A stretch of 64,000 nt of DNA from Flammeovirgaceae bacterium UBA4465 (GTDB lineage: Bacteria; Bacteroidota; Bacteroidia; Cytophagales; Cyclobacteriaceae). Location: the NCBI GenBank assembly GCA_905182375.1, contig CAJJBF010000005.1, positions 62,001 to 126,000 of the forward strand. The letters are read 5' to 3'. Within the stretch, counting starts at the first letter, position 1, and each line of letters begins with the position of its first letter. Shown here in pieces: positions 1 to 64,000 of the stretch. The notes under the pieces were generated by a model. That model was not told where the DNA came from. It saw only the letters and a list, made by a program, of their open reading frames with translations, and searched no databases. Both the position numbers and the translations under genes were made by a program.

Positions 1-1320
1 GAAGGTGAAAACATAATGCCGCTTGTGTCCGAAGAATTAAAAAAAATGAAGGATTTCAGTATCCAACTTCATCAGGGTGAACATTTAGGCTATACCTCAA
101 AAAAAATACAAAATATCGTCAATATTGGTATTGGGGGCTCTGATTTAGGGCCGAATATGGTCTGTGAAGCCCTCAAGCCTTATTGGATTAAGGGTATACA
201 AACGTATTTTGTCTCTAATGTTGACGCCAGTCACATAGATCCTTTGCTTCAAAAATTAGATCCTGCTACTACCCTCTTTATCATAGCTTCGAAAACATTT
301 ACTACTCAGGAGACCATGACTAATGCCATGACTGCTAGAAATTGGTTCATTGAACATGCATCAGAACAAGAAATTAAAAAACATTTTGCTGCCGTATCCA
401 CCAATGAAGAGAAAGTCCGTGAATTTGGAATTGACCTTCAAAACATGTTCAAGTTTTGGGATTGGGTAGGTGGTCGATACTCCCTTTGGTCATCGATTGG
501 GCTGAGTATTGTCTGTACAGTAGGTTATGATAATTTTTCAAAACTACTGAAAGGTGCCCAGGAAATGGATGACCATTTTATGCAGGCTCCTTTCGAAATG
601 AATGCGCCTACCCTTATGGCGTTTATTGGCGTTTGGTACAATAATTTCTTTAAAACACAAACCCAAGCCATATTGCCTTATGATCAAAGATTGGCCTACT
701 TTTCAAAATATCTTCAACAAGCCGATATGGAAAGTAATGGTAAGTCTACAGATCGAAATGGTGATCAAGTCAAATATGAAACTGGTCAAATCATCTGGGG
801 AGAACCAGGAACCAATGGTCAGCATGCTTTCTATCAGCTCATACATCAAGGAACCAAAATGATTCCTTGTGATTTTATTGCTGCTGCGCTACCTGCCCAT
901 GACAAAATGAATCATCATGACAAATTAATGGCCAATTTTATCGCCCAAACCGAAGCATTAATGAAAGGGAAGGATGCGGCATCGGTCAAGTCAGAGCTTG
1001 AGCAACAAGGGATGAGCCCTGAAGAAATCAAAGCCTTACTCCCCTTCAAAGTATTTGATGGGAACAGACCAACAAGTACCCTCTTAATGGATAAATTGTC
1101 TCCTGAAAACCTCGGAGGTCTCATTGCTCTTTATGAACATAAAATATTTGTGCAAGGATTCATATGGAACGTTTTTAGTTTTGACCAATGGGGTGTGGAA
1201 CTGGGTAAGCAACTGGCTGGCAATATCTTGGATGAAATTAAAACAGGTGATGTACATCAGTCTCACGATGACTCAACTCGAAAAATGATTCGAAAATACT
1301 TGTCACACCAAGGATCTTAA
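1..1320 (+). CDS. pgi: Glucose-6-phosphate isomerase, 5' end outside window
   Basis: This cytosolic enzyme interconverts glucose 6-phosphate and fructose 6-phosphate in glycolysis and gluconeogenesis. The frame is open from base 1, so the gene begins upstream; the 439 residues seen lack about the first 110 of a usual ~550-residue protein. The [10 protein letters not shown] phosphate loop, [12 protein letters not shown] with the catalytic Glu, the NHHDK histidine and [13 protein letters not shown] with the catalytic Lys are all visible. An internal ATG at 16 is not the true start because homology continues upstream of it. The 3' end overlaps the convergent methyltransferase gene by 18 bases. 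Identification is secure. Confidence 0.97.
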
Positions 1321-2037
1321 TTGATACAAAAGGATATTGGCAGTCATGGCTACATTTAATGATTCTGCACTTCCATATTTTTTTATGGTCAAACGGTTTT
1401 TGAGCAGCGCTTGGATGGCTGGGCTGATGCCATGAGATTCATTCCCCAAAATAAACCCACATTTATTAGGGTTTTTAAAGGTATCTAAAGGTTTTCCATC
1501 TAAATCTAAACCATATAGATCACCCCTAAAGTGGTTTAAATAATCATTTAAATCAACGTATAATACGGCGACCCGTGTGAAAGAACCCATCGATGCTGCT
1601 AATGTTTTTGGATTGTGGAAATCTGCGCAATTTTTACTGCAAACCAGATGCTTAAATCCAAACCAATCAAGGGCTCTGATAATGGTCCCTAAATTTCCTG
1701 GATCCCCTACGCCATCTAAAATAATAGTTTGTCGCTCATTCAAAAATTGATCTTGATCAACTTCTATACACTTCGTTACTGCCAAGCAGGCATTGTTAGT
1801 ATTAAAGGTTCCCATACTCGATAATTCTTCTGGAGAAATAAGCTTACAACCATAATTATTAAATAAATTTGCATGTGTTTTTGTGCAATACAGCTCTAAA
1901 ACATCATGTTTCGACTTTAATAATTCTTGTACATTCTTAAGTCCTTCAACGATAAACTTATTCTCTTTAATCCTATTCTTTTTAAGTTTGAGTGACTTAA
2001 CAAATTTGATATTAGATTTGGTTGCTACTTTATTCAT
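1303..2037 (-). CDS. TrmH/SpoU-family RNA 2'-O-methyltransferase
   Basis: A 244-residue SPOUT-class enzyme expected to transfer methyl from S-adenosylmethionine to a ribose 2'-OH in rRNA or tRNA. The N-terminal substrate-binding part carries [13 protein letters not shown]; the knotted SAM-binding domain has [20 protein letters not shown], then [13 protein letters not shown] and [15 protein letters not shown], which are the three SpoU motifs in order. Length fits the RlmB/TrmH group, but the target nucleotide cannot be read from sequence. It is divergent from the Omp85 gene with only three bases between start codons, so the promoters of the two genes must lie inside each other's coding sequence. 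Confidence 0.9.
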
Positions 2038-2040
2038 ATT

Positions 2041-4488
2041 TTGAGAGCTATTCTTCTGTATTTATCTTTAGTCCTATCCCTATCCTCTTGCATAGGGTAT
2101 CGCTTCTTGCCTGAAGGGGAAAAATTACTTGTCAAAGATCCGAAAATAATTGGACTTTCATCTAATCAAGAAAAAGAGATCCAGAACTTCGTTATTCAAA
2201 AAGCAAATAAAAGACTGACTGGCCTACTCCCAGTTGCCTATCTCGCATATATTTACGAAATGGGTGCTCTTAAATACGACACTGCCCTTTATAGTGAAGA
2301 AATAAGAGGCCTAGAAGCCAAGGATGATCTTGAAATAGGTAAAATCAATACTACTCGAAAAATTAAACGTCTTCAAAAAAAGAAGAATAGAAAAAAAGAT
2401 AAAATCAATACTCAGTTAACACAAGGAAATTACTTTATGCGATTGGGGGAACCCTTAGCCATATACGATAAAGAAAAACATACTGAGTCTATAGATAAAA
2501 TTGCACTTTACCTATCATCAATAGGCTATTTTAACAGCTCCATAAACCTTACAGAAAAAATAAGAAATAAAAAAATAATACTCAACTATGAAATCAAATT
2601 ATGGAACCAATATTTCATTGACTCCATAAGATATGACATCGATGATAAGCGTATAAAAAAGCTCTTAGAAGAAGATCAAGCAATTGCTTTTTTAAAGAAA
2701 GGAACTCCATATGATCAGCAAAATATCAATAAAGAACGAACACGTATATATGATTTTTTATCTGATCATGGCTATTATAAATTTGAAAAAAAATACATAA
2801 CTTTTGATCTAGACACTACACTCATTAAAAAAAATAGTCTTTGGGTGACGGTAAAACTTTCTTCTCCGCCACAACAAGACCATCACAAAAAATATATTGT
2901 AAAAGCTGTTAATTTTTATTCATCAAAAAATATAGGATCTAAAAAAAAGAATAGATTAACAGAAGATCAAAAGGTGTTTTTTGATCAAAAAAGTGATGGG
3001 TACAATAAAAAAATATTGAGCCGAAATATTTCAATTAAACAAGATCATGTATATAGCAAGTCGGAAATGCTATCAACCCAGCTGCGTTTAAATCTGCTAG
3101 ACACCTATAAATTCATTAATATTAACTACGATACCGTAGATCAAAATAATTTGATCGCTCAAATTTTCTCAAGTCCGATGGATAAATATCAAACCAGTAA
3201 CGAAATCGGATTTTTACAAGATGACTTTTCACAAGTTTTACCAGGACCTTTCGTTAATCTTGGGATTAAAAAAAGAAATGCATTTGGTAATTTTGAAATG
3301 GCAGAATTAAATTTAAATTTTTCGCTATTAGGCATCTCCAATATTGATTCAAGAGATCAACCTTATTCTCTTTTTGAGTATGGAGGAAGATTGGCCTTTA
3401 CGTTCCATCATTTTTTATTTCCGTTATCCGAAAATTTTATTGAAAAAACCAGTGAATTGAATCCACGTACCAGACTCTCTTTCTATTACAGTTATGAAGA
3501 TCGAGCAAAAGAATACGAACGAAATCAAATTTTTACTGATTTCTCCTACCTGTGGTCTAAAAACAAGCAAAAGCAGTTCACATTTACCCCTTTTGGAATT
3601 AATTATACTGAAATCCGTCAAATAGATCCGTCATTTCAGGGTTTTTTAAATGCGCAAGATACCTTGGGCAATCGTTCATTATCTGCTGCTTTTAAACCTT
3701 CCCTGACTACCCTAAATTCTTTCGAAGCCATCTTCAATCAAAACAATTATGGTAATTTGTCCTCACATTCTAGATTTTTAAGATTATTAACCGAATCGGG
3801 GGGTCTTTATGTAAATGCTTTTAAAAACTTGCTTCCAAATTCAGATTTTACTTTATTTCAATGGTTAAAATTTAATATCGATTTTAGGTCTCACATGGTT
3901 TCTGAAAAGGGTCAAATTGCTTTTAAAATTAATTTAGGTGTTGCTTATGCTTATGGGGATGCCCAAGCACTTCCTTATGAACGTAGATTTTATGCCGGTG
4001 GTAGCAATAGTATCCGTGCTTGGCCTGTAAGGAGACTTGGCCCAGGTGCCTACGGTGAGGCGACCTCTATAGAGAACAGGGCTCCTGATGAGGTAGCTCA
4101 AATAAGCTATCAAAGAGAACAAGGGGGAGATCTCATAATAGAAACCGCTATAGAATACCGAAATAAACTGACCAAGAACTTAAATTATGCTTTTTTTGCA
4201 GATATGGGCAATATTTGGTTACTCAATAGCAATCAATCCATCAAAGATTATGAGGGAGATGATGGGAAGTTTCGCTTTGACTCCTTTTACAAAGAACTGG
4301 CGGTGGGCATCGGTTTGGGACTCAGATATGACTTTTCCTTTATGATATTAAGATTGGATGGTGCCATTCAGGTTGTGGATCCTGGACAGCCTATAGGCCA
4401 AAGATATATTTTAAACGAACTCTTATCTCAAAATGGATTTTTCAAGAATAAATCTAACATAAATATAGGTATTGGATTACCCTTTTAA
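2041..4488 (+). CDS. Omp85/BamA-TamA family outer-membrane protein
   Basis: An 815-residue outer-membrane beta-barrel protein of the Omp85 superfamily, presumably helping insertion or export of outer-membrane material. A TTG start gives the signal sequence RAILLYLSLVLSLSSC with a lipobox-like Cys; no ATG is available that would keep it. Residues ~25-400 are periplasmic and POTRA-like. The C-terminal half is the barrel and contains FYAGGSNSIRAW followed by RRLGPGAYG, the Omp85 signature, and the protein ends in an aromatic residue (GLPF). The lipoprotein start is typical of Bacteroidota TamA-like proteins. Which partner it serves is unknown. Confidence 0.88.
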   Translation: MRAILLYLSLVLSLSSCIGYRFLPEGEKLLVKDPKIIGLSSNQEKEIQNFVIQKANKRLTGLLPVAYLAYIYEMGALKYDTALYSEEIRGLEAKDDLEIGKINTTRKIKRLQKKKNRKKDKINTQLTQGNYFMRLGEPLAIYDKEKHTESIDKIALYLSSIGYFNSSINLTEKIRNKKIILNYEIKLWNQYFIDSIRYDIDDKRIKKLLEEDQAIAFLKKGTPYDQQNINKERTRIYDFLSDHGYYKFEKKYITFDLDTTLIKKNSLWVTVKLSSPPQQDHHKKYIVKAVNFYSSKNIGSKKKNRLTEDQKVFFDQKSDGYNKKILSRNISIKQDHVYSKSEMLSTQLRLNLLDTYKFININYDTVDQNNLIAQIFSSPMDKYQTSNEIGFLQDDFSQVLPGPFVNLGIKKRNAFGNFEMAELNLNFSLLGISNIDSRDQPYSLFEYGGRLAFTFHHFLFPLSENFIEKTSELNPRTRLSFYYSYEDRAKEYERNQIFTDFSYLWSKNKQKQFTFTPFGINYTEIRQIDPSFQGFLNAQDTLGNRSLSAAFKPSLTTLNSFEAIFNQNNYGNLSSHSRFLRLLTESGGLYVNAFKNLLPNSDFTLFQWLKFNIDFRSHMVSEKGQIAFKINLGVAYAYGDAQALPYERRFYAGGSNSIRAWPVRRLGPGAYGEATSIENRAPDEVAQISYQREQGGDLIIETAIEYRNKLTKNLNYAFFADMGNIWLLNSNQSIKDYEGDDGKFRFDSFYKELAVGIGLGLRYDFSFMILRLDGAIQVVDPGQPIGQRYILNELLSQNGFFKNKSNINIGIGLPF

Positions 4489-4489
4489 A

Positions 4490-5386
4490 ATGAAAACAGA
4501 GATCAGTACCATATTCAAAAAACTTCAAGATCAGATTTGCTTAGGATTAGAGAAAATCAATACTTCCTCCAAGTTTTCTGAAGATTTGTGGGAGCGACCC
4601 GGTGGTGGTGGTGGTCGCAGTCGTACCCTCTCTAAAGGTAAAATTATCCAAAAGGGAGGTGTGAACTTTTCCGAAGTAAGCGGACCGACACCAGAGACTA
4701 TTTTAAAATCTTTAGATCTTCCGCTATCAGATTTTTATGCTACCGGTGTTTCTATCGTCATTCACCCGGTGAATCCATGGGTACCTATCATACATATGAA
4801 TGTAAGATATTTTGAGATTTCTGATGGTACTTATTGGTTTGGAGGAGGCATTGATCTTACGCCACATTATGTGATTGAATCAGATGCTATTTTTTTTCAC
4901 AAACAACTAAAAGAAATTTGTGATCAACATGATTCCGGCTATTATGCTCAATTTAAAAAATGGGCCGATGACTACTTTTTCATAAAGCACAGAAATGAAA
5001 CCCGCGGGATCGGCGGCATCTTTTTTGACCGTCTGTCCTCTCAAAAAGCCAGCGACAAACAACAACTTTGGCAATTTGTACTGAGTTTATGTAATGGATT
5101 TTTACCCATTTATACCGAATTAATATCACGAAACAGAGATCGCCCCTTTACTAAAGCACAGCAAGATTGGCAGTACCTAAGAAGAGGGAGATACGTGGAA
5201 TTTAACCTTGTTTTAGATAAAGGCACGAAATTCGGATTAGATACAGATGGGCGGACGGAATCTATCTTGATGAGCCTCCCTCCTTTTGCCAGCTGGGAAT
5301 ATAACCATCAACCAAAGAAAGAAAGTCTTGAGGCAAAAACATTGACCTATCTAGTCAAAGATATCGATTGGGTAAATAATGATTGA
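4490..5386 (+). CDS. hemF: Oxygen-dependent coproporphyrinogen III oxidase
   Basis: HemF oxidatively decarboxylates coproporphyrinogen III to protoporphyrinogen IX with O2 in haem synthesis. The signatures WERPGGGGGRSR, HMNVRYFE and YWFGGGIDLTPHYV are intact, and the 298-residue length is normal. I chose ATG 4490 (MKTEISTIFKK); a TTG at 4472 would only add six residues overlapping the upstream barrel gene. It starts one base after that gene's stop and overlaps the next gene by eight bases, so the three are probably cotranscribed. Presence of this form implies aerobic growth. Confidence 0.96.
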   Translation: MKTEISTIFKKLQDQICLGLEKINTSSKFSEDLWERPGGGGGRSRTLSKGKIIQKGGVNFSEVSGPTPETILKSLDLPLSDFYATGVSIVIHPVNPWVPIIHMNVRYFEISDGTYWFGGGIDLTPHYVIESDAIFFHKQLKEICDQHDSGYYAQFKKWADDYFFIKHRNETRGIGGIFFDRLSSQKASDKQQLWQFVLSLCNGFLPIYTELISRNRDRPFTKAQQDWQYLRRGRYVEFNLVLDKGTKFGLDTDGRTESILMSLPPFASWEYNHQPKKESLEAKTLTYLVKDIDWVNND

Positions 5387-5954
5387 ATTCGTCAAATCCA
5401 TAGATCTTCTATTATTAGACATGATCAATGGCACAGGAAGACCCTTTCTTGATCCCATCATGATTTTTCTATCCGGTAAGTTAGTTTGGATTCCTTTGTA
5501 TTTGTATCTTATCTTCTTACTTTTTAAAGAGTATGGTAAACGTTTTTGGATTCCCTTACTCTTTATTCTGATCAGCTTAACTTTGTCAGATCAGTTTACT
5601 TCTTCGTTTATGAAACCCTTTTTTCAACGCCTAAGACCTTGCTTAGATCAGAGTCTTGCCATCGTTGTGGAAGTGGTGAAAGGTTGTGGTGGTAAATATG
5701 GATTTGCTTCTTCGCATGCCGCTAATACGATGGGACTCGCTGTTTTTTACCTTATGATTTTGAAAAAAAAGAAAAAAATACTGGCTTATGCTATTGTCAC
5801 TTGGGCCCTACTGGTTGGTTACTCACGTACCTACCTAGGTGTACATTACCCTGGTGATGTCATTTTTGGTTTTTTGGTAGGTGGCTTTTTTGGGTATTTA
5901 TGCTATCAATTACATAGCCTAGTACTCAAGAAACTAGGATATTCTCTTACTTAA
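5379..5954 (+). CDS. PAP2-family membrane phosphatase
   Basis: A 191-residue integral membrane protein of the PAP2 acid phosphatase superfamily, which dephosphorylates lipid phosphates such as phosphatidic acid or undecaprenyl pyrophosphate. The three motifs are KPFFQRLRP, ASSHAANTMG with the catalytic His, and SRTYLGVHYPGDV with the second His and Asp. Several hydrophobic helices surround them. The start overlaps the hemF stop by eight bases, and the end overlaps the convergent ribE gene by 21 bases. The natural substrate cannot be told from sequence. Confidence 0.9.
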   Translation: MIEFVKSIDLLLLDMINGTGRPFLDPIMIFLSGKLVWIPLYLYLIFLLFKEYGKRFWIPLLFILISLTLSDQFTSSFMKPFFQRLRPCLDQSLAIVVEVVKGCGGKYGFASSHAANTMGLAVFYLMILKKKKKILAYAIVTWALLVGYSRTYLGVHYPGDVIFGFLVGGFFGYLCYQLHSLVLKKLGYSLT

Positions 5955-6524
5955 GATTTTTTCGACATACTTACCAATAATATCAAATTCAATATTGACC
6001 CTATCTCCTCCTTTGAGAACCCCTAGATTGGTATGCTCGTAGGTATAGGGAATGATCGCTACCTGAAATTGGTTTTCCGATACATTGAAACAAGTAAGAC
6101 TGATTCCATTTATCGTCACACTTCCTTTTTCTACCATAAGATTGTTAAGGTCATCAAATATGAAAGTAAAGAGCCAACTCCCCTCGGCATCTTCAATGGA
6201 TAAAATTCGAGCAGTCTTATCTACATGCCCTTGTACCACATGACCATCAAATCTACCATTGGCAATCATGCATCTTTCTAAATTAACTGAATCTCCAATA
6301 CAAAGAGTTTCAAGATTGGTTTTTCGCATGGATTCATCTACTACGGTTACCCAATGCTTATCACCCTCCGTCGCTGTAACAGTTAAACATACGCCATTGT
6401 GCGCGACACTTTGATCTATCCTGAGCTCCGAACCAATTGAAGAAGTAATACAAAAATTGTAATTTTTATCTTTTCTGACTATTTCAGAAACTTTGCCTTG
6501 AACCTCTATTATTCCAGTGAACAT
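5934..6524 (-). CDS. ribE: Riboflavin synthase alpha chain
   Basis: This enzyme dismutates two 6,7-dimethyl-8-ribityllumazines to riboflavin, the last step of the riboflavin pathway. The 196-residue protein begins MFTGIIEVQGKV and shows the internal duplication of the family: one lumazine-binding barrel with NGVCLTV in the first half and another with INGISLTCFNV in the second. It ends with a TAG codon, which shows that TAG is used as a normal stop in this genome. No other rib genes adjoin it. Confidence 0.95.
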   Translation of the reverse strand: MFTGIIEVQGKVSEIVRKDKNYNFCITSSIGSELRIDQSVAHNGVCLTVTATEGDKHWVTVVDESMRKTNLETLCIGDSVNLERCMIANGRFDGHVVQGHVDKTARILSIEDAEGSWLFTFIFDDLNNLMVEKGSVTINGISLTCFNVSENQFQVAIIPYTYEHTNLGVLKGGDRVNIEFDIIGKYVEKILSKRIS

Positions 6525-6564
6525 ACTATAAAATTATCGATAATTAGTTTTGATTTGCAATGAT

Positions 6565-7218
6565 ATGAATAATTTGAAAGATAGCTACAAAGCTAAAGGT
6601 TTGAGAAGACAACTGGTAAAAGAGATTGAAAGAAAAGGAATAAAATCCGAAGCTGTACTCTCAGCTATTGGAAAAATGCCTCGACATGTTTTCTTTGACT
6701 CTATTTTTCTTGAGCATGCTTATGAGGATAAGGCCTTTCCTATTGGTGAAAAACAAACCATCAGTCAACCCTATACCGTAGCCTTTCAAACCGAACTACT
6801 CAATGTTTCAAAAGGCGATAAAATTTTAGAAATTGGGACTGGTTCAGGCTATCAAGCGGCTATCTTATTAGAATTAGGTGCAGAAGTCTTTACCATAGAA
6901 TACAACCAAAAGTTATTTCAAAAAACCATAGATTTTTTACCTAAACTGGGTTATAATCCTCATTTCTTTCAAGGAGATGGCTCCCTGGGCTTACCCAAAC
7001 ATGCTCCTTATGACAGTATTGTAGTGACGGCAGGTGCGCCTAATGTTCCTGATACCCTCATCAAACAATTGAAAATAGGCGGTGTTTTGGTGATCCCTGT
7101 GGGTGATCAGAAACAGCAAAAAATGATCGCTATAAAGAAGTTATCACAAAACAAAGCCTCAAAAAAAGAATTCAGCCATTTTAGCTTCGTACCTTTACTT
7201 GGTAAGGATGGATGGTAA
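6565..7218 (+). CDS. pcm: Protein-L-isoaspartate O-methyltransferase
   Basis: Pcm methylates isoaspartyl residues in aged proteins using S-adenosylmethionine so that they can revert to aspartate. The 217-residue sequence has GEKQTISQPYTVAFQTELL, the SAM-binding loop ILEIGTGSGYQAAIL and VVTAGAPNVPDTL, all classic for the family. I chose ATG 6565; the frame also opens from a TTG at 6550. Its stop overlaps the following thioesterase start by seven bases, suggesting coupled translation. Confidence 0.95.
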   Translation: MNNLKDSYKAKGLRRQLVKEIERKGIKSEAVLSAIGKMPRHVFFDSIFLEHAYEDKAFPIGEKQTISQPYTVAFQTELLNVSKGDKILEIGTGSGYQAAILLELGAEVFTIEYNQKLFQKTIDFLPKLGYNPHFFQGDGSLGLPKHAPYDSIVVTAGAPNVPDTLIKQLKIGGVLVIPVGDQKQQKMIAIKKLSQNKASKKEFSHFSFVPLLGKDGW

Positions 7219-7733
7219 AAAAAATGAAGAAACCCTGTAAGGAATCGAGAGTCACCATGACTGAGTTGATCCTGCCCAATGACACCAATAATCTCAATAA
7301 TCTTTTTGGTGGGAGGTTGATGCATTGGATGGACATAGCGGCCGCAGTCTCTGCGCAGCGGCACAGCAATAACGTCGTGGTAACCGCTTCTGTTGATAAT
7401 ATTTCATTTTCACAACCCATCAACATCGGTAATGTAATTACCATCGAAGCTTTCGTGGTTCGTGCCTTTACTACTTCGATGGAAGTTTTCATCAAAGTCA
7501 TCGCTGAAGATATTCCAAATGCTAAAAAAATTCAAACACATACGGCTTTTTTTACTTTTGTGGCTGTTGATAAAGAGGGGAAGCCATTGAAAATTCCTGA
7601 GGTAGCGCCTGAATCACTCTTCGAAAAAGAGCTTTATCGAGGCGCCTTAAGAAGAAGGCAACTGCGATTAGTGCTTGCCAAAAGGATGGAGCCTAAAGAT
7701 GCCCATGAATTAAAATCTTTATTCATCGACTGA
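7212..7733 (+). CDS. Hotdog-fold acyl-CoA thioesterase
   Basis: A 173-residue cytosolic protein of the YciA/BACH-type hotdog thioesterases, which hydrolyse acyl-CoA to free acid and CoA. The characteristic stretch is NNLFGGRLMHWMDIAAAVSA, followed by the central strand pattern VDNISFSQPINIGNVITIEA. A single hotdog domain occupies most of the chain. It overlaps the pcm stop, and the small membrane protein gene follows within 15 bases, so all three are likely one transcript. Chain-length preference is not predictable. Confidence 0.9.
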   Translation: MVKKMKKPCKESRVTMTELILPNDTNNLNNLFGGRLMHWMDIAAAVSAQRHSNNVVVTASVDNISFSQPINIGNVITIEAFVVRAFTTSMEVFIKVIAEDIPNAKKIQTHTAFFTFVAVDKEGKPLKIPEVAPESLFEKELYRGALRRRQLRLVLAKRMEPKDAHELKSLFID

Positions 7734-7747
7734 TAAAAAAATAAAAT

Positions 7748-7876
7748 ATGGAAACTTTTGGAATAATAGGAATGATTTTTGGCTTGGGGGCTATGGGTAT
7801 CGTTTATGAGTTAAAAAAAACGGTAGAGACCCTAAAAAAAGATGTGGAAGAATTGAAAAAAAGAGATGAAAAATAA
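7748..7876 (+). CDS. Small membrane protein with coiled-coil tail, 42 aa
   Basis: A very short gene: one hydrophobic helix (GIIGMIFGLGAMGIVY) followed by a charged heptad-like tail (ELKKTVETLKKDVEELKKR). It begins with ATG 14 bases after the thioesterase stop and ends in TAA. The clean split into membrane helix and Lys/Glu-rich coiled coil, and the tight spacing in the operon, are why I accept it as a gene. Similar tiny proteins occur in Bacteroidota, but I know of no function. Confidence 0.6.
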   Translation: METFGIIGMIFGLGAMGIVYELKKTVETLKKDVEELKKRDEK

Positions 7877-8310
7877 GATACAATCAAAACCTTAAGAAAA
7901 GAAGAGCTCCAAGAAATTATCAGCTTAAATATCTATAGATTGCATTTATCCCAATCAAGTATGATCAAAAAAACATGAGACCTCATCTGATTTACTATTT
8001 CCTCGACCTTCTATAATTACTTGCCAAGGAAACGTCTTGACTCAATTGATCTATCCTTATTCCTTTTGGAAGCCGACCTAGTTGAAAAAAATATCCTTTG
8101 AATTATTGAGAAATGCCTTGTTAGGAAAAATGAGATTATAAATAAAATCAGCCGTCAAGTTTATAAATAGCATACTAACGGGAAAAACTGCCCAAATATT
8201 CACAGGCGCCCTAAGATGAAACCTAAACGATAGGTCACATTAATCTTTTATTCGATTTGATCTCTCTAGAAGATATGATTTTGTAGCTTTGGCAATTAAC
8301 TCCCTTATCT
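7877..8310. other. Intergenic region without a recognisable gene
   Basis: This 434-base stretch has stops in all frames and no RNA-gene signature that I can see. Its right end holds the likely promoter of the DUF2911 gene. It may be the residue of a lost gene, but I found no recognisable protein fragment. Confidence 0.5.
8256..8291 (+). promoter_or_regulatory. Possible promoter of the DUF2911-amidohydrolase pair
   Basis: TAGCTTTG at 8284-8291 matches the Bacteroidota -7 element TAnnTTTG exactly, and TTTG at 8256 could be the -33 element. The 24-base spacing is longer than the usual 19-21, so the -33 assignment is doubtful. The start codon lies 19 bases downstream of the -7 box. Confidence 0.35.
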
Positions 8311-8856
8311 ATGAACTTGTTTAAAAAAATCAGCATTGCTGTCGTAATATTGATCTTAACGGTTCTTGGCTATTTCTATTATGCCTTGATCATCAATCCA
8401 AAAAGCCCTCAAGGGACCGCAGTATTTGATAAAGATGATTTAAAGATGGAGGTCACCTATTACCGGCCTTACAAAAAAGGGCGCCTTATATTCGGGGATG
8501 AATCCCAAGGAGCCCTTTTGCCTTATGGAAAATATTGGCGCCTAGGAGCTAATTTAGTAACAAAAATAGAAGTCAATCAAGCGATCACATTTGCAGGTGT
8601 CGATTTAGATGCTGGCAGTTATCGGTTGTATGCCTACCCACAAGAAAGTTATTGGGAATTAATTGTTCATACTGATCCTTTCGGATCGAGTGCACAAGAA
8701 CCTGATCCAGCAGGAATCATTGCCCGGATTAATCTTGAAAAAAGTAGCCTAAATGAAATCGTTGAACAGTTTACCATAGACTTTGAAACATCCCCTAAAA
8801 ATATCCTTTTGCGTATGCGCTGGGATACCACTGAAATCAACATTCCAATCAATTGA
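8311..8856 (+). CDS. DUF2911 family protein, membrane-anchored
   Basis: A 181-residue protein with an N-terminal transmembrane helix (ISIAVVILILTVLGYFYYAL) and one DUF2911 domain, recognised by VTYYRPYKKGRLIFG and LLPYGKYWRLGANLVT and the closing DLDAGSYRLYAYP. The family is common in Bacteroidota, is exported, and has no established function. A paralogue with a cleavable signal and extra C-terminal helices lies at 41912-42772. The stop codon is overlapped by the TTG start of the amidohydrolase gene (TTGA), so the two are translationally coupled. Confidence 0.85.
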   Translation: MNLFKKISIAVVILILTVLGYFYYALIINPKSPQGTAVFDKDDLKMEVTYYRPYKKGRLIFGDESQGALLPYGKYWRLGANLVTKIEVNQAITFAGVDLDAGSYRLYAYPQESYWELIVHTDPFGSSAQEPDPAGIIARINLEKSSLNEIVEQFTIDFETSPKNILLRMRWDTTEINIPIN

Positions 8857-9992
8857 TTCGCTGGTTGATTCGCTTTATTAAAATCTTTTTGACGGTAAGT
8901 CTTGCTTTTGCTATAGCCGTCATTGGCATCTATTATTCTTATGATGCCATTCGTCAGCAGACCAACGTGATGGACATCGAGGAATATACACCCATCTCTA
9001 CTTTAAAAGTACCTGAAAATACCATTACGCATTCGAAATATCCATTTGTTGATGTTCATAATCACCAATTTGACATGCCTATAAAGGACTTATCTAAACT
9101 TGTCCATGAAATGGATGCACTGAATATGGCTTTCATGGTGAACTTGAGTGGCTTTCGAGGCTTGTATTTGAAGAAATCCTTGGCAAACGTCCGTGAAAAT
9201 GCGCCCAACCGCTTCGGCTTATTTTTGAATGTTGATTTTGAATTAATCGATGATGCTGATTTTGCTGAACAAAATGAAAAATTAATCGCTGATGCGGTTG
9301 CTCAAGGCGTCATAGGTCTGAAAGTATACAAGTCGCTGGGATTAACAGACAAAGACCGTGATGGAAATCGTATCGCCATTGACGATCCGCGCCTAGATCC
9401 CATATGGGCAGCTTGTGGGAAACATAAAATCCCTGTTCTCATTCATTCCGCCGAACCGTCCTCCTTTTGGGACCCTAAAGACAAATTCAACGAACGTTGG
9501 CTGGAATTACGCCAAAAACCAGGACGTTACCGTGACCCAGAGAAAGTGCCCTCTTTTGAATCTATATTGGCCGAACAGCATGCTGTTTTCAAAAAACATT
9601 CAAATACTACCTTCATCAATGCCCATTTGGGTTGGATGGGAAACGATCTGGATCGATTGGGTGAGCATTTGGATCTATATCCTAATGTGATGACAGAAAT
9701 CGGGGCAGTACTTGCTGAATTGGGACGACAACCCAAAAGAGCTCGACAATTTTTTGTAAAGTATCAAGATCGCATATTGTTTGGAAAAGATAGTTACAAG
9801 GTTAATGAATATCATACCTATTTTCGGGTGTTGGAAACAGAAGATGAATACTTTGATTATTATCGAAAGCGTCATGCCCACTGGAAAATGTATGGTCTGG
9901 GACTGCCAGATACAGTACTTCAAAAACTTTATTATCAAAATGCTTTGGCCTTATTCCCATCCATAGATGAGCAGCTCTTTAATGAAAAGTAA
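8853..9992 (+). CDS. Membrane-anchored amidohydrolase-2 family metal-dependent hydrolase
   Basis: A 379-residue TIM-barrel hydrolase of the amidohydrolase superfamily held in the membrane by an N-terminal helix. DVHNHQ (near residue 67) is the strand-1 metal motif, GLKVYKSLG the strand-4 lysine region, PVLIHSAEPSSFWDP and FINAHLGWMGNDL carry the later histidines, and ILFGKDSY the final Asp. The start is a TTG overlapping the previous stop as TTGA; the first internal ATG would delete the membrane anchor, so TTG is preferred. Substrate unknown; the location suggests an exported enzyme acting outside the cytoplasm. Confidence 0.85.
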   Translation: MIRWLIRFIKIFLTVSLAFAIAVIGIYYSYDAIRQQTNVMDIEEYTPISTLKVPENTITHSKYPFVDVHNHQFDMPIKDLSKLVHEMDALNMAFMVNLSGFRGLYLKKSLANVRENAPNRFGLFLNVDFELIDDADFAEQNEKLIADAVAQGVIGLKVYKSLGLTDKDRDGNRIAIDDPRLDPIWAACGKHKIPVLIHSAEPSSFWDPKDKFNERWLELRQKPGRYRDPEKVPSFESILAEQHAVFKKHSNTTFINAHLGWMGNDLDRLGEHLDLYPNVMTEIGAVLAELGRQPKRARQFFVKYQDRILFGKDSYKVNEYHTYFRVLETEDEYFDYYRKRHAHWKMYGLGLPDTVLQKLYYQNALALFPSIDEQLFNEK

Positions 9993-10261
9993 GAATAGAG
10001 AATGGAGTGGTCTAAATTTGGCGATCAGCAAAATTGTATGGCAGTCTTTGTTCCTACAGTTGAAATATTGATTGAACGCTTTTAGAGCAATTTTGAACAA
10101 AATCTATCCTCATGATCTTTAATAGCCCTTTTAGATTCCTATATAAAATCAATTTAAGACAAAAATTATCAATTAATGATGGTATCTAGCTGTTCCCTTT
10201 TAGGATCTTACCATCAACAACCTTATATTGAAAATTAGAATAGACTTTGTGAAATAATTGA

Positions 10262-10738
10262 ATGATTGACGGACAAAAAATAATGAAAGTAGCAACAGAA
10301 AACCTTCACCTCATCCTCACAGAGGAATTGTATAAAGTTGATGAAATAGATGAAACAGGAGCTACGAATCAAACAAAACCTCCCGAACCTAGCCAATCTG
10401 AAGAACTTCCACTTGAGACAAAAGGGGTGACTCGATCAGCCGGTCTACAGGTCATTACCGAACCACTCACGGATACTTCTAGAGCCACGCTGACAAAACT
10501 ACTCAAAGCCATTCATCAAGATATCGAGACCACCTCAGTGATTGAATCGTGGCAGGGCGCAATCCTTTTTAAAAAAACCCTCATTTTTGGCCATCAGGAT
10601 GAAGAAACAAAGCTAAATACCCTTCAAGAAAAGGAATCCCACCAAATTTTACACACCCACAATATTTCTTTTTTAGACAGTCATAAGGAAGCTAAAATTA
10701 AACTTTGGCTGGTACTCAAAGCCTGGTTTAATGCTTAA
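10262..10738 (+). CDS. Hypothetical protein, 158 aa
   Basis: I do not recognise this protein with certainty. The N-terminal 20 residues look structured; residues ~25-60 are a Pro/Glu/Thr-rich linker (NQTKPPEPSQSEELPLETK); residues ~65-158 look like a small alpha/beta domain with TLTKLLKAIHQDIE and AILFKKTLIFGHQ. The layout weakly recalls small Bacteroidota proteins sometimes called DNA polymerase III psi-like, but that is a guess. ATG 10283 is an alternative start. The 3' end overlaps the convergent thioredoxin-like gene by four bases. Confidence 0.6.
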   Translation: MIDGQKIMKVATENLHLILTEELYKVDEIDETGATNQTKPPEPSQSEELPLETKGVTRSAGLQVITEPLTDTSRATLTKLLKAIHQDIETTSVIESWQGAILFKKTLIFGHQDEETKLNTLQEKESHQILHTHNISFLDSHKEAKIKLWLVLKAWFNA

Positions 10739-11838
10739 TCAAAAAGTTCTTTAAGCTTGGCTTCCAAGGTAGGGCCTCTTAATCCTTTGGCCACAATGTT
10801 TCCTTCCGGATCGATTAAGAAAGTTTGAGGTATAGAACTTACTTGATAATCTTTTGCGGCTTTGGTATTGAAATAACTTAAATCTGAAACATGAATCCAT
10901 TCCAAGCCATCGTCGGCTATCGCTTTCCTCCAAGCACGATCTGTTCGGTCCAATGAAACCCCTAAAATCTCAAAATTTTCATTTCGATATCTATTGTAAA
11001 GCCTCACCACATTTGGATTTTCTTGACGACAAGGTCTACACCATGCCGCCCAAAAATCAATCAATACATAATTGCCTTGCAATGAACTCAGATTAAACAT
11101 AGATCCCGAGGTATCAGGTAAACTGATTTCAGGTGCCGGTCCTCCAATGGCGAGGCTTCTCAAAGTATTGACCTTTGATAGAAGATCTGAGGTAAAGATG
11201 TGATCAGGTAGTGCCTTCTTATAAACGGTGGCCAAGCTGTCGACAAAACTAAAATTGTTCTCGATATCAATATAATTCAATCCATAAATACCTGCCAATT
11301 GAGGACTGGCATCTCGTATTTGATCCATGAGATGATCATCATGGCGCTTGTTTAAGTAATTAAATTGGTTGACTATCGCATTAAAAGTATTTATATCCCC
11401 TTGTGATCTCGCTTGAATGGCTTCTTGATTGAGCAACTGCATGTCGCTCTGCTTCTTACGTACTGTACTGTCCATAGCAATCATCAATGAAGTCTGTATA
11501 GATCCTTCGGCTTCGACGGGAGCAGCGGATTTAATCGAGGTTCTGATGAAGACCTCTTTTTTATCTTGAGGTCCTACGATCAAATTGATGTTTTTTCTTC
11601 CAAACACATCTAAACGATAAAATTCAGAAGGTCCAGGTTCAATGAAAAAAACAGCCGTTCCTGAAGACAGCTCAGCAGAATCAATGGCTACCAAGCCAAT
11701 TTCTTGTACTTCCTGCAACCAAACCCACTCTCCAGTGATGTCGTCATTCAAGATAAGACTTACTTTTAACAATGATGATTCAGGACTGCAGCCTGAACCT
11801 AATACAAGCGTAATAATTACTAAGAAATACTTGATCAT
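10735..11838 (-). CDS. TlpA/ResA-like thioredoxin-fold lipoprotein
   Basis: A 367-residue lipoprotein (signal MIKYFLVIITLVLGSGC) with a DUF4369-like N-terminal domain, a helical middle section and a C-terminal AhpC/TSA-type thioredoxin domain. The redox motif is WCRPC in FWAAWCRPCRQE, with the cis-Pro in SSIPQTFLID. Such proteins reduce or shuffle disulfides in the periplasm, often for cytochrome c maturation or redox defence. Its start overlaps the gatB stop by four bases (ATGA), so it is the last gene of an alaS-gatB operon; this seems a transcriptional arrangement rather than a functional one. Confidence 0.9.
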   Translation of the reverse strand: MIKYFLVIITLVLGSGCSPESSLLKVSLILNDDITGEWVWLQEVQEIGLVAIDSAELSSGTAVFFIEPGPSEFYRLDVFGRKNINLIVGPQDKKEVFIRTSIKSAAPVEAEGSIQTSLMIAMDSTVRKKQSDMQLLNQEAIQARSQGDINTFNAIVNQFNYLNKRHDDHLMDQIRDASPQLAGIYGLNYIDIENNFSFVDSLATVYKKALPDHIFTSDLLSKVNTLRSLAIGGPAPEISLPDTSGSMFNLSSLQGNYVLIDFWAAWCRPCRQENPNVVRLYNRYRNENFEILGVSLDRTDRAWRKAIADDGLEWIHVSDLSYFNTKAAKDYQVSSIPQTFLIDPEGNIVAKGLRGPTLEAKLKELFD

Positions 11839-13280
11839 TTTATCTTATCTAAGGTTCCTTTAATCATTTCATTAACTTTCTGAGGGTCTATTCTACCAAC
11901 CGCTTTTTTCATAATCAACCCCATGAACATCCCTATAACGCCTTTTTTTCCATTATGGTATTCTTTAACCTTAGCTGGATAAACTACTAAAACATCATCT
12001 ATTAGCTGTTGCATTTCAGAAAAATCATCTAGTTGAGCCAGACCCAAAGTTACAATGGCTGCGTTCACTTCAATCTGTGGATGGTTCAAAATATACTTAA
12101 AAGCTTGTTGTGTGGCATCTGAATGGCTGATCTCTTTTTGCTGAACCGCATGGATCAAGTCTGCTAATTTTGAGGGGGTTAAATTCAAGATATCTATACC
12201 AATTTCATTTTCATTCAAATAAGATTTCACAGGGCCCATGATCCAATTTGATATGAGCTTATAATGCTTACAAAAACTTGCCGTTTTGAAAAAATACGCT
12301 GCGATCGAACGATCATCGCTCAATAAGTTGGCATCGTAATTGGGCAGGCCATAATCCTTAATCAATATCTTTTTAACCTGGGCTGGTAAGATTGGAAGTG
12401 ACTTTTTTACAGAGTCGTACCATTCATCACTGATCACAATCGGACTGATATCGGGCTCCGGGAAATATCTGTAATCATTAGCTTCTTCTTTGTTACGCAT
12501 ACCTGAAGTAGTGTTGTTCTCAGGGTTATACGTTCGTGTCTCAGAAATAATGGTTTGGCCGGCAGCGGTCATTTTTGTTTGACGTTCAATCTCATGATCG
12601 ATGGCCTTGCGGACATTCTTGATTGAATTCATGTTTTTAACTTCTACTTTACTGCCCAAAGGTGCTCCGGGTAGTCTCACAGAAATATTGGCATCGCAGC
12701 GCAAGGATCCTCGCTCCATATTCCCATCGCTGATGCCCAAATACCTGACCAATTTTCTGAGTTCAATCAAACACAAGCCGGCCTGCTCGGAAGAGGTAAT
12801 GACAGGCTCCGTCACAATCTCTACCAAAGGAACCCCTGACCTATTGAGATCTACATTGGTAAAATCTGTATTCTGAACATGTATGGATTTCCCTGCATCT
12901 TCTTCCAAATGAATTTTGGTCAGCTCAATATCAAAATGTGGAAAATCATCACTTCTGATTTTTACAATACCCCCTTTACATATGGGTGTGGCATCTTGGG
13001 TAATTTGATAACCTTTGGGAAGGTCAGGATAAAAATAGTTTTTGCGATCAAAAATTAAATTTCTGTTAATCCTGCCTCCCAAAGAAATTCCCAATTTCAT
13101 ACCCATGTCAATGACCTCTTTGGAAACCATCGGCAGAGTACCGGGATGTGCTAGAGTAATGGCACCAACGTCTGAATTGGGATGATTTCCAAAATCATTG
13201 TGATCGTAGGAAAATATTTTACTTTTCGTATTCAATTGGACATGTACTTCCAATCCTATTACTGTTTCTAAAATGGCCAA
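11835..13280 (-). CDS. gatB: Asp-tRNA(Asn)/Glu-tRNA(Gln) amidotransferase subunit B
   Basis: GatB binds and activates mischarged Glu-tRNA(Gln) or Asp-tRNA(Asn) for amidation by the GatCAB complex. The 481-residue length is usual. GLEVHVQL at the start, FDRKNYFYPDLPKGYQITQ, GSLRCDANIS and DYRYFPEPDISP mark the catalytic domain, and the C-terminal YqeY-like helical tail is present through VNEMIKGTLDKI. It begins five bases after alaS. gatA and gatC are not in this window. Confidence 0.97.
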   Translation of the reverse strand: MAILETVIGLEVHVQLNTKSKIFSYDHNDFGNHPNSDVGAITLAHPGTLPMVSKEVIDMGMKLGISLGGRINRNLIFDRKNYFYPDLPKGYQITQDATPICKGGIVKIRSDDFPHFDIELTKIHLEEDAGKSIHVQNTDFTNVDLNRSGVPLVEIVTEPVITSSEQAGLCLIELRKLVRYLGISDGNMERGSLRCDANISVRLPGAPLGSKVEVKNMNSIKNVRKAIDHEIERQTKMTAAGQTIISETRTYNPENNTTSGMRNKEEANDYRYFPEPDISPIVISDEWYDSVKKSLPILPAQVKKILIKDYGLPNYDANLLSDDRSIAAYFFKTASFCKHYKLISNWIMGPVKSYLNENEIGIDILNLTPSKLADLIHAVQQKEISHSDATQQAFKYILNHPQIEVNAAIVTLGLAQLDDFSEMQQLIDDVLVVYPAKVKEYHNGKKGVIGMFMGLIMKKAVGRIDPQKVNEMIKGTLDKIK

Positions 13281-13285
13281 TGTGC

Positions 13286-15910
13286 TTAAATTTTTTCTTT
13301 CAATATTTGATTTCCTATCTCCAAAGCTGCGGTCAGACCTTCTATATTTTTACCTCCAGCCGTTGCATAAAAGTCTTGTCCACCCCCGCCACCTTGGATA
13401 GACTTAGCCATCTGCCTGATCAATATTGAGGCATTCAGATCATTCTGCTGAGCCAATTCTTCTTGAATCATAAGGGTTAAAAGAGGCTTCCCTCCCACGT
13501 TGGCTCCAATCAATAAAATCAGAGGGCCCATCTCTCTTTTGAGATCAAAAGCAATTTCTTTGACGGAAGCAGCATCAGGAAATGTACCTTCAAAACTAAT
13601 GATGTTTACGCCCTTATAGACTTCAACAGCCTCCATCATCGTCTTTTTCAACTCTTTTGTTTTGGCTTTATTAAAAGCCTCAATTTGATTGATCAATTCA
13701 TTTTTCTCATTAAATAACACTTGTAAAGCCTTTAGAGTATCCGAAGGATGCTTTAGGGTTTGCTCGATTTGGTCTAGCAATCCTATTTTTTGCCACAAAA
13801 AGGATTCCGCCATATCGGCCGTAATGGCCTCAATCCTTCTTACACCCGTCGATATGGAACTTTCAGATGTGATTTTAAACATACCTATGTGGCCAGTAGC
13901 CTTCACATGGGTGCCTCCGCACAACTCTACTGAATAAGGGGCATCAAAAATAATCATGCGTACATGGTCTCCATATTTCTCTCCAAATAGGGCCGTAGCT
14001 CCTTCCTCCTTAGCCTTTTCAATCGGAACCGATCTGCGCTCCACCAAAGAAATATTCTTTCGGATTTTTTGATTAACCTGCTGCTCAACGGCCAACAGTT
14101 CTTCGGCACTTAATTTGGTAAAATGCGAAAAGTCAAAACGTAAAGATTGATCATTGACTAAAGATCCTCTTTGTTGTACGTGATCTCCCAATATCTCTCT
14201 TAAAGCCGCATGGAGTAAGTGGGTCGCTGTATGATTGTTCTCAATTAAACTACGTTTATCTTGATTAACCTCTGCTCTAAAAATGCCTTCCAAGTTTTTT
14301 GGGAGCCTTTTGGCCTTGTGAATGAACAAATCATTCTCCTTTTTGGTATCTATGATGTCAATTGTTTCCTCAATCCCTATCAGTTGACCTGAATCACCGA
14401 TTTGACCCCCACTCTCGGCATAAAATGGGGTCGTACTTAGCACCAACTGGTAGGATACCGCATCTTTTTGCTTTATTTCACGCCAACGAATGATTTGGGT
14501 ATCAGTCGTCAGCAGATCATACCCTACAAATTCAGAAGCAACAGATATCTCATGTATCATATTCCAATCGCCCATGTCCTGAATAGCTGCATTTTTGGAC
14601 CGGCTCTTTTGCCTGCCCATTTCCTTTTCAAATCCTGATAGGTCTACAGAAAGACCATTCTCTTTGGAAATCAATGCCGTCAAATCAATAGGAAAACCAT
14701 AGGTATCATACAACTCAAAGGCATCCACCCCAGTGATCTGTTCTTTGACCTTCTTTTTTAAAATACTAAACCTAGCGAGACCTTTCTCAAGGGTACGCAA
14801 AAACGCTATTTCTTCTTCTTTGATCACCTTTGCTAGGAATTCCTCTTGCACTTCTATTTCAGGGAAGGTTTCAGAGAATTGATGGGATAATATCGGCAGC
14901 AATTCAAATAAAAAGGGCTCATTGAATTTCAAAAATGTATAGCCATATCTCACGGCCCTTCTCAAAATTCTCCTGATTACATAACCTGCCTTAGTATTGC
15001 TAGGTAGTTGGCCATCTGCAATGGTAAACGCGATGGCACGAATGTGATCGGCAATCACACGGATAGCCACATCAGTAGCGTCATTAGCTCCATATTGGAC
15101 TTGGGCACGATGGGCTACTGCTTGAATCAGGGGTTGGAATACATCTGTATCATAATTGGATTGCTTTCCCTGTAAGGCCATAGCCAAACGTTCAAAACCC
15201 ATACCCGTATCTACATGCTTTTCTGGAAGATTTTGCAAAGCTCCAGAGGTCAAACGATTAAATTCAACAAAAACGATATTCCAAATCTCCACTACTTTAG
15301 GGTGGTCTTTATTTACCAAGCTAGCACCTGGGATCAATATCAACTCCTTTTCATCACGCAAGTCTATATGTATTTCTGAACAGGGGCCGCAAGGTCCTAC
15401 TTCACCCATTTCCCAAAAATTATCTTTCTTGTTACCATTGATGATCCGATTTTCAGGTACATGAGTCCGCCAAAAATCTCTCGCCTCTATATCCGTCTCA
15501 AGTTGCTCCTTTTCATCCCCCTCAAAGACGGTTACATACAAACGCTCTTCAGACAGTCCAAACTCTTTGGTCAATAAATCCCAGGACCATGCGATGGCTT
15601 CCTTTTTAAAGTAATCGCCAAAAGACCAATTACCCAACATCTCAAACATAGTATGATGATAAGTATCAAAACCAACTTCTTCAAGATCATTGTGCTTCCC
15701 AGACACACGCAAGCATTTTTGAGTATCTACCACGCGTTTTTGGTCAGCTTTCTTGTTTCCCAAAAAATAATCTTTGAACTGATTCATACCTGCATTGGTA
15801 AACATGAGGGTAGGATCATTTTTTACCACAATAGGTGCAGAAGGTACCCATTGATGTGATTTTGCTTTGAAATATTCAAAAAATTTCTTTCGTATTAACT
15901 TGGACTCCAT
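13286..15910 (-). CDS. alaS: Alanyl-tRNA synthetase
   Basis: AlaS charges tRNA(Ala) in the cytosol and edits misacylated Ser or Gly. The 874-residue protein has the class II catalytic domain (APIVVKNDPTLMFTNAGM; GPCGPCSEIH), a tRNA-recognition region, the editing domain with the zinc motifs HTATHLLH and CGGTHV, and the C-terminal DHHA1-type domain with GGGGGQDFYATAGG. It is first gene of the alaS-gatB-tlpA-like operon and diverges from the M23 peptidase gene, as is common in Bacteroidota. Confidence 0.98.
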   Translation of the reverse strand: MESKLIRKKFFEYFKAKSHQWVPSAPIVVKNDPTLMFTNAGMNQFKDYFLGNKKADQKRVVDTQKCLRVSGKHNDLEEVGFDTYHHTMFEMLGNWSFGDYFKKEAIAWSWDLLTKEFGLSEERLYVTVFEGDEKEQLETDIEARDFWRTHVPENRIINGNKKDNFWEMGEVGPCGPCSEIHIDLRDEKELILIPGASLVNKDHPKVVEIWNIVFVEFNRLTSGALQNLPEKHVDTGMGFERLAMALQGKQSNYDTDVFQPLIQAVAHRAQVQYGANDATDVAIRVIADHIRAIAFTIADGQLPSNTKAGYVIRRILRRAVRYGYTFLKFNEPFLFELLPILSHQFSETFPEIEVQEEFLAKVIKEEEIAFLRTLEKGLARFSILKKKVKEQITGVDAFELYDTYGFPIDLTALISKENGLSVDLSGFEKEMGRQKSRSKNAAIQDMGDWNMIHEISVASEFVGYDLLTTDTQIIRWREIKQKDAVSYQLVLSTTPFYAESGGQIGDSGQLIGIEETIDIIDTKKENDLFIHKAKRLPKNLEGIFRAEVNQDKRSLIENNHTATHLLHAALREILGDHVQQRGSLVNDQSLRFDFSHFTKLSAEELLAVEQQVNQKIRKNISLVERRSVPIEKAKEEGATALFGEKYGDHVRMIIFDAPYSVELCGGTHVKATGHIGMFKITSESSISTGVRRIEAITADMAESFLWQKIGLLDQIEQTLKHPSDTLKALQVLFNEKNELINQIEAFNKAKTKELKKTMMEAVEVYKGVNIISFEGTFPDAASVKEIAFDLKREMGPLILLIGANVGGKPLLTLMIQEELAQQNDLNASILIRQMAKSIQGGGGGQDFYATAGGKNIEGLTAALEIGNQILKEKI

Positions 15911-15940
15911 ATTGTGTAAAATTCTTAATTTTAATCCTAA

Positions 15941-15972
15941 TTTGCTATTTTTTCGTTAAAACTATAAGTTTG
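15941..15972 (+). promoter_or_regulatory. Bacteroidota-type promoter of the M23 peptidase gene
   Basis: TTTG at 15941-15944 and TAAGTTTG at 15965-15972 match the -33 (TTTG) and -7 (TAnnTTTG) elements of the main Bacteroidota sigma factor with a 20-base spacer. Transcription would begin near 15979, about 60 bases before the start codon. Confidence 0.6.
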
Positions 15973-16039
15973 CAACTGTTTGAAGAGATAAGTTTAATCT
16001 TTAAAGCCTTGCACTGCAAAATTACTTCTATAAAAATCA

Positions 16040-17023
16040 ATGTCAAGAATAAAGTATTATTACGACACTGAATCCTGTAGATACGAAAGAATTCGTACTT
16101 CTAAATGGGATATATTCATCAACTCACTTGCTTTTTTGACTGTAGCAACGGTCATCGCGTCCGGTTTGGTCTTTGGATATATGGTATATTTCGAGTCTCC
16201 CGAGGAATTGCAATTAAGAAAAGAAAATCAAGAATTGCTCATGTACTACAACCTCATGGGCAAGGATATGGAAAGTATTTCTCAGGTGCTGCAGAGCATG
16301 CAAGAGCGAGACGACGATATCTATCGAGTGATCTTTGGCGTAAACCCTCTTGCTGATGAAATCAGGACGGGAGGTACTGGAGGAGTCAACAAATACAGGG
16401 CGCTAATGGAAAAAGGCCTTTCACGAGAAGCGCTTATCGTAAATGACCTTCAAAAAATTGACGCGCTTAAAAAGCAGATGTATATACAAACCAAGTCTTA
16501 TGATGAAATCGTTGAATTGGCCAAAAATAAAGAAGATTTTTTAGCAGCACTTCCGGCCATTCAGCCGGTATCAAATGAAGAACTCAAACGACTTTCTTCA
16601 GGTTTTGGATATCGAATCGATCCATATTTAAAAACAAGACGAAAGCATCCAGGAGTAGATTTCTCTTTGGAAGTGGGCAATCCCGTGCATGCTACCGGAG
16701 ACGGTAAAGTAAAATTTACAAAAAGTTCACTGAGTGGATACGGCAAACAAGTGCATATTGACCACGGTTTTGGTTATGAAACTAAATATGGACATTTAGA
16801 CAAAATATTAGTAAAAAAAGGTCAACGGCTCAAACGAGGAGATCTCATTGGCTACTCTGGACATTCGGGCAAATCTACGGCACCACATTTACATTATGAG
16901 GTCATCAAAAATGGTGTAAAAGTGAATCCGATTCATTATTTCAGTCGTGATTTATCAGCTGACGAATATGAAGAAATACTCAGATTGGCTTCGATAGAAA
17001 ATCAAGCTATGGGATCCTACTGA
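16040..17023 (+). CDS. M23 family peptidoglycan endopeptidase, membrane-anchored
   Basis: A 327-residue type II membrane protein: a short cytoplasmic head, one transmembrane helix (residues ~30-50), a coiled-coil periplasmic stalk and a C-terminal LytM/M23 domain. The zinc ligands are visible in KHPGVDF and the HLHYEV (HxH) motif. Such enzymes cut peptide cross-links in peptidoglycan or activate amidases during growth and division. The divergent alaS partner and downstream MerR gene match a conserved Bacteroidota arrangement. Confidence 0.93.
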   Translation: MSRIKYYYDTESCRYERIRTSKWDIFINSLAFLTVATVIASGLVFGYMVYFESPEELQLRKENQELLMYYNLMGKDMESISQVLQSMQERDDDIYRVIFGVNPLADEIRTGGTGGVNKYRALMEKGLSREALIVNDLQKIDALKKQMYIQTKSYDEIVELAKNKEDFLAALPAIQPVSNEELKRLSSGFGYRIDPYLKTRRKHPGVDFSLEVGNPVHATGDGKVKFTKSSLSGYGKQVHIDHGFGYETKYGHLDKILVKKGQRLKRGDLIGYSGHSGKSTAPHLHYEVIKNGVKVNPIHYFSRDLSADEYEEILRLASIENQAMGSY

Positions 17024-17364
17024 TTGAAATATAGATTTCAGTTCAGTCCCTAATCTCACAATAAGATACCACTTGGCTTGATCAAACCTTCTGGATTTCA
17101 ACCCTCTGGGTGACTGCCTCTCTGAATTTCCATAGGTAAAATGTTTACTGAAGATATGTCACAGACTCGCGCTATCATCAAACTTGGCAATTGGAATGAT
17201 CATCATTCAGGAAAGACCTCACCATATCTCTTTGACTCTAGAAGCAAAAGCTTTGCTTGACTCCGTGCGTGATTTGATAATGTAGGCCAACTTCTGCTCT
17301 CAAATCTATCTTCAGATAGCATATGCGTTGTGGGCTGAATAGGTTCTATACTGATTGCTTTTGG
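17024..17364. other. Intergenic, probably decayed 5' part of a capA-like gene
   Basis: No open frame covers these 341 bases. Because a capA-like 3' end can be read just downstream, this stretch may be its degraded 5' portion, but I could not align any part of it with confidence. Confidence 0.3.
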
Positions 17365-17784
17365 TAGCTTGGAAGGGACATTCTTAGTAAGGACCCTAAT
17401 GTGTTTATGACTTCAGTCATTCCCTCATTGATGCGGGCGCAGATGTATTGATCGGACATGGTCCACATGTAGTCAGAGGGATTAGAGTCTATTAAAACAG
17501 CATCATCGCCTAAAGTCTTGGGAACTTTATAACCTATGGCCGATTCAATTTAAATGTCTTGAATGCGCTGACCCCACTATTGGAACTTAATATCAGTTAT
17601 GATGGTTGATAATTGAGGTAAAATTCATTTTTTTTTACAAACTTATGACGTTAGGCCACAGATAGATGAAGAAAATGAAGCAGCTTTACTTCTTAAGAAA
17701 ATAAGTAAAATTTATTTTTCAAAAAAGCCCATATTCATTAATGATTTTCAGGGAATTAATTATCTTAACATAAAAATAGAGTAA
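17365..17784 (+). pseudogene. Decayed CapA-family (PGA_cap) metallophosphatase, 3' end
   Basis: One frame reads [20 protein letters not shown], then VVRGIRVY, a TAA, NSIIA, a TAA, and SLGNFITYGRFNLN. This is the C-terminal part of CapA/poly-gamma-glutamate capsule-type proteins, whose usual text here is a YKxxxIAYSLGNF pattern. A later stretch (PQIDEENEAALLLKKIS, ending KIE and TAA) fits the family's tail. Two in-frame stops, a further TGA and frame changes show real decay rather than one sequencing slip. Its final TAA directly touches the GTG start of the MerR gene, so the two were probably once an operon. Confidence 0.6.
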
Positions 17785-18129
17785 GTGCCCTACAAAGAGA
17801 AGGAGATAGAGAAAAAATATTTTACCATTGGTGAAGTTGCTGGAAGCCTCAAGGTGGCTACCTCTCTTATTCGATTTTGGGAAAGTGAATTTGATATTAT
17901 AAAACCAAAAAAAAATCGGAAAGGAAACCGACAATTTACCCGTGAGGATATCAAAAACATCAAGCTTATTTATCATCTGGTAAAAGAAAAAGGCTTTACC
18001 CTACAAGGCGCAAGAGATTTTATTGCCCAAGGGACCGAGAGCATTCAAGATAAACTAGAACTCATCAAGTCACTACAGAGTGTTCGTGATTTCCTGATCA
18101 AATTAAAAAATGAGTTACCCAAAACTTAA
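17785..18129 (+). CDS. MerR-family transcriptional regulator
   Basis: A 114-residue DNA-binding protein with a MerR winged helix (FTIGEVAGSLKVATSLIRFW, then GNRQFTREDIKNIKLIYHLV) and a short helical dimerisation tail. No effector-binding domain is attached. The start is GTG (GTGCCCTACAAAGAG), giving MPYKEKEIEKKYF, which is the conserved N-terminus of this regulator in Bacteroidota. Its regulon is unknown. It follows immediately on the stop of the decayed capA-like gene. Confidence 0.9.
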   Translation: MPYKEKEIEKKYFTIGEVAGSLKVATSLIRFWESEFDIIKPKKNRKGNRQFTREDIKNIKLIYHLVKEKGFTLQGARDFIAQGTESIQDKLELIKSLQSVRDFLIKLKNELPKT

Positions 18130-18153
18130 TTTTTTTTTGATGACAGGTTTTAA

Positions 18154-19681
18154 ATGACCCTAACAATCAAAAAAAATATGCGCATTCCATTTTTAACGTT
18201 TATAGGCCTTCTCATCGGCCTACAAACGGGTAATTCCCAAATAAAAATCAGCCTCTCCGCCTTGCAAGAGGATCTAAACATTATTGAAGAGATCACACTA
18301 GGACTCTCACCCAAGCTTACTGAAAGTGACCGCTTACAAATCCAAATGGTCTTAGATCAAAAGAAAAAAGAACTAGACAGCGACTCCTTAACCACGCTAA
18401 CCTTTTTAAATTTTTTAATGGATATAGATATTAATTCAAAATTTGATGAACATGCACAATGGAATCTTACAGAAGAATTTTTAATGCCCATCCTTGAAAA
18501 AGGTCACCTTTTCCCCTTACCTATCAAAATAATCGGTAGTAAAATGGTAGTTAATGACACGACCGTCGATTTACCTTACGGCGCCATCATCCATAGCATC
18601 AATGGGGAACCTATAGATACCTTGATGAAATCGGTTGATAGCGATTATCAAGAGACCTTTGCACAAAGACAGATGGAATTTCAGTTTTCTATTATGTATC
18701 TTATCAGAAAGGGATCTGCAGAAAGCTATGTAATGAAATACTCCTTGCCTACTGAGCCCTTCCCATCTCCTAGAGAAATCAATAAAAGGCATTGATTTCG
18801 ATACTTATCAAAAAACATTTAGCGATACCGTTTTTCCATTGAATAAAGAAGGGCTCAGTAATTTTGTTTATACCCGCCATTTTGAAGAGGAACGTATTTT
18901 TTATCTCAAGCTCAATAGTTTTAACTGGTATGAAAATTCTCCAAAGAAGGTTTCTATTTTTCCCAAATCGGTATATAAAAAATTCAATCAACGTTTTGCT
19001 TCCTTGTTTGAAGAAATGGCCGAGTTAGCCGTCGAACATCTCATCATCGATTTGCGTTTCAATCAGGGTGGTAATGTGAAAATACCTGGACTTTTGTATA
19101 GCTACCTTGCCCAAGAAGCATTCAATGAAAGTCTCCTTCTCAAAATTCAGGATTTTGACATCCCCCATGTCGAACATCTCAATAAAATAGAGGGAAAAGA
19201 AAATATAACTTCAAAAGATATTGCCCACTTCATAAAAAAAATTCAAAAAGAATTTATGAAGAAAAATGACTCAACAGAGCTCTGGACACTGTCTAAAAAT
19301 GAAGTAAGAAACCCTAAAAAATCATCTTTCGATGGCAATGTATACCTACTGGTCGGCGGTCGATCGCTGTCGGCCAGCTCCTATTTTACCGCCTTATTCA
19401 AAGCCCATGAAAGGGGAATGATCGTTGGTGAGCAAATGGGGGGTTCTTACCGATCTTTAACGGCCGGAAAAATGCTGACTTATCAATTACCTAATACTAA
19501 AATTGAACTTGCCACCCCCATCATGGTAGTAGATTTTTCTGAGGAGCTTTATCAAAAAATAGATGACGAGAAAATCACTCCTGATCTGATTTTTTCTGAT
19601 GATGAAACCTATCAATATTTTTTAGAAAAAAAAGACCTCGAGATGGAGCGGGTCTTTCAGCTCATTAAGGAGCCCAATTAA
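18154..19681 (+). pseudogene. S41-family (tail-specific) peptidase, frameshifted
   Basis: Two frames together make one exported ~500-residue S41 peptidase. The first part has a signal peptide (MRIPFLTFIGLLIGLQ; ATG 18178 is an alternative start) and a PDZ-like region ending in LPYGAIIHSINGEP. The second frame resumes at IKGIDFDTYQKTF and holds the catalytic domain with LIIDLRFNQGGN, LLVGGRSLSASSYFTALFKA containing the nucleophilic Ser, and GEQMGGSY. The switch occurs near 18780-18790 at an AAAA run, consistent with a single missing base. Whether this is a real mutation or a read error cannot be decided here. Confidence 0.75.
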
Positions 19682-19992
19682 CTCAAAATCTCATCCTTCA
19701 ATCAGGTAAATCTTGAATTACTCAAAAAATAGCGCATTCAAATGCTCCGCTGAAAAACATCGTTAAAAAACCAAATGCTACCAGACGACTGTAAATAGCA
19801 AAATAAAACTCACTCATGAACTGATCATAACCAAAATCACCCCTATTGATCTTCATTTGCTAGCAGGGAAATCTAAGCTTTATAGCCCTAGAAATTTAGC
19901 TTAATGTCTTCAAATAAGTACTTCAATACATCAATTTAAACGTTCATGTAGGATGATTTGATAGGTAGAGATCATTTGAGTAGTTTAAAGTG
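19682..19992. other. Intergenic region, nothing recognised
   Basis: About 310 bases between the S41 gene and dprA. I see stops in all frames, no clear hairpin terminator, no RNA gene and no convincing promoter for dprA. Confidence 0.5.
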
Positions 19993-21093
19993 ATGGAGGA
20001 AAGAGAGCATTATTATCTGATTGGCTTGCTGGCTGTATCCGATATCGGCAACGCGCATGCCAAAGGTCTGATCGATTATTTTGGATCGGCCTCTCATGTC
20101 TTTCATGCCAAATCTTCTGAGCTCAAGGAAGTTCCTGGCATCTCAGAAAAGATCATAAAGAATATACTTGATCGGCATGGGCTTAAAGCCTCTGATGAGA
20201 TCATGACCCAATGTCAGAAAAACGAAATAGCGCTGATCTCTTACCGCTCGAAAAAATATCCCGATCGCCTACGAGGTCTCTACAATGGCCCTGCCCTGTT
20301 GTATTATAAGGGCAGCGAATCGCTCAACACAAATCGAACCATGGCGATCGTGGGTACCCGACAAGCATCCGATTATGGGAAATCTATCACAAAAAAGATT
20401 ATTGAAGACGGTCACGTATTTCAAGCCACCCTATTGAGTGGATTGGCCTATGGTATTGACATTGAAGCACATAAAGCTGCCCTTCAAAACCACATGCCCA
20501 ATTGGGCCATACTGGCGGGGGGTATCGATCAAATCTATCCAAGAGCCCATATGAAGTTTGCAGAAAAAATCATGGGCCATGGAGGTTTGATCAGTGAGCA
20601 ACCTCCTGGGACAAAATCTGCCCCCTATTTATTCCCGATGCGTAATCGAATCATTGCCGGTATGAGTGATGTGACCATCGTCGTAGAAGCTGCAGTGCGT
20701 GGAGGTGCCTTGATTACGGCACAGATAGCTGATTCTTACAACCGTTTGGTATTGGCCGTTCCGGGAAACTTAGATCGGCCTTATAGCATGGGATGTAATC
20801 AACTCATTCAAGCTCAAAAAGCCTTGATATATACTGGAGCAGAGACCCTTGCCTATAATCTGAATTGGAGTTCAAAAAAAGTAGATCATCCTGGATTTAA
20901 AACCATAAAAAAAAATCTTACCCCTGCTGAAAAAATCATCTATGATCTACTTTTGACTGCAGACTACATGAGTATCGATGAATTGTCAATAAAAGCTAAG
21001 ATTGAAATGAATCAAATGGCCCATGTGCTGATGGCTCTTGAATTTAAAGACCTCATCAAAGTGCGGCCGGGCAACAAGTATGAATTGAAATAG
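19993..21093 (+). CDS. dprA: DNA-processing protein DprA
   Basis: DprA loads RecA onto incoming single-stranded DNA in natural transformation. The 366-residue protein has a helix-hairpin-helix-like N-terminus (KEVPGISEKIIKNIL), the Rossmann DprA core with AIVGTRQASDYG, LLSGLAYGIDIEAHKAA, FPMRNRIIAGMSD and GALITAQIA, and a C-terminal winged-helix domain (TPAEKIIYDLLL onward). ATG 19993 follows a GTG at 19990 in the same frame; either may be used. It ends in TAG, a second example of TAG as a normal stop. Other competence genes are not in the window. Confidence 0.95.
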   Translation: MEEREHYYLIGLLAVSDIGNAHAKGLIDYFGSASHVFHAKSSELKEVPGISEKIIKNILDRHGLKASDEIMTQCQKNEIALISYRSKKYPDRLRGLYNGPALLYYKGSESLNTNRTMAIVGTRQASDYGKSITKKIIEDGHVFQATLLSGLAYGIDIEAHKAALQNHMPNWAILAGGIDQIYPRAHMKFAEKIMGHGGLISEQPPGTKSAPYLFPMRNRIIAGMSDVTIVVEAAVRGGALITAQIADSYNRLVLAVPGNLDRPYSMGCNQLIQAQKALIYTGAETLAYNLNWSSKKVDHPGFKTIKKNLTPAEKIIYDLLLTADYMSIDELSIKAKIEMNQMAHVLMALEFKDLIKVRPGNKYELK

Positions 21094-21190
21094 GATTTAA
21101 ATATATGAACGGTGCCCTTCAATTTTTTTAGTGGAAATTTAAATAGTAAAAAAGGAATTGGGTTTCTTTGAATAAGTGCCCAGTCAGGGA

Positions 21191-23842
21191 CTATTTATAA
21201 CCTAATACAGGTGCCAACCAACGTTCAGCTTCTTGCTTATCCATTGCCTTCCTATTTGCATAATCATCCAGTTGGTCCTCTCCGATCTTTCCCAAACCAA
21301 AATATCGGGCCTTGGGATGCGAGAAATAAAAGCCACTGACCGACGATGCTGGATACATTGCATAGGATTCTGTCAAGGTAATCCCTGTATTTTCTTCAAC
21401 TTGTAGTAATTCAAAAAGTGCTTTTTTCTCGGTATGATCAGGGCACGCAGGATAGCCTGGCGCCGGTCTGATTCCTTGATACTTTTCCTTGATCAATGCT
21501 GCGTTTTCAAAATCTTCTTCTGGTGCATAGCCCCAGTATTCTTTTCTTACCTTCTTGTGCATTAATTCTGCAAAGGCTTCAGCCAGTCGATCAGCAATTG
21601 CTTTTACCATGATCACATTGTAGTCATCATGATCTGCTTCAAAATCAGCTATTAATTTTTCAATGCCTATCCCTGCGGTCGTCGCAAATCCTCCAATATA
21701 ATCTCCCTTCTCGGAGGATTTAGGGGCAATATAATCTGCCAATGAAATATTAGGAATTTGAGATCCCTTCTTACCTTGCTGTCGAAGAAAATGAAGCCGA
21801 TTTACGGCGTTATTTTTGATCTCAACATCATCTTGAACTGCTTGTGCTTCAAAAAAACCAATGACTGCATTGGCCTGAAGAGAGCCCTTCGCTATGATTT
21901 GATCGAGCAATGCATTGGCCTCTTTAAAAAGTGTCTTTGCCTCACTTCCCACGATCGCATTTTCAAAAATTTGAGGATATTTTCCCTTCAACATCCATGT
22001 CGAGAAAAAAGGCGTCCAATCTATGTATTTTCTGATTTCCTCCAATGAATAGCTCTCAAATTTTTTAGTCCCCAAAAAAGAAGGTTTGAGTACTTCATGT
22101 TCTTGCCAATCAATCCCTACTCGATTGGATCTGGCAGCACCTATCGTGATTAATGTTTTTGCTTCTTGTCTACTTTGATGGTCCACGGCCAATCCCTCAT
22201 ATTCAGACCGAATCGACGCACTGAAATCGGCTGTGTCTTCACCCAAAAGTTTGGAGGCTACCGCTACAGATTTTGAAGCATCAAGTACGTGAATCGTAGG
22301 ACCACTGTATTTAGGTGCAATTTTTACTGAAGTGTGGATTCTTGAAGTCGTAGCCCCTCCGATGAGCAACGGAATTTTCATTCCCTTACGCTCCATTTCT
22401 TCTGCCACGGTCACCATCTCATCCAAAGAAGGAGTGATTAAACCACTCAATCCAATGATGTCTACTTGATGATTTACGGCTTCTTCCAATATTTTTTGAG
22501 CAGGAACCATCACACCCAGATCTATGATGTCATAATTATTGCATCCCAGCACCACGCCCACAATGTTTTTACCAATGTCATGTACATCTCCTTTGACCGT
22601 AGCCATTAATATTTTTCCCTTGCTGCTGTTGTTTTCTGTCTTATCAGCCTCTAAATAAGGTAATAAATAAGCGACCGCTTTCTTCATGACCCGCGCACTT
22701 TTCACCACTTGAGGTAAGAACATTTTACCACTGCCAAACAAATCCCCAACGGTATTCATCCCTGCCATCAAGGGCTGCTCTATGACGTGAAGGGGTTTTG
22801 GATATTTGAGTCGCGCCTCTTCGGTATCTTCCAATACATGATCAATGACGCCTTTGATCAAGGCATGTGCCAATCTTTCTTCTACCGTTCCTTTCCGCCA
22901 CTCATCATCAACGATTTTTACTTTACCGGTACCCGTGACGCTTTCGGCAAAATCCACCAATCGCTCGGTGGCATCCTCACGCCTGTTGAGTAGCACATCT
23001 TCTACATGAAGTAATAGTTCTTTGGGGATCAAGTCATAAATCTCCACCAAGCCCGCATTTAAAATCCCCATATCCATTCCATGGTTGATGGCATGAAATA
23101 AGAACGAGGAATGCATCGCTTCTCGAACGACATTATTGCCTCGAAATGAAAAAGAAACATTGCTTACCCCTCCACTTACTTTGGCTCCCGGCAGATGAGT
23201 TTTAATCCATTCTGTGGCCTTAAAAAAATCAATGGCGTAATTGTTGTGCTCCGGAATGCCGGTAGCCACAGGAAAAATGTTGGGATCGAATATAATATCC
23301 TGTGGTGGAAATTTGACCTGGTCTACCAAAACCCGATAAGCCCGCTCACAAATTTGAATCCGCCGATCGTACGTGTCGGCCTGACCGTCTTCGTCAAAAG
23401 CCATCACGACCGTCGCCGCACCGTATTGCTTGATCTTTCGGGCCTGATCAATAAAAATCTTTTCCCCTTCCTTAAGTGAAATAGAATTGACCACTCCCTT
23501 TCCTTGAACACATTTCAGACCTGCTTCGATGATTTCCCATTTGGACGAATCTATCATGATGGGTATTCTGGCGATCTCAGGTTCAGAAGCGACCAGATGT
23601 AAAAACTTAACCATCGCCGCTTTACCATCCAACATGCCGTCATCCATATTGATATCTAAAATTTGAGCGCCTCCACGTACCTGATCCAAGGCTACTTCTA
23701 GCGCCTCATCATATTTTCCCTCCTTAATCAAACGAGCAAAACGCAGACTTCCAGTCACATTGGTACGTTCACCTACATTGACAAAGTTCGTCTCAGCAGT
23801 AACAATTAACGGCTCAAGGCCCGATAACATCAAGGGTTTCAT
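21191..23842 (-). CDS. metH: Methionine synthase, pterin-, cobalamin- and AdoMet-binding part
   Basis: This 883-residue chain is the C-terminal two-thirds of cobalamin-dependent methionine synthase. Residues ~10-270 form the methyltetrahydrofolate-binding barrel ([12 protein letters not shown]), ~330-560 the cap and cobalamin domain with [12 protein letters not shown] (His421 is the expected cobalt ligand), and ~575-883 the reactivation domain with [12 protein letters not shown]. The homocysteine-binding part is encoded separately at 24295-25293, and a QueF-like gene lies between. Each piece has its own start and complete domains, so this is a true split, as known in other Bacteroidota, not a frameshift. 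Confidence 0.96.
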
Positions 23843-23867
23843 CTATTGGAAAAAGGATTTATGAAAA

Positions 23868-24305
23868 TTACATTACAACTTGCCATGAATCGTCAGATCC
23901 ACCATGCAACCAATCCTTAAACTTTTCTTCACCTCCACGAGTCGCCCAATCAGAATCTATGGTCAACCTCGAGCTGATGCCCCCTCTTGGATTGCAATTC
24001 ATCACAATGCGAAGCCGTTCAGGATCATAGACCTCCATCAGGTGGTCATAAAAAACATTAATTAACCGCTCATAAGAAACTACTATGTCACGTAAATGAA
24101 AGGCATATTGCTTCAAAGACTTTAACTCAATGACCTTACCTTTTGGATAAAAAGTAAGGTATACATTGGCGAAATCCGGCTGTTCTTGAACGCCCAAAAA
24201 GGTAAATTCAGGGATTTTTATTTTAATTTCGTAAGCCTCCTTTGTCGGATTAGGAATGGCTTTCAAAATACTTTTGTCGATGGCTTGATGTAATTTAATG
24301 GGCAT
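23868..24305 (-). CDS. QueF-family (T-fold) protein lacking the catalytic cysteine
   Basis: A 145-residue tunnelling-fold protein related to NADPH-dependent preQ1 synthase Que[15 protein letters not shown] aligns with the active-site stretch PEFTSLCPKTGQPDF of true QueF, but the nucleophilic Cys is gone and the loop is one residue shorter. The Asp of QPDF, the Glu of VIELKSLK and the PRGGIS segment are kept; the GDFHE histidine is not. So preQ1 synthesis is unlikely, while purine/pterin binding is plausible. The gene overlaps the metH N-terminal gene by 11 bases and ends 25 bases before the rest of metH, so it is expressed with methionine synthase. Its role is unknown. Confidence 0.8.
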
Positions 24306-25293
24306 ACGCTATTTGTCTAGGTTTATAATTTTTGGCCAATGTGGCTATTGCTTTAATGTGATCAGGGGTCGTTCCACAACAACCTCCAATGATATTGACC
24401 ATATGGTCTTCTAAATAGGCGGTGATTTGGTCTACCATTTCTTCAGGAGTTTCGTCGTATTGACCAAACTCATTGGGCAGACCTGCATTGGGATGAGCAC
24501 TGACCATAAAGTCAGATTTATCTGATAATATTTTTAAAAAAGGCCGCATCATTTCGGCACCAAAAGCACAATTTAACCCCACACTAAACAGCTCGCAATG
24601 TGAAATAGAGATCAAAAAAGCTTCGGTGGTTTGACCGGAGAGCGTCCGTCCTGAAGCATCGGTAATGGTTCCGGAAACCATGATAGGTGTCTGGATATTG
24701 CGCTCAGCTTTGACTTCTTCTGCCGCATAGAGGGCAGCCTTGGCATTTAAGGTGTCGATGATGGTTTCAAAAAGTAGTAGATCCACTCCCCCATCCAGTA
24801 GGGCTTCTACTTGATGTCGAAAGGCTAATTTCAATGCGTCGAAGGTCACCGCTCTAAACCCTGGATCATTGACATCAGGCGATAACGAGGCCGTCGTATT
24901 GGTAGGGCCAATAGAACCCGCAACAAACCTGGGTTTATTGCCGTCTAGTGCCGTATAATGATCCGCCGCAGCGCGGGCAATGCGGGCAGACTCATAATTG
25001 ATTTTATATACCCAATCTTGCAAACCATAATCCGCTTGTGCTATGGTCGTACTTGAGAAGGTATTGGTTTCTATGATATCAGCACCTGCCTCTAAATAGG
25101 CTTCATGAATTGATTTGATGACGTCAGGACGGGTCAGAGACAACAAGTCATTGTTCCCTTTGAGAGAAATAGTATGGCCCTTAAGTGCCTCGTTTCTGAA
25201 ATCTTCTTCCTGCAGGTCATGCCGCTGGATCATGGTACCCATGGCTCCATCGAGGATCAATATTCTTTCTTTGATAACTTCTTGAATCGTCAT
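24295..25293 (-). CDS. metH: Methionine synthase, homocysteine S-methyltransferase subunit
   Basis: A 332-residue zinc-dependent homocysteine-binding barrel corresponding to the N-terminal domain of Met[43 protein letters not shown], and the zinc ligands in [11 protein letters not shown] and [12 protein letters not shown] are present. It is the first gene of the operon and lies directly behind a SAM-I riboswitch, so it should be repressed when S-adenosylmethionine is plentiful. With the 883-residue chain it would rebuild a complete MetH. Confidence 0.95.
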
Positions 25294-25309
25294 TTCTATA
25301 TATTAAATC

Positions 25310-25319
25310 ATCAAGAAGG
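25310..25319 (-). promoter_or_regulatory. Possible expression-platform strand of the SAM riboswitch
   Basis: CCTTCTTGAT on the minus strand here is complementary, apart from one bulged A, to ATCAAGAAAGG in the 5' side of the aptamer (P1/P2 region). The two pairings exclude each other, so this is a good candidate for the antiterminator-like alternative helix, ending 17 bases before the start codon. No strong U-tract terminator is seen, so control may be at translation. Confidence 0.45.
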
Positions 25320-25336
25320 ACGTTAAAACCTCGTTT

Positions 25337-25434
25337 GTTATCTTTCTTCAATGATATGAAGTAGGAATTGGCACCTTTCTTTACAAGGGTTGCCAAGGTT
25401 TCAATGGGCCTTACCCCTCCACCTTTCTTGATAA
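25337..25434 (-). promoter_or_regulatory. SAM-I (S-box) riboswitch aptamer
   Basis: Reading the minus strand, the conserved core is intact: AAAGGTGGAGGG, GGCCCATTGAAACC, TTGGCAACC and AAGGTGCCAATTCC in the right order and spacing. The P1 helix pairs TTATC at 25434-25430 with GATAAC at 25342-25337. The aptamer sits 43 bases before the start codon of the metH N-terminal gene. This core binds S-adenosylmethionine and should switch off the metH operon. Confidence 0.93.
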
Positions 25435-25439
25435 TGACG

Positions 25440-25470
25440 CAAATATAGACCACCCACGGGTGAAGAAAAA
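25440..25470 (-). promoter_or_regulatory. Promoter of the riboswitch-metH operon
   Basis: On the minus strand TATATTTG (25447-25440) matches TAnnTTTG exactly and would place the transcript start at about the first base of the aptamer. The -33 position is a T-run rather than TTTG. A 12-base palindrome, CACCCGTGGGTG (25451-25462), lies in the spacer and could be an operator. Confidence 0.5.
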
Positions 25471-25860
25471 TTATTTTTGACTTAGATATTGGTAGCCCAT
25501 AGACATACTGGCGATAAGAAGACCCCCAAGCTCTCGGGTCCCTTCAACATAAGATTTTTCAGCCTTCATTTTACCCACGAGATCCATTTTATCTGATGCC
25601 GATAACCAAATGATTAAATCAGGAATATAAAAGCATCCATATGCTAGCAAACTTAAGGATATGATTACATAAAACTTAAGCCAAGTCGAGGAAAGATTAT
25701 AAGGTGACGGAAAATGGGTTTTGAATAAACCTAATAAGTGAACTACCCCAATGAATACGTACAAACTGACCCATAACAGAGGATCGGGATCATTCAAATT
25801 CAAGTAGGCAAAAATGAGAAAGGTCGCAGATAAAACAATACTTAGCGTTTTATTTTTCAT
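25471..25860 (-). CDS. TMEM220-family membrane protein
   Basis: A 129-residue protein with about four transmembrane helices. YLNLNDPDPLLWVSLYVFIG is the N-D-P-D-P-x-x-W pattern of the TMEM220 family. Function is unknown for the family. I chose the ATG at 25860 (MKNKTLSIVLSATFL) because earlier in-frame codons would overlap the preceding isomerase gene and add a non-membrane extension. It follows that gene by 19 bases and may be the last gene of the long sugar operon, ending just before the metH promoter. Confidence 0.8.
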   Translation of the reverse strand: MKNKTLSIVLSATFLIFAYLNLNDPDPLLWVSLYVFIGVVHLLGLFKTHFPSPYNLSSTWLKFYVIISLSLLAYGCFYIPDLIIWLSASDKMDLVGKMKAEKSYVEGTRELGGLLIASMSMGYQYLSQK

Positions 25861-25879
25861 GTCATAAAAAATCAAATCT

Positions 25880-26719
25880 TCACAACAAATCCTGTAGATT
25901 TTTAAAAGAAGTCGCAATGCTCTTTTCAGGATCTACCGATTGGTCTTGTTCAATGAAAAAATGTTGCATCCCAGCCACCTGAGACTGGTCAAATATTTCT
26001 TGGAAATCAATCACTCCATTGCCGACCTCAGTGAAATCTCCTGCCAGGTTCATATCTTTGACATGCCATAAAGAAAAACGATTTTTATATTTCTTAAAAA
26101 GATTTAATGCAGACGCTCCTGCTTTCACAGTCCAATAGAGGTCCAACTCAAAATCGACTACCTCAGCATCCGTTTCCTTCAACAACAGCTCCATAGGCAC
26201 AATACCACCAATACTCTCGAATTCAAAAGCATGATTGTGATAGGCCATCACTTTATCTAACTGACGCAGCTCTGCACCCCTCTCATTGAGCAGTTCAATC
26301 ACCTCATAGTATACCTCAAGATTCCTTTCGTTCTCCTCTAAATGAGGAAGCACTACATACTTTTGACCTGTATCTTCCAGCATTTGAAGCACTCGACCCC
26401 AATCAGACTTTAAATCTTTAAATGAAATATGACCGCTTACCATTTTCATCCCTAAATCGGTGACGATCCCATAAAACTCAGAAGGATCCAACCCATACAT
26501 TTTTCCCTCACTGTAGCCTGATGTTTCGATTTCCTTATAGCCTACCTTGGCGACATACTCAAGTGTTTTCCTTGGATTTACCGACATTAAATCTCGCAGT
26601 GTATACAATTGCAAACCCGTATTTGGCTTCACCTTAAATTCGCATCTGCTCAATAATGGCAAGGTACCCAGTCCCATTGCGGCCGTTATCGAAGTTTTTA
26701 AAAATGATCTTTTGTCCAT
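25880..26719 (-). CDS. Exported sugar phosphate isomerase/epimerase-like TIM barrel protein
   Basis: A 279-residue xylose-isomerase-like barrel with an N-terminal export signal: DKRSFLKTSITAAMGLGTLP, a KR-type Tat-like motif, then a LLSRC lipobox. The metal-site pattern is seen in MAYHNHAFEFE, VVDFELDLYWTVKAG, WHVKDMN and HFFIEQDQS. Start ATG 26719 overlaps the stop of the upstream 1207-residue gene by one base (TAATG). Together with its neighbours it probably isomerises a keto-sugar product in the periplasm, but no substrate can be assigned. Confidence 0.88.
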   Translation of the reverse strand: MDKRSFLKTSITAAMGLGTLPLLSRCEFKVKPNTGLQLYTLRDLMSVNPRKTLEYVAKVGYKEIETSGYSEGKMYGLDPSEFYGIVTDLGMKMVSGHISFKDLKSDWGRVLQMLEDTGQKYVVLPHLEENERNLEVYYEVIELLNERGAELRQLDKVMAYHNHAFEFESIGGIVPMELLLKETDAEVVDFELDLYWTVKAGASALNLFKKYKNRFSLWHVKDMNLAGDFTEVGNGVIDFQEIFDQSQVAGMQHFFIEQDQSVDPEKSIATSFKNLQDLL

Positions 26720-29700
26720 TAAAGTGATCTTATTTTGATATTTCGGAACCAAACTTCATCTCTATGGTCTTGGAGTACAATGTGCCCTGACCTTCCCGTT
26801 CCAAAGGCGGGCATTTCTTTAAATTTACTGTTTTTAATTCTTTCATCCCACATATCATCCCACATATCAAATTCCAAAAGCTTGTAACCATTGAGCCAAT
26901 GCTCCACATGACCCTCTTTAACAATAAGCCTGACTCTGTTCCAATCATTTGGCCCATTGGCCGTCACAAAAGCTGCCGGAATCATATCATACAAATCGCC
27001 CGCTCGATGAGCCAAATATTGACCATCGGTATGGCTGGAATTATCTAAAATTTGCATTTCAGGTCCCGTTAAATAAGCTTCTCCGTATTGATCATCCTCG
27101 ATTACATTGTAGATGATGCCGCTGTTACCACATGAGGCTACTTTCCATTCTACATAAAATTCATAATTCTGGTAGGTTTGATCGGTAACCACTACATTAT
27201 CACCTACAGGATAGGCACCATCGTCTCTATGTGCAGTACTGGATAAATGAAGCGCCCCGTTTTGGACGTCCCATTTTTCTCCCAAAACATCAGCATTATA
27301 ATTTCGAAGTCCCGTAGTGGTGTTCCCATTGAAAAGTAATTTCCATCCTGCAGACTGTTCGGCATCAGTTAATGCGTTGTGCATCACCTGATAGTCCGTA
27401 CTAAAACCTGGTTGATCCTTTGGAATTTGGTTGAGCGTGTACCAAGATTCAGTGGTCCAAAGTGAATGATCCAAATCACTGATAAAAGGACGATTGATTC
27501 TGAAATAAACAACCCGATTTTCCTTAATATCTGGCAATTCAACAAAGATTTTTTTCCGATCTTGTGATAGATGAAACGCTTTCGCTTCCAAGTTCTCTAA
27601 ATCCAACTTGGGTCCCCCATACACTTCGGTAGGCTCATAACGCCATTGCTGGATCAAAAAATCTTCAGCATTGACATTTTGCCCTTCCTTGATGGGTTCT
27701 GTAAACTCAATTTCAAAACCATCGCTTCGAGCACTTACTTTTAACATTTCAAATACAGAATTTCCATTGAAAGAGAGACTTTGCAGTCCATAACTGAGTT
27801 TGCCTATATGGCCCCAATTTCCAGACGAGCCTACGCCCCCTACTACTAGGTCGCCATTGGGTGCCCACAATATCCGGTTTACTCCTGCTTCCAAACCTTG
27901 CGTAAACCTAAATAAAGCACCCTGATAAGCGCCGTTGACCTTCTCTACATAAACGCGCTTAATCCCTCCATTGGTCACTTCACCATGAATCATTTGCCCT
28001 TGATAGGGGCCGACATCTAAGCCAATAGGGGTGCTAGGAGAGTTACCAATCTCATCTTGAGGCAGCCAAACCACAGGTAAGGTTTCTTTCAACTTGGCCG
28101 TGCCCTCAAAGTCAACGGATCTTGAGCCATAAAATGCGCCTGGCTGCACATGTACTATTTTACTAGCCGGTAACCAATCTCCTTGATTGTCTGCGATGAA
28201 TATTTCATTGTCTTTGCCAACTCCAATGCCATTGGGCGTTCTTAAACCAGAAGCGATCAACTCCACTTTTCCTGTTGATTTATCTATTTTTAAGACTTTA
28301 CCCCGATCGGGGATTTGGGGGTTGGCACTGGCACCTCCCGGCATGATGGCGGTTGCCAACGTGCCATAGAAAAAACCCTCCTGATAGACCAATCCAAAAG
28401 CAAATTCATGAAAATTGGCCGATACTTTCCAATCATTACTGACCGTTTGGTATTCATCAATTAATTCATCTCCATCATGATCTATCAACTTGGTCAATTC
28501 TTGTTTTTGCAACACATATATCTCCTCATCAATCACTTTCAATCCCAAGGGTTCAGCAAGCCCTGCGGCAATTCGCTTCACTTTGATTTGATCAGGCATA
28601 CCCGAATCCCAATTTTCTAATATGAATACTGAACCCAAAGAGTCCCAAGTACAAATGACCATACGCCCATCTGAAAGAAAATCAAGTCCCCCTACTTTAG
28701 GTGTAAAATCATTGGGTCTCGCTTGAGATAAATCAAAAGCAGGATGTACACCGGCTAAAGGAAGCGCATCGCCAGGAATCCCTTTTTTTAACTCACCTGG
28801 AGCAATGTAAGGCTTGGTTTCCAGCAACTCACTAGATTCAAAAGACACAAATTGGTCATCAAGTAGTACAAAGCTTTCCGCATTTCTATCAAACCACTGC
28901 AGTGAAACCAAAGCCCCTCCACCCCCTTGATTAAACAATAATCTAATGGGATGTTTTCCTGCTTTAAGAAACATTTCTCCATCCCTAATTTCTGTTCCAT
29001 GATCACCCCCGTTGTCTACAACCAACTGCTCATCTATGTAAAGTAAAGAGCCGTCGTCGCTGATCAGTCTGAAGTCATAGCTACCCTCTTTTTCAATGCT
29101 CAGTAGACCCTTATATTCTATAATAAAGTGTTCTTGAAAGTTTAAAAAATCCGTTTCGGATAACGTATGAATTTTACTGACCTTGCCCTGTAAAACGGGA
29201 GTCGACTTTTTAATGACTTCAAGTGGATAACTTTTCTCCAAATTTAAATATAAATGTGCTAAAAACCCTTGACCATCATCCCCTTCGTATTTTTCAGATA
29301 AATTCACTGGAATAGATTTTAAACCCAGCGTGTATTTATCAAAGGGTGTACTGAGTTTATCATCAAGACCCAAGATATAGCTTACCATAGTTTTTGCATC
29401 CTCAGGAATGATGTCAGGATGCGGAGTCATTAAAGCAACACCCCAAACCCCAGATCCACCTTTGATTATTTTTTGTGCCAATCCATCTATTGTGGCTTGA
29501 TCATCATTATATTTTTTTGCAATGGCCAAGTAAGACGGCCCCACGGTTCTTATTTTTTCATTGTGGCAGGCGGCGCAATCACTCTTTTCAATTAACAAGG
29601 CCCCACTTACGACCTCAAAAGTCTCATCCGTATCACTCGTTCCCGTAAGGTTTTCAACCTCAGCATGAAAATAGGTAGTCAAGTTGAGTACTTGTTTATT

Positions 29701-30342
29701 GAGACTTAAAATACCGTTTATCCTGCTGAATTGAAAGCCTTGTTGCTTGTAGGACTTCTGATCAATCACGGTAAAGGAACCATCCGTTTCATAATCATCT
29801 CCACTTGACAATAATCCCAATGAAGTTTTTAATTTCACCTCATAATCCGTCGTATTCTGAACGTTAAAAATTCTCTTAAGACCATGTCTTGTCCCACGGC
29901 TGACATACCTTGGTGATTCTGAAACCTTGATTTTATCGCCTTCTGGAGTAATGAATTCATAGTTAAAAAACACCTCCTCATTTTTGATCAAATGGCCCTT
30001 GTATTGGAAATCAAAATCAATCATTTCATCCGCTTGAGTCAGCATCCATTCGGATGCCTCCATATGATAATAGGTTGCTCCTAAACTTTGAGGTTGCGGT
30101 CCATGAACGGTGGTATAAACCGCACCATCAAACAAAACATCTCCACTCCATGCTCTGTATAAAAGCCCCGTTTGCGTATCATAGGCTACCCATAGCTTTT
30201 CGTCAAGCGCCGCAGTAACCATTCGAGGCATTTCATCCAATACAGATCTGAAAACCCAAACATCTCGTGGGTGACTTTCTTCACTTGGCATACTGCAGGA
30301 AATAAAAAATAAAATGGTGAGAACGGAAAATATATGCTTCAT
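26719..30342 (-). CDS. Multidomain lipoprotein: cytochrome c, PA14, sugar-dehydrogenase-like propeller, DUF1080
   Basis: A 1207-residue exported lipoprotein (signal MKHIFSVLTILFFISC). In order I see a beta-rich region (~30-240), a class I cytochrome c with CAACH at residues 256-260 and a likely axial Met near residue 305 (ALMTPHPDI), a PA14 carbohydrate-binding domain (~400-495), a six-bladed glucose/sorbosone-dehydrogenase-like propeller (~540-855; GLRTPNGIGV, IADNQGDW), an Ig-like linker, and a C-terminal DUF1080 domain (~997-1205; GWKLLFNGNTTTGLRNY). DUF1080 proteins are known as 3-keto-disaccharide hydrolases. I infer oxidation of a glycoside with electrons passed to haem, followed by cleavage, on one chain. 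Confidence 0.88.
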   Translation of the reverse strand: MKHIFSVLTILFFISCSMPSEESHPRDVWVFRSVLDEMPRMVTAALDEKLWVAYDTQTGLLYRAWSGDVLFDGAVYTTVHGPQPQSLGATYYHMEASEWMLTQADEMIDFDFQYKGHLIKNEEVFFNYEFITPEGDKIKVSESPRYVSRGTRHGLKRIFNVQNTTDYEVKLKTSLGLLSSGDDYETDGSFTVIDQKSYKQQGFQFSRINGILSLNKQVLNLTTYFHAEVENLTGTSDTDETFEVVSGALLIEKSDCAACHNEKIRTVGPSYLAIAKKYNDDQATIDGLAQKIIKGGSGVWGVALMTPHPDIIPEDAKTMVSYILGLDDKLSTPFDKYTLGLKSIPVNLSEKYEGDDGQGFLAHLYLNLEKSYPLEVIKKSTPVLQGKVSKIHTLSETDFLNFQEHFIIEYKGLLSIEKEGSYDFRLISDDGSLLYIDEQLVVDNGGDHGTEIRDGEMFLKAGKHPIRLLFNQGGGGALVSLQWFDRNAESFVLLDDQFVSFESSELLETKPYIAPGELKKGIPGDALPLAGVHPAFDLSQARPNDFTPKVGGLDFLSDGRMVICTWDSLGSVFILENWDSGMPDQIKVKRIAAGLAEPLGLKVIDEEIYVLQKQELTKLIDHDGDELIDEYQTVSNDWKVSANFHEFAFGLVYQEGFFYGTLATAIMPGGASANPQIPDRGKVLKIDKSTGKVELIASGLRTPNGIGVGKDNEIFIADNQGDWLPASKIVHVQPGAFYGSRSVDFEGTAKLKETLPVVWLPQDEIGNSPSTPIGLDVGPYQGQMIHGEVTNGGIKRVYVEKVNGAYQGALFRFTQGLEAGVNRILWAPNGDLVVGGVGSSGNWGHIGKLSYGLQSLSFNGNSVFEMLKVSARSDGFEIEFTEPIKEGQNVNAEDFLIQQWRYEPTEVYGGPKLDLENLEAKAFHLSQDRKKIFVELPDIKENRVVYFRINRPFISDLDHSLWTTESWYTLNQIPKDQPGFSTDYQVMHNALTDAEQSAGWKLLFNGNTTTGLRNYNADVLGEKWDVQNGALHLSSTAHRDDGAYPVGDNVVVTDQTYQNYEFYVEWKVASCGNSGIIYNVIEDDQYGEAYLTGPEMQILDNSSHTDGQYLAHRAGDLYDMIPAAFVTANGPNDWNRVRLIVKEGHVEHWLNGYKLLEFDMWDDMWDERIKNSKFKEMPAFGTGRSGHIVLQDHRDEVWFRNIKIRSL

Positions 30343-30413
30343 ATTAATCTAATATTTATTTTGTAGAGATGAAATTCATCAAAATGGCATTACTTTTTTT
30401 AATAAAAAATTGA

Positions 30414-31472
30414 TCATTCATCTATTCCTAGAATCTTATTATTGATCACATCATTTGCTTCTCCTCCTGCGAAATCATCAAAAGCCTTCTCCGTGACACT
30501 GATAATGTGATCCGCAATGAAATCGGCACCTTCTTGCGCCCCTTGCTCTGGAGACTTGATACAACATTCCCATTCGAGTACCGCCCATCCCTCGAAACCG
30601 TATTGACTCAGCTTGCTGAAGATACCTGCAAAATCAACCGTACCATCACCTAAAGATCTAAATCTTCCTGGTCGATCCACCCAATCTTGATATCCTCCGT
30701 AAACTCCTGATTTACCCGTCGGATTAAACTCGGCATCCTTGACGTGAAACATTTTTATATATTCATGGTAATGATCAATATATTGGAGATAATCTAAGTT
30801 TTGCAAAACGAAATGGCTCGGATCGTACAATAAATTTACCGCAGTGTGATGATCCGTTGCCTCTAAAAATCTTTCAAAAGAAACGCCATCATGTAAATCT
30901 TCACCCGGATGAACTTCATAACACATATCGACACCTACCTCCTTACAGTGATCTAAAATGGGCAGCCATCTTTTGGCTAGCTCACTGAACCCTGCTTCAA
31001 CCAGACCCGTGGGCCGTTGAGGCCATGGATAAATAAAAGGCCATACCAAGGCACCGGAAAAGCTGGCCATCACATTAATTCCTAGATGGTTGCTGGCCGA
31101 GGCTGCTGACTTGACTTGGTCCACCGCCCAGGCAGTACGTGCTTTGGGATTTCCTTTTAAATGATCCGGAGCAAACGTATCAAACATGGTGTCGTAAGCA
31201 GGATGCACCGCCACCAACTGACCCTGAAGATGAGTTGATAACTCGGTAAGCTCTAAACCCGCCTCACTGACTATGCCTTTGATCTCATCACAATAGGTTT
31301 TACTTTCTCCTGCTAAGGTAATATCAATCAATCGCTGATCCCAAGCAGGAATTTGAACGCCTTTGTAGCCCAAAGAGGCTACCCATTCGCATATACTCTT
31401 AAGATTATTATAAGGTTCAACATCATCCAAAAACTGGGCTAAAAAAATAGCAGGACCTTTTATCGTTTTCAT
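30414..31472 (-). CDS. Cytosolic sugar phosphate isomerase/epimerase family protein
   Basis: A 352-residue xylose-isomerase-like TIM barrel without a signal peptide. YEVHPGEDLHDG, LLYDPSHFVLQ, MFHVKDAEFNP and AVLEWECC supply the usual metal-ligand positions. Start ATG 31472 (MKTIKGPAIFLAQFLDD) is preferred over an upstream in-frame ATG that would overlap the oxidoreductase gene. It sits 25 bases after that gene and 71 bases before the large DUF1080 lipoprotein gene, so all are likely one operon handling the same sugar. Confidence 0.88.
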   Translation of the reverse strand: MKTIKGPAIFLAQFLDDVEPYNNLKSICEWVASLGYKGVQIPAWDQRLIDITLAGESKTYCDEIKGIVSEAGLELTELSTHLQGQLVAVHPAYDTMFDTFAPDHLKGNPKARTAWAVDQVKSAASASNHLGINVMASFSGALVWPFIYPWPQRPTGLVEAGFSELAKRWLPILDHCKEVGVDMCYEVHPGEDLHDGVSFERFLEATDHHTAVNLLYDPSHFVLQNLDYLQYIDHYHEYIKMFHVKDAEFNPTGKSGVYGGYQDWVDRPGRFRSLGDGTVDFAGIFSKLSQYGFEGWAVLEWECCIKSPEQGAQEGADFIADHIISVTEKAFDDFAGGEANDVINNKILGIDE

Positions 31473-31497
31473 ATTCAAGTGAAGGTTTAGTGTAAAA

Positions 31498-32670
31498 TTA
31501 AGATTTATCTTTGATTTTAGTCCAAATATTTCCATTCGCGGATGAAGCTACCACCGCAGCTACTAGGGCCATTCCCTTAAAACCATCATCAATATTGGGG
31601 TAAGTCCCTCTCAAATCAGGGGATGAATGGATTTTGAATTGTCGTACATGATCTGAGAAATTTCTGTAGATGTTGGCAAAAGCTTCGATGTATCCCTCAG
31701 GATGCCCCGAAGGCGTTCTCATATTCAAACGTGTTTCTTCGTGCAAATAAGAATGATCTACCCCAGTCCTATAGATTTGTGTGGGCGCTCCCTGTTTTTT
31801 TACCAGAAGTGTATTGTGATCAGTATTGCTCCATTCTAGTGCGCCCGCTTCCCCATAGATTCGAAATTTAAGATTGTTCTCATCGCCATGTGCAACTTGT
31901 GAGGCAGAAATCACACCTTGAGCCTGTTGCTCCATTCTGAAAAACACGTCGGCGTCATCATCCAAGGTTCTTCCAGGCACAAAAGCATTGAGCTCTGCCA
32001 ATACTTCGGTTATTTTTAACCCAGAAATATATTCAGCTAAATGCCCGCAATGGGTCCCTATATCTCCAAAACAATTGCTTATACCTGCTTTTTGGGGATC
32101 TGAACGCCATGCGGCTTGCTTTTGACCTGTGTCTTCCAACTTATCCGATAACCATCCTTGCGGGTATTCTACCATTATCTTTCGAACCTTACCGATTTCG
32201 TGATTCTTTACCATAGCTTTTGCTTGAATCAACATCGGGTAGTAGGCATACGTATAAGTCAGTCCAAAGGGCAAGCCAGTCGTTTTGACTTTGGCTCTAA
32301 GTTGCTTTGCTTCATCCATCGTAAAGCACAATGGCTTGTCTATGATGACAGGAAAACCATGATCTAAAGCGGACATCGCCGGAGCAAAATGCATGTTGTT
32401 TTGCGTAACAATGGAAACAAAATCCATTCGCTCCTCCTCAGATCGACGTGCTTCGGACGCCATCATTTCATCAAATGTTCTGTACAATCTGTCGTCATTG
32501 AGATAAATTTCCTTGCCAAAGGCGATAGATTTATCAGCATCTGAACTAAAAACGCCACAAACCAGTTCAATTTGACCATCTAGTTGCGATGCCATTCGAT
32601 GGATTCCTCCGATAAAAGCACCACTTCCACCGCCTACCATTCCCATTTTGAGCTTTCTATCTGTTTTCAT
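31498..32670 (-). CDS. Gfo/Idh/MocA family oxidoreductase
   Basis: A 390-residue NAD(P)-dependent sugar oxidoreductase. The Rossmann start is KMGMVGGGSGAFIGGIHRMA; IIDKPLCFTMDEA is the E/DKP motif with the catalytic-region lysine, and GDIGTHCGHLAEY the C-terminal substrate motif. No signal peptide, so cytosolic. It is a divergent paralogue of the next gene upstream (32682-33818), from which it is separated by 11 bases. Enzymes of this family interconvert hydroxyl and keto groups on sugars, including C3 oxidation of glycosides, which fits the DUF1080 neighbour. Confidence 0.92.
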   Translation of the reverse strand: MKTDRKLKMGMVGGGSGAFIGGIHRMASQLDGQIELVCGVFSSDADKSIAFGKEIYLNDDRLYRTFDEMMASEARRSEEERMDFVSIVTQNNMHFAPAMSALDHGFPVIIDKPLCFTMDEAKQLRAKVKTTGLPFGLTYTYAYYPMLIQAKAMVKNHEIGKVRKIMVEYPQGWLSDKLEDTGQKQAAWRSDPQKAGISNCFGDIGTHCGHLAEYISGLKITEVLAELNAFVPGRTLDDDADVFFRMEQQAQGVISASQVAHGDENNLKFRIYGEAGALEWSNTDHNTLLVKKQGAPTQIYRTGVDHSYLHEETRLNMRTPSGHPEGYIEAFANIYRNFSDHVRQFKIHSSPDLRGTYPNIDDGFKGMALVAAVVASSANGNIWTKIKDKS

Positions 32671-32681
32671 GAATGATTATT

Positions 32682-33818
32682 TTAGCTGACCTTTACCCAT
32701 ACTTGTCCTTGGCTACTTGATGACAATACCGCTTCGATAAACAACATTCCCCTTACCCCATCATGGACCGTAGGGAAAGCACCCGCTCTATCGGGTCTGC
32801 CGTAAATGGCCGCAGCTACGCCGTTATAAATATTGCCCATCGCATCAAATAAGCCTTCAGGATGACCTGGAGCAATTTTAGTACTCTCCAAGGCAAACTC
32901 ACTATTGTATGGATTGCCCGGTTTATAAATTTGAGTGGGAGCACCTTCAATCAAATGCTTCAAATACATGGGATGTTCTTGCTCCCATTTTAGCCCGCCT
33001 TGATCTCCATAAACCGCTATGGAAAGATTGTTTTCTTCTCCAGTGGCAATTTGACTGGCTGTGATGACGCCTCGTGACCCATTATTCATTCTTAGGAGCG
33101 TGGTACCATCTACATCTAATTCATTTTCGGGATAAAGGGTATCCAAATCAGCCAATACTTTATCGATCTCTAATCCCGTTGTATACTCAATCAAATTAAA
33201 GGCATGAACCCCAATATCGCCCATACAACAGCTCAAGCCAGACATCTTTGGATTTAATCGCCAGACCTTTTTTCTTTCCTCTTCTTGGTGAATGGAAGGG
33301 TTGATCCAACCTTGATAATATTGTGCATCTACTTTTTGAATCCTTCCAATCTTGCCTTGAGCAATCATTGACTTCATTTGACGTATCATAGGATAACCCG
33401 TATACGTATGGGTCAGTCCAAAAACTACCCCTTTTTCTTGCACCAATTTTTCTAATGACCGTGCTTCATCTGCCGTGACCGTAATGGGCTTTTCGCAGAT
33501 CACATTAAAACCTGCACTCACCAGCTTCTTTGCCATCTCAAAATGCAGGAAATTAGGAGTTAAAATCGACACTACTTGAATGCGCTCCTCTTCGGTAAGG
33601 GCCAACTCTTTCTCAATGAATATGTCTAATGACGGATAGGATCTCGCGGCGTCCAACTCTAGTTGTGCTGCAAATTGATTTCCTTTATCAAAATCAATAT
33701 CAAATACACCTCCGGTCAAAACATAATTCTCACCCATGTAAGCCGCCACCCGGTGTACAATCCCAATAAATGAACTCAAGCCTCCTCCTATTAGGCCCAA
33801 TTTTATCTTATTACTCAT
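32682..33818 (-). CDS. Gfo/Idh/MocA family oxidoreductase (paralogue)
   Basis: A 378-residue paralogue of the adjacent oxidoreductase: KLGLIGGGLSSFIGIVHRVA forms the nucleotide-binding start, ICEKPITVTADEA the EKP motif and GDIGVHAFNLIEY the substrate motif. It is the first gene of the minus-strand run 25471-33818. Its differences from the neighbouring copy are spread over the whole chain, so the pair is an old duplication, probably with distinct substrates or opposite directions in one pathway. Confidence 0.92.
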   Translation of the reverse strand: MSNKIKLGLIGGGLSSFIGIVHRVAAYMGENYVLTGGVFDIDFDKGNQFAAQLELDAARSYPSLDIFIEKELALTEEERIQVVSILTPNFLHFEMAKKLVSAGFNVICEKPITVTADEARSLEKLVQEKGVVFGLTHTYTGYPMIRQMKSMIAQGKIGRIQKVDAQYYQGWINPSIHQEEERKKVWRLNPKMSGLSCCMGDIGVHAFNLIEYTTGLEIDKVLADLDTLYPENELDVDGTTLLRMNNGSRGVITASQIATGEENNLSIAVYGDQGGLKWEQEHPMYLKHLIEGAPTQIYKPGNPYNSEFALESTKIAPGHPEGLFDAMGNIYNGVAAAIYGRPDRAGAFPTVHDGVRGMLFIEAVLSSSSQGQVWVKVS

Positions 33819-34192
33819 ATTTATTTTTTTGTAGTAAATCCTATTTATTCGACTAATTTTTCAAAATTTTGTCATAATTAAGGAGTTTGTTTTAAATAAT
33901 AAAAAATGCGAGTATCGTTTATTGATGCCATTCAAAAAATAATTACTCAAAAAATTCCAATGCTTGAATATCAAATAAAAATATTAATGCGGTATTTGCC
34001 TAACTTTATATAATAAAAAAATATAAATTTTTTTTAAAAAAATGGCGTTTATGTAGAGCCTGCATTCAAATTATTAAAAAAACACCGCATACCATTAGAA
34101 TTAAAGGAATTGATCTAAGGTTAGTTATTTTAAACAATGACCGCTCAAAAAATTAAGATTGGCGAATTTGTCTAAATGTTTCAAATTACATT
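33819..34192. other. Very AT-rich divergent promoter region
   Basis: These 374 bases separate the minus-strand sugar operon from the plus-strand M28 peptidase gene and must hold both promoters. No exact TAnnTTTG with good spacing was found; on the minus strand TTTTG followed by TAGGATTTA is the nearest match. A 7-base inverted repeat, ATGCGGT (33987-33993) and ACCGCAT (34084-34090), flanks the AT-richest part. Confidence 0.4.
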
Positions 34193-35569
34193 ATGAAAAA
34201 AATAATGATTGCTTTCCTACTCGTTGCCCCCTACTTGGTTTCAGCTCAAGAAAAATCAGATGAGGTCATGATTGCCTCCATTTATGATGAAGTCTTGTCC
34301 AATAGCACCATATACGAAAACTTGAGGGTACTTTGCAAAGATGTTGGCCATCGACTTAGTGGATCAACAGGTGCCGCGGCAGCCGTCGAATATACCCGTC
34401 AGTTAATGATCGCGTATGACTTTGATACCGTATACCTGCAGCCTGTAATGGTGCCTAACTGGAAGCGAGGCCCTGTAGAAATTCTAAAAATAACGAATTC
34501 AAAAAAAAGAGGTGTTATAGATTTAAATGCCTTGGCCCTGGGCAATTCCATTGGGACTGGACCTCAAGGAATTTTAGCAGAAATCATTGAACTGAAGGGT
34601 CTCTCGGAAATCCAAGAACGCAAAAATGAACTAGCAGGTAAAATTGTTTTTTTTAACGGTCCCATGAATCCAACCCTCTTAGAAACTTTTTCCGCCTATG
34701 GAGCGGCTGTCTCTCAAAGGTCTTCAGGTGCTGCTCAGACTGCACCTTACGGGGCCAAAGCCATCATTGTCCGCTCGATGACCCAAAGTTTAGATGACGT
34801 ACCTCACACAGGTTCATTGCGTTATCAAAAAGACATAAAAGCCATTCCAGCAATGGCCATAAGTACAAAAGATGCTGATTTATTGAGTCTATTATTGAAA
34901 GACCAAGCCGACCTGCACATTTACATGGAAAATTATGCAGAAATGCTTCCTGAAACTCAATCTTATAACGTTATTGGTCAGCTAACAGGTACTTTATTTC
35001 CCGACGAGTATATAGCCGTTGGCGGACATTTAGATTCATGGGATGTAGGTGAAGGAGCTCATGACGATGGCAGTGGATGCATGCAAGGCATCGAAGTACT
35101 CAGGGTCTTCAAATCATTAAATCTCAAACCCAAAAGAACCTTACGAGCAGTTATGTGGATGAATGAAGAAAATGGGAGCAAAGGAGGAAAAGCTTATGCC
35201 GACTTGAGCGAAAGTAGAAAGGAACATCATATTGCAGCCATAGAATCTGACCGAGGGGGGTTTGTCCCTAGAGGTTTCACCAGTACAGGAAGTGCGAAGC
35301 AGAAACAACAACTTTCACAATGGAAGGTCTTATTTGAGCCTTATGGATTACATGATTTTGATCGGACAGGCGGCGGCGCTGATATCAGGCCCTTGTCAAA
35401 GCAAGGGACTTTTTTAATCGGATTGCTCCCTGATGGGCAACGTTATTTTCGTTATCATCACACTGAAAAGGATGTCTTTGAAGCCGTTGATCGTCGAGAG
35501 TTAGAATTAGGCGCAGCCTCCATGGCCAGTCTCGTTTATTTAATGGATCAATACGGCGTAGAGAATTAA
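34193..35569 (+). CDS. M28-family metallopeptidase (carboxypeptidase Q-like)
   Basis: A 458-residue exported zinc peptidase with signal MKKIMIAFLLVAPYLVSAQ. A PA-like insert occupies the middle. The M28 zinc ligands are seen as AVGGHLDSWD, GAHDDGSG, MNEENGSKGG, AIESDRGG and YHHTEKD. It resembles plasma glutamate carboxypeptidase and likely trims peptides in the periplasm. It is divergent from the sugar operon and separated by 168 bases from the next gene, so cotranscription with the following peptidase genes is uncertain. Confidence 0.92.
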   Translation: MKKIMIAFLLVAPYLVSAQEKSDEVMIASIYDEVLSNSTIYENLRVLCKDVGHRLSGSTGAAAAVEYTRQLMIAYDFDTVYLQPVMVPNWKRGPVEILKITNSKKRGVIDLNALALGNSIGTGPQGILAEIIELKGLSEIQERKNELAGKIVFFNGPMNPTLLETFSAYGAAVSQRSSGAAQTAPYGAKAIIVRSMTQSLDDVPHTGSLRYQKDIKAIPAMAISTKDADLLSLLLKDQADLHIYMENYAEMLPETQSYNVIGQLTGTLFPDEYIAVGGHLDSWDVGEGAHDDGSGCMQGIEVLRVFKSLNLKPKRTLRAVMWMNEENGSKGGKAYADLSESRKEHHIAAIESDRGGFVPRGFTSTGSAKQKQQLSQWKVLFEPYGLHDFDRTGGGADIRPLSKQGTFLIGLLPDGQRYFRYHHTEKDVFEAVDRRELELGAASMASLVYLMDQYGVEN

Positions 35570-35737
35570 AGGAAATTCATTGGATATTATCCCATTTACT
35601 CGAAAATAATTAAAGGTTGCGTCACTATCAACGCGAGAATACCAAATATCTTTTATTTTTTTTATTTACGCTATGCGACAAATTCCATCATATTTTAAAA
35701 AAAGTAGCTTTTCTTTGAGTTCAAAAATCAAAAATCA

Positions 35738-36334
35738 TTGAAATTAAAATATGCATTCTTTATTGTGAGCACTCACCTTTTGAGTTTAATTGGCTGCCAA
35801 AAAAATGAAACGGATGACATCGAGACAGTAGCGTCAGCTACCTTGCAAATAGTGACGCTCAATGAAGACTTATCTTACGAAGTCAATGGGACAGAAATAG
35901 GCATCATCCGTTTTACTAAAAAGGAAGATATCGTCTCCATAGACCTAGAGGTTACTCATTTTCCCGAAGGTCAATTGTCTTATTATCATGCCATACATAT
36001 ACACAACGGAACTTGTGAATCACCCTTATCACATTGGAATCTAGGTAAAGATTTAGATTACAACTTTTGTAACGTGCTCAGCATGGACGAAGTATGGGCC
36101 AAACCCAAGGCGGGTGACCTAGGTAATATTTTTATAAATGATGCAGGAGTGGGAGATTTTAGTTTACAGACAGATTTGTATACCATAGGATCAAATGACG
36201 CTTCAGACATCGTTGAAAAGATTATTTATATTCATGAAGTCGCCGAAAATTTTAAACAAGAATGTTTTGAAGGTCACAACCATGAACACAATAACAAAAA
36301 AATAGCTTGTGGTACGATTGAACTCATAAACTAA
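35738..36334 (+). CDS. Cu/Zn superoxide dismutase-like lipoprotein with altered Zn site
   Basis: A 198-residue lipoprotein (TTG start; signal ends LLSLIGC) with the SodC beta-barrel pattern: HAIHIHNGTC gives two copper-type histidines (87, 89) and the disulfide Cys93, SHWN the bridging-type His99, AGDLGN the usual Asp (127), YIHE a further copper-type His166 and IACGTI the second Cys. The zinc ligands equivalent to His71 and His80 are missing; Lys124 stands in the latter position. This looks like a copper-only SOD or a derived copper-binding protein. It lies one base before the M19 dipeptidase gene. Confidence 0.7.
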   Translation: MKLKYAFFIVSTHLLSLIGCQKNETDDIETVASATLQIVTLNEDLSYEVNGTEIGIIRFTKKEDIVSIDLEVTHFPEGQLSYYHAIHIHNGTCESPLSHWNLGKDLDYNFCNVLSMDEVWAKPKAGDLGNIFINDAGVGDFSLQTDLYTIGSNDASDIVEKIIYIHEVAENFKQECFEGHNHEHNNKKIACGTIELIN

Positions 36335-36335
36335 G

Positions 36336-37499
36336 ATGAAAAAATTATTTAAGTATACCTTCACTTTATTTACATTAGCGGCCTTGCTTTTTTTCTTCTT
36401 AGTGGGGAAAATCACAGATAAATCTATGAATAAGGTTGAGGTTTTGGACAATTATGAGCCTTCTCAGCATGCCAAACAATTACATAGTGACTTAATCATT
36501 GCAGATCTCCATGCGGACAATTTATTGTGGGACAGAGACCTCACCTCAGCGACTGCGCACGGCATGGTCGACCTTCCTAAATTAATCTCGGGAAATTATA
36601 CCCTTCAAGTATTCGATGCGGTCATAAAATCTCCCAGAAACCTTAATTATCTTTCTAATTCGGCCGATACTGATAACCTTACCTTATTAGCAGCTGCCAA
36701 TAGATGGCCGTTCAAAACTTGGTTCAGCCTCTATGCTCGTGCCTTGCATCAAAGTGAATTACTTAAAACAGCTGTTCAAAACTCATCGCAGCTAGAATTT
36801 ATTCAAACACAAGATGACCTAAACTATTTTTTAAGGCTTAGGAAAAATAATAGTTATAAAATCGGAGCCATTTTGTCAATAGAAGGCTTGCATGCTCTCG
36901 AAGGAGATTTTCAAAATTTGAATGGACTTTATGATGCGGGTTTTAGGATCATGGGACTCGTTCATTTTTTTGACAATGAAATAGGCGGTTCTTCAGCCGG
37001 TGAATCAAAACAAGGACTTACAGATTTCGGAAAACGCATCATTCATGAAATGGAAAAAAAAGAAATCATCATCGATCTCGCTCATGCCTCACCCCAATTA
37101 ATAGAAGAGGTCCTTGAGATCGTAAAAAGACCCGTAATCGTCTCTCATACCGGAGTCAATGGAACCTTCGATAGCCCTCGGAATCTTTCCGATGCCACTT
37201 TGTTGGCCATCGCTAAAAATGGGGGTCTGATAGGTGTTGGATTCTGGGAGGAGGCCGTAGGGTCTATCCACCCTGCTTCCATCGCTGCCGCCATAAGATA
37301 TACAAGTAATTTACTAGGTGTAGACCATGTTGCATTAGGCTCGGATTTTGACGGTGCGGTTACTACCAGTTTTGATGCCTCTAACATCATTTTACTGACT
37401 GAAGCCCTCATTCAAGAACATTTTTCGGACAAAGAAATTAAAAAAATAATGGGAGGCAATCAAATTGAATTTTTAAAGCATAATTTACCTAAAAAATAA
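36336..37499 (+). CDS. Membrane dipeptidase (M19 family)
   Basis: A 387-residue exported or membrane-anchored renal-dipeptidase-type zinc enzyme. The N-terminus carries a hydrophobic helix (FTLFTLAALLFFFLVG). Metal motifs are IADLHADNLLW, SIEGLHALEGD, LAHASPQ, VSHTGVNG and ALGSDFDG. Such enzymes cleave dipeptides including Cys-Gly. The next gene, six bases on, encodes gamma-glutamyltransferase; the two activities together degrade glutathione-like gamma-glutamyl peptides to free amino acids. Confidence 0.93.
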   Translation: MKKLFKYTFTLFTLAALLFFFLVGKITDKSMNKVEVLDNYEPSQHAKQLHSDLIIADLHADNLLWDRDLTSATAHGMVDLPKLISGNYTLQVFDAVIKSPRNLNYLSNSADTDNLTLLAAANRWPFKTWFSLYARALHQSELLKTAVQNSSQLEFIQTQDDLNYFLRLRKNNSYKIGAILSIEGLHALEGDFQNLNGLYDAGFRIMGLVHFFDNEIGGSSAGESKQGLTDFGKRIIHEMEKKEIIIDLAHASPQLIEEVLEIVKRPVIVSHTGVNGTFDSPRNLSDATLLAIAKNGGLIGVGFWEEAVGSIHPASIAAAIRYTSNLLGVDHVALGSDFDGAVTTSFDASNIILLTEALIQEHFSDKEIKKIMGGNQIEFLKHNLPKK

Positions 37500-37505
37500 A
37501 AATAT

Positions 37506-39206
37506 ATGAAAAAAAATGGCTTAGTCCTATTATTATTTGTTAGTTTTTTTAGCTGCTATCAACCGAAGGTAGCTCCCCCTCAAGAAGTAAAAGGAGCTAT
37601 TGGAGAAAAAGCCATGGTGGCTACTACCCATCCCCTAGCCACTGCCGTTGGATTAGAAATTATGAAGAAAGGTGGCAATGCCATCGATGCAGCCATTGCT
37701 ATTCAATTCGCCTTAACGGTAGTCTATCCACAAGCTGGAAACATTGGCGGGGGTGGATTTGCGGTAATCCGGTTGGCAGATGGGGAAGTATCTACCTTAG
37801 ATTTTCGAGAAAAAGCTCCTGATTTGTCTAAAAAAGATATGTATCTTGGCCCAGATGGTGAAGTGGTTCAAACAAAAATAAGATTAGGTCATCTCGCCTC
37901 AGGCGTTCCAGGATCGGTAGCTGGCATGTGGGAATTGCATCAAAAACATGGTCACCTCTCTTGGTCTGAATTGATCAATCCAGCCATTAATTTAGCATAT
38001 AGCGGCCATTTATTAACAGAGAAAATAGCCAATAGTCTTAATGAAAAACAAAATAATTTTCAAGAAGCCAACCGATACCAGCCCTGGGTTATCAATGAAA
38101 AAGGTTGGAATAAAGGAGATAGTTCTGTTCAAAAGCAATTGGCTTCCACCCTTTCTTTTATCCAAAAAAAAGGTCGTGATGGTTTTTATAAAGGTATTGT
38201 AGCGGATCAATTAGTAAAAGAAATGATACTTGGCGGAGGAATTATTTCTTCAGAAGATCTGATCAATTATCAACCCGTCTGGCGAGACCCTATCAAGGGA
38301 TCTTATAAAGGGCACACCATCTATTCAATGGGACCCCCATCTAGTGGTGGGATCGCACTGATTCAATTACTCAAGGGCTCAGAGAACTTGAATTTTGAAA
38401 AAATGGAGTTCAACGGTGCTGAAATGTTGCATTATAAAACAGAAGTAGAACGTAGGGTTTATGCCGACCGGGCCATTCATTTAGGTGATCCTGATTACTA
38501 TGAGGTCCCCACAGCTGCGCTCATTGACGAAAATTACAATAAAAAAAGGTTTTCATATATCAAGAAGCAAAAAAAAACAGCCAGTTCAGAGGTGATGGAA
38601 GGAGACGTTGCCCCTTATGAAAGTCCTGAAACAACCCATTTCTCGGTCGTTGATCCTGCGGGTAATGCCGTTGCCTTAACCACCACGCTTAATGGAAGTT
38701 ATGGTTCATCAGTTATGGTGAAAGGTGCGGGCTTTTTCTTAAATAACGAAATGGATGATTTTAGTGCCAAGCCAGGTGTTCCCAACATATACGGTCTCAT
38801 TGGCTCTGAAGCCAATGCCATTGCTCCGGGAAAACGAATGCTCAGCAGCATGACGCCCACTATCGTGGAAAAGGAAGGTGCCTTATTTTTAGTTACCGGT
38901 TCGCCCGGTGGAGCTACCATCATTACTACGGTTTTTCAAAGTATCATCAATGTCATTGATTTTGATATGGGGCTCCAAGAAGCCATTAATGCCAAAAAGA
39001 CCCACAGCCAGTGGCTGCCTGACATCCTTTTTGTAGAAAATGGGGGCATCTCCACTGAAATTCAATTAGATTTAGAAAAAAGGGGGCATGCGATTCGTTT
39101 TAAAGAAAGCCCAAGTAAAATTAATGCGATACTGGTCCTCGAAGATGGTAGCCTGGAGGGAGGTGCTGATTACTTACGAAGTGATAGCTATGCCGAAGGA
39201 TTTTAA
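37506..39206 (+). CDS. ggt: Gamma-glutamyltransferase, lipoprotein
   Basis: A 566-residue N-terminal-nucleophile hydrolase that removes or transfers gamma-glutamyl groups in the periplasm. Signal VLLLFVSFFSC ends in a lipobox. GGNAIDAAIAIQFALTVVYP and GGGGFAVIRL mark the large subunit; the autocleavage and nucleophile Thr lies in SPETTHFSVVD; NNEMDDFSAKPG and SSMTPTIV mark the small subunit, with GSPGGATI the oxyanion loop. It is the last gene of a SOD-like, M19, ggt group and its end overlaps the convergent OmpA-like gene by four bases. Confidence 0.95.
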   Translation: MKKNGLVLLLFVSFFSCYQPKVAPPQEVKGAIGEKAMVATTHPLATAVGLEIMKKGGNAIDAAIAIQFALTVVYPQAGNIGGGGFAVIRLADGEVSTLDFREKAPDLSKKDMYLGPDGEVVQTKIRLGHLASGVPGSVAGMWELHQKHGHLSWSELINPAINLAYSGHLLTEKIANSLNEKQNNFQEANRYQPWVINEKGWNKGDSSVQKQLASTLSFIQKKGRDGFYKGIVADQLVKEMILGGGIISSEDLINYQPVWRDPIKGSYKGHTIYSMGPPSSGGIALIQLLKGSENLNFEKMEFNGAEMLHYKTEVERRVYADRAIHLGDPDYYEVPTAALIDENYNKKRFSYIKKQKKTASSEVMEGDVAPYESPETTHFSVVDPAGNAVALTTTLNGSYGSSVMVKGAGFFLNNEMDDFSAKPGVPNIYGLIGSEANAIAPGKRMLSSMTPTIVEKEGALFLVTGSPGGATIITTVFQSIINVIDFDMGLQEAINAKKTHSQWLPDILFVENGGISTEIQLDLEKRGHAIRFKESPSKINAILVLEDGSLEGGADYLRSDSYAEGF

Positions 39207-40750
39207 TTCTCTATTACCAAGAATTCTACTCTACGATTGAGGCTTCGATAGGCTTCTGATGATTCTTTGGTAAGGGGCTCGCTGCCACCCAACCCCTTAC
39301 CGCGCAAGCGATTGGGTACGATTCCAGTTTGGATGAGATATTTTTTAACGACCGCTACTCTGTCTTCTGACAAAATCTGATTGAGTGCCGGATTGCCTAC
39401 ATTATCGGTGTGACCTCTTAATTCAATTTTCAGTGATGGGTTTGATTTGAGTACATTGACCAAAAGATCTAAAGAACGTGTGCTCCCCTCAATCATCCTA
39501 TCGGTTCCTTTATAAAACAAAACTTCTTTAAGATTGATCTTTTTTCCTATGTTGAGCGGTTCTACAAAAACTTTTATGGTATCCTGCTCACTCCACTCAG
39601 TTAAAGGCAATAAGAGCGAAGCACTCATAAAACCGTCTATGTTTATGGATAACTCCAAATCCGAAAATCTCGCTGCTTTCCAAATGTATGGATTTTCAAC
39701 TCTTAAGCTCAACGAATCTGTTTTAATATCAAATACACCTGCCACTATTTTTTCATTTTCAGCGTCAAGCACTAAAACAATCTTTTGATTTAATGAGGCC
39801 ACGGGAAGTTGAGGAAGTATCAAGGTATCTTTCACATATTTTAAGTCTGAATCAATACGTATACTCCTAATATCTCCATATCCATCACTTTTGGTATTGG
39901 AAGTATAGTAGGCCACGGCAGCTACATCCGAAAAGCTAAAAGACTTTTCAGCACCCGACGTATTGATTTTAGATCCTAAATTGACCGGATCAGACCATTT
40001 TTGCCAAGTATCATCCAACCGTTTGGCATAATAAATATCAAAACTTCCCCATCCTTCTCTACCATTAGTTGCAAAAAACAAGGTTTCGTTGTCCTGGGCT
40101 AAAAAAGGAGTCATTTCTTGTGCTCGCGTATTGATAACATAACCCAAACTCATTGGGGGACTCCAATTTCCGTTTTCCTGAAGATGAGAAATATACAGAT
40201 CTTCAACTCCCATGGTTACATTGGCCTCCATAGACATCACCATATGTTTACCATCTCTAGAAAAAGCCGCACTGAAATAAGCCGATTTATTATCGAAATA
40301 TTTAATCTCAAATTTCTTAGAATTATCTAGGTCACCGTCTTGCCAATCCGCTATCATCAGTTGAGTTTCGTAACCAGCACCCTGTTTTGTCAAAGAGGCA
40401 TAGACAAAAGTTTGATTTTGATTTAAAAATCCAACTGCGCTATGAATGGATTCTGAATCAAGATCTAATCTCTTATTTATGCCCTCTTCAGATAGCCAAA
40501 TATCTGTCGGCATAAAGCTTGAACTAGATATTGCTCTATTGTGCGTTCTTGAATAAATGAGTAAATACGAATTTTGAGATAATAAAAGGGCGCTTTCATC
40601 GGAAGCCGAATTGAGCTCAGGTATCGGTTCAGAATCACCATTAAATACAACCGTCTGATCTTGTGCCATCAAAAATGGCGTACTTATAAAACCAAATAAG
40701 AAAATAATTAAATTTAAATATCTATCTAAAAATCCTTTCATAATGCTCAA
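39203..40750 (-). CDS. OmpA-family protein with PD40 repeats
   Basis: A 515-residue exported protein. After a signal peptide, residues ~40-310 contain PD40/WD40-like beta-propeller repeats (ENGNWSPPMSLGYVIN; NETLFFATNGREGWGSFDIY), then a linker, and residues ~410-515 form an OmpA peptidoglycan-binding domain (ELRGHTDNVGNPALNQILS ... LNRRVEFLV). This layout is typical of Bacteroidota cell-envelope anchors. The start (MSIMKGF) overlaps the GhrA-like stop by four bases (ATGA). Confidence 0.9.
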   Translation of the reverse strand: MSIMKGFLDRYLNLIIFLFGFISTPFLMAQDQTVVFNGDSEPIPELNSASDESALLLSQNSYLLIYSRTHNRAISSSSFMPTDIWLSEEGINKRLDLDSESIHSAVGFLNQNQTFVYASLTKQGAGYETQLMIADWQDGDLDNSKKFEIKYFDNKSAYFSAAFSRDGKHMVMSMEANVTMGVEDLYISHLQENGNWSPPMSLGYVINTRAQEMTPFLAQDNETLFFATNGREGWGSFDIYYAKRLDDTWQKWSDPVNLGSKINTSGAEKSFSFSDVAAVAYYTSNTKSDGYGDIRSIRIDSDLKYVKDTLILPQLPVASLNQKIVLVLDAENEKIVAGVFDIKTDSLSLRVENPYIWKAARFSDLELSINIDGFMSASLLLPLTEWSEQDTIKVFVEPLNIGKKINLKEVLFYKGTDRMIEGSTRSLDLLVNVLKSNPSLKIELRGHTDNVGNPALNQILSEDRVAVVKKYLIQTGIVPNRLRGKGLGGSEPLTKESSEAYRSLNRRVEFLVIEN

Positions 40751-41670
40751 TAACCTTTTATCCTATCCACCAAAATTTCAGGCAATTTCCCTATTCTTAC
40801 GCGCTTATGGGACGCGATAATTTGGGGCACAGCCTCATTGATTTTTGTAACTACAGCAATGTGAGGAGTTATCATTATTTTAGGGTGGTCCCAAAGAGAA
40901 CTTTGTTTTGGAAGGGGTTCCTCAGGGAACACATCTAAAAATGCTCCCGACAATTGCCCATTTTCGAGGGCATCTATAATATCCCCATTCACTTGATGAT
41001 GTCCTCTTGCCACATTAATCAAATAAGTCCCTTTCTTAAGCTTATCAAATAGTTTTTTGGAAAGTATGGCCCGAGTGGATTCCGTTGCGGGTAACATGAC
41101 GACCAAAATATTTATTTTACTCAGAAATAGATCCAGTTCGGCATTGAGGTAACTTACTACATGGGCAATTTTTTTTCTTGATTGACTCAAGCCGAAAACA
41201 TTGAATCCCAGATAATTAAGCTTTTCAGCTAGGTCAGCGCCTAAAGCACCCAGCCCCATGATTCCTACATTTATTTCTCGTTCAGGATTAGGCTCTTGAT
41301 CCCAAGTCTTTGTTGATTTGTCTATCAAATACTTATCAAATTGACGTTGATGATGTAAAATAGCCCCAATACAAAAATTCGACATTGGACCACTCAAACC
41401 GTCACCGATGATTCGAGTGATAGATACCTGTGGAGGAATGTCAGGATCATTCATGATGTGATCGACCCCCGCACCTAAAGAAGCAATCAATTTTAAATTG
41501 GGGAGTTGCTTGAAAAGTCCCGGTCTATGATTCCAAACCACTGCAGTAGTGATTTTCTCAAGCGCCACCGCATCATCATAACAATAGACCTCCACTTGGT
41601 CATCATAAGATTTAAATGCCTTTAACCATGGATTTAAGTTTTTTGAAACCGAATCAATTAAAATTGCCAT
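40747..41670 (-). CDS. GhrA-like glyoxylate/hydroxypyruvate (2-hydroxyacid) reductase
   Basis: A 307-residue NAD(P)H-dependent D-2-hydroxyacid dehydrogenase. VGIMGLGALGADLAEKL is the nucleotide-binding loop; catalytic Arg, Glu and His lie in LINVARGHH, PEEPLPKQSSLWDHP and ITPHIAVVT. Overall pattern and the C-terminal DRIKGY resemble E. coli GhrA more than SerA. It reduces glyoxylate or hydroxypyruvate in the cytosol. It is translationally coupled to the OmpA-like gene, with which no functional link is evident. Confidence 0.85.
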   Translation of the reverse strand: MAILIDSVSKNLNPWLKAFKSYDDQVEVYCYDDAVALEKITTAVVWNHRPGLFKQLPNLKLIASLGAGVDHIMNDPDIPPQVSITRIIGDGLSGPMSNFCIGAILHHQRQFDKYLIDKSTKTWDQEPNPEREINVGIMGLGALGADLAEKLNYLGFNVFGLSQSRKKIAHVVSYLNAELDLFLSKINILVVMLPATESTRAILSKKLFDKLKKGTYLINVARGHHQVNGDIIDALENGQLSGAFLDVFPEEPLPKQSSLWDHPKIMITPHIAVVTKINEAVPQIIASHKRVRIGKLPEILVDRIKGY

Positions 41671-41911
41671 TCTATAGATGTGTATACTTCAATAAGTTCA
41701 AATATAATTCATGATTCGAGGGTATGGCAAGTGATATGATATTAATGTCGATAATTTATTTTGGTAACTATGATTAAGTGAGATCGAAAAATACCGGCTG
41801 TTTAAATAAATCAAACTCAAAATAAGAAATTAAGCGTTAATCTTTAATTAATTCTATTAATTTTAGGCTCGTTAATAAATTATTTTAAAATATTCAACAA
41901 ATAAAATTACT

Positions 41912-42772
41912 ATGTATAAGTTTATAACCTATAGCTTGATGATGCTCTTCATATTCACTGTGCAAGCGCAAATCAATCTGCCTGCTGGGAGCTCTGCAGC
42001 CTCAGTGACGACTACGGTCGGTCTTACTGAAGTCTCCATATCCTATTTTAGACCTAAAATGAAAGGAAGAAAAATATTTGGTATTGATGGAAGTGCTTTA
42101 CTTGAATATGGGGTTATGTGGCGAACAGGTGCTAATTCTGGAACCACCGTTACCTTAAGTACTCCAGCCAAAATTGGCGGGACTGAAGTACCTGCAGGCA
42201 CTTACCTCATTATAACTACTCCAGGAGATGACCAGTTTGATTTCATGCTTTATGGAGATCCTAGCATTGGTTCAAACTTTTCTAAAATGAAATCAGATCA
42301 AATCTTAGTCAACATGAAAGTGGATAATCTTAAATCCTCAACCATGATTGAGACCCTCACTTTTCAAATATCTGACCTATCAGCAGATAATTCTCAGGCT
42401 AATATTCATTTTCAATGGGCCGACGCCGCATGGAAAGTTCCTATAGAGGTCAGTTTTGATGAAATCGTTATGGCAGATATTGCTGCTAAAACACAAATTG
42501 ATTTATCAAATTATATGGCAGCGGCCTCCTATTATCTTGAGACTGGAAAAGATCTCAATCAGGCCTTGTTATGGGCAAAAAGTTTTCTTGCTGTTGAAAG
42601 TAATCGCAGATACTACTACCTCAATAGATTAGCTAAAATTCAAGCAGGTTTAGGAATGAAAAAAGAAGCGATCAAAACGACAGAAGAATCTCTTGAAAAG
42701 TCAAAAGCTGCGGGTGACAATGCTTACATTAAAAGTAATGAAGCCTTCATGAAAGAATTGAAAAAGAAATAA
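41912..42772 (+). CDS. DUF2911 protein with C-terminal helical repeats
   Basis: A 286-residue exported protein: signal peptide (ending TVQAQ), DUF2911 domain at ~20-170 (SISYFRPKMKGRKIFG, YGVMWRTGANSGTTV), and a C-terminal TPR-like helical segment (~195-286; AASYYLETGKDLNQALLWAK, GMKKEAIKTTEESLEK). It is a second DUF2911 protein in this window; the one at 8311-8856 lacks the helical tail. No function is known. A strong hairpin terminator follows directly. Confidence 0.88.
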   Translation: MYKFITYSLMMLFIFTVQAQINLPAGSSAASVTTTVGLTEVSISYFRPKMKGRKIFGIDGSALLEYGVMWRTGANSGTTVTLSTPAKIGGTEVPAGTYLIITTPGDDQFDFMLYGDPSIGSNFSKMKSDQILVNMKVDNLKSSTMIETLTFQISDLSADNSQANIHFQWADAAWKVPIEVSFDEIVMADIAAKTQIDLSNYMAAASYYLETGKDLNQALLWAKSFLAVESNRRYYYLNRLAKIQAGLGMKKEAIKTTEESLEKSKAAGDNAYIKSNEAFMKELKKK

Positions 42773-42789
42773 GGTCAAACTTTAGTGTT

Positions 42790-42835
42790 AAAAGGCAGAT
42801 TCCAAGCATTCAAGCTTGAAACCTGCCTTTTTTTG
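42790..42835. terminator. Bidirectional intrinsic terminator
   Basis: AAAGGCAG (42791-42798) pairs with CTGCCTTT (42823-42830), continued inside by CAAGC against GCTTG, giving a long hairpin followed by a T-run on the plus strand and preceded by an A-run that serves the minus strand. It separates the convergent DUF2911 and symporter genes. Confidence 0.82.
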
Positions 42836-42846
42836 AGTTTTTGCCT

Positions 42847-44550
42847 CTAATTTGTAGCCCTAGGTTTTTCTTGCATAAAGCTAAATAGCCAAGCCAACAC
42901 AACCGTCAGAAGAACCCCAATGGCATTATACCATAAATAACCAATCGAAAAGTAACCGTTCACGTTTAGGAAATGACAAGCAATCACCACAGATTCTGCC
43001 ACTATTGCAGCGGTAAAGACTGAATTTCCTTGGACACGTTTGATGAAAAATGCGACTAGAAAAATACCTAAAATGGTTCCATAGAAAACAGAGCCAATAA
43101 TATTTACGGTCTCTATTAGGTTTTCAGAATCACTCGCAACAAAGGCAAATATGATCGCCAAAACACCCCATATAAAAGTGATCCATTTAGATGCCATCAG
43201 ATAGTTTTTATCCGTATCTTCCCTTTTAATAATTCTTTGATAAAGGTCAACCGTACTCGTACTGGCTAGAGAATTGAGTTCAGAAGAGGTAGAAGACATA
43301 GAAGCAGAGAGAATAACCGCAATCAATAGGCCAATAAATCCATGTGGTAAATAGTTAAGAATAAAGGTTAAAAAGACATAATCTGAATCCTTAGTAGCTA
43401 ATTCGGGATCTACTTCATTAATTAAATCTTTTACCTCATTCCGCATGACTTCTTGCTGCGCATCAATGCTGATCAAGTCGTCCTTAAATTTCAGCTTTTT
43501 TATGGCATTGTCCTCTTTAGTATAAGATAACGTGAGATTCTTGCGCTCTAAAATCAAATTATTGTAGGAATTTTCAATAGTAATCAGTTGATCATTTGCC
43601 GAACTTTCTCTGATGACCTCTAACGATTGATCATTGAAATGTATGGGTGGCGTATAGAAAATATAAAAAACATAAACCATCACACCTACAAAAAGGATAA
43701 AGAACTGCATGGGAATTTTTAAGATGGCATTAAACATCAATCCCATGCGACTTTCCTTTACATTTTTTCCTCCTAAATACCGCTGGACCTGACTTTGATC
43801 TGTGCCAAAATACGACAATTGTAAAACCAAACCTGCCATTAATCCAGACCAAATGGTATACCTTTTCTGAAAACTAAAATCAAAGTCAATGGCATCTGTT
43901 TTATCAAGAATTCCAGCAATATCTACAGCATCCCTTAAACTGATAAAATCAGTTATATAGTATAGGATATATCCAAAAGCAACGAACATCCCTCCCATGA
44001 TGACACCCATCTGCTGCTTTTGAGTAATACTCACAGCTTGAGTTCCTCCAGAAACCGTATAGATGATTACCAAAATACCCGTACCCAAAATAGTGAAGGA
44101 AAGATCCCATCCCAATATCGTAGACAAAATAATAGAAGGGGCATAAATCGTAATACCTGCAGCCAAACCTCTTTGAATCAGAAACAAGAAGGCACCTAAT
44201 AATCTCGTTTTAAGATCAAATCTTCGTTCAAGGTATTCATAGGCAGTATAAACCTTCAGTTTATAATAAATGGGAATGAAAAATACAGATACAATGATCA
44301 GTGCTAACGGCAGTCCAAAATAATTTTGAACAAAACCCATACCACTTGCGTAGGCCTGCCCTGGTGTTGAGATAAAGGTAATTGCACTGGCCTGGGTAGC
44401 CATCACCGATAATCCAATTGTCCCCCATTTCATCTTATGATCTCCCAGCAAATAGCTCTCTATATTCTGTTGCCCTCTTGTTTTCCAGACACCAAAAGTT
44501 ACAATGGAAAGCAGGGTCAGCGTCAGTACTAAGAAATCAATTTGATTCAT
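42847..44550 (-). CDS. Sodium:solute symporter (SSS family)
   Basis: A 567-residue inner-membrane transporter with about 13 transmembrane helices. GLSVMATQASAITFISTPGQAY is split by the first substrate/Na+ site, and ILSASMSSTSSELNSLAS is the Na+-site motif of helix 8. Between helices an unusually long charged stretch of about 90 residues (QSLEVIRESSANDQ to PELATKDSDY) is predicted to be helical and soluble. The gene follows the PIG-L deacetylase gene by 97 bases on the same strand; this pairing suggests import of a sugar or amino-sugar product. Confidence 0.9.
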   Translation of the reverse strand: MNQIDFLVLTLTLLSIVTFGVWKTRGQQNIESYLLGDHKMKWGTIGLSVMATQASAITFISTPGQAYASGMGFVQNYFGLPLALIIVSVFFIPIYYKLKVYTAYEYLERRFDLKTRLLGAFLFLIQRGLAAGITIYAPSIILSTILGWDLSFTILGTGILVIIYTVSGGTQAVSITQKQQMGVIMGGMFVAFGYILYYITDFISLRDAVDIAGILDKTDAIDFDFSFQKRYTIWSGLMAGLVLQLSYFGTDQSQVQRYLGGKNVKESRMGLMFNAILKIPMQFFILFVGVMVYVFYIFYTPPIHFNDQSLEVIRESSANDQLITIENSYNNLILERKNLTLSYTKEDNAIKKLKFKDDLISIDAQQEVMRNEVKDLINEVDPELATKDSDYVFLTFILNYLPHGFIGLLIAVILSASMSSTSSELNSLASTSTVDLYQRIIKREDTDKNYLMASKWITFIWGVLAIIFAFVASDSENLIETVNIIGSVFYGTILGIFLVAFFIKRVQGNSVFTAAIVAESVVIACHFLNVNGYFSIGYLWYNAIGVLLTVVLAWLFSFMQEKPRATN

Positions 44551-44647
44551 TTAAAAATTAGAGTTTGAAATGAAGCATGATGAGATATTAGGTAGCATCT
44601 AAAAAGTCTTTTTTTTTCATTGATATTCAGTTATCATAAAAAATGTA

Positions 44648-47128
44648 TCATTCCTGACCCATAGAAATTAAATTAGTAAACATTCGATAAGCCCCTTCTA
44701 CACCTGCAGGAAGCTCTCTGAACCATGAATAACCACTGTAAATATAATAGCCTTCTCCGTGACTTGCCACAAGTAACCCGCCCTCTTTAGGAGATTCCCC
44801 AGGATCATTTGAACTTAAAATAGGCGTAAATTTTTCATCCCATTCAGAGCAAAAATACAAACCTCTCTCTTGCACCCATCCATCAAAATCACCCATCGTA
44901 ATTTTATTGGGAAAATTCATAGACCTATGTCTTGGCTCAAGAATCCTTACAGGAGCTGTTTCTACCGAAACACGATCCCTTGACAATAATAATGGATAAG
45001 GAGCGATCTCTTGGGTTACTAAATTTCTATTGGTATTATATTGAACGATTACGGTTCCACCATTAAAGCTATAATCAAAAAGTTCTTGATTTTTGTAAGC
45101 CAGCCAATCAACGGTATTAAAGGCACGAACCCCCAATATAATCGCATCAAACTGCATCAAATGATCAACGGTTACATCGTCCTTGTCCAACAAGCTCACC
45201 TGATATCCAATTTGTCTCAACAAATCTGGAATCACATCTCCCGCACCTTCAATGTAGCCAATAGATTGACTTACCTTAGCCATATTTAATTTAATCAAAT
45301 CAATTTTAGCGGGCTTAAGTACAGTTTGAACAGGAATGTGATCGTATGCAATAATTTGGACTTGCTGGTCGGAAATATTCCCATCATCAGAAACAAAATA
45401 AGCTTTTAAATTACCTGAATTGGCCTTTGATTCTGGCTTAATATTGATACTTATCAAGCGCTCTTCATTCTTCAATGAAATAGATAGAGCTGAATCATTG
45501 ATATCCGTTTGCCAACCCATTGGAACGACTATATGAAGCTTACCGGAAACATTATCCTTCCCTGCTACCAATCGTAGATCTATACGTTTATCATTATCAT
45601 TAGAAAATACTACATTGTCAACCGATAAATTGATGGCTACATCAGGTGCGATCGCGATAGGTCGATAAACTTCACCATCGACGGGGTCTGTAAATTTGTG
45701 ATGAATAGGTTGTGTTAATTCTAAATATTGGTCTCCTATCGCTAAAGTAAATCTTGCCTTTAATATCGGCTCATTGATCGCACCGCCGATTTGATCTTTA
45801 TTAGCTACATGGTACATCCCCAACGTACTCTTTTCGTTTAACCAATAAGGTGTGGTCATGGCAATAGAATCAGGAATGCTTAATGAATAGTCATTCACTA
45901 TTTTCTGATTGTAAAGCATCACTTGATCCAACTCAACATTATAACCCCATGGTTCGATGGTCAATTCTATTAATTTTATAGGAAAGTCTATCCTGTTAAT
46001 GGCTTCTACACTCAGCTTTACCGTCTCACCTCTTGCATAGCTATAATCATCTGCAATGACTTCTAAATAAGTGCCCGTAATCGCCATAATGGTCTGATTG
46101 ATTTCATTCAACTTGATTTCCTTCCAATATTGATCAGACATTTTAAGCAACTCTTGTCTTGCTTTCAATAAATAGCCCAAAGTTGGTTTTGGATTTTCCA
46201 CTTTATAAACTTCTTGGGCTTCTAATAAGAATTGGGCTATTTTTTGACTTTTTTCAACCCTTTTCCAGGAAGTATCAATACCCCCAAAAACATCAGTACC
46301 AGAACTATCTCCTCGCCACAATTCTAAATATTCAAGCTCATCACCTCTTGAACCCGTCGATCCAAAACCTTGGCTTTTATGCATGCTGCGGCTTTGAGCA
46401 GCCATCTCGGTATATGAAATTCCTAAATTAGGATTGTAAGTACCTACATTGATTGAATATAACCCTTCTGGGTTAAACTTAACCTTGTTCCTTGCGTAAA
46501 ACCAGGAGCTGGTATTCCAAAAAAGCTTTTTAGGTTGCCATATCTCAAGCGTTTTCAGCTGATCCGGATAAACGCTGGAATCACCCGCCAAATCAAATGC
46601 TTCTAAAGCCAACAAGGCGGAGGTAGTATGATGACCATGGGTAGTGCCTGATAAGGTATTAAATCTTGTGATGATGACATCCGGTTTAACGGTCCTGATC
46701 ACCCGAACAAAATCTTCCAAGACTTTTCCCTTATCCCAAATGGACAAGGTCTCCATTGGAGTTTTGGAATAACCAAAATCATTGGCTCTGGAAAAAAATT
46801 GAGCGCCTCCGTCTATTTGCCTAGCCTCGAGTAATTCTTGTGTCCTGATCAAGCCCAAGTTTTCACGTATTTCAGGACCAATCAGATTCTGTCCCCCATC
46901 CCCACGAGTCGCTGATAAATAAGCGGTGTTGAATAACTTTTCATTGGCATAATAGGCTATCAGTCTTGTGTTTTCGTCATCTGGATGTGCCGCTACATAC
47001 AATACCGAACCCAACACATTCAATTTTTTTAATAGTTGATTGACCTCGCCTGAAGGGATGCTTTGAACGGATTGTGCAGCTAGCAAGCTGATCACTAACC
47101 AACAACTCAAGGTAATTATACTGCGCAT
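44648..47128 (-). CDS. PIG-L family deacetylase, large exported form
   Basis: An ~826-residue exported protein (signal RSIITLSCWLVISLLAAQ) whose N-terminal domain (~35-290) is a LmbE/PIG-L zinc deacetylase: YVAAHPDDENTRLIAYY, TRGDGGQNLIG and the HGHHTTSALLALEAF zinc His motif. The rest (~400-826) contains beta-sandwich domains and a ThuA-like segment near VDHLMQFDAIILGVRAFN. Such enzymes remove N-acetyl groups from GlcNAc-type compounds. An in-frame ATG at 47137 is an alternative start. The symporter gene downstream probably handles its product. Confidence 0.88.
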   Translation of the reverse strand: MRSIITLSCWLVISLLAAQSVQSIPSGEVNQLLKKLNVLGSVLYVAAHPDDENTRLIAYYANEKLFNTAYLSATRGDGGQNLIGPEIRENLGLIRTQELLEARQIDGGAQFFSRANDFGYSKTPMETLSIWDKGKVLEDFVRVIRTVKPDVIITRFNTLSGTTHGHHTTSALLALEAFDLAGDSSVYPDQLKTLEIWQPKKLFWNTSSWFYARNKVKFNPEGLYSINVGTYNPNLGISYTEMAAQSRSMHKSQGFGSTGSRGDELEYLELWRGDSSGTDVFGGIDTSWKRVEKSQKIAQFLLEAQEVYKVENPKPTLGYLLKARQELLKMSDQYWKEIKLNEINQTIMAITGTYLEVIADDYSYARGETVKLSVEAINRIDFPIKLIELTIEPWGYNVELDQVMLYNQKIVNDYSLSIPDSIAMTTPYWLNEKSTLGMYHVANKDQIGGAINEPILKARFTLAIGDQYLELTQPIHHKFTDPVDGEVYRPIAIAPDVAINLSVDNVVFSNDNDKRIDLRLVAGKDNVSGKLHIVVPMGWQTDINDSALSISLKNEERLISINIKPESKANSGNLKAYFVSDDGNISDQQVQIIAYDHIPVQTVLKPAKIDLIKLNMAKVSQSIGYIEGAGDVIPDLLRQIGYQVSLLDKDDVTVDHLMQFDAIILGVRAFNTVDWLAYKNQELFDYSFNGGTVIVQYNTNRNLVTQEIAPYPLLLSRDRVSVETAPVRILEPRHRSMNFPNKITMGDFDGWVQERGLYFCSEWDEKFTPILSSNDPGESPKEGGLLVASHGEGYYIYSGYSWFRELPAGVEGAYRMFTNLISMGQE

Positions 47129-47137
47129 AAAATACAT

Positions 47138-47482
47138 ATAAAAAATTAATCGATGTCATTCAAACAATATAAAGACCAAAGCGACATGAAAAACTGATCT
47201 CCGTATGTCAAAGATAAGCAGCCTAATGAAGAATAGAAATGAAAACCCTTTTTTAAGGATATTCGGTTAATGCAGAAAACAAGAGATAGATCTAAAATCA
47301 ATGAAAAAACAAAAATAATTATTTAAATTGAAATAATTATTTACTTAATCTTCCGAGCAAATAGTTCCCCTATAATTGACCATTTACTCAGCTGTACTTA
47401 GCGCCATAAAGGGGATAATGTTTAGCAGATTCAATTTGTTTTTTAGGTTCAAAATAAATGATTTTTTTTAAAAAATAATAGG
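47138..47482. other. Intergenic region with an AT-rich direct repeat
   Basis: No gene is apparent in 345 bases between the divergent PIG-L gene and the desaturase remnant. The only structure seen is two copies of AAATAATTATTTA, described separately. Confidence 0.5.
47313..47343. repeat. Two direct copies of a 13-base palindromic AT box
   Basis: AAATAATTATTTA occurs at 47313-47325 and again at 47331-47343, an 18-base period. Each copy is itself near-palindromic, so a dimeric regulator bound in tandem is conceivable; chance in AT-rich DNA is the alternative. Confidence 0.4.
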
Positions 47483-48147
47483 TTGCAAAGCTTAATCGAA
47501 AACATCCTTTACGACTTTTCCTATTGGTCGTTGTCTGCCCTATCATTCGGGTATTTCATGGTACTTTACTTTGGGGTAGGTGCGCTATTCTTATTTGCGT
47601 GCAAACGATTGGAACGTGTGAAGCTTCTCCATAAAATAGAATTAAAACCAGTAGAAAAAAAACAGACGACTTTCGAAATAGCACATTCAATAAAATCAAT
47701 CCTCATTTTTGGCTTTTCTGTGATCTCTGTAATTTATCTTGTTCGGACAGATTTCATCGTGCTATTGCCAAATATGTATACAATCATTTGGCCAAAGATA
47801 TAGCGGCAAATCCATTTTATAGATATATATCACGCCCCTCAGTCTATGGGGTACTGCTTCTAATGCATTTGCTTATACCCATTGTATTTGCTTATACGGT
47901 TTAAGGGTTTTATTTCTTGATTGCTTTGTGGGTAAACCTTGTCTTCATTTTCAATTTAGGAGATAGCATCAATAGTTTAGGTCATGAAAAAATAGATGAA
48001 TATACGAGTATGGTTAACCATACGTTTTGGCTTTTTTTATATTTGGTGATGGGTATCATAAAGATCATCATAAAAATCCTGGTGCGCCACGATTGGGATT
48101 TCAATCCAAACAGATCGATGGGGATCAGTCAATTAACAAAAAAATGA
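47483..48147 (+). pseudogene. Chimeric lipid desaturase remnant (sterol desaturase 5', acyl-CoA desaturase 3')
   Basis: The first ~95 residues (TTG start; FGYFMVLYFGVGALFLFACK, TTFEIAHSIKSILIFGFS) match the N-terminus of fatty-acid hydroxylase/sterol desaturase proteins but stop before any His box. From about 47780 another frame reads HLAKDIAANPFYRYISRPSV, an in-frame TAA at 47902, then FLIALWVNLVFIFNLGDS and INSLGH, the late part of acyl-CoA (delta-9) desaturases. The essential His-box regions are missing, so neither enzyme is functional. The arrangement suggests a deletion joining two neighbouring desaturase genes, followed by further decay. Confidence 0.55.
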
Positions 48148-48273
48148 AAGATATGTAGTAGTATATGATATTAATACATTAGAAGCGCAATAAAACCTCG
48201 TTGGTCATATGATAGTAGATTTTGAGTTAGAAGCAGAAAGCACGATAGCAGAGATCCAAATCCCTGGCTGGCC

Positions 48274-49107
48274 TTGTATTTAGACAATAGTATTCCAATC
48301 AATGACCAGACAAAAAAAGCCTTAATGTCAGATAATAACTCTAAATCAAGTTATTATCTGTCTCCCATCATCAAAGTTTGGTCAAAAGTAGTGATGTTCT
48401 TTATACATCTATTTAAGTTTTTCTTCCCCAAACTAATCAACTCGTCAAAAGTGCTTCATTATATTTTGTCCTGGGGACTCAAGCGGTTTGTGAGTCCAGA
48501 TGCCAACTTACTTATATTTCGACATTTTCATATAGGTACGGAAATTTTACAATTTATAGCAGCGAATATACCCGGAGTAGCCTTGGTAGGAGACCCACTA
48601 AAATCAAAACCTTTCGAAGATGTAAAAGATGATTTGTTTTTAAAGCACGATTTGAATTTATACAATTTTGTCATCCGGCTCAATAGTCAACTTAAAGAAA
48701 ATAGCATCACCATCGGACCACCAGAGAAAATGAATTTGGAGATGATCACAGTGGATCAGTTTGATCACATAGATTTTCCGAAGAAATGGACAAACATTAT
48801 AGACTTACGTTCGGCGATAGAACTCTTCACCCCTTTTTATCAATTATTTCTAACTTCAAATGATTTTATAAGAGCCTCTAATTCATTGCAATTAGATGAA
48901 AAAATAGCCATTTATACTTCTCAAATTTTAGGCACACCAGGTCATTTAGGTTTAGTAAATAATAAGCATCCCATGGTGCCTGTCTCCACTTATACTGCCG
49001 CTTATAGGTTGGTATTGCATGGCCTGGCTGCAGAAACACTTCACGAGATATTGGTAAATATGAAACTTAATAAAAGTTTGGATGGCGTAGTGGTTCCCGC
49101 TAAATAA
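48274..49107 (+). CDS. Conserved protein of unknown function (DUF6999-like)
   Basis: A protein of about 277 residues, with a hydrophobic helical stretch (WSKVVMFFIHLFKFFFP) and the distinctive DANLLIFRHFHIGTEILQFI. I recall this pattern from proteins labelled DUF6999, but that name is from memory. The start is uncertain: the frame is open back to 48226 and reads HDSRDPNPWLALYLDNS, which looks conserved, so TTG 48274 may be too short and a 5' lesion is possible. It follows the desaturase remnant, consistent with a former lipid-modification locus. Confidence 0.6.
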   Translation: MYLDNSIPINDQTKKALMSDNNSKSSYYLSPIIKVWSKVVMFFIHLFKFFFPKLINSSKVLHYILSWGLKRFVSPDANLLIFRHFHIGTEILQFIAANIPGVALVGDPLKSKPFEDVKDDLFLKHDLNLYNFVIRLNSQLKENSITIGPPEKMNLEMITVDQFDHIDFPKKWTNIIDLRSAIELFTPFYQLFLTSNDFIRASNSLQLDEKIAIYTSQILGTPGHLGLVNNKHPMVPVSTYTAAYRLVLHGLAAETLHEILVNMKLNKSLDGVVVPAK

Positions 49108-49214
49108 ACTTTTTGAAATCTTTAAATAAAACAAAAAAAGAAGATACAGATTTTACAACACTGACCTCTGCATTAAACAGCATCCATTCTAAAATCGAAC
49201 ATTTATTCAGAACG

Positions 49215-49976
49215 TTATTCGTACAAATCCGTCATATCGGCTTGACAAACTTCTAAGTACATGGCAGCTAATTTAGTCGTCACCGCTTCAAAAAAAAGTC
49301 TCCCTTTTCCAGAAGTTGCTGCTTTGGAATCTCCCATACCCGTGTCTGCTGAGATTTGAGACCATGGTCTTTCAGCCCACAACCAACCCTTTTGCATAGC
49401 TTCAATCTTACTTTTTCGTTCATGGCCCGCCCCAGCCTCAGACAAAGGCCTAACCAAATCAGGTCTTAAATGCATCATCAAGCTGGTTTCCATCTCATCA
49501 GCATGATCACCCGGCATTTCAAAATAGGTACTATGATCTAATATTTTAAACCAACTGCAGGTAGCAAGCCACCTTTTTGGATATTTAGCGCCCAACTCAC
49601 GAAGCAGGGTCTTAAAATCATTCCCTCCATGGCTGTTTAAAATCAATAACTTCTAAATACCTTGACGATTCAAGACTTCAACCAAATCATTGAGCACTGC
49701 CATTTGTGTACTCGGATACATATTTAAATCTAATTTTATATCTCTCTGACCTGTGTTGACACCGAAAGGCACGGTGGGTAATAACATCACTTTCGCACCC
49801 TTTTTCCAAGCTTTTTTGGCAGATTCCTCCCCAATAGCATCGCCTTCATAAACATCTGTATAATAAGATAAATGGTAATTATGGACCTCAGTGGCTCCCC
49901 AAGGCAGAATGGCAAGTTCAACTGCCTATTGCTTGATCTCTTTCCAATTGGATTCAGCTAAAATATAAGGTCTCAT
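49215..49976 (-). pseudogene. Creatininase-family amidohydrolase with two in-frame TAG codons
   Basis: One uninterrupted frame of 253 codons starts MRPYILAESNWKEIKQ, meets TAG at 49928-49926, continues AVELAILPWGATEVHNYHL and PTVPFGVNTGQRDIKLDLN, meets TAG at 49655-49653 after NRQGI, and ends KLLILNSHGGNDF, GDHADEMETSLMM and the family tail. This is the creatinine amidohydrolase/FAPy-deformylase family with its metal ligands preserved. No frameshift is needed, so two point changes made the stops. Its ATG overlaps the reconstructed menC stop as ATGA. TAG is a normal stop elsewhere here (ribE, dprA). Confidence 0.75.
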
Positions 49977-51061
49977 AGGTTCAAATTAATTTCAAAAGGT
50001 AGTTCATCCAAATCGTTTTCAGTATAAGTCATTTTCAAGTTCGTCAAAGAGGTTTTAGACAGCAAAATTATTATGATAGAGGGCTCCTGTTCCCAGACCT
50101 TGATGAGATAAATTCGGATACTGAGCGACAAACTGGGTAATCGCATTGAGCCCTATATTTGATTCCAAAGCTGAAGTTACCCACCAGCCAATATTGCGAT
50201 CTTCAGCCCAATTGATCCATTGATTGGATTCCATAAATCCGCCCAAAAGGCTGGGCTTTAGGATGATATAAGCTGGCTTGATGCTATCTAATAACGCCTT
50301 TTTTTCCACATCTTGTTCAATGCCAATGAGTTCTTCATCCAGTGCAATGGGAATTTTACTCGATTGACAAAGCTCATTCATGGCTTCCCACTGACCTTTT
50401 TGAATCGGTTGTTCGATGGAATGAATATTAAACTCACTCAACTGATTTAATTTATCCAATGCCTTTCCTGCGACTCAAAAGCACCTTTAACATCTAATCG
50501 AATGATTATTTTAGATGAAATTTTTCTTAAATAGGACACTAACTTCAGTTCTTTTCCAAAATCTAAAGCCCCTATTTTTAACTTGACACAATCAAAACCT
50601 AAGGCTACTTTTTCCTCAATTTGATCTCGCATGAAGATTTCATCACCCATCCAAACCAAACCATTAGTTTTAATTTGCATTTTATTTTGAAGAAAGGGTG
50701 AGGTAAACCATTGTCTCATACCTTGATGCATCAAATCTAAAAAGGCCATCTCCAATCCCATTCTGATGGCAGGAAACTGAAAAGCGAGTATTTTAGCCAA
50801 AGCATAAACCTCCGAAACGGAGGTGGGCGTTTTGTGATCGGCTATTTCACTCACTAACTCTCTCAGTCTTTGAGGAATTTCATCGATAGGATCAGCAGAC
50901 AAACCATTTAGGGGCGCTACCTCTCCTATACCAGATACACCTAAACTGCTGGTATCACAAACTCGTAAAAACCAAACTTCCCTAGTTTTCATGGTTCCAC
51001 GACTTGTACCCGCAATAAATTTAAAATTTAAAGTATAGGGTTTATATTCGAGTCGCAACAT
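49973..51061 (-). pseudogene. menC: o-Succinylbenzoate synthase (MenC) with two frameshifts
   Basis: MenC dehydrates SHCHC to o-succinylbenzoate in menaquinone synthesis (enolase superfamily). The N-terminal frame has YKPYTLNFKFIAGTSRGTMK, the Lys pair CVKLKIG and IIRLDVKGAF, where the usual Asn after DV is Lys. A frameshift near 50460 moves to LDKLNQLSEFNIHSIEQPI, IALDEELIG and ILKPSLLGGF. A second near 50060 moves from YHNNF to a tail ending NLNL and TGA at 49973-49975, inside the creatininase start. Menaquinone is normally essential in aerobic Bacteroidota, so read errors are as likely as true decay. Confidence 0.7.
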
Positions 51062-51068
51062 AATTCAA

Positions 51069-52299
51069 ATGGACATTAAAGAAATTCATCCTAAAAATTT
51101 TGATTATCAATTACCCAAGAAGTCTATCGCTCAAGCGCCCTTGGAGGTTCGATCCAATTCAAAATTACTACATTATCGAAAGGGAAGCCTAGCCCATCAT
51201 CAGTTTTCTGCCCTTCCTGAATTGATAAAAACCAAGTCTTTGATCATTTTTAATGATACCAAGGTGATTCCTGCCCGAATGATTTTCCATAAAGCTTCGG
51301 GTGCTCGCATTGAAATTTTCTTGCTTGAACCCTCAGCGCCTACGGTAATCATGGAAGAAATCATGTCTTCGAAAGGTAGTTGTACCTGGATATGCCTGAT
51401 TGGCAATGCCAAAAAATGGATCAATGATGCTGTTTTAAGCATCACCGTTGATCAGATCCAATTAACTGCCACAAGAATGTCTCAAGATACCGTTCTGTTC
51501 AATTGGTCGCCTCAAAAGACTTGGTCTGAACTCCTTTTAGCATTGGGTAGAGTGCCACTTCCTCCTTATATATCAAGAGCGCCCGTCAAGCGCCGATCAG
51601 AACCGCTATCAAACCGTTTATTCCAAGCTTGAAGGTGCCGTTGCGGCACCCACCGCCGGACTGCATTTTACCAAAGAGGTACTCGATGAGTTGCGAAACA
51701 AGCACCAACTTGATTACCTGACACTGCATGTATCCGCAGGTACCTTTCAGCCCATAAAAACGAATGCAGAGGAGCATCATATGCACCGCGAACAACTTCG
51801 CATTACCAGAAGCAATCTCATCCATTTGCTTGAAAATGAATCGGTCATTGCCGTAGGCACTACAAGCCTGAGAAGTTTAGAATCTCTTTATTGGTACGGT
51901 GTCAAATTGATGAATGGGGATCCTGATTTTTTCATATCTAAACTATATCCTTACCAAAATCACAAATCATTACCTGACAAAAAAACTGCCCTCACTGCCG
52001 TGCTCGAATATTTGGACAGCCGCTCAATGAGCGCGGTCATTGGTCACACAGAAATTTTTATATTCCCCGGCTATAAATTCAAAATAGTCAATAAAATGAT
52101 TACCAATTTTCATATGCCTGGAACGACGTTAGTCATGCTAATTGCTGCGTTCTGTGGCCCCAATTGGGAAAAAATTTACGAGGAAGCCCTAAAGCACGAC
52201 TATAGATTTTTAAGCTACGGCGATAGTTCCTATCTTGAACCAGATTTAAAAAAATCTTACTCCTCAGATCATACGATAACAAAAAATAAAATCATTTGA
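51069..52299 (+). pseudogene. queA: S-adenosylmethionine:tRNA ribosyltransferase-isomerase (QueA), frameshifted
   Basis: QueA transfers the ribosyl part of SAM to preQ1-tRNA, giving epoxyqueuosine. The first frame covers ~185 residues (FDYQLPKKSIAQAPLEVRS, IIFNDTKVIPARM, GRVPLPPYISRAPVK). An extra C near 51590 breaks it; the correct frame then reads DQNRYQTVYSKLEGAVAAP, TAGLHFT, LHVSAGTFQPI and VGTTSLRSLE to a normal end. One base explains everything, giving ~409 residues. It is divergent from menC by seven bases. The following lipoprotein gene starts in its stop codon (TTGA). Confidence 0.85.
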
Positions 52300-53144
52300 T
52301 TAAAATACATAAACTAGCTGCCCTTCTCATTTTAACGATCTGCTCTTGCCAGCAAATTGAAGAACAGCGCCTTCGCTTGACCTCAAAGCTTTTCAATAAA
52401 GGAATGGCAATAGCGGGAATTGCGCATCTAAAAGAGAGTGACCCTAATTGTAATAATAAAAATTGTGCGATGATTGAAGTCAATTACCCCATTTTTAAAA
52501 GTCAACCCTTATTAAACCAGCGGATTGAATCCATCCTTAAAAAGGAGATAGAGGGATTTCTTCCTTCCGTAGGTACTGCAAAAACCATTAATGATTATAT
52601 GAAATTATTTATCAAAAGTTATGTGGCATTCAAAGAGCAATTTCCTGAAAGCAAGACACCTTGGTTCCTTGAAATAATGATTGAAACGAATTACAATGAT
52701 TCCGGCTGGCTTTCTTTTGCTTCTAGCAGTAAGTCCTATACGGGCGGGGTTCGTAACAATGAATGGATGCAATATATAAATACGGATACTTTGGGTCGGA
52801 CCATAGATATTGAAGATAAAATTGGAGATTTTTCAGAGCTACGCCAACAAGCTGAAATTATTTTTAGAAACCAAAACCAACTCGCTCCAGATGCTCGCTT
52901 GAGTGCCACTGGATTTACATTTAAGAACGACGAATTTCATTTACCCGAAAACATTGGCAGCAATGATACACATATATTACTCCATTACAATAATTATGAA
53001 ATTGGAGATAATATTCAGGGTGCCGTACTGATAAAAATTCCACATCCATCAGTGACTGACACTGAAATTTCTTATTACCAAGATATCATCATGTACTATG
53101 AAGATTTTTTAAATTGGTGGTCAGATCAAAATTGGACACCTTAG
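52296..53144 (+). CDS. DUF3298/RsiV-like lipoprotein
   Basis: A 282-residue lipoprotein (TTG start overlapping the queA stop; signal KLAALLILTICSC). The mature part has DUF4163/DUF3298 features: NYPIFKSQPLLNQRIESILK, SYTGGVRNNEWMQYINTDTL, then GRTIDIEDKIGDFSELRQQA and HLPENIG before the C-terminal strands. Related domains occur in RsiV, a lysozyme-binding anti-sigma factor, and in exported envelope proteins; function here is unknown. Without the TTG no start would retain the signal peptide. Confidence 0.8.
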   Translation: MIKIHKLAALLILTICSCQQIEEQRLRLTSKLFNKGMAIAGIAHLKESDPNCNNKNCAMIEVNYPIFKSQPLLNQRIESILKKEIEGFLPSVGTAKTINDYMKLFIKSYVAFKEQFPESKTPWFLEIMIETNYNDSGWLSFASSSKSYTGGVRNNEWMQYINTDTLGRTIDIEDKIGDFSELRQQAEIIFRNQNQLAPDARLSATGFTFKNDEFHLPENIGSNDTHILLHYNNYEIGDNIQGAVLIKIPHPSVTDTEISYYQDIIMYYEDFLNWWSDQNWTP

Positions 53145-53225
53145 CGGACTTAAGATAGCCCAGGGTTTTTTTTTGAGTAACTCCTCCATTTACCAATGAC
53201 CTCAACACTTGGGGCCGTTCACTCA

Positions 53226-54918
53226 TCAAGATCCCTCGTAGGTATGCGTCTTTAAATCATCCTCTTTAATGATTCTTCTCAATACCTTACCCACATTAGA
53301 TTTAGGCAGTTCAGAGATAAACGAAACATGACGAGGACATTTATAGCCTGTTAACTTTTCCTTACAATAGGCAATGATCTCAGCCTCGTTTAAGGTTTCA
53401 TCCTTTTTGACAACAACCGCTTTCACAGCTTCTGTTGATTTAGGATCGGGCACACCGATCACTCCTACTTCCAGTACCTTGGGATGAGATGAAATGACAT
53501 TTTCAATCTCATTGGGATAAACATTGAATCCCGATACAAGGATCATTTCTTTTTTCCGATCTACAATTTTAAAAAAACCTTCCTCATCCATTATAGCTAC
53601 ATCACCTGTTTTAAACCAACCCTCTTGCATCACATTATCTGTTTCTTCTGGTCGGTTGTAATATCCCTGCATTACTTGCGGACCTTTGGCGCAGAGTTCT
53701 CCTGGATCACCCACAGCCACCTCCACAAAGTCATCATCAAAGTTCTTTATTTCCGTATTGGAAATAGGTAGTCCAATGGTACCCATTTTATGCCTTCCAT
53801 CTAGTGGATTAATCGTAAGCACGGGTGAGGTCTCCGTAAGACCATAGCCTTCTGCCAATGGCGTTCCTGTTACTTCAAGCCATTTTTCAGCGACTGAATT
53901 TTGAACCGCCATACCCCCACCAAAACCAAAACGAAGCTTACTGAAGTCACAATTTTTGAATTCAGGATGATTCAATAATCCATTAAAAAGCGTATTTACA
54001 CCACTCAATATGGTAAATTTATGTTTCCTTAGTTCCTTTACAAAACCATCCATATCTCGGGGATTGGTAATTAAAATATTTTGGGACCCCGAGCTCACCG
54101 AGCCGAGTACATTGGCGACCAAAGCAAAAATATGATAAATAGGGAGTGCGGTAATATAAACCTCAGCTCCTTCTTTCAAACCTCCACTTTTCATCCAGGT
54201 ATTTACTTGTAATAAATTGGCAACTAAATTACCATGAGAAAGCATTGCACCTTTGGAAACCCCCGTGGTACCTCCCGTATATTGAAGAAAAGCTAAATCC
54301 AGAATTTGAAGGTAGCTGGACAAAATCATGATTGGCTCCTGATTTAAGGGCTTTCATCAAAGCGGTAGCCTTTGGAAGGCTAAACGAAGGAACCATTTTT
54401 CTTACATATTTGACAGCAAAGTTGATCAGACTCCCTTTTATCCCTCCGATCATATCTCCAATGTGCGTAACCAATACATGTTTCAACTTAGTTTCAGACA
54501 AAATACCTTCTAGAATACTTGCGAAATTGGCTAAAACAATAATTACTTTCGCATCTGCGTCATTGAGCTGGTGTTTTAACTCACTTGACGTATAAAGTGG
54601 ATTTACATTTACTACCGTCATTCCTGCCCGTAAAGCTCCAAAGAGCACTACAGGATATTGAAGTAAATTGGGCATTTGAATCGCTACTTTATCCCCTCGA
54701 TTCAATCCTAAGTCATGAATCAAATAAGCAGCAAAACTATCTGAAGCTGTTTTTAACTCGTTAAAAGTCATTACTTTACCCATATTTTCAAAGGCCGGAT
54801 AGTTACCGAACTTTTTAAAACTATCATTCAAAAGTTCGGCTAAGCTTTCATATTCAGCACTTTCAATTTGTTGTGGAACATCTTTAGGGTAATGTGCAAA
54901 CCATGGAGCGTTTTTCAT
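53226..54918 (-). pseudogene. fadD: Long-chain fatty acid-CoA ligase, frameshifted
   Basis: Two frames on the minus strand form one ~563-residue FadD-type ligase, the same length as E. coli FadD, which activates fatty acids with ATP and CoA. The N-terminal part begins KNAPWFAHYPKDVPQQI. Near 54300 one extra G shifts the frame; the second frame gives LAFLQYTGGTTGVSKGAM (AMP-binding P-loop), GYGLTETSPVL and WFKTGDVAIMDEEGFF followed by VDRKKEMILVSGFNVYP. The break is at a GG pair, which suggests a homopolymer error. A candidate promoter lies upstream at 54958-54987. Confidence 0.85.
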
Positions 54919-54957
54919 TTTTTTAAATGTTGTTTTTTATACGAATTATAATCACAA

Positions 54958-54987
54958 CAAATTAGTCTAATTGCTCCGCTTCTCAAA
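54958..54987 (-). promoter_or_regulatory. Possible promoter of the acyl-CoA ligase gene
   Basis: On the minus strand TTTG, a 20-base spacer and TAATTTG approximate the Bacteroidota promoter TTTG-N19-TAnnTTTG with one deviation. The transcript would start about 30-35 bases before the start codon at 54918. Confidence 0.4.
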
Positions 54988-55164
54988 TAATAATCAATCT
55001 TTATTTGACTGCAAACGAATAATTGAGGTTGACTATACTTTTAATTTAATTTTAAAATCTTGTTATTGTTTTTTAAAAAAGTTAATAAAATCATTTTCAA
55101 ATAAATGCATTTAGTATACTAAGAGACATGAATTAATTTTTTTTTTTAGCATATTGCGCCAGAA

Positions 55165-55821
55165 ATGGAAAAAATTGAATTCGAAATGTGGGGGTTACAA
55201 CTGTTAGAACCTATGGCTTTGATTTTAAATTTAGTCATGTCTTTTCAAAGCTTCCTTTACTACCAAAAAATCAGAGCATCTTTCGCTTCGCCGTTTTCAG
55301 CCTATTTTAGTAAGTTCTTTTTATTCATATCTATCTCTACCTTTTTTGCTGCCTGGTCACATTTATTTTATAATTATTTAGGTTTAGTAGGTAAAATACC
55401 TGGGTGGGCTACTAGCATCATATCCATCAGTATGTTAGAATATGCCATGGTTATCTATCTTTATCCAAAAGGCAATATTTTACTAAAATCAATCATCGCG
55501 ATCCTTATAGCCAGCGCCTTTGGTCTACTCATTTTTGAATTAAAGTTCTTGTGGGTCGCCATTCATACTGCTATTGGAATTGTTCTCTTTTTAGGCGTCC
55601 CCTTCTCTATCAGAATCGCAAAAGGTACTGATCAAGTAGGATTTTTCTTTTGGGGATTTATCTCCCTGTTAATATTACTTCCTGTGGAGGTACTCAGATT
55701 GAACCTACACCCATGGTTCCAACACCATGAGATCTCGCATATTTTTATGATCTGTGCACTCTACTGTTTTTCTAAAGGTGTTCGTCAAACAGAATTGATG
55801 AGCAGCAAGGTCAAAGTTTAA
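55165..55821 (+). CDS. DUF6962-like integral membrane protein
   Basis: A 218-residue protein with about seven transmembrane helices and short loops. The pattern LEPMALILNLVMSFQSFLYY near the N-terminus and HPWFQHHEISHIFMICAL near the C-terminus, with conserved histidines, matches proteins I associate with DUF6962; the name is from memory. No enzymatic motif is known. It stands alone between divergent fadD and the S9 peptidase gene. Confidence 0.7.
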   Translation: MEKIEFEMWGLQLLEPMALILNLVMSFQSFLYYQKIRASFASPFSAYFSKFFLFISISTFFAAWSHLFYNYLGLVGKIPGWATSIISISMLEYAMVIYLYPKGNILLKSIIAILIASAFGLLIFELKFLWVAIHTAIGIVLFLGVPFSIRIAKGTDQVGFFFWGFISLLILLPVEVLRLNLHPWFQHHEISHIFMICALYCFSKGVRQTELMSSKVKV

Positions 55822-55920
55822 TTTTTTCAGTGATCCTTTTTTCTTGTAAGTTTTAATTTGCAAAATAATAAAATCAAGATACATACAGTTAACTTAAGAC
55901 AAATATTAATCCCTATCCAA

Positions 55921-57816
55921 ATGAAAAAGCTTAGTTTAATTTTATTTTTAATTGCCCTTTCTTGTGAACAGAAAGACAATCTATCTCAAAATCAGAGATA
56001 TACCATTAAGCAATTTATGAATACTACTCAAGTATTTGGTGGTGATTTCTCGGCAGATGAGAAAACAATTTTAATAACCAGTAAGGCAAGTGGTGTCTTA
56101 AATGCCTACACTATTGATCTTGAAACAGGCAAACAAACACAACTTACAAATTCTTCGGAAAATGCCATTATCGCCCGATCTTACTTCCCCTCTGATGATA
56201 GAATCATTTATACTAGTGACAAAGGTGGAAATGAATTAACCCAGATATACATAAAAAATAGAGAAGGCAGCGTGATCGACCTCACACCTGACAGTGCCAA
56301 AGCCTCCTATTACGGATGGAATCACAATAATACGGCCATCTATTGGGCCAGCAACAAGAGAGATCCCAAATATTTTGATTTGTATCGAACCGAAGTAATA
56401 GGTGCATCAGTAGCTGAGGGTGGGTTTCAAACCGACATCATATATACGAACGATAATGGCTTTACGCCTTCAATAGTCAGTGACGACGAACGGTACATCG
56501 CCCTTTCTGAAAGAGTGACTACTTCTGATGCAAACATCCATCTTTTGGATACCCAAACAGGAGAAGTATCCCTGATCACCCCTCATGAAGGTAACGTACT
56601 TAATGAACCTCAATTTTTTTCAAAAGATCACGGTACTTTATATTTCACTACTGACCATGATAGCGAGTTTGCCTACCTTATGTCGTATGACATCGCTACC
56701 CAAACCCAGAAAGTAGAACAAAAAGCCGAATGGGCCATAAGTTATGCCTACCTATCTCAAAATGGTGCGTACCGTGTAACCGGTATCAATGAGGATGCAA
56801 GTACCAAAATCATCATTCAAGACACTCATTCAAAAGAAATTATTACCATCCCAAATTTACCCGAAGGAGATATCTCATCGGTAAACATTTCGGATAGTGA
56901 AACGCAAATGACCTTCTATCTAAGCAGTTCCAAAATACCTCGAGACCTATTTCAATACCATTTTAAAAATAAAACGCTTAAAAAGCTAACCCATACGCTT
57001 AATCCTGAAATAAATCCCGATGATCTTGTCGCCGGACAAGTCATTCGATTTCCTTCCTTTGACGGTCTTTCCATACCTGCCATTCTCTACAAACCCAATA
57101 ACATCCAAAAAGGCGACAAATTGCCTGCTTTATTGTACATTCATGGTGGCCCTGGAGGACAAACAAGGCTGAATTATACTGATAGAATACAATATTGGGT
57201 AAATCACGGTTATGTCGTGCTTGCCGTAAATAATAGAGGAAGTTCTGGATATGGTAAAACATTTTACAAGGCTGATGATTTAAAACATGGAGATGCTGAC
57301 CTTAAAGATTGCATCGCATCCAAGGAATTCTTGATCAACACAGGTTATGTAGCTGCCGATAAAATTGGAATTATGGGAGGTAGTTATGGTGGATACATGG
57401 TGATGGCGGCCTTGGCATTCGCCCCTGATGAGTTCGCTGTAGGCGTTAATTATTTTGGTGTGACTAATTGGTTACGTACTCTAAGGAGCATTCCTGCCTG
57501 GTGGGAAGCCTCCCGAAATGCCTTGTATACTGAGTTAGGAAACCCCGAAACGGACAGTCTTGCCCTCTACAACAAGTCACCCTTGTTCTTTGCCCATCAA
57601 ATCACCAAGCCCTTTATTGTTTTTCAAGGAGCCAATGATCCTAGGGTACTTCAAATTGAATCTGATGAAATAGTCGCTGCCGCTAGGAACAATAATATCA
57701 CAGTTGAATATATTGTTTTTCCTGATGAGGGTCATGGTTTTTCAAAGAAGGTAAATAATATTGAAGCTTCTCAAAAAACGCTGGAATTTCTAGATAAATA
57801 CCTCAAGGGGAGTTAA
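55921..57816 (+). CDS. S9 family prolyl oligopeptidase-like lipoprotein
   Basis: A 631-residue exported serine peptidase. Start ATG 55921 gives the lipoprotein signal MKKLSLILFLIALSC; the frame is open further upstream but that would bury the signal. Residues ~30-370 form a TolB-like beta-propeller, ~380-631 the alpha/beta-hydrolase domain. Catalytic Ser lies in GIMGGSYGGYMVMA, Asp in QGANDPRVLQIESD and His in PDEGHGFS; HGGPGGQTR is the oxyanion loop. It would cleave short peptides in the periplasm. The DinB gene follows by 18 bases. Confidence 0.93.
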   Translation: MKKLSLILFLIALSCEQKDNLSQNQRYTIKQFMNTTQVFGGDFSADEKTILITSKASGVLNAYTIDLETGKQTQLTNSSENAIIARSYFPSDDRIIYTSDKGGNELTQIYIKNREGSVIDLTPDSAKASYYGWNHNNTAIYWASNKRDPKYFDLYRTEVIGASVAEGGFQTDIIYTNDNGFTPSIVSDDERYIALSERVTTSDANIHLLDTQTGEVSLITPHEGNVLNEPQFFSKDHGTLYFTTDHDSEFAYLMSYDIATQTQKVEQKAEWAISYAYLSQNGAYRVTGINEDASTKIIIQDTHSKEIITIPNLPEGDISSVNISDSETQMTFYLSSSKIPRDLFQYHFKNKTLKKLTHTLNPEINPDDLVAGQVIRFPSFDGLSIPAILYKPNNIQKGDKLPALLYIHGGPGGQTRLNYTDRIQYWVNHGYVVLAVNNRGSSGYGKTFYKADDLKHGDADLKDCIASKEFLINTGYVAADKIGIMGGSYGGYMVMAALAFAPDEFAVGVNYFGVTNWLRTLRSIPAWWEASRNALYTELGNPETDSLALYNKSPLFFAHQITKPFIVFQGANDPRVLQIESDEIVAAARNNNITVEYIVFPDEGHGFSKKVNNIEASQKTLEFLDKYLKGS

Positions 57817-57834
57817 GCTCAATTTTTAACTAAA

Positions 57835-58368
57835 ATGATGAATTTGAACGACCTCAAATACTCCATAGGCAAATTCGTAATGCCTAAATCCCTAGCAATG
57901 TATGAAATAAAGGAAGGTCTTGAAGCCCTTGCCTCATTTCCTGAAAAACTGAAGGCGCTGGTTAAGTCTATTACAGTGGAACAAGAAAATTGGCTCTATA
58001 GACCGGATGGATGGAGTATTAAGCAAGTCATACACCATTGTGCCGACAGTCATATGCAATCGTTCACCCGGTTTAGGTGGGTCCTAACTGAGTCAACACC
58101 CACCATCAAAACCTATCACGAAGCATTATGGGCGCAAATGTCCGATTATCAAGGACCGATATAACCCTCACTTGAGATAATCTCGGGTTTACATGCCCGA
58201 TGGGTTTATTTATTGAATTCCATAAAACCTCACGATTTTGAAAAAACATTTGTACACCCCGATCACGATCGGGAAATGAGATTGGATGAGAATTTAGCCC
58301 TTTACGCTTGGCATAGTGAGCATCATTTGGCTCACATAAGTCAAGCGCTCAAGTCAAAAGGAAGCTAA
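57835..58368 (+). pseudogene. DinB/YfiT-family metal-binding protein with in-frame TAA
   Basis: A single frame of ~177 codons carries one internal TAA at 58162-58164. Before it: GWSIKQVIHHCADSHMQ and WAQMSDYQGPI; after it: PSLEIISGLHARWVYLLNSI and AWHSEHHLAHISQALK. The His in IHHCADSH and HSEHHLAH are the three metal ligands of the DinB/YfiT fold, used by thiol transferases (for example bacillithiol transferase) and hydrolases. Homologues have Glu at the stop, so GAA to TAA is the likely change. Frame and ligands are otherwise intact. Confidence 0.75.
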
Positions 58369-58391
58369 ACTTAGCTGAAGTGTAGTTTTTT

Positions 58392-58506
58392 TTATTTATT
58401 CGCTCCCTTCATATTCATTTTAAGAGCATAAATAGCTTTTGAGGCAGACATGAGAAGAACGTCTCGTTGTTCAATCAAAAAAGCAACTGTTCCTGATACC
58501 CTAAGA
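58392..58506 (-). pseudogene. Fragment of an SMP-30/gluconolactonase gene, C-terminus
   Basis: On the minus strand one frame reads VSGTVAFLIEQRDVLLMSA then SKAIYALKMNMKGANK and TAA. This matches the last ~35 residues of the SMP-30 protein at 62642-63543 (RDILFITASKAIYQLKMEV). The copies differ at many sites, so it is an old paralogue cut off next to the symporter stop at 58508. It marks the left edge of the symporter-CDO-decarboxylase block. Confidence 0.6.
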
Positions 58507-58507
58507 A

Positions 58508-60037
58508 TCATTTATCAATTTTCTCAACTGTTTCTATTGTGTTCATCTTTGGAGGAGACACTTTCGAAACTATAAATCCAAAGATCATAGCCATTAAAAA
58601 AGAGGGTGCTAGTACATCTAGCTCTACAAAATAATCACCTACGCCTTCCATATTTGATACAACAAACTTGAAAAAAATAATAGAAAAAAATCCCGTAATC
58701 ATAGAAGCAATAGCTCCTTTTTCAGAAAATCCTTTCCAAAATAATGATAAAATAATTACCGGACAGAAAGTGGCTGCAATACCGGACCATCCGAAAATCA
58801 TGATCCAAAAAATCTTCCTATCAGGATACAAATAGTACAATAAAATTGCAATTCCAAGTGCCATTAGTGCCATTCCAATGGTAACTAGTCTTGAAACTTT
58901 TGTCAAGTCTTGATCTTTTAAATCAGGTCTAAATATTTTTTGATAAAAATCTCTAGTAATTGCACTAGAGGCAAGAATAAGAAGAGAATCAATGGTTGAC
59001 ATAATTGCTGAAAGTACAATGGCAATAAAGATAGCAACTAAAATTGTTGGCAAGAATTCATTCGTTACCAAACTCAAAACATTTTCTCCTCCTGTCCCTA
59101 ATATAACTTCGGGATCTTGACCTTTTTGTGTAAAATAAATTCGAGCAAGAATACCAATCGTGACGGCTGCAGCATCAGTAAATAATGTGAAAAGTAAAGC
59201 AACCCATTTACCTTTATCAATTTCTTTTTCGCTTTTAATAGACATGAAGCGAACATACACTTGTGGTGAGCCTAAAAAACCCAATCCGATCATTGAGAAA
59301 CCTAAAATCGTAAATAAATTAAGCCAGCCATTATCGCTTCTCCCCAGTACTTGTGTTAAGGTGGGATCAATAGCGTTAAGCCCTGCAGTAATTCCCGCTC
59401 CATGATCCATGGAAAACCATACAACAATTGGCAATAAAACTAATCCAAAAAACATCAAAATACCTTGAAACATATCAGACCAAACTGCAGCTACGAATCC
59501 ACCTATAAAAATATAGATTAAGACAATAAAAAATCCAATTATCGCACCCACTCGATAGTCAATATTAAGCATTGATTCAAAGGCAATTCCAGTAACATCC
59601 ATTTGGGAAGCGACATATATAATCACAAATATGACGAGTGCCGAAGCAGCTACAATTCGTAGAGTATTTGTAGATGATTTAAAATGTGCCTCAAGGTAGT
59701 CTGGTATGGTAATCGCATTATATTGATCAGATAATTTTTTGAATCGCTTTGCCATGAATTGCCAAGAAACAAAAACTCCAAGAAGTTCTCCCAAAACGAC
59801 CCAATAGCCTGAATATCCAGCTATTGCACCCATACCTGTAAGACCGATGAGTAACCAACCTGATTCACCGGTGGCCCTTGCAGAAAAAGCAACTGCCAAA
59901 AAACCCATATTTTTTCCACCGACATAATAATCACTCATGCCTTTGATTCTCCTAGAGGCTAGGATTCCAATGAAAAATAATATGCCAACGTAAAAAGTGA
60001 GAACAACTAATTTGATTACTAATTCTGGATCGTTCAT
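58508..60037 (-). CDS. Sodium:solute symporter, PutP-like
   Basis: A 509-residue SSS-family Na+-coupled transporter with about 13 transmembrane helices. SDYYVGGKNMGFLAVAFSA and RATGESGWLLIGLTG cover helix 1 and the first binding site; IAIVLSAIMSTIDSLLILAS is the helix-8 Na+-site motif. It resembles proline/amino-acid carriers more than sugar carriers, but the substrate is not proven. It diverges from the cysteine dioxygenase gene, so uptake of an amino acid or export/uptake of hypotaurine or taurine is a reasonable guess from context. Confidence 0.9.
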   Translation of the reverse strand: MNDPELVIKLVVLTFYVGILFFIGILASRRIKGMSDYYVGGKNMGFLAVAFSARATGESGWLLIGLTGMGAIAGYSGYWVVLGELLGVFVSWQFMAKRFKKLSDQYNAITIPDYLEAHFKSSTNTLRIVAASALVIFVIIYVASQMDVTGIAFESMLNIDYRVGAIIGFFIVLIYIFIGGFVAAVWSDMFQGILMFFGLVLLPIVVWFSMDHGAGITAGLNAIDPTLTQVLGRSDNGWLNLFTILGFSMIGLGFLGSPQVYVRFMSIKSEKEIDKGKWVALLFTLFTDAAAVTIGILARIYFTQKGQDPEVILGTGGENVLSLVTNEFLPTILVAIFIAIVLSAIMSTIDSLLILASSAITRDFYQKIFRPDLKDQDLTKVSRLVTIGMALMALGIAILLYYLYPDRKIFWIMIFGWSGIAATFCPVIILSLFWKGFSEKGAIASMITGFFSIIFFKFVVSNMEGVGDYFVELDVLAPSFLMAMIFGFIVSKVSPPKMNTIETVEKIDK

Positions 60038-60163
60038 AATATATAAATATTATTTGATATCTCAATTAATTTCAGATGGGTCTCTCAAATAAAAAGTACC
60101 CATTCTCCAATTATGCCCAAAATGCTTAAAAAATCGACAAAAATTACTCTTTTTCGTAAATAC

Positions 60164-60195
60164 TTGAAAAAATTGATCGGAGATTGCTAACTTTG
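60164..60195 (+). promoter_or_regulatory. Bacteroidota-type promoter of the CDO-decarboxylase operon
   Basis: TTG at 60164-60166 and TAACTTTG at 60188-60195 match the -33 and TAnnTTTG elements with a 21-base spacer. Transcription would begin near 60202, leaving a leader of about 95 bases before the dioxygenase gene. Confidence 0.55.
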
Positions 60196-60295
60196 AATTA
60201 TTAAATTACTCTACAATCTTTACTAAAAAATATTAGTTAGATTTGAAAACTCACCTTGGATCTGCTCATTGAATGAATAGAAAAAAAGTGAAAAA

Positions 60296-60847
60296 ATGAT
60301 AAAGGCTATCGGAAATAAGCAGAAGAAAATTCATTCATTAAACTTATTAATTAGTGCTCTTAAAAATGAGCAAAGTACGAAGTACCATGATATTTTACAT
60401 TCAATGGAAATACCAAAGAGTGCTTTTGAAATTTTTTGTTCTTGGTCTGAATCAACCTATACGCGGAATTGTATTTTTGAAAATGAACGATTTGAGCTGA
60501 TCCTAATTTGTTGGCAATCAAGTCAAAAAACCCCTATTCACGATCATGGAGGTGAGGAATGTTGGGTAAAATTCATAGATGGTGAATTTAAAGAAGCAAT
60601 TTTTAAATCGAATGAAGTCAGTGAAGTCAATATACAAAAATCGACCCTTTTTAAAGCAGGTGATATCTCCTACATGATTGATTTCATGGGTTGTCATCAA
60701 TTAAAAAACCTATCCAACCACCGAGCGCTCTCACTCCATTTATATGCAAAGCCTATTCGTAATTGTAACATTTATGATGAACAATCAAAGGAATTTGTGC
60801 CAAAGAAAATGAGTTATCATACAGTTTATAATAGTACGATCAGTTAA
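60296..60847 (+). CDS. Cysteine dioxygenase, eukaryote-like
   Basis: A 183-residue cupin iron enzyme that oxidises L-cysteine to cysteine sulfinate with O2. The iron ligands are His82, His84 (TPIHDHGGEECW) and His133 (GCHQL). Arg57 in TYTRN binds the cysteine carboxylate and Tyr55 adjoins it, as in mammalian CDO (Tyr58, Arg60). Cys89 and Tyr150 (LSLHLYAKP) occupy the positions of the mammalian Cys93-Tyr157 crosslink, and His148 matches His155. Most bacterial CDOs have Gly instead of that Cys. The decarboxylase gene follows by 15 bases. Arg57 argues against a 3-mercaptopropionate dioxygenase. Confidence 0.92.
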   Translation: MIKAIGNKQKKIHSLNLLISALKNEQSTKYHDILHSMEIPKSAFEIFCSWSESTYTRNCIFENERFELILICWQSSQKTPIHDHGGEECWVKFIDGEFKEAIFKSNEVSEVNIQKSTLFKAGDISYMIDFMGCHQLKNLSNHRALSLHLYAKPIRNCNIYDEQSKEFVPKKMSYHTVYNSTIS

Positions 60848-60862
60848 TTACAATAAAATTAT

Positions 60863-62261
60863 ATGCCCAAAATAAATAGTGATTTAGTTCTTTTTAATGA
60901 ACTGGTTGAAGTATTGTTAAATGAAGAACATAAGTATCCAGTAGCCGAATCGAATAGAAGCTGATAAACTTTACGATACGCTAGACCTTTCGCTAAACCC
61001 TACTCCCATTGTTGATAATAAATTAAAAAATCTACTCAAAGAAGTAGTAATTGCTACGCCCAAAACAGCAACAAAATTATTCTTTAATCAACTTTTTGGA
61101 GGAAGACAAAGTAAGGCTATTTTGGGTGATTTACTTGCAGTAATGCTTAATAATAGCATGTATACCTACAAGGTTGCCGGTCCTCAAGTTGGTATTGAAC
61201 AAGAAATCATAAGAAAATCTTGTGAGATGATCGGTTATGGCTCTCAAAGTAATGGTACCTTTCCAACTGGGGGTTCGATGAGCAATTATATGGCCTTAGT
61301 GATGGCTAGAGATACCAAAGATTCCCATTGTAGGGAAAAGGGTATGTCTAAACCAATGATTGTTTACACTTCACGAGAATCGCATTATTCAAATTCAAAA
61401 AATGCAAGCTTTGCAGGAATTGGCAAGAGCAACATTAGATATATTCATACTGATTCCAAAGGACAAATGCTCCCGAACCATTTGGAAGCACAAATTATTA
61501 AAGATCTCGATGAAGGTTTTGTTCCCACTTATGTAAATGCTACAGCAGGCACCACCGTTTTAGGAAGTTTTGATCCAATAGATAAAATTGCTGATATCAC
61601 GGAGAAATATAAAATTTGGCTCCATGTCGATGGTGCATATTGTGGAAGCGTCATTTTCAGCGATAAATTTAAATATCTTGTTGATGGAATAGAAAGATCA
61701 GATTCTTTCAGCTATAATGCGCACAAGATGTTAGGAACCCCTCTAACTTGTTCAGTCTTGTTAGTAAATGATAAAAAACATTTACACAACTCCTTCAGCA
61801 ATGATGCGGATTATCTTTACCAAACAGATGGTGACGATTTCAACTTAGGTAAAACTTCGTTCCAATGTGGAAGAAGGAATGATGCACTGAAATTCTGGAC
61901 ACTTTGGAAATCAATTGGGACTAATGGATTGAAACAAATTGTAGATCAACAATTTGAACTTGCAGATATTGCTCGAGCATATATTAAAAGCAATCCCGAT
62001 TATACGCTATATAGTTTTGATGATTCAATCTCAGTCTGTTTTAATTATCAAGGAATTGACCCAATGACACTTTGTACCGCCCTGTATGAACATCAAATTA
62101 CGGTCGTGGGTTTCGGGTCTTTTAATAATGATACATTTATTAGACTCATAACAATTAATACCAATAATAAAGAATATGATATTTTGAATTTCTTTAAAGT
62201 ACTTGAAGCCTACGTTCATAAAACTTCAAAAATAAAGAAGGAAGTTCTGGAGCAGGCATAA
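60863..62261 (+). CDS. PLP-dependent decarboxylase, probably cysteine sulfinate/glutamate type, with 5' frameshift
   Basis: A group II PLP decarboxylase of ~465 residues. The first 33 codons (MPKINSDLVLFNELVEVLLN) end at TGA 60962; near 60945-60960 the frame shifts to RIEADKLYDTLDLSL and TATKLFFNQLFGGRQSKA, continuing open to the end. Everything for catalysis lies after the break: LHVDGAYCGSV (PLP-binding Asp), SYNAHKMLGTPL (Schiff-base Lys) and QCGRRNDALKFWTLWKS, shared with animal cysteine-sulfinate decarboxylase. Position directly behind cysteine dioxygenase makes cysteine sulfinate the likely substrate and hypotaurine the product; aspartate or glutamate remain possible. One base change or read error explains the break. 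Confidence 0.85.
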
Positions 62262-62641
62262 TAATTATGATGAGCATTTTGAAAAGGTAGTAACAAATGA
62301 AATTTCCTGGTACTCAGGATTACTACTAAAATATTTTTAATCTCTTCATAGATGATAAAACAAAAAATTAAGTGGCCTACTTTTGAATAGACGCGCATTT
62401 ACTAAATATTTGAATTTTGCTATACTCTATCCCATTCCAGCTCACGCATAAAATCCTCCTTTAAATTCTATTTTATTTCGAGATTATCAACCCATGAGGT
62501 CAATAAGCACTCCCCATTGTATTTTTATTTCAAAACATATTTGATAATAAAGCTATTATCGAATATTGTAAGGAAAACTATAGCCATCTGATAAATATTC
62601 AACGCAGGTATCTGGTCAAAAGAATCCATTATATATTCAAC
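62262..62641. other. Intergenic region, nothing firm recognised
   Basis: 380 bases with stops in every frame. On the minus strand AAAGGAGGATTTTATG precedes a nine-codon reading (MRELEWDRV), which may be the end of a lost gene but is too short to judge. No RNA gene or clear terminator seen. Confidence 0.4.
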
Positions 62642-63543
62642 TTATTTAAAAGATTGAGATGCTCCTCTTACTTCCATTTTCAATTGATAAATGGCCTTTG
62701 ATGCAGTGATGAAAAGGATGTCTCGATCAGGTCCACCGAAAGTCACATTGGCCGTCCAAGGTTCCTCAATTTTGATATGCGCTATTTTTTTACCTTTAGC
62801 ATCAAAAACAGAAATGCCGTCCCCTGTGAGGTAAACATTGCCTTGCTCATCAAGGGTCATCCCATCTGATCCCATCGCTACGAATCGCTTTTGGTTGGAT
62901 AAACTCCCATCGGCTTCTATTTGATAACTGTACGTCATTTGCCCATCTATATCGGCAACATATAACAAGGATCCATTGGGGGTGCCTATGATCCCATTGG
63001 GTTGCTCTAAACCTGTAGCTACTGTGCTTACTACACCTGTTGGTGATAAATAATAGACATTGTTAGAGGACAAATAAGACGCAGTATGTTGCCAATAAGG
63101 ACGTTGATAAAAAGGGTCTGTAAAATAAACACCTCCTTTGGGATCCACCCAGAGATCGTTGGGTCCGTTCAATCGCGTGCCTTGAGAGTCTTTTAAAAGG
63201 ACCTCGATATTTTTAGCACTATCAATTTTCCATAATTGACCCAATGCATCCGCACATGCATATAAGTTGTCCTCTCAGAATCAAAATACAAGCCATTGGA
63301 ACGACCCGATGGCGTTAAGAAAATTTCAAGTTCACCATCAACTGACCATTTGAGTATTTGATCATTGGGCTGATCGGTAAAATAAACATTACCCCGACTG
63401 TCGACAGCTGGGCCTTCGGTGAATTCAAAATGATCCGCAATTTTTATCAATTGAGCATCCTCTGCGACTATTGTAGGTGCTTGTGCAGCAATCTTTTGAG
63501 ACGTCACTGAAGACACCACAAATAATATGACTAAATATTTCAT
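62642..63543 (-). pseudogene. SMP-30/gluconolactonase-family protein, frameshifted
   Basis: Two minus-strand frames form one exported ~300-residue six-bladed propeller lactonase. The N-terminal frame has signal MKYLVILFVVSSVTSQKIAA and FEFTEGPAVDSRGNVYFTD; near 63244-63270 it shifts to EDNLYACADALGQLW, then LNGPNDLWVDPKGGVYFTD, LEQPNGIIGTPNGSLLYVAD and GMTLDEQGNVYL, which carry the metal-site Glu, Asn and Asp positions of SMP-30. It hydrolyses sugar lactones such as gluconolactone. One missing base restores the gene. It lies upstream-adjacent to a sulfatase gene on the same strand, as in polysaccharide-use loci. Confidence 0.75.
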
Positions 63544-63568
63544 TTAAATACACTTCTGAATTTGCGAA

Positions 63569-64000
63569 CTATTCTAATTCAAAAAATGCCTTATGCTTTT
63601 GGGCATATCCCAGCATTTTTTTGAATACCTCAGGATGATCTTCTTTTACATCTTGAGTTTCCATAGGATCGTTAACCAAATCATAAAGCGTTAAATCAAT
63701 GGTAGCTTGTTCATATTTTCCAGGAATACCATCGCTACCTGGAGAGGGACGTGTTCTGTAATTATGAGGCAGGTGCAATTTCCATCGACCGCTTCCGCTC
63801 ATCATAGACTCTAATGTTGGTCCTGTGGTAAATGCATAATAATCATGTGGTGAAATTTGCGTTACTCCCGTCATTAAATCCCAGATGTTTTTACCATCTA
63901 TCGGCAACTTTGGTAAGGGTGTCTCCGTTAAATGAGCAATAGTTGGGAGTAAGTCAATAGATAGAAATACCTGATCGGAAACCGAACCTGGAGCCAGCTT
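63569..64000 (-). CDS. Arylsulfatase, C-terminal part (gene continues beyond window)
   Basis: The frame is open to the right edge, so only the last 143 residues are seen. FLSIDLLPTIAHLTETPLPK, then LPIDGKNIWDLMTG, GSGRWKLHLPHNYRT and LYDLVNDPMETQDVKEDHPE are the typical C-terminal elements of type I sulfatases. The catalytic Cys/Ser-containing motif lies outside the window. Sulfatases remove sulfate esters from algal or animal polysaccharides in the periplasm, supporting a marine habitat. Confidence 0.9.
   Translation of the reverse strand, partial: KLAPGSVSDQVFLSIDLLPTIAHLTETPLPKLPIDGKNIWDLMTGVTQISPHDYYAFTTGPTLESMMSGSGRWKLHLPHNYRTRPSPGSDGIPGKYEQATIDLTLYDLVNDPMETQDVKEDHPEVFKKMLGYAQKHKAFFELE

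Follow-up and report, generated by a model that had tools for sequence, protein, structure and literature searches.

The window, the whole stretch of 64,000 nucleotides of Flammeovirgaceae bacterium UBA4465 that was analysed, carries on its minus strand a fusion protein (FUS) that joins a haem c domain, a PA14 domain, a six-bladed propeller and a DUF1080 domain in one chain, with candidate sugar-processing genes on both sides. The features are as follows, in the direction of the minus strand.

32682..33818, minus strand: GFO2, Gfo/Idh/MocA oxidoreductase, candidate 3-keto-sugar reductase or dehydrogenase
31498..32670, minus strand: GFO1, Gfo/Idh/MocA oxidoreductase, candidate 3-keto-sugar reductase or dehydrogenase
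30414..31472, minus strand: TIM2, 2-hydroxy-3-keto-glucal hydratase orthologue (239/350 aligned columns identical to 8ro4)
26719..30342, minus strand: FUS, 1207 aa, ATG start; exported lipoprotein that combines haem c, PA14 and DUF1080 domains with a supersandwich and a propeller
30295..30342, minus strand: signal peptide with lipobox, Cys16, from the sequence
29608..30261, minus strand: N-terminal beta-supersandwich, residues 28-245, from the predicted fold
29365..29607, minus strand: class I c-type cytochrome domain, residues 246-326, from Pfam and PDB relatives (cytochrome c-551/552)
29563..29577, minus strand: CAACH haem attachment motif, residues 256-260
29428-29430, minus strand: axial Met305 of the haem c domain
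28879..29136, minus strand: PA14 domain, residues 403-488, from Pfam and PDB relatives
27763..28746, minus strand: six-bladed propeller, residues 533-860, predicted fold closest to PQQ sugar dehydrogenases
27418..27762, minus strand: conserved post-propeller region, residues 861-975, retained across all architectures
26728..27348, minus strand: DUF1080 / 3-keto-disaccharide hydrolase domain, residues 999-1205, from Pfam and fold
25880..26719, minus strand: TIM1, exported xylose-isomerase-like TIM barrel, eliminase-like (8tcd, 1.5e-34; AtOGE 8bvk, 6.6e-16)

The open reading frame, the Pfam profiles and the predicted structure (pLDDT 85.8, pTM 0.77) bear out the claim of an earlier note that lipobox, CAACH haem c, PA14, propeller and DUF1080 lie on a single chain of 1207 residues. 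The plus strand across 26719-30342 is crowded with stops. Family members were sampled at 80 loci, with identities ranging between 95-96% and about 42%, and since DUF1080 lies within the same open reading frame at 63 of them, a chance fusion or assembly artefact is excluded. The aligned set comprises 72 members, 57 with DUF1080 and 15 without, and the lipobox Cys16 is found in 48 of the former and four of the latter. The supersandwich, the conserved region at 861-975, the minus strand and the operon had been overlooked in the earlier note.

The neighbouring genes indicate the probable chemistry. TIM2 is 68% identical to the solved hydratase 8ro4 (E 6.4e-172), and TIM1, whose ATG overlaps the TAA stop of FUS (TAATG), is assigned to the eliminases at the family level only. 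GFO1 and GFO2 match PF01408 and PF22725, with 3v5n as the nearest solved structure (a family-level assignment), and score sub-threshold against levoglucosan and glycoside 3-dehydrogenases. No signal peptide is visible on TIM2, GFO1 or GFO2, which, set beside the exported eliminase, suggests from sequence a pathway divided between two compartments. The operon is the strongest new evidence for such a pathway, as the remaining steps of an oxidation-elimination-hydration-reduction sequence would be encoded beside FUS. With a separate TIM-barrel eliminase, a hydratase and two Gfo/Idh enzymes in the operon, FUS is not the self-contained glycosidase that had been proposed.

Domains of the fusion protein

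The N-terminal domain (28-245) has no Pfam match in the profile search of FUS; its predicted structure comes nearest to the YidC periplasmic domain, the LacZ C-terminal domain and GalM mutarotase, at middling Z-scores of 8-10. The haem domain matches Cytochrom_C (PF00034) over residues 246-326 with 24.5 bits (cut-off 21.3), and C256, C259, H260 and the axial M305 are invariant in all 72 aligned members, as in class I c-type cytochromes. The host genome has two Cytochrom_C_asm matches, consistent with haem c attachment. PA14 (403-488) scores 51.3 bits against a cut-off of 24, and its PDB relatives are of the carbohydrate-binding type.

The propeller is the best conserved domain, with a median identity to the window protein of 68%, where the haem domain reaches 51% and DUF1080 48%, and with 108 near-invariant columns in the alignment of 72 members. 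By sequence it cannot be called a Pfam GSDH domain, as evidenced by the lack of any match to PF07995 in FUS up to an E-value of 1; the matches that it does return, to DUF7133, SGL, Str_synth and NCBIfam Piru_Ver_Nterm, are all sub-threshold. Its predicted fold is closest to the aldose sugar dehydrogenases 2ism (Z 28.9, rmsd 2.9, 288 aligned), 3a9g (28.6, 3.0, 294) and 3das (27.8, 3.1, 289), and a further one, 2g8s, is among the best matches. Lactonases and SMP-30-like propellers reach Z 22-23, and the aldose-type PQQ sugar dehydrogenases stand 4-6 Z units above other propellers. As modelled, the FUS propeller has the six-bladed fold of the PQQ sugar dehydrogenase type.

A first hhalign solution of the propeller against s-GDH (probability 11%) was discarded as out of register with the fold, and residues were mapped from a second, which is collinear with the structural match; because its probability is only 8%, the mapping can be no better than suggestive. 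In this alignment, His645, Arg701 and Gln720-Gly721, invariant in 72/72 members, align with s-GDH His144, Arg228 and Gln246-Gly247, whereas s-GDH Gln76, Asp143 and Asn229 stand opposite Leu595, Phe644 and Thr702 and are not retained. We take His144 to be the catalytic His of s-GDH, and the other s-GDH residues to belong to its catalytic, PQQ or Ca2+ site.

The 3keto-disac_hyd/DUF1080 domain (PF06439, residues 999-1205) scores 140.3 bits against a cut-off of 26.8 and covers profile positions 1-187, that is, the whole domain. Its predicted structure matches 3hbk (Z 30.1) and 8rr2 and 9fbe, both '3-keto-glycoside eliminase/hydratase' (Z 27.8 and 27.7; rmsd 2.1 over 210 aligned residues for 8rr2), and the cleft-type polar residues E1095, Q1097, D1100, H1104, N1135 and Q1191-D1192-H1193 are present in 57/57 DUF1080-bearing members. 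The modelled fold and the conserved cleft thus fit the solved eliminase/hydratases. Full domain length and conserved cleft-type residues are shared with the DUF1080 enzymes BT2157 (3osd), 8tda, 8rr2/9fbe and 8v31; those chains consist of DUF1080 alone, whereas in FUS the domain lies C-terminal to a redox chain.

The earlier note had read these domains as a redox-dependent glycosidase, in which a glucose/sorbosone-dehydrogenase-like propeller oxidises the glycoside and DUF1080 cleaves the oxidised bond. The nearest folds of the propeller agree with this, although the Pfam GSDH profile does not. The nearest relatives of DUF1080 with a known function are solved 3-keto-glycoside eliminase/hydratases, and beta-elimination plus hydration is a likelier mode of cleavage than hydrolysis. 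The PQQ-dehydrogenase fold, the invariant haem, the DUF1080 class and the operon all favour the general interpretation; hydrolysis becomes the less likely mode, and self-containment is given up.

A candidate oxidative pathway

On the best reading, to which we give an even chance, FUS is exported, anchored by its lipid and serves as the 'respiratory glycosidase' module in a pathway of oxidation, elimination, hydration and reduction, with C3 oxidation by propeller and haem followed by DUF1080 elimination/hydration. PA14, perhaps with the N-terminal domain, would bind the glycoside. Using a bound quinone-type cofactor (probably scavenged PQQ), the propeller would oxidise a sugar hydroxyl to a ketone, most likely at C3, and the haem c domain would relay the electrons to the respiratory chain. 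DUF1080 would then cleave the glycosidic bond, now activated, through beta-elimination, or hydrate the 2-hydroxy-3-keto-glucal, or do both, with the exported eliminase TIM1, from the next gene, assisting cleavage. Keto-glucal or keto-sugar entering the cell would be hydrated by TIM2 and reduced by GFO1/GFO2 to a normal sugar. We infer the cofactor, the oxidised position, the electron route, the order of steps and the substrate from the domains, the invariant haem ligands, the folds and the operon neighbours, including the 68%-identical hydratase. In support are the invariance of the haem motif, the conservation of the propeller above all other domains, its PQQ-dehydrogenase fold and the invariant residues that align with s-GDH, the eliminase/hydratase fold and cleft-type residues of DUF1080, the likenesses of TIM2 and TIM1, the presence of the haem module in GSDH-PKD-cytochrome proteins, and the recurrence of the pathway cluster in relatives, with a HYD-like gene at 10/80 loci and, at L109 and L110, with an additional GSDH-cytochrome protein.

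The same logic of oxidation, elimination, hydration and reduction appears in the GlycDH-OGE-HYD-Gfo operon of Agrobacterium tumefaciens (PMC10628242) and in lgdA-B1-B2-C of Bacillus smithii (PMC7676230), which likewise unite a hydratase, an eliminase-like TIM barrel and Gfo oxidoreductases in one operon. Unlike in A. tumefaciens, the place of the flavin GlycDH is taken here by the fusion: the operon holds no GMC gene, and the genome's three GMC matches lie on other contigs. Coprinopsis cinerea has an AA12 quinohaemoprotein pyranose dehydrogenase whose single secreted chain likewise combines a cytochrome, a six-bladed propeller, there with PQQ, and a carbohydrate-binding module. Some of its PQQ-contact residues are changed, as the suggestive mapping would have it for FUS; it has haem b and no bond-cleaving domain, whereas FUS has haem c and DUF1080 (PMC4332668, PMC4133262). 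Caulobacter crescentus pairs a membrane-bound periplasmic sugar 3-dehydrogenase, LacABC, with an exported DUF1080 protein, the dehydrogenase being a separate, unfused, three-component enzyme rather than part of a single chain (PMC9007349). In planctomycete-type PSCyt proteins of PVC bacteria, cytochromes are joined to carbohydrate-binding modules, including PA14, with a proposed action on carbohydrates; the domain families are otherwise different, and the excerpted account names neither DUF1080 nor a sugar dehydrogenase (PMC5615132). The portions of the open-licence PMC literature that were searched yielded no description of this fusion, and no paper there was found to treat DUF1080 together with PA14. 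FUS brings a new combination of domains to a kind of pathway that has only recently been recognised.

Relatives, cofactor supply and competing explanations

Culturable carriers of the gene include Fulvivirga marina (L006), Lewinella cohaerens (L024) and Gilvimarinus agarilyticus (L026). DUF1080 is absent at 17 of the 80 loci, two of which (L005 and L057) run into a contig end, leaving 15 complete members without it. The idea that these members would instead have DUF1080 as a neighbouring gene is unsupported, as this was found in only 1/17 (L076). SusC accompanies 11 of the 17, and an MFS-type permease is found at 26/63 DUF1080-bearing loci. A HYD-like gene, always on the same strand, occurs at 10/80 loci. 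A Gfo or hydratase gene lies near 13/63 DUF1080-bearing loci overall and near 8/31 of those with 5 kb on both sides, so operon conservation is not general across the family. Both the 15 complete members without DUF1080 and the 8/31 figure weigh against the best reading.

One competing explanation, favoured by the occurrence of the core chassis without DUF1080, makes the propeller a dehydrogenase of aldoses at C1, which turns the reducing end or a released monosaccharide into a lactone and passes electrons to the haem, while a Gfo/Idh enzyme carries out the C3 oxidation for DUF1080; the fusion would then couple cleavage to energy from the freed sugar. The characterised GSDH-fold enzymes, including the aldose sugar dehydrogenases that are the best fold matches (2ism, 3a9g, 3das and 2g8s), oxidise C1 of aldoses, a further point against C3 oxidation by the propeller. 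LgdA and LgdC are Gfo/Idh enzymes. As reported in PMC7676230, they alone handle oxidation and reduction, and GFO1 and GFO2, with their sub-threshold resemblance to levoglucosan/glycoside 3-dehydrogenases, might do likewise. We nevertheless consider the C1 explanation unlikely. Lacking a visible signal peptide, the Gfo/Idh enzymes would oxidise C3 on the opposite side of the membrane from DUF1080 (the hydratase has none either), and the union of dehydrogenase and eliminase on one chain would be left unexplained.

A flavin enzyme offers another source of the 3-keto substrate. The host genome has a GMC + Gluconate_2-dh3 pair (G000:C3), the ORFs in 17 kb around it include no CXXCH protein, and Gluconate_2-dh3 occurs in 18/20 host genomes. 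Such a glycoside 3-dehydrogenase could use the FUS haem as its electron acceptor, the propeller merely binding substrate or cofactor, and a precedent exists in the pairing of LacABC with DUF1080 (PMC9007349). This pair counts against the best reading; it lies, however, on another contig beside sulfatase-like genes, outside the operon, and two of the 20 genomes show no Gluconate_2-dh3. The most conserved domain would also be an odd choice for a mere scaffold, and we rate this explanation as rather improbable.

PQQ supply is a further difficulty. PqqC was found in none of the 20 host genomes tested, whereas the same search matched 23 of 143 gammaproteobacteria, 20 of them above cut-off. PqqB likewise has no match above cut-off in the 20 hosts; weak matches below it occur in 14/20, as in 6/14 named control genomes, of which none is above cut-off. 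This implies that the hosts would scavenge PQQ or that the propeller works with a different cofactor; a eukaryotic enzyme, C. cinerea AA12, does use PQQ (PMC4133262). The missing PQQ genes, the missing GSDH profile match, the 8% alignment and the three changed s-GDH residues all stand against the best reading, and several would suit a haem-propeller part acting as a sensor, a scaffold or an oxidoreductase for a non-sugar (for example a Ca2+-only propeller), with DUF1080 as the sole catalytic domain. No PQQ synthesis was found in the 20 hosts, the propeller is only weakly related to GSDH by sequence, and six-bladed propellers of many functions reach Z 21-23. The lead of 4-6 Z units held by the aldose-type PQQ sugar dehydrogenases argues against such a role, as does the joining of the same haem module elsewhere to clear GSDH domains, and it is the least probable of the explanations considered.

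The latter proteins, of the type GSDH-PKD-cytochrome and some with ThuA, adjoin the fusion as (ThuA-)GSDH-PKD-CytC-CBM6 at five loci (L009, L078, L108, L109 and L110). In these Bacteroidota proteins, as in FUS, the same haem c module is joined to a propeller of the sugar-dehydrogenase type, and a carbohydrate-binding module is present; they differ in a sequence-recognisable GSDH, in ThuA (where present) in place of DUF1080, and in domain order.

Implications

The cutting of glycosidic bonds is usually ascribed to hydrolases or lyases; the findings suggest sugar bonds cut by oxidation instead of ordinary hydrolysis. Taken at its widest, which we put at somewhat under an even chance, the proposal is that one exported chain performs respiration-coupled oxidative glycoside cleavage, its propeller oxidising C3, its own haem c taking the electrons and its own DUF1080 eliminating the aglycone, and that this is widespread in Bacteroidota (and some Gammaproteobacteria), on an interchangeable haem-propeller chassis in hosts unable to make PQQ. 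If so, two electrons would be drawn out through the haem before the weakened bond is eliminated, tying polysaccharide breakdown directly to respiration. Linkages beyond the reach of ordinary glycosidases could then be cut, and many carbohydrate-degrading loci of Bacteroidota would be escaping enzyme catalogues. As its neighbouring genes reveal the chemistry, FUS offers a concrete route to settling the role of many haem-propeller proteins in Bacteroidota, and perhaps in PVC bacteria.

Domain layout and predicted fold

Positions 26719-30342 of the minus strand hold a single ORF of 1207 aa, a predicted lipoprotein referred to here as the fusion; the plus strand is closed there. Pfam matches above cut-off within this ORF confirm an earlier note that had placed haem c, PA14 and DUF1080 on one chain (ORF numbering; the structure model begins at residue 16):

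Residues 246-326: Cytochrom_C
Residues 403-488: PA14
Residues 999-1205: 3keto-disac_hyd (DUF1080)

The same note had called the propeller glucose/sorbosone-dehydrogenase-like (GSDH). This holds for the fold, the nearest being PQQ sugar dehydrogenases, but not at the level of sequence models, as Pfam and NCBIfam give sub-threshold matches only; the Pfam GSDH model does not match the propeller, so the fusion is not classed as a proven GSDH member. In the AlphaFold model (alignment from 65 of 72 sequences; mean pLDDT 85.8, pTM 0.77), the DUF1080 and propeller regions dominate the matches to solved structures. The predicted propeller best matches 2ism (Z 28.9, rmsd 2.9, 288 aligned), followed by 3a9g (28.6), PQQ-bound 3das (27.8) and 2g8s (27.2); lactonase, luciferin-regenerating and regucalcin-type propellers score below these four (Z 22-23), and the PQQ glucose dehydrogenase s-GDH (1c9u) and the fungal AA12 enzyme (6h7t) give Z 23.5 and 24.5. 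The modelled DUF1080 domain matches 3hbk (Z 30.1, rmsd 1.8, 217 aligned), as well as 8rr2 (Z 27.8) and 9fbe (Z 27.7; both rmsd 2.1, 210 aligned), both titled 3-keto-glycoside eliminase/hydratase. The N-terminal domain, which has no Pfam name, was modelled separately as a β-supersandwich (pLDDT 90.1, pTM 0.86). Its resemblance to solved structures is middling (Z 8-10) and falls on the periplasmic domain of YidC, the C-terminal domain of LacZ and a mutarotase.

The operon and a proposed pathway

Four neighbours run in the same direction as the fusion:

32682-33818 (-): GFO2, Gfo/Idh oxidoreductase, upstream
31498-32670 (-): GFO1, Gfo/Idh oxidoreductase, upstream
30414-31472 (-): TIM2, hydratase-like, upstream
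25880-26719 (-): TIM1, eliminase-like TIM barrel, downstream; its ATG overlaps the TAA stop of the fusion as TAATG

TIM1, with an export signal by eye, matches AtOGE, the Agrobacterium O-glycoside eliminase (8bvk, E 6.6e-16), and 8tcd, 8tcs and 8tct (1.5e-34 to 1.3e-30); we take 8tcd and its kin to be 3-keto-glycoside lyases. TIM2 shares 239 of 350 aligned columns (68% identity) with 8ro4, the solved structure of a 2-hydroxy-3-keto-glucal hydratase. Among solved structures, 3v5n is nearest to GFO1 and GFO2, both Gfo/Idh/MocA enzymes; their similarity to levoglucosan and glycoside 3-dehydrogenases stays below threshold. No signal peptide is visible in TIM2, GFO1 or GFO2.

The individual domains and the four-step chemistry are already known, and a broad-specificity gut pathway reportedly appeared in a 2024 Nature paper. 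An A. tumefaciens operon is reported to encode GlycDH, an O-glycoside eliminase (structure 8bvk), a hydratase and a Gfo oxidoreductase (PMC10628242), and the same chemistry is described for levoglucosan (PMC7676230). In the window operon, elimination, hydration and reduction all have counterparts, whereas the fusion occupies the place of the flavin GlycDH; it is mainly for this reason that an oxidising role is proposed for it. PA14 and the propeller would bind a glycoside, which would be oxidised, most likely at C3, with electrons leaving via haem c; DUF1080 would then eliminate or hydrate, TIM1 would assist outside the cell, and TIM2 and the Gfo enzymes would complete the pathway inside. Against this oxidation-elimination reading counts the scarcity of pathway genes, absent near most relatives: a Gfo or hydratase gene lies near 13 of 63 DUF1080-bearing relatives, or 8 of 31 among loci with 5 kb on both sides. 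In those parts of the open-licence literature searched, we found no description of a single chain uniting haem c, DUF1080 and a propeller of the sugar-dehydrogenase type, nor of such a fusion inside a hydratase/eliminase/Gfo operon.

Elsewhere in the window, at 21191-25293, methionine synthase appears by eye as two ORFs (a 332 aa homocysteine part and an 883 aa remainder) with a 145-aa ORF between them, and 35738-36334 encodes an exported protein in which a Cu/Zn superoxide dismutase domain scores above threshold.

Cofactor and source of the proposed C3 oxidation

The cofactor is the weak point of the proposed mechanism. A profile alignment with s-GDH, weak but collinear, places His645, Arg701 and Gln720-Gly721, all invariant, on its His144, Arg228 and Gln246-Gly247; Gln76, Asp143 and Asn229 of s-GDH are not retained. 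PqqC was found in none of 20 host genomes, the same search returning 23 of 143 gammaproteobacteria (20 above cut-off), and PqqB was above cut-off in none of the 20. Any PQQ used by the fusion would have to be scavenged, and the same is presumed for the fungal AA12 enzyme. To our knowledge, GSDH-fold enzymes act at C1, which also counts against C3 oxidation. The AA12 enzyme is reported to combine haem domain, PQQ propeller and binding module in a single polypeptide, and to need PQQ although several bacterial PQQ contacts are missing (PMC4133262; PMC4332668).

A flavoprotein could oxidise C3 instead, given a GMC/Gluconate_2-dh3 pair elsewhere in the window genome and Gluconate_2-dh3 in 18 of 20 hosts; LacABC with DUF1080 in Caulobacter is a reported precedent (PMC9007349). 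The pair (L098:7991-10285, contig C3) is LacABC/GlycDH-like and has sulfatase-like genes next to it; none of the ORFs in the 17 kb fetched encodes a CXXCH protein. The two Gfo/Idh enzymes could likewise supply the oxidation, as the glycoside 3-dehydrogenase BT2158 is reported to do in B. thetaiotaomicron (PMC11300592). Contig C1 of the window genome (L091:3947-6020) has an arrangement like that of BT2157-BT2158: a stand-alone exported DUF1080 protein and, after it, a Gfo/Idh-like protein bearing a Tat-like signal. Nor need DUF1080 always require a keto-sugar, since direct cutting of xanthan and β-glucans by a DUF1080 protein has been reported (PMC10881899; PMC5673643).

Relatives, partners and architectures

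A scan of genome contigs gave 80 loci with relatives of the fusion, from 95-96% down to about 42% identity, mostly in Bacteroidota, though Gammaproteobacteria are also represented (Gilvimarinus, Paraglaciecola, Aliiglaciecola, Cellvibrionaceae). Within the family of the window genome, 10 of 60 genomes match at E <= 1e-100. With nine partial loci excluded, the window protein and 71 full-length relatives were aligned (n=72). Both haem Cys, the haem His and axial Met305 are invariant (72/72), as are the cleft-type polar residues E1095, Q1097, D1100, H1104, N1135, Q1191, D1192 and H1193 of DUF1080 (57/57). Conservation is by far highest in the propeller, where median identity to the window protein is 68%, ahead of haem (51%), DUF1080 (48%), PA14 (38%) and the N-terminal domain (35%).

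Some relatives adjoin a second haem-propeller protein. L109 and L110, loci of the same family, carry, in this order, one or two Gfo genes, a hydratase, the fusion, a GSDH-PKD-cytochrome-CBM6 protein (including ThuA in L110), TIM1 and a large exported protein, which in L109 has a TonB plug domain. At L108 the fusion adjoins a similar ThuA/GSDH/cytochrome protein, a pairing repeated at L009 and L078. The partners' haem domain is the fusion's own haem module (hmmsearch 1.3e-33 for the window genome's copy), which is thus found fused to two types of sugar-dehydrogenase propeller as well as to two keto-sugar-linked domains, DUF1080 and ThuA, the latter presumably tied to keto-sugar metabolism. On contig C8 of the window genome (L100:2873-6246), a ThuA-GSDH-cytochrome relative is broken into four ORFs, which we read as a pseudogene or assembly errors.

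DUF1080 lies within the same ORF in 63 of the 80 loci, two of the remaining 17 being truncated by a contig end. Three architectures share a chassis of N-terminal domain, haem, propeller and post-propeller region (861-975):

Chassis + PA14 + DUF1080: window form
Chassis + PA14, without DUF1080: 15 complete members, Cytophagales such as Dyadobacter
Chassis without PA14 and DUF1080, ~800 aa: five fetched (L103-L107)

The 17 loci without DUF1080 include SusC in 11 and SusD in 10. In Dyadobacter-type genomes (L065, L066, L068-L070, L072, L073, L075, L079, L080), a SusC/SusD pair precedes the DUF1080-less form, which there belongs to a polysaccharide utilisation locus. Sulfatase genes (Pfam) adjoin the ~800-aa form in L103 and L107, a hint of sulfated glycans. 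We take the chassis to be the working core of the family, with DUF1080 as an attached tool.

Follow-up and report, generated by a model that had tools for sequence, protein, structure and literature searches.

A cysteine dioxygenase gene, a decarboxylase gene and a divergent symporter gene share one locus

The window analysed here is a 64,000-nt stretch of DNA from Flammeovirgaceae bacterium UBA4465 (GCA_905182375.1, contig CAJJBF010000005.1, positions 62,001-126,000 of the forward strand). It carries a gene for a cysteine dioxygenase (CDO) followed on the same strand by one for a group II PLP decarboxylase, with a sodium:solute symporter gene diverging from the pair. The features of the locus, in window coordinates, are as follows:

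58508-60037, reverse strand: SSS-family sodium:solute symporter, 509 aa, divergent from the CDO-decarboxylase pair
60188-60195, forward strand: likely Bacteroidota-type -7 promoter box TAACTTTG (consensus TANNTTTG) of the CDO-CSAD transcript
60232-60288, forward strand: conserved leader of about 57 nt, a candidate regulatory RNA, with CCTTGGATCTG at 60254-60264; covariance model R1, helices P2 and P3
60296-60847, forward strand: predicted cysteine dioxygenase, Arg type, with Cys93, 183 aa (Pfam, PDB match, residues)
60863-62261, forward strand: putative cysteine sulfinate decarboxylase (CSAD) gene, interrupted by a one-base insertion; 466-469 aa and intact in relatives
60948, forward strand: additional A causing the frameshift in the decarboxylase gene (window GAATCG, three relatives GATCG)
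61095-61163, forward strand: decarboxylase substrate triad (F 61095-61097, S 61155-61157, Y 61161-61163)

The two enzymes are predicted to convert cysteine to hypotaurine

The predicted product of 60296-60847, the sole CDO in the genome, is an Arg-type cysteine dioxygenase. It scored 81.3 bits against PF05995 (CDO_I), exceeding the cut-off of 23, and its best PDB matches were mammalian CDO1 (E = 6e-21). Y58, R60, H86, H88, H140, H155, Y157 and Cys93 are kept in all alignment rows with letters at those positions, the window included, and the set that marks the Arg type (His86, His88, His140, Arg60 and Tyr157) is complete in the window, metal ligands included, in agreement with a preliminary description of this DNA that had credited the enzyme with all its active-site residues. 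In mammalian CDO, Cys93 contributes to a Cys-Tyr cross-link (PMC10966181), and the CDO clade found here possesses this cysteine, which the Cys-Tyr cofactor of the mammalian enzyme requires.

The decarboxylase gene opens with an ATG at 60863, 15 bases 3' of the CDO gene, and its product, a group II PLP decarboxylase, has the QCGRRNDALK motif and the PLP lysine, in NAHKM. Its best PDB matches were CSAD and GADL1 (E about 1e-72), with GAD next. The substrate triad reads F-S-Y, identical to that of human CSAD, in the window and in 80/80 loci (the best 80 of 526 relatives), whereas GADL1 and GAD, which share the fold family, carry Y-S-Y (GADL1) and S-N-F (GAD1) at the same three positions as read from the PDB-match alignments. 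These are the positions reported to separate CSAD from GAD (Agnello 2013). Selectivity between GAD and CSAD is set by three active-site positions (PMC8153620), and by analogy with the animal enzymes F-S-Y would make cysteine sulfinate the preferred substrate.

Since the CDO active-site residues and the CSAD triad occur together with strict CDO pairing (74/80 loci), the animal-type route from cysteine through cysteine sulfinate to hypotaurine, as the preliminary description had read it, is well supported at the level of sequence. CDO would turn cysteine into cysteine sulfinate by oxidation, and from this product the F-S-Y decarboxylase would remove CO2 to give hypotaurine, the precursor of taurine; both steps are read from residues and synteny. 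The genome yielded no FMO-type hypotaurine oxidase, so hypotaurine is the safest product to name. Taurine as end product and a role as osmolyte or antioxidant, both put forward in the preliminary description, are conjectural.

The decarboxylase gene, broken in the window, is whole in relatives

The preliminary description was right about the 15-base spacing and the QCGRRNDALK motif but missed that the decarboxylase is not a single open frame in the window. The frame from ATG 60863 ends after 33 codons and the body of the protein lies in another frame, with the ORF list giving only 61122-62261; the extra A at 60948 thus leaves no intact decarboxylase reading frame in the window. The same-genus genomes G003, G005, G007 and G008 have an intact decarboxylase of 466-469 aa in the same three-gene layout. 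We assessed frameshift density within the last 14 kb of the window, where menC-, queA-, fadD- and SMP30-like genes (50055-51061, 51069-52299, 53226-54918 and 62642-63543, respectively) each occupy two frames and are intact in same-genus relatives; the queA, fadD and SMP30-like splits are 1-2 base indels absent from the relatives. Since all four genes are split here but whole in the relatives, the window assembly carries many small indels. Given intact decarboxylases in the same genus and further split genes close by in the window, we infer that the one-base break is most likely a sequence error rather than decay.

It is unlikely, in our estimation, that the decarboxylase of this strain is a true pseudogene and that the route is being lost in it. 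The one-base insertion itself would fit such a loss, and loss does occur in the family, where CDO is down to likely remnants in L111/L113 and L145, but the queA, fadD and SMP30-like splits in the same 14 kb, intact in relatives, are the pattern of a poor assembly, and the end branch of the window row is very short (0.0088), with no sign of relaxed evolution.

Aspartate as an alternative substrate

A different reading of the same gene is that it encodes mainly an aspartate 1-decarboxylase, which would take over from PanD the supply of beta-alanine to pantothenate synthesis, at least in the genus of the window. The genome of the window has panC and lacks panD, panD is missing in 5/5 module carriers of the genus (G000, G003, G005, G007 and G008) and present in same-genus G006, which is without the module, and human CSAD slowly decarboxylates aspartate (PMC8153620). 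On the other hand, the triad is the F-S-Y of CSAD and not the Y-S-Y of aspartate-preferring GADL1, the pairing with CDO is strict, and 42/53 module-bearing genomes keep panD. The absence of panD is also not tied to the module, because G001 (90% completeness) lacks both panD and the module gene. Against the PanP (aspartate 1-decarboxylase) profile TIGR03799 the decarboxylase scored 119.5 bits, below the cut-off of 606.1. We consider aspartate very improbable as the main substrate and favour cysteine sulfinate; a beta-alanine role in the genus of the window is possible, while beta-alanine supply as the general purpose of the module was rejected, given that most module genomes keep panD.

The symporter belongs to the SSS family and is distinct from PutP

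The gene on the other strand had been described as a PutP-like divergent symporter, and its orientation, its extent (58508-60037) and its SSS family all hold. Like E. coli PutP, to which it is 30% identical, the protein has A53, A337, S340 and T341. In contrast, D55, M56, W244 and Y248 of PutP are missing from the window symporter and replaced in 47/47 of its relatives (D55, W244 and Y248 by G, I and F in all 47), and the score against TIGR02121 (PutP) was 328 bits, below the cut-off of 515.5. D55 is a key residue of PutP, and W244 and Y248 belong to its proline site. By its sub-cut-off score and its replaced key residues, the protein is not the sodium/proline symporter PutP. Sodium coupling is plausible, and the symporter would be part of the same unit as the two enzymes, with hypotaurine, taurine or a precursor as its plausible substrate.

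The module recurs in mostly marine Bacteroidota and fits horizontal transfer

In 84,980 species genomes, a scan found 526 decarboxylase relatives, the best 80 of which (69-100% identity) were used as loci. All of these best 80 are from Bacteroidota (Flavobacteriaceae, Crocinitomicaceae, Saprospiraceae, Cryomorphaceae and Cyclobacteriaceae) and, with habitat judged by name, mostly marine. The survey of Bacteroidota neighbourhoods that the preliminary description had proposed does recover the arrangement: among the best 80 of 526, CDO lies directly 5' of the decarboxylase in 74/80 loci, and the divergent symporter, at 75-98% identity, is also present in 54/80. With the tandem in 74/80 loci, chance is far from explaining its layout. 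Beyond these genes, no neighbour is common to many of the loci, and no gene for a regulator accompanies the module. Two orthologous decarboxylases (L061 and L062, in G281 and G175; 58-62% identity) stand beside other genes, in genomes that gave no CDO match.

In a maximum-likelihood tree, the five-member clade of the window (support 100/100) falls inside a supported, mostly Flavobacteriales group. Lacinutrix is nearest to it by path, but with its deeper branching unsettled the tree does not single out a donor. When CDO was sought in 27 other sampled genera of the window's family, 24 had no match, one had a homologue of 32% identity and two were marginal. As the clade nests in the Flavobacteriales group and most other genera of the family are without CDO, the sequences fit acquisition of the module by horizontal transfer. 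Taurine is abundant in the sea, where it is usually credited to animals and algae. The predicted cysteine route is widespread across marine Bacteroidota, in the form of a compact unit that includes a transporter, so they may produce taurine as well as consume it.

A conserved leader precedes the CDO gene

A good promoter had been noted ahead of the gene pair. Sigma-70-like sites are at chance level in the region (15 versus 13.7 in shuffles), but a conserved Bacteroidota-type -7 box, TAACTTTG, does stand there. TANNTTTG was found at this position in 23/33 aligned loci versus 1% of shuffles, about 66 bases 5' of the core of the leader block. The full pattern TTTG-N17-21-TANNTTTG had one match in the window, elsewhere than this operon; the -7 half alone is conserved. 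The box is likely the promoter of the CDO-CSAD transcript, which would probably start about 100 nt 5' of CDO. On balance, the observations of the preliminary description are partly confirmed and its interpretation is partly supported.

Between the box and CDO we found a conserved leader block with the consensus TTTAGTTGGATTTAGGGANTNACCTTGGATTTGTACATTAAATGAACAAAAAAAA; CCTTGGATTTG occurs with at most one mismatch in 37/74 upstream regions, versus about 0.15 expected from shuffles. Since the block is downstream of the -7 box, it should be transcribed and lie in the 5' UTR. The variable stretch between box and block tends to fold (mean z -1.54, s.e.m. 0.21), compared with -0.06 and 0.30 in flanking controls. 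Two helices in the block, P2 (96.5% standard pairs, weaker in the genus of the window) and P3 (91.4%), compete for the same bases and are mutually exclusive. The covariation is modest and concentrated in few pairs; it includes seven double changes from U-A to C-G at a single pair of P3, a number reached in 0/500 shuffles. Insertions of 1-2 bases in L088 and L141 fall in the predicted loop and leave the arms of P3 intact. Taken together, sequence comparison supports, though it does not prove, an RNA structure in the leader.

The leader of the window scored 66.6 bits against covariance model R1 (E = 2e-12), and across the window and 85 loci the model gave 46 matches at E < 0.01, all 5' of this operon. 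Over 395 genomes of the phylum the sole match at E 0.001 was the window's own leader, in a search with strict filters that scored few candidates per genome; divergent leaders escape it, because G087, G145 and G367 carry the tandem and yet were missed. Rfam 15 covariance models had no match at the element in L075, L095, L079 and L003 at E up to 5. The leader is kept 5' of CSAD in L145 (7702-8001) and L111 (854-1172)/L113 although CDO is reduced there to likely remnants.

Instead of a regulatory RNA, the block could be a DNA operator bound by a regulator whose gene lies elsewhere, or a short ORF that is translated, and we put this reading close to, but short of, an even chance. The 3' part of the leader reads as a near-palindrome, TTTGTACAT-N-ATGAACAAA; many loci also offer a possible short ORF running TTGGATTTGTACATT...TGA, and the covariation comes mainly from one pair. 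However, the double changes at that pair are not reproduced by shuffling, the loop insertions would be badly tolerated by an operator or ORF of fixed spacing, the element lies 3' of the -7 box, and the module moves without a regulator gene. A leader peptide was rejected: the upstream start is not conserved, there is no conserved Cys codon, and the loop insertions break the frame. We regard the block as a regulatory leader specific to this module, with RNA somewhat likelier than an operator, and on the CDO-CSAD transcript it would most likely act in cis. A more specific proposal, which we rate as speculative and rather unlikely, is that it represents a new operon-specific class of riboswitch whose exclusive helices sense cysteine, hypotaurine or taurine and thereby switch the CDO-CSAD operon. 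If true, the module would regulate itself, which would account for its moving between families without a regulator gene. Literature searches on taurine riboswitches and on Polaribacter CDO found nothing relevant. What is new here is the previously undescribed leader, a candidate module-specific regulatory RNA that probably controls the operon; shared among loci, it offers a candidate, open to direct testing, for an RNA regulator linked to cysteine or hypotaurine.

Comparison with known systems

We consider it highly probable that the locus as a whole represents a transferred hypotaurine module with a symporter and a cis-regulating leader, its decarboxylase break being a sequence error. Its chemistry is known and is backed here by better evidence than the preliminary description had; the genes keep a conserved arrangement, and the candidate regulatory element is the new part. 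The prokaryotic CDO-CSAD route has been known since 2013, when Agnello et al. (ACS Chem Biol 8:2264) reportedly described such a taurine pathway in Synechococcus sp. PCC 7335. In that pathway CDO is reportedly followed by a decarboxylase with the CSAD triad, as in the window, whereas in the window the genes form a tight marine Bacteroidota module to which an SSS symporter, divergently oriented, and a conserved leader also belong. The remark in the preliminary description that the route is rarely described in bacteria is half right: two later papers, which cite Agnello 2013, cover the prokaryotic pathway and a purified Synechococcus CSAD (PMC8153620, PMC12585060). Taurine makers that use the cysteine route include marine cyanobacteria and marine flavobacteria (PMC12585060). 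Animal CDO1 and CSAD have the same Cys93, R60, Y157 and F-S-Y as the window enzymes but are encoded by separate genes, whereas the bacterial proteins are shorter and share one operon.

Two more group II PLP decarboxylases, without the CSAD triad, are encoded at G000:C9:342967-344016 and G000:C9:387000-387902, and the first of these adjoins another SSS symporter.
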